From Desulfobacteraceae bacterium 4572_19 (GTDB lineage Bacteria; Desulfobacterota; Desulfobacteria; Desulfobacterales; NBLS01): a DNA stretch of 5,140 bases. The notes beneath the pieces are model-generated. The model saw only the letters and a list, made by a program, of their open reading frames with translations. It was not told the origin of the DNA and searched no databases. Below are positions 1 to 5,140 of the stretch, piece by piece. A program made the translations under genes and the position numbers. The stretch spans positions 13,643 through 18,782 of the forward strand of contig NBLS01000016.1 in the NCBI GenBank assembly GCA_002084385.1, given 5' to 3'. Each line of letters begins with the position of its first letter. Within the stretch, counting starts at the first letter, position 1.

Positions 1-267
1 AGAAAACATGATATTTTTTACGACACCGATATGATTCGTGAAAGCCAGGACGAAACAATCCGTGTGTGTAAAGATTGCGGTGGCTCATTCTGCATTGATT
101 CTTATGCAACAACCGGCAAACGTATATACGCAGTGCATATACCAATTAATGCGTGTTCCGCATGTTACGATCAAGGTATGGCGTGGTATAAAAAAGCTTG
201 TGCAAAAAATAGTTTTGATATGGTTATCTTGCAAGACAGATTATCGGATGAGTATATCTCTAGATGA
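1..267 (+). CDS. C-terminal part of an unrecognised zinc-ribbon-like protein
   Basis: The reading frame is open from the first base and ends at TGA 265-267, so about 88 residues are visible. The first ATG (base 31) has no Shine-Dalgarno sequence, so the true start probably lies upstream of the window. The visible part holds two Cys pairs, CKDC and CSAC, about 26 residues apart. This spacing suits a zinc ribbon or treble-clef metal site. The segment around CKDCGGSF loosely recalls small zinc-ribbon proteins whose metal knuckle starts with a D-x-x-x-x-C-x-D-C-G pattern. The tail after the second pair (AWYKKACAKN and onward) is charged, with no membrane segment. I do not recognise the family and assign no function. 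No terminator with a U-run follows; the next 200 bases are palindromic repeats. Confidence 0.5.
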   Translation, partial: RKHDIFYDTDMIRESQDETIRVCKDCGGSFCIDSYATTGKRIYAVHIPINACSACYDQGMAWYKKACAKNSFDMVILQDRLSDEYISR

Positions 268-286
268 GCTCCCTATAAACAGCCAC

Positions 287-354
287 GGCGAATAGTACGC
301 CACAACAAAAAATGAAAGTCTTTGCAATATAACTTTTCTATGGACTTTCATATA
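287..354 (+). repeat. Modular palindromic repeat, copy 1 (divergent core)
   Basis: The copy starts with a small hairpin, GGCG (287-290) and CGCC (298-301). The module ACAACAAAA follows, then an inverted repeat: ATGAAAGTC (312-320) pairs with GACTTTCAT (343-351) around a 22-nt AT-rich core. Bases 287-310 match the reverse complement of 4604-4627 (copy 3) at 22 of 24 positions. The core between the arms differs from copies 2 and 3, so the ends are conserved and the middle is exchangeable. No coding sequence is seen inside. Confidence 0.75.
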
Positions 355-360
355 ACTAAC

Positions 361-447
361 ATGGTGGATTGCCACCACAACAAAATATGAAAGTTAGGCA
401 CATGCTTATTGGGTAACCACAAGGGTTTGCCCCTACTTTCATATAAA
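361..447 (+). repeat. Modular palindromic repeat, copy 2
   Basis: It begins with a hairpin of GGTGG (363-367) and CCACC (372-376). An outer inverted repeat follows: ATATGAAAGT (385-394) and ACTTTCATAT (435-444). Inside it is a further stem, GGGTAACC (411-418) against GGTTTGCCC (424-432). Bases 375-447 match the reverse complement of 4542-4614 at 70 of 73 positions; the differences are at 381, 414 and 440. The whole can fold as nested stems and resembles a small non-autonomous palindromic element (MITE or REP-like). It lies just upstream of the epmA ribosome binding site. Confidence 0.85.
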
Positions 448-481
448 TACATAGTGAACTCTTAATACGCACTGATAAAAA

Positions 482-487
482 AAGGAG
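482..487 (+). promoter_or_regulatory. Ribosome binding site that points to an AUA start for epmA
   Basis: AAGGAG is a near-ideal Shine-Dalgarno core. The only plausible initiation codon at normal spacing (6 nt) is ATA at 494-496. In this frame there is no ATG, GTG or TTG between the upstream stop (TAA 476-478) and base 671, although the protein is recognisably EpmA well before 671. Confidence 0.7.
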
Positions 488-493
488 TTAGTC

Positions 494-1390
494 ATAAATA
501 AAAATCTATACCTCAGAGCATCTATAATTCAAGCTGTTCGTAATTTTTTTATCAAAGATAACTATCTTGAGGTTGAAACGCCAATAAGAATTCCAACCCT
601 TGCACCCGAAGCTTATATTGATCCAGTAACATCCGGGTCATGGTATCTCCAAACATCACCGGAACTGTGCATGAAACGACTTCTTTGTGCCGGGCATAAT
701 AAAATTTTTCAAATATGCAAATGTTTTAGAAACAATGAAAGAGGAAAAAAGCATCTTCCTGAAATGACCATGCTTGAGTGGTATAGAACAAAAAGTACAT
801 ATCTTGATCTGATGAACCAGTGTGAAGCACTTATAAAATTTACAGCAAAAGCTATTTGCTGTAATAATATTTTACACTATCAGGGCAATAATATAGATAT
901 CAGTAAATTATGGGAGAAAATTACTGTTGCAGAGGCATTTAATAAATATACTTCAATTTCTATGCAAGATGCAATTAACAATGGTACTTTTGATGAAATC
1001 ATGGGATTTGAAATAGAACCCAATTTAGGTCTTAACACTCCGGTTTTTATTTATGACTATCCGGCTGAAAAGGGAGCACTTGCCAGACTAAAGCCATCTG
1101 ACAAATCCCTTGCAGAAAGATTTGAACTTTATATATCAGGCATGGAACTTTGCAACGCTTTTACCGAGCTTACTGATCCCATAGAGCAAAGAACACGTTT
1201 TGAAAAAGAACTCTCATTAATGAAATCTGAGAATAAAAACTTATATCCCATGCCTGAAAAATTTCTTAAAGCACTTGAATTTATGCCAAATGCCGCTGGA
1301 ATTGCCCTTGGCATTGATAGGCTTGTAATGATTTTTGCAAACGTTGACAGTATTGATCAAATTACTGCCTTTACACCTGAAAATTTATAA
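494..1390 (+). CDS. epmA: EpmA/GenX-type lysyl-tRNA synthetase paralogue (EF-P lysine ligase), apparent AUA start
   Basis: The family activates (R)-beta-lysine with ATP and attaches it to a conserved lysine of elongation factor P, which eases translation through proline runs. The protein is a stand-alone class II synthetase core without the anticodon-binding domain. Read from ATA 494 it has 298 residues, slightly short of E. coli EpmA (about 325). The difference lies mainly before the IEPNLG segment, which fits my memory of deltaproteobacterial members. Motifs seen: LEVETP near 25-30, TSPELCMKRLL at 54-64, motif 2 FRNNERG with MLEWYR at 79-98, GMELCNAFTELTD at 216-228, and motif 3 GIALGIDRLVM at 269-279 with its ATP-binding Arg. 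Homology begins within a few residues of the ATA, so the first ATG (671) would remove 59 conserved residues including the substrate-pocket TSPE. The AUA may be a mutated AUG or a very weak start. The MetE-like gene follows in the same operon. Confidence 0.88.
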   Translation: MNKNLYLRASIIQAVRNFFIKDNYLEVETPIRIPTLAPEAYIDPVTSGSWYLQTSPELCMKRLLCAGHNKIFQICKCFRNNERGKKHLPEMTMLEWYRTKSTYLDLMNQCEALIKFTAKAICCNNILHYQGNNIDISKLWEKITVAEAFNKYTSISMQDAINNGTFDEIMGFEIEPNLGLNTPVFIYDYPAEKGALARLKPSDKSLAERFELYISGMELCNAFTELTDPIEQRTRFEKELSLMKSENKNLYPMPEKFLKALEFMPNAAGIALGIDRLVMIFANVDSIDQITAFTPENL

Positions 1391-1404
1391 AAGGAAAAAT
1401 AGAA

Positions 1405-2487
1405 ATGAATAAAATAAAAACAAACTGCCTTCCGGCATTAATCGGAAGCCTTCCCATGAAAGATCATCGAAAAGCAACAGAACTTATGCTCTCTTGCACG
1501 CCTGAAATTCCCCTATGGGTTCAATTACCTATTTATAGCGAAGAGGGGATGATGACACAATTTTTACCGGGATTTCCCGGCATAACAATAAAGGATGAAA
1601 AAATTTTCATAGATACTGAAAGCAGTAATTTTGAGCAGGAATTTTTAAGCTTTTTTGAAGATTATCTTCTTTTATCAGAAACCGGTACAGATATTTCCAA
1701 CTCCAGATTTGCCATGACAACTGAAACAGCAAAAGGTTTTTTTGAACTTATTAATATACTAACCTGCAAACTTTTAGAAAAAAAAGAGATGCCATTTGCA
1801 ATAAAAGGACAAGTTACAGGTCCCATTACCTTCTGCACAAGCGTAACTGACCAGAACGGACGTGCAATATTTTATAACGATCAACTTAAAGATGCGGCTA
1901 TAAAACATCTTGCTATGAAAGCAAAATGGCAGGTTCAGCAATTTGCAAAATTTAATTGTCCCACCTTTATTTTTCTTGACGAACCCGTACTTGCAGGGTT
2001 TGGTACATCAGCATTTATAACCATAACCCGGAAAGATGCAGAAGATGCGTTGAATGAAATAATAGATACAATTCATGCAGAAGGTGGTCTTGCCGGCATA
2101 CATGTTTGTGCAAATACAGAGTGGCCGATACTACTTGAATCTTCTGTGGATATCATCAGCTTTGATGCTTACTCGTTTTTTGATAAATTTATACTCTACC
2201 CTGAACAGATAAAACAATTTATGGAAAAAGGCGGACTGCTTGCATGGGGGATTGTTCCAACAGATAATCTTAAAACCATTGAAAAAGAGAGTGTTAAATC
2301 ATTGCTCACAAAATGGAATCTACAGGCACTGCAACTTGAAAAAATCGGACTTACCATGGAAACAATTATGTCCCAAACCATGATAACTCCAAGTTGCGGA
2401 ACAGGATCTTTACCACTTAACCTTGCAACAAAAGTATTAGAGCTTACACGGGGTGTAGCAGATGAGTTAAGGGAACAACTTGTTTAA
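1405..2487 (+). CDS. Single-domain cobalamin-independent methionine-synthase-like (MetE C-terminal/UROD superfamily) protein
   Basis: This 360-residue protein matches the catalytic C-terminal barrel of MetE and lacks the N-terminal half. Such proteins transfer a methyl group to a zinc-bound thiol, usually homocysteine. Seen: GSLP at 14-17, a KGQVTGPITF segment at 134-143 (MetE: KGMLTGP), LDEP at 191-194 (MetE: IDEP), and H233-x-C235 and C331, which align with MetE zinc ligands His641, Cys643 and Cys726 (E. coli). D254 sits where MetE has Glu665. From family knowledge, 'core' MetE proteins of this size often take methyl from a corrinoid or other non-folate donor; which one applies here is unknown. 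Relatives such as alkyl-CoM transferases share the zinc site, so homocysteine is not proven as acceptor. ATG 1405 is chosen because AAGGA (1391-1395) lies 9 nt upstream. The gap after epmA is 14 nt, so they are probably co-transcribed. Codons and frame look intact, unlike most neighbours. Confidence 0.8.
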   Translation: MNKIKTNCLPALIGSLPMKDHRKATELMLSCTPEIPLWVQLPIYSEEGMMTQFLPGFPGITIKDEKIFIDTESSNFEQEFLSFFEDYLLLSETGTDISNSRFAMTTETAKGFFELINILTCKLLEKKEMPFAIKGQVTGPITFCTSVTDQNGRAIFYNDQLKDAAIKHLAMKAKWQVQQFAKFNCPTFIFLDEPVLAGFGTSAFITITRKDAEDALNEIIDTIHAEGGLAGIHVCANTEWPILLESSVDIISFDAYSFFDKFILYPEQIKQFMEKGGLLAWGIVPTDNLKTIEKESVKSLLTKWNLQALQLEKIGLTMETIMSQTMITPSCGTGSLPLNLATKVLELTRGVADELREQLV

Positions 2488-2949
2488 ATTTTACGGTATT
2501 TTTTACAATAACAAAGAGGGGGCTCCCCTTGAAGATCTATCTTTACCAAAGTTATAATTGGTACATTAAGATCCCGTAAATAGTTTCTTCCATCTTCAAA
2601 AACCTTTTCAATAACACACCCTACGCCACAAAGAGTTGCCCCACTTTGGGCAATAAGATCAACCATAGCTTTTACTGTATAACCTGTGGCCAGAAAATCA
2701 TCAATCAAAAGAACTTGATCAGTACTTTTCAGATATTGGGAAGATACAAACAGTTTAACAACTCCACCTTTAGTATGACTTGGAGCCTCACCCTCAAACA
2801 GTTGCTTCTTTAAAAAGTTCGGCAAACCTTGTTCCCATCTCTGTTATAAGATTGGGGTAAAGCTGATGATTTATAAAGCTGTCCGCTTTGATAATACCAT
2901 TTCCAAGATAAGAAATTTCTTCTTTTGCACGGTTTAAAAGATTATCCAT
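2484..2949 (-). pseudogene. xpt: Xanthine phosphoribosyltransferase, broken by an internal frameshifting deletion
   Basis: Xpt converts xanthine and PRPP to XMP in purine salvage. The N-terminal part runs from ATG 2949 to TGA 2794 (51 residues) and aligns with the B. subtilis Xpt N-terminus, for example IIKADSFINHQ against VLKVDSFLNHQ. The rest is in another frame down to TAA 2484. It holds APSHTKGG, the PRPP-binding motif VLLIDDFLATG, and VIEKVFEDGR (Xpt: VIEKSFQPGR). Missing between FKEAT and FEGEAP are about 35-40 residues, covering the ESSGIAPA and FARK regions of the family. The break lies near 2794-2805. The gene would be about 580 nt intact but is 466 nt here. A good site, AAAAGG, lies 4 nt before the ATG and overlaps the natural aspS stop, so the intact ancestor was probably translationally coupled to aspS. 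Its stop overlaps the convergent MetE-like stop. A functional product is unlikely. Confidence 0.85.
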
Positions 2950-2957
2950 ATTACCTT

Positions 2958-4522
2958 TTAAAGATCTATTACTTTTAACGACAACTCCATTAACTGTTCC
3001 TTTGAAGGCACGGATGGTGCCTCGGTCATTAAACAGGATGCCTTTTGGGTTTTAGGAAATGGGATAACATCTCGTATGGAAGACTTGATTTTACTGAAAG
3101 CGGGTCAGAATCAAGCTTATCAAAATCTTCATCTAATGGTGAAGTAAAAGGATGGTGCAAAGCCTGATAGCGATTACCTTCCTCATTGTATTCCAATAAA
3201 GGAAAATGAGTTACCCATGTAAAACAAAATGTATTTTTATCAATTAAATCCAGCATTTCGCCTAATTTATTTCTTAAATTACCAAGAGCTTCGTTCACAA
3301 CTTTATGGGTATCTGCAACAAAAAATATAAGATCGCCTGTTTCCATTCCAATACGGTCAGACAAAGCTTTTTTTTCTTCATCGGTAAAGAACTTGGCAAT
3401 CGGTGACTGCCAGCCGTCTTCTTTTACCTTTATCCATGCCAATCCTTTTGCTTTATAAATAGCAACAAATTCAGTAAGATCATCAATTACTTTTCTGGAA
3501 AAACCCATACAGCCTTTTGCATTAATTGCTTTAACAAGCCCACCCTTTTTTGCCACATTTGCAAAAACTTTAAAGCCTGTTTTTTCAACAATATCTGAAA
3601 CATCTTTAAGTTCAAGTTCAAAGCGAAGATCAGGTTTATCCAATCCGAACTTATCTATGGCAGTATCATATGTCATGCGTGGAAACGGCTGTTTAAGTTC
3701 CACATTTTTAACCTTTTTAAATACATTACAAATAAGTCCTTCAGCCGTTTTCATTATCTCTTCTTCGTCGGCAAAAGACATCTCAATATCAATTTGTGTA
3801 AACTCCGGTTGACGATCGGCTCTTAAATCCTCATCTCTAAAACAGCGAACAATCTGATAATATTTATCAAAACCACTAATCATAAGAAGTTGCTTAAAAA
3901 GCTGCGGAGATTGGGGAAGTGCATAAAACTCACCTGGATTTACCCTGCTTGGAACCAAATAATCCCTTGCACCTTCAGGGGTACTCTTTGTAAGAATTGG
4001 AGTTTCAATATCCAAAAAGCCCAAATCGTTAAGATACTCCCGAACAGCAACTGAAGTTTTATGACGTGCAATTATATTTTTTTGAACATGGGGTCGCCTT
4101 AAATCAAGATGCCGATTTTTCAAACGAATATTATCAGAAGCATCAACCCTGTCCTCTATCATAAACGGTGGAGTCTGGGCACTGTTTAGTATTTTTAATT
4201 CCGATACAATTATTTCTATTGTTCCGGTTTTCATTTTACGATTAATCATCCCATCCGGACGAGCATTCACTACGCCCTTTACACCGATTACATACTCACT
4301 TCTTAAAGTATGTGCCTTTGCGTGAACTTCACGGCTCTCCTCTTCAGGGTTAAAAACAACCTGAGTCAACCCCTCTCTATCTCTTAAATCAATAAAAATA
4401 ACTCCGCCGTGATCCCTTCGGCGTTGTACCCAGCCCATAAGAATAACTTCGCTACCGATATCTTTATCTCCAAGCTCACAACAGTTATGGGTTCTTTTCA
4501 TCTTTCCTTGCATGTCAATCAA
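2958..4522 (-). pseudogene. aspS: Aspartyl-tRNA synthetase lacking motif 3 through an internal frameshifting deletion
   Basis: AspRS charges tRNA-Asp (also tRNA-Asn in many bacteria). Numbering from TTG 4522: OB-fold anticodon domain with WVQRRRDHGG at 31-40, TPEGARDYLVPSR at 181-193, QSPQLFKQLLM at 204-214, motif 2 FRDEDLRADRQPEFTQID at 228-245, the bacterial insertion domain about 290-420, and HHPFTSP at 456-462. After SDPLSVK (478) the frame reads unrelated residues and stops at TAA 3029-3031. The family C-terminus ([11 protein letters not shown], then [11 protein letters not shown]) is present in a different frame from 3083 to TAA 2958. Compared with E. coli AspRS, about 75 codons are gone, including the GGGS segment and motif 3 (GLDR) that completes the ATP site. 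The product should be inactive. The start is TTG 4522 by Shine-Dalgarno spacing or ATG 4501 by the family N-terminus (MKRTHNCCELG). Confidence 0.9.
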
Positions 4523-4530
4523 TGGAATAT

Positions 4531-4538
4531 TTCCTTTT
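4531..4538 (-). promoter_or_regulatory. aspS ribosome binding site favouring the TTG start
   Basis: On the minus strand AAAAGGAA lies 8 nt before TTG 4522, 17 nt before ATG 4513 and 29 nt before ATG 4501. Spacing favours TTG. Family alignment favours ATG 4501, whose own candidate site (AAGGA, inside the ORF) is only 3 nt away. The site abuts the end of repeat copy 3. Confidence 0.5.
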
Positions 4539-4541
4539 AGT

Positions 4542-4627
4542 TTTATATAAAAGTAGGGGCAAACCCTTGTGGTTGCCCAATAAGCATGTGCCTAACTTTC
4601 ATATTTTATTGTGGCGTATTATTCGCC
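4542..4627 (-). repeat. Modular palindromic repeat, copy 3 (inverted relative to copies 1 and 2)
   Basis: Read on the minus strand: hairpin GGCGAATAATACGCC (4627-4613), outer arm ATATGAAAGT (4604-4595), inner stem GGGCAACC (4578-4571) against GGTTTGCCC (4565-4557) with loop ACAAG, then closing arm ACTTTTATAT (4554-4545). Bases 4542-4614 match copy 2 at 70 of 73 positions. The hairpin module is closest to copy 1. The copy separates hisS from aspS and ends a few bases before the aspS ribosome binding site. There is no U-run after a stem, so it is not a standard intrinsic terminator. Confidence 0.85.
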
Positions 4628-4676
4628 ATGGCAAGTTATAGCTTCTGTTTTATTTCATAGCTCGCACCATAAAGGC

Positions 4677-5140
4677 TTACACAATTGTATTTTTCACTGT
4701 CGCAATTACATTTTCTTCCTGAATCTCAATTTGCTCACGGGTATTCATATTCCGAAGTATTATCTTATTTGAATCAAGTTCTTTTTATCACCTACGATAA
4801 GAACATAATCTGTATTAAGTTTACCTGCACGTTTCATAAGACTTTTTAAACTTCTATCACTAAAATCCATCTCGGAAAAAATTCCCAAAGCATTTAAATT
4901 ACTAGACCAAACAAATGCTTTTGATCTGGCTTTTTCCCCTGTTGCAATAACAAATAAATCTGGATTTCTTATAAGATTTTGCTTATTTGCAGAGATAATT
5001 TCCGCCAATCTATCAAAACCAATTGCAAAACCTACAGCCGGTTGGGACTGCCCACCTAACTGTTTTATAAGACCATCATATCTACCGCCACCTGCAACGG
5101 CATTTTGTGCACCCATGGCAGTTGTTTGAAGTTCAAACGT
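4677..5140 (-). CDS. hisS: Histidyl-tRNA synthetase, C-terminal part, frameshifted near its end
   Basis: HisRS charges tRNA-His. The frame enters from the right edge of the window. Seen are the histidine-binding AGGGRYDGL segment, motif 3 GFAIGFDRL, and the C-terminal anticodon-binding domain (DLFVIATGE through SLKSLMKRAGKLN to YVLIVGDK). The zero frame then stops at TAA 4760-4762. From an A5 run (T5 at 4782-4786 on the + strand) the -1 frame continues with a typical HisRS ending: KELDSNKIILRNMNTREQ onward to TAA 4677-4679, about 36 residues. One extra A (A6) would restore one reading frame. The lesion may be a sequencing error, a real frameshift or, less likely, recoding: T-AAA-AAG is not a full slippery heptamer. 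hisS upstream of aspS is a common bacterial order, so all three minus-strand genes probably formed one operon. Confidence 0.88.

Follow-up and report, generated by a model that had tools for sequence, protein, structure and literature searches.

A disrupted aspS at the native hisS-aspS-xpt locus of an uncultured Desulfobacterales bacterium, with recent gene loss and assembly fault as competing explanations

The aspartyl-tRNA synthetase AspRS is normally an essential enzyme, and in class II synthetases the GGGS segment and motif 3 bind aspartate and ATP. In this work we are describing an aspS gene whose closest described counterpart is the bacterial AspRS (TIGR00459 / PRK00476), represented most closely, among the best 120 protein matches, by P0002 (594 residues). 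Both have in common their domains, the place after hisS and 87% identity over 479 residues, but the copy described here lacks 74 residues with GGGS and motif 3, and its C-terminus is out of frame. In reduced endosymbionts, such as those of cicadas, translation genes can be missing from the genome (PMC6581868, title and opening of the abstract), whereas the whole stretch of DNA analysed here, called the window (5,140 nucleotides), gives no sign of a reduced genome or of a host. The titles and abstract openings listed in literature searches contained no account of two AspRS genes in Desulfobacterales, or of the loss of one of them.

On the minus strand of the window the 3' part of hisS is followed by aspS and then xpt; epmA and a UroD/MetE-like gene are encoded on the plus strand (Table 1). 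The proteins of the window have their own database entries, P0001, P0121 and P0241, which come from an 18,782-bp contig. No RNA families or tRNA genes were reported in the window. In the start region of epmA (484-671) homology sets in at the codon at 494, an ATA located behind AAAGGAG, and the frame contains no ATG, GTG or TTG from the upstream stop to 671; this start was not called a lesion, because the codon at 494 varies in the eight relatives examined. The adjacent UroD/MetE-like gene (1405-2487) encodes a protein of 360 residues, with the best other relative 73% identical, for which no Pfam match was obtained and the score to NF002119 was 40.6 bits (cut-off 258). Inverted repeats (73 nt at 96% and 47 nt at 85%) located at 273-447 and 4542-4641, about 4.1 kb apart, enclose epmA, xpt, aspS and the UroD-like gene. 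With at most 10 candidates per genome scored, matches of 20-46 bases to pieces of the 73-nt arm were found in 10 of 86 G007-family genomes, and the arm looks like a dispersed repeat.

Table 1. Position of the aspS, xpt and hisS features in the window
Feature	Position	Strand	Details
aspS main open frame with stop	3029..4522	-	497 codons; AspRS-like through 3086, then 18 unrelated residues
aspS junction	3083..3088	-	codon TCA (3088-3086), AG (3085-3084), TCT from 3083 = displaced tail; net loss 220 bp
AspRS family C-terminus, other frame	2958..3083	-	41 codons and stop; 33/41 identical to P0002
xpt 5' part (about 50 codons), just downstream of aspS	2797..2949	-	match to Desulfocicer vacuolatum XPRT residues 1-51, 57% identical
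xpt 3' part, other frame	2484..2801	-	TIGR01744 match, profile positions 84-179
hisS 3' part, main frame, running off the window	4760..5140	-	changes frame near 4782-4786
hisS frame change and 35-codon family C-terminus, other frame	4674..4786	-	run of five A at 4782-4786

Similarity of the aspS product to AspRS runs through SDPLSVKS, after which unrelated residues lead to the stop. The first-pass annotation had followed AspRS to SDPLSVK and counted 19 unrelated residues; the former holds, while the first of the 19, S, still matches relatives. Its main claim, that GGGS and motif 3 are gone and the family C-terminus is kept in another frame between 3083 and 2958, is borne out by the displaced tail, whose stop codon occupies 2960-2958. 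The C-terminal piece of P0002 locates this tail in the window at E 1e-19, so the match is not a chance one. The junction had been expected near 3083-3091, which is right within a few bases. Alignment with relatives, proposed in the same annotation as a way to fix the deletion ends, shows that 74 codons (222 bp) are missing, with two bases in their place, between the last kept codon and the tail. The net loss equals 220 bp in comparison with five of seven references and 223 bp with the other two, and offsets to D. vacuolatum also give 220 bp. When the losses in the window, G028 and G359 were measured, one reference row (L117) was left out, because its longest frame is not the AspRS one. The earlier figures were about 75 codons and 225-230 bp. 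Among the best 120 matches, exactly 74 residues fill the lost stretch in 118 of 119 other homologues, the sole exception being P0093, itself cut short, and 36 of the 74 lost positions are conserved at 98% or more.

The aspS product matches TIGR00459 to profile position 471 of 586. It retains the N-terminal OB-fold anticodon-binding domain (PF01336, residues 26-112), the class II core (PF00152, residues 130-472), in which FRDED corresponds to the motif 2 pattern (FRDE), and the GAD insertion domain (PF02938, residues 320-413). By motif pattern, the GGGS segment and motif 3 (G-A-G-DR) are absent from P0001 and present in P0002, and the lost piece comprises much of the active site. As these elements bind aspartate and ATP, the product encoded by this reading is predicted to be inactive as an AspRS and to form no aspartyl-adenylate. 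The lost segment was not found elsewhere in the window, where the only match was the homologous part of epmA (36% identity). In sequence terms aspS is a candidate pseudogene, its frame being disrupted in comparison with intact relatives at its native place.

The ends of the aspS break share at most two bases, provided that the lost ends read as in P0002. Of the 768 codon choices tried, 128 result in two shared bases and 384 in none, while with the other 256 two bases stay unexplained. These figures do not support deletion between long direct repeats, and the lack of a long repeat at the break ends likewise speaks against joining by way of a shared repeat. Mobile origin was rejected: neither junction flank has an exact match in viral contigs, the neighbouring UroD-like gene has no relative there, and no plasmid matches positions 2480-4700 at near identity.

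Both neighbours of aspS are also damaged. In xpt, directly downstream, the XPRT match is divided between two frames with a break near 2797-2803 and about 131 bp missing, as measured against one reference, D. vacuolatum; no match to the missing piece was found elsewhere in the window. In hisS, directly upstream, the frame changes at a run of five A, and the C-terminal piece from the other frame ('hisC' piece) matches four of six loci searched. Many bacteria can do without xpt, and the change in hisS affects no more than about its last 35 residues, so that by general knowledge aspS is the one damaged gene that is both surely essential and destroyed. In five gene pieces there are 48 homopolymer runs of at least five nucleotides, and only the five-A run of hisS coincides with a frame change; among the 15 runs of at least six none does, 14 of them being situated where frames or flanks show no shift. 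Homopolymer errors or small indels are therefore not widespread in the sequence.

In the aspS protein search, for which scoring was confined to the 7998 candidates with most words in common, named matches belonged to Desulfobacterales and other Desulfobacterota. Apart from P0002, the best 120 matches show at most 74% identity to the aspS of the window, and no other aspS above 87% was present among them. Shortly before the aspS match hisS ends in 15 of 16 close loci, and in the remaining one (L012) the sequence begins too near aspS for hisS to be visible. Gene xpt follows aspS in one of the 16, that of D. vacuolatum (L015), which has the same hisS-aspS-xpt order as the window; some of these loci have little downstream sequence. 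The XPRT model passed its cut-off in one of seven genomes. The locus is the ordinary place of aspS and not a dispersed copy. As a separate observation, one draft, WB1_Bin_16 (G006), contains two main-type aspS genes (L011 and L014), 65% and 63% identical to P0002, each with hisS upstream, which represent either a duplicated cluster or a mixed bin.

Positions conserved at 98% or more among the other homologues number 198 in the kept core and 17 in the displaced tail; the core departs from them at three and the tail at none. For comparison, the 119 homologues have on average 1.1 departures (median 1, most 9) per approximately 254 positions for full-length ones, the largest number belonging to P0002 (9/254). 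So few departures in the core and tail mean that aspS was under selection until recently, or that it is intact in the cell. This pattern fits a fresh lesion and an artefact alike and does not separate them.

A second AspRS-like gene (about 720 residues, matching PRK12820, which NCBI names bifunctional AspRS / amidotransferase subunit C) is present, with matches above 700 bits, in 37 of 389 Desulfobacterales genomes, and the NCBI cut-off of 1379 is reached in none of the 389. Within the G007 family it was found in 11 of 86 genomes, in one as a partial gene (G061) and in one in two pieces (G028). Main aspS is absent from 11 of 37 carriers of the second gene versus 105 of 389 genomes overall, so there is no enrichment; absence was scored at E 1e-220, and the second gene was counted above 700 bits from matches to E 1e-200, which makes its number a lower bound. 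Most of the 11 cases represent contig ends or missing contigs. By this threshold they include G357, in which the main gene is full-length; in G029, G169, G300 and G383 it is cut at contig ends, and in G106, G246, G312, G377 and G391 no main aspS fragment was found at E 1e-20. In three of these drafts, G106 (L134), G312 (L131) and G391 (L135), the contig breaks off next to hisS, at the point where the start of aspS would be expected; G246 and G377 yielded no hisS. The only one of the 11 with main aspS broken inside a contig is G359.

The latter draft resembles the window in that its main aspS lies downstream of hisS and has internal losses, with the rest of the gene conserved. It differs in the losses themselves, one of 19-22 bp (with a frame change) and one of 23 codons in frame, both in other parts of the gene, which is situated about 120 bp from a contig end; the second AspRS of the same draft is intact and keeps all three motifs looked for. 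In G028 a single internal loss with a frame change and conserved flanks occurred, as in the window, but in the second, not hisS-linked gene, where 118-133 bp (seven of eight references were usable) were lost from another place; this gene lies on a 4,958,664-bp contig with intact main aspS. Within the order, G028 thus provides one good precedent for internal loss in one of two AspRS genes, and G359 a weaker one with the main gene affected, as in the window. In G059 (L137, G059:C371) main aspS is split between two frames by a small shift near residue 135, as a sequence error would give, and no second AspRS is listed.

The first-pass annotation had concluded that either another copy of aspS exists or the sequence is wrong. 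This alternative is sound but incomplete, as it did not include the damage in hisS and xpt, the native hisS-aspS place and the relatives with a second, distant AspRS-like gene, which together add a third outcome, namely that the loss is covered by another enzyme. The main candidates for the cause of the aspS break are a real recent loss, which we place close to an even chance, and an assembly fault, which is a serious contender somewhat short of one.

In the case of a real loss, the native hisS-aspS-xpt cluster would belong to an uncultured Desulfobacterales bacterium and would have undergone at least three disruptive changes, among them an internal 220-bp deletion that recently inactivated aspS. 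The aspS product would keep the anticodon-binding, motif 2 and GAD parts and, being devoid of GGGS and motif 3, would make no aspartyl-adenylate, so the lesion would be tolerable only with another AspRS. The lesion would then be present in a living cell, in which tRNA-Asp would be charged by another AspRS, perhaps a PRK12820-like second enzyme such as some relatives possess. We consider this account nearly as probable as not, because the 74 residues are lost cleanly with both flanks conserved, the arrangement of the close loci and of D. vacuolatum marks the place as native, and second AspRS-like genes occur in the order, with G028 and G359 as precedents. It is weakened by the fact that three damaged genes side by side also fit a faulty sequence, that the second AspRS does not go with lack of the main one, and that G359 is a draft with aspS near a contig end, while G059 has a frame change with no second AspRS listed. 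A broader conjecture, that Desulfobacterales with two AspRS genes can lose either of them and that the organism of the window has just lost the ancestral hisS-linked one, leaving aspartylation to the divergent AspRS-GatC-like fusion, seems to us rather unlikely.

If the sequence is wrong, pieces would have been joined across short gaps, for instance by closing a scaffold gap without N, so that about 220 bp of aspS and 131 bp of xpt were dropped and a small indel was introduced in hisS, with all genes intact in the cell. Such an origin, whose likelihood we put a little under one half, would explain why three consecutive genes are damaged, one of them normally essential, and why both losses have conserved flanks and no obvious shared repeat, as in blind joins across unsequenced gaps. 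It agrees too with the finding that no other aspS in the best 120 matches exceeds 87% identity and with similar damage in drafts, both close to a contig end (G359) and with no second AspRS (G059). However, none of the 15 longer homopolymer runs coincides with a frame shift, usual long-read errors are small, not losses of 131 and 220 bp, and the 4.96-Mb contig of G028 carries a comparable loss.

It is improbable that the window represents a minority or redundant genome copy (a recent cluster duplicate, a non-viable variant or a polyploid copy) in decay next to an intact near-identical one. Several fresh lesions in one cluster with residues otherwise conserved, the inverted repeats flanking epmA to aspS and the two member sequences in the cluster of the UroD-like gene would suit such a copy, but no near-identical intact aspS is present among the best 120 matches, the gene order is that of the native locus and no plasmid matches 2480-4700 at near identity. 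A residual role of the shortened protein, or of two pieces made from two frames, as a regulator or split enzyme can be practically dismissed: an open main frame of 497 codons and conservation of the kept residues speak for it, but the missing segment was found nowhere else in the window, apart from the homologous part of epmA, and no homologue among the best 120 matches has the same shape.

The locus does not represent a new kind of system. If the break is an artefact, it illustrates that genes with internal losses of 100-220 bp between conserved flanks make their way into protein databases as plausible records, in this case P0001, a 494-residue AspRS. If it is real, it would be a fresh example of the loss of a core translation enzyme and, taken together with G028 and G359, would suggest that either of two AspRS genes can go in Desulfobacterales, which is a side result worth following. 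Should this hold true, the replacement of a housekeeping enzyme would have been caught soon after the break.
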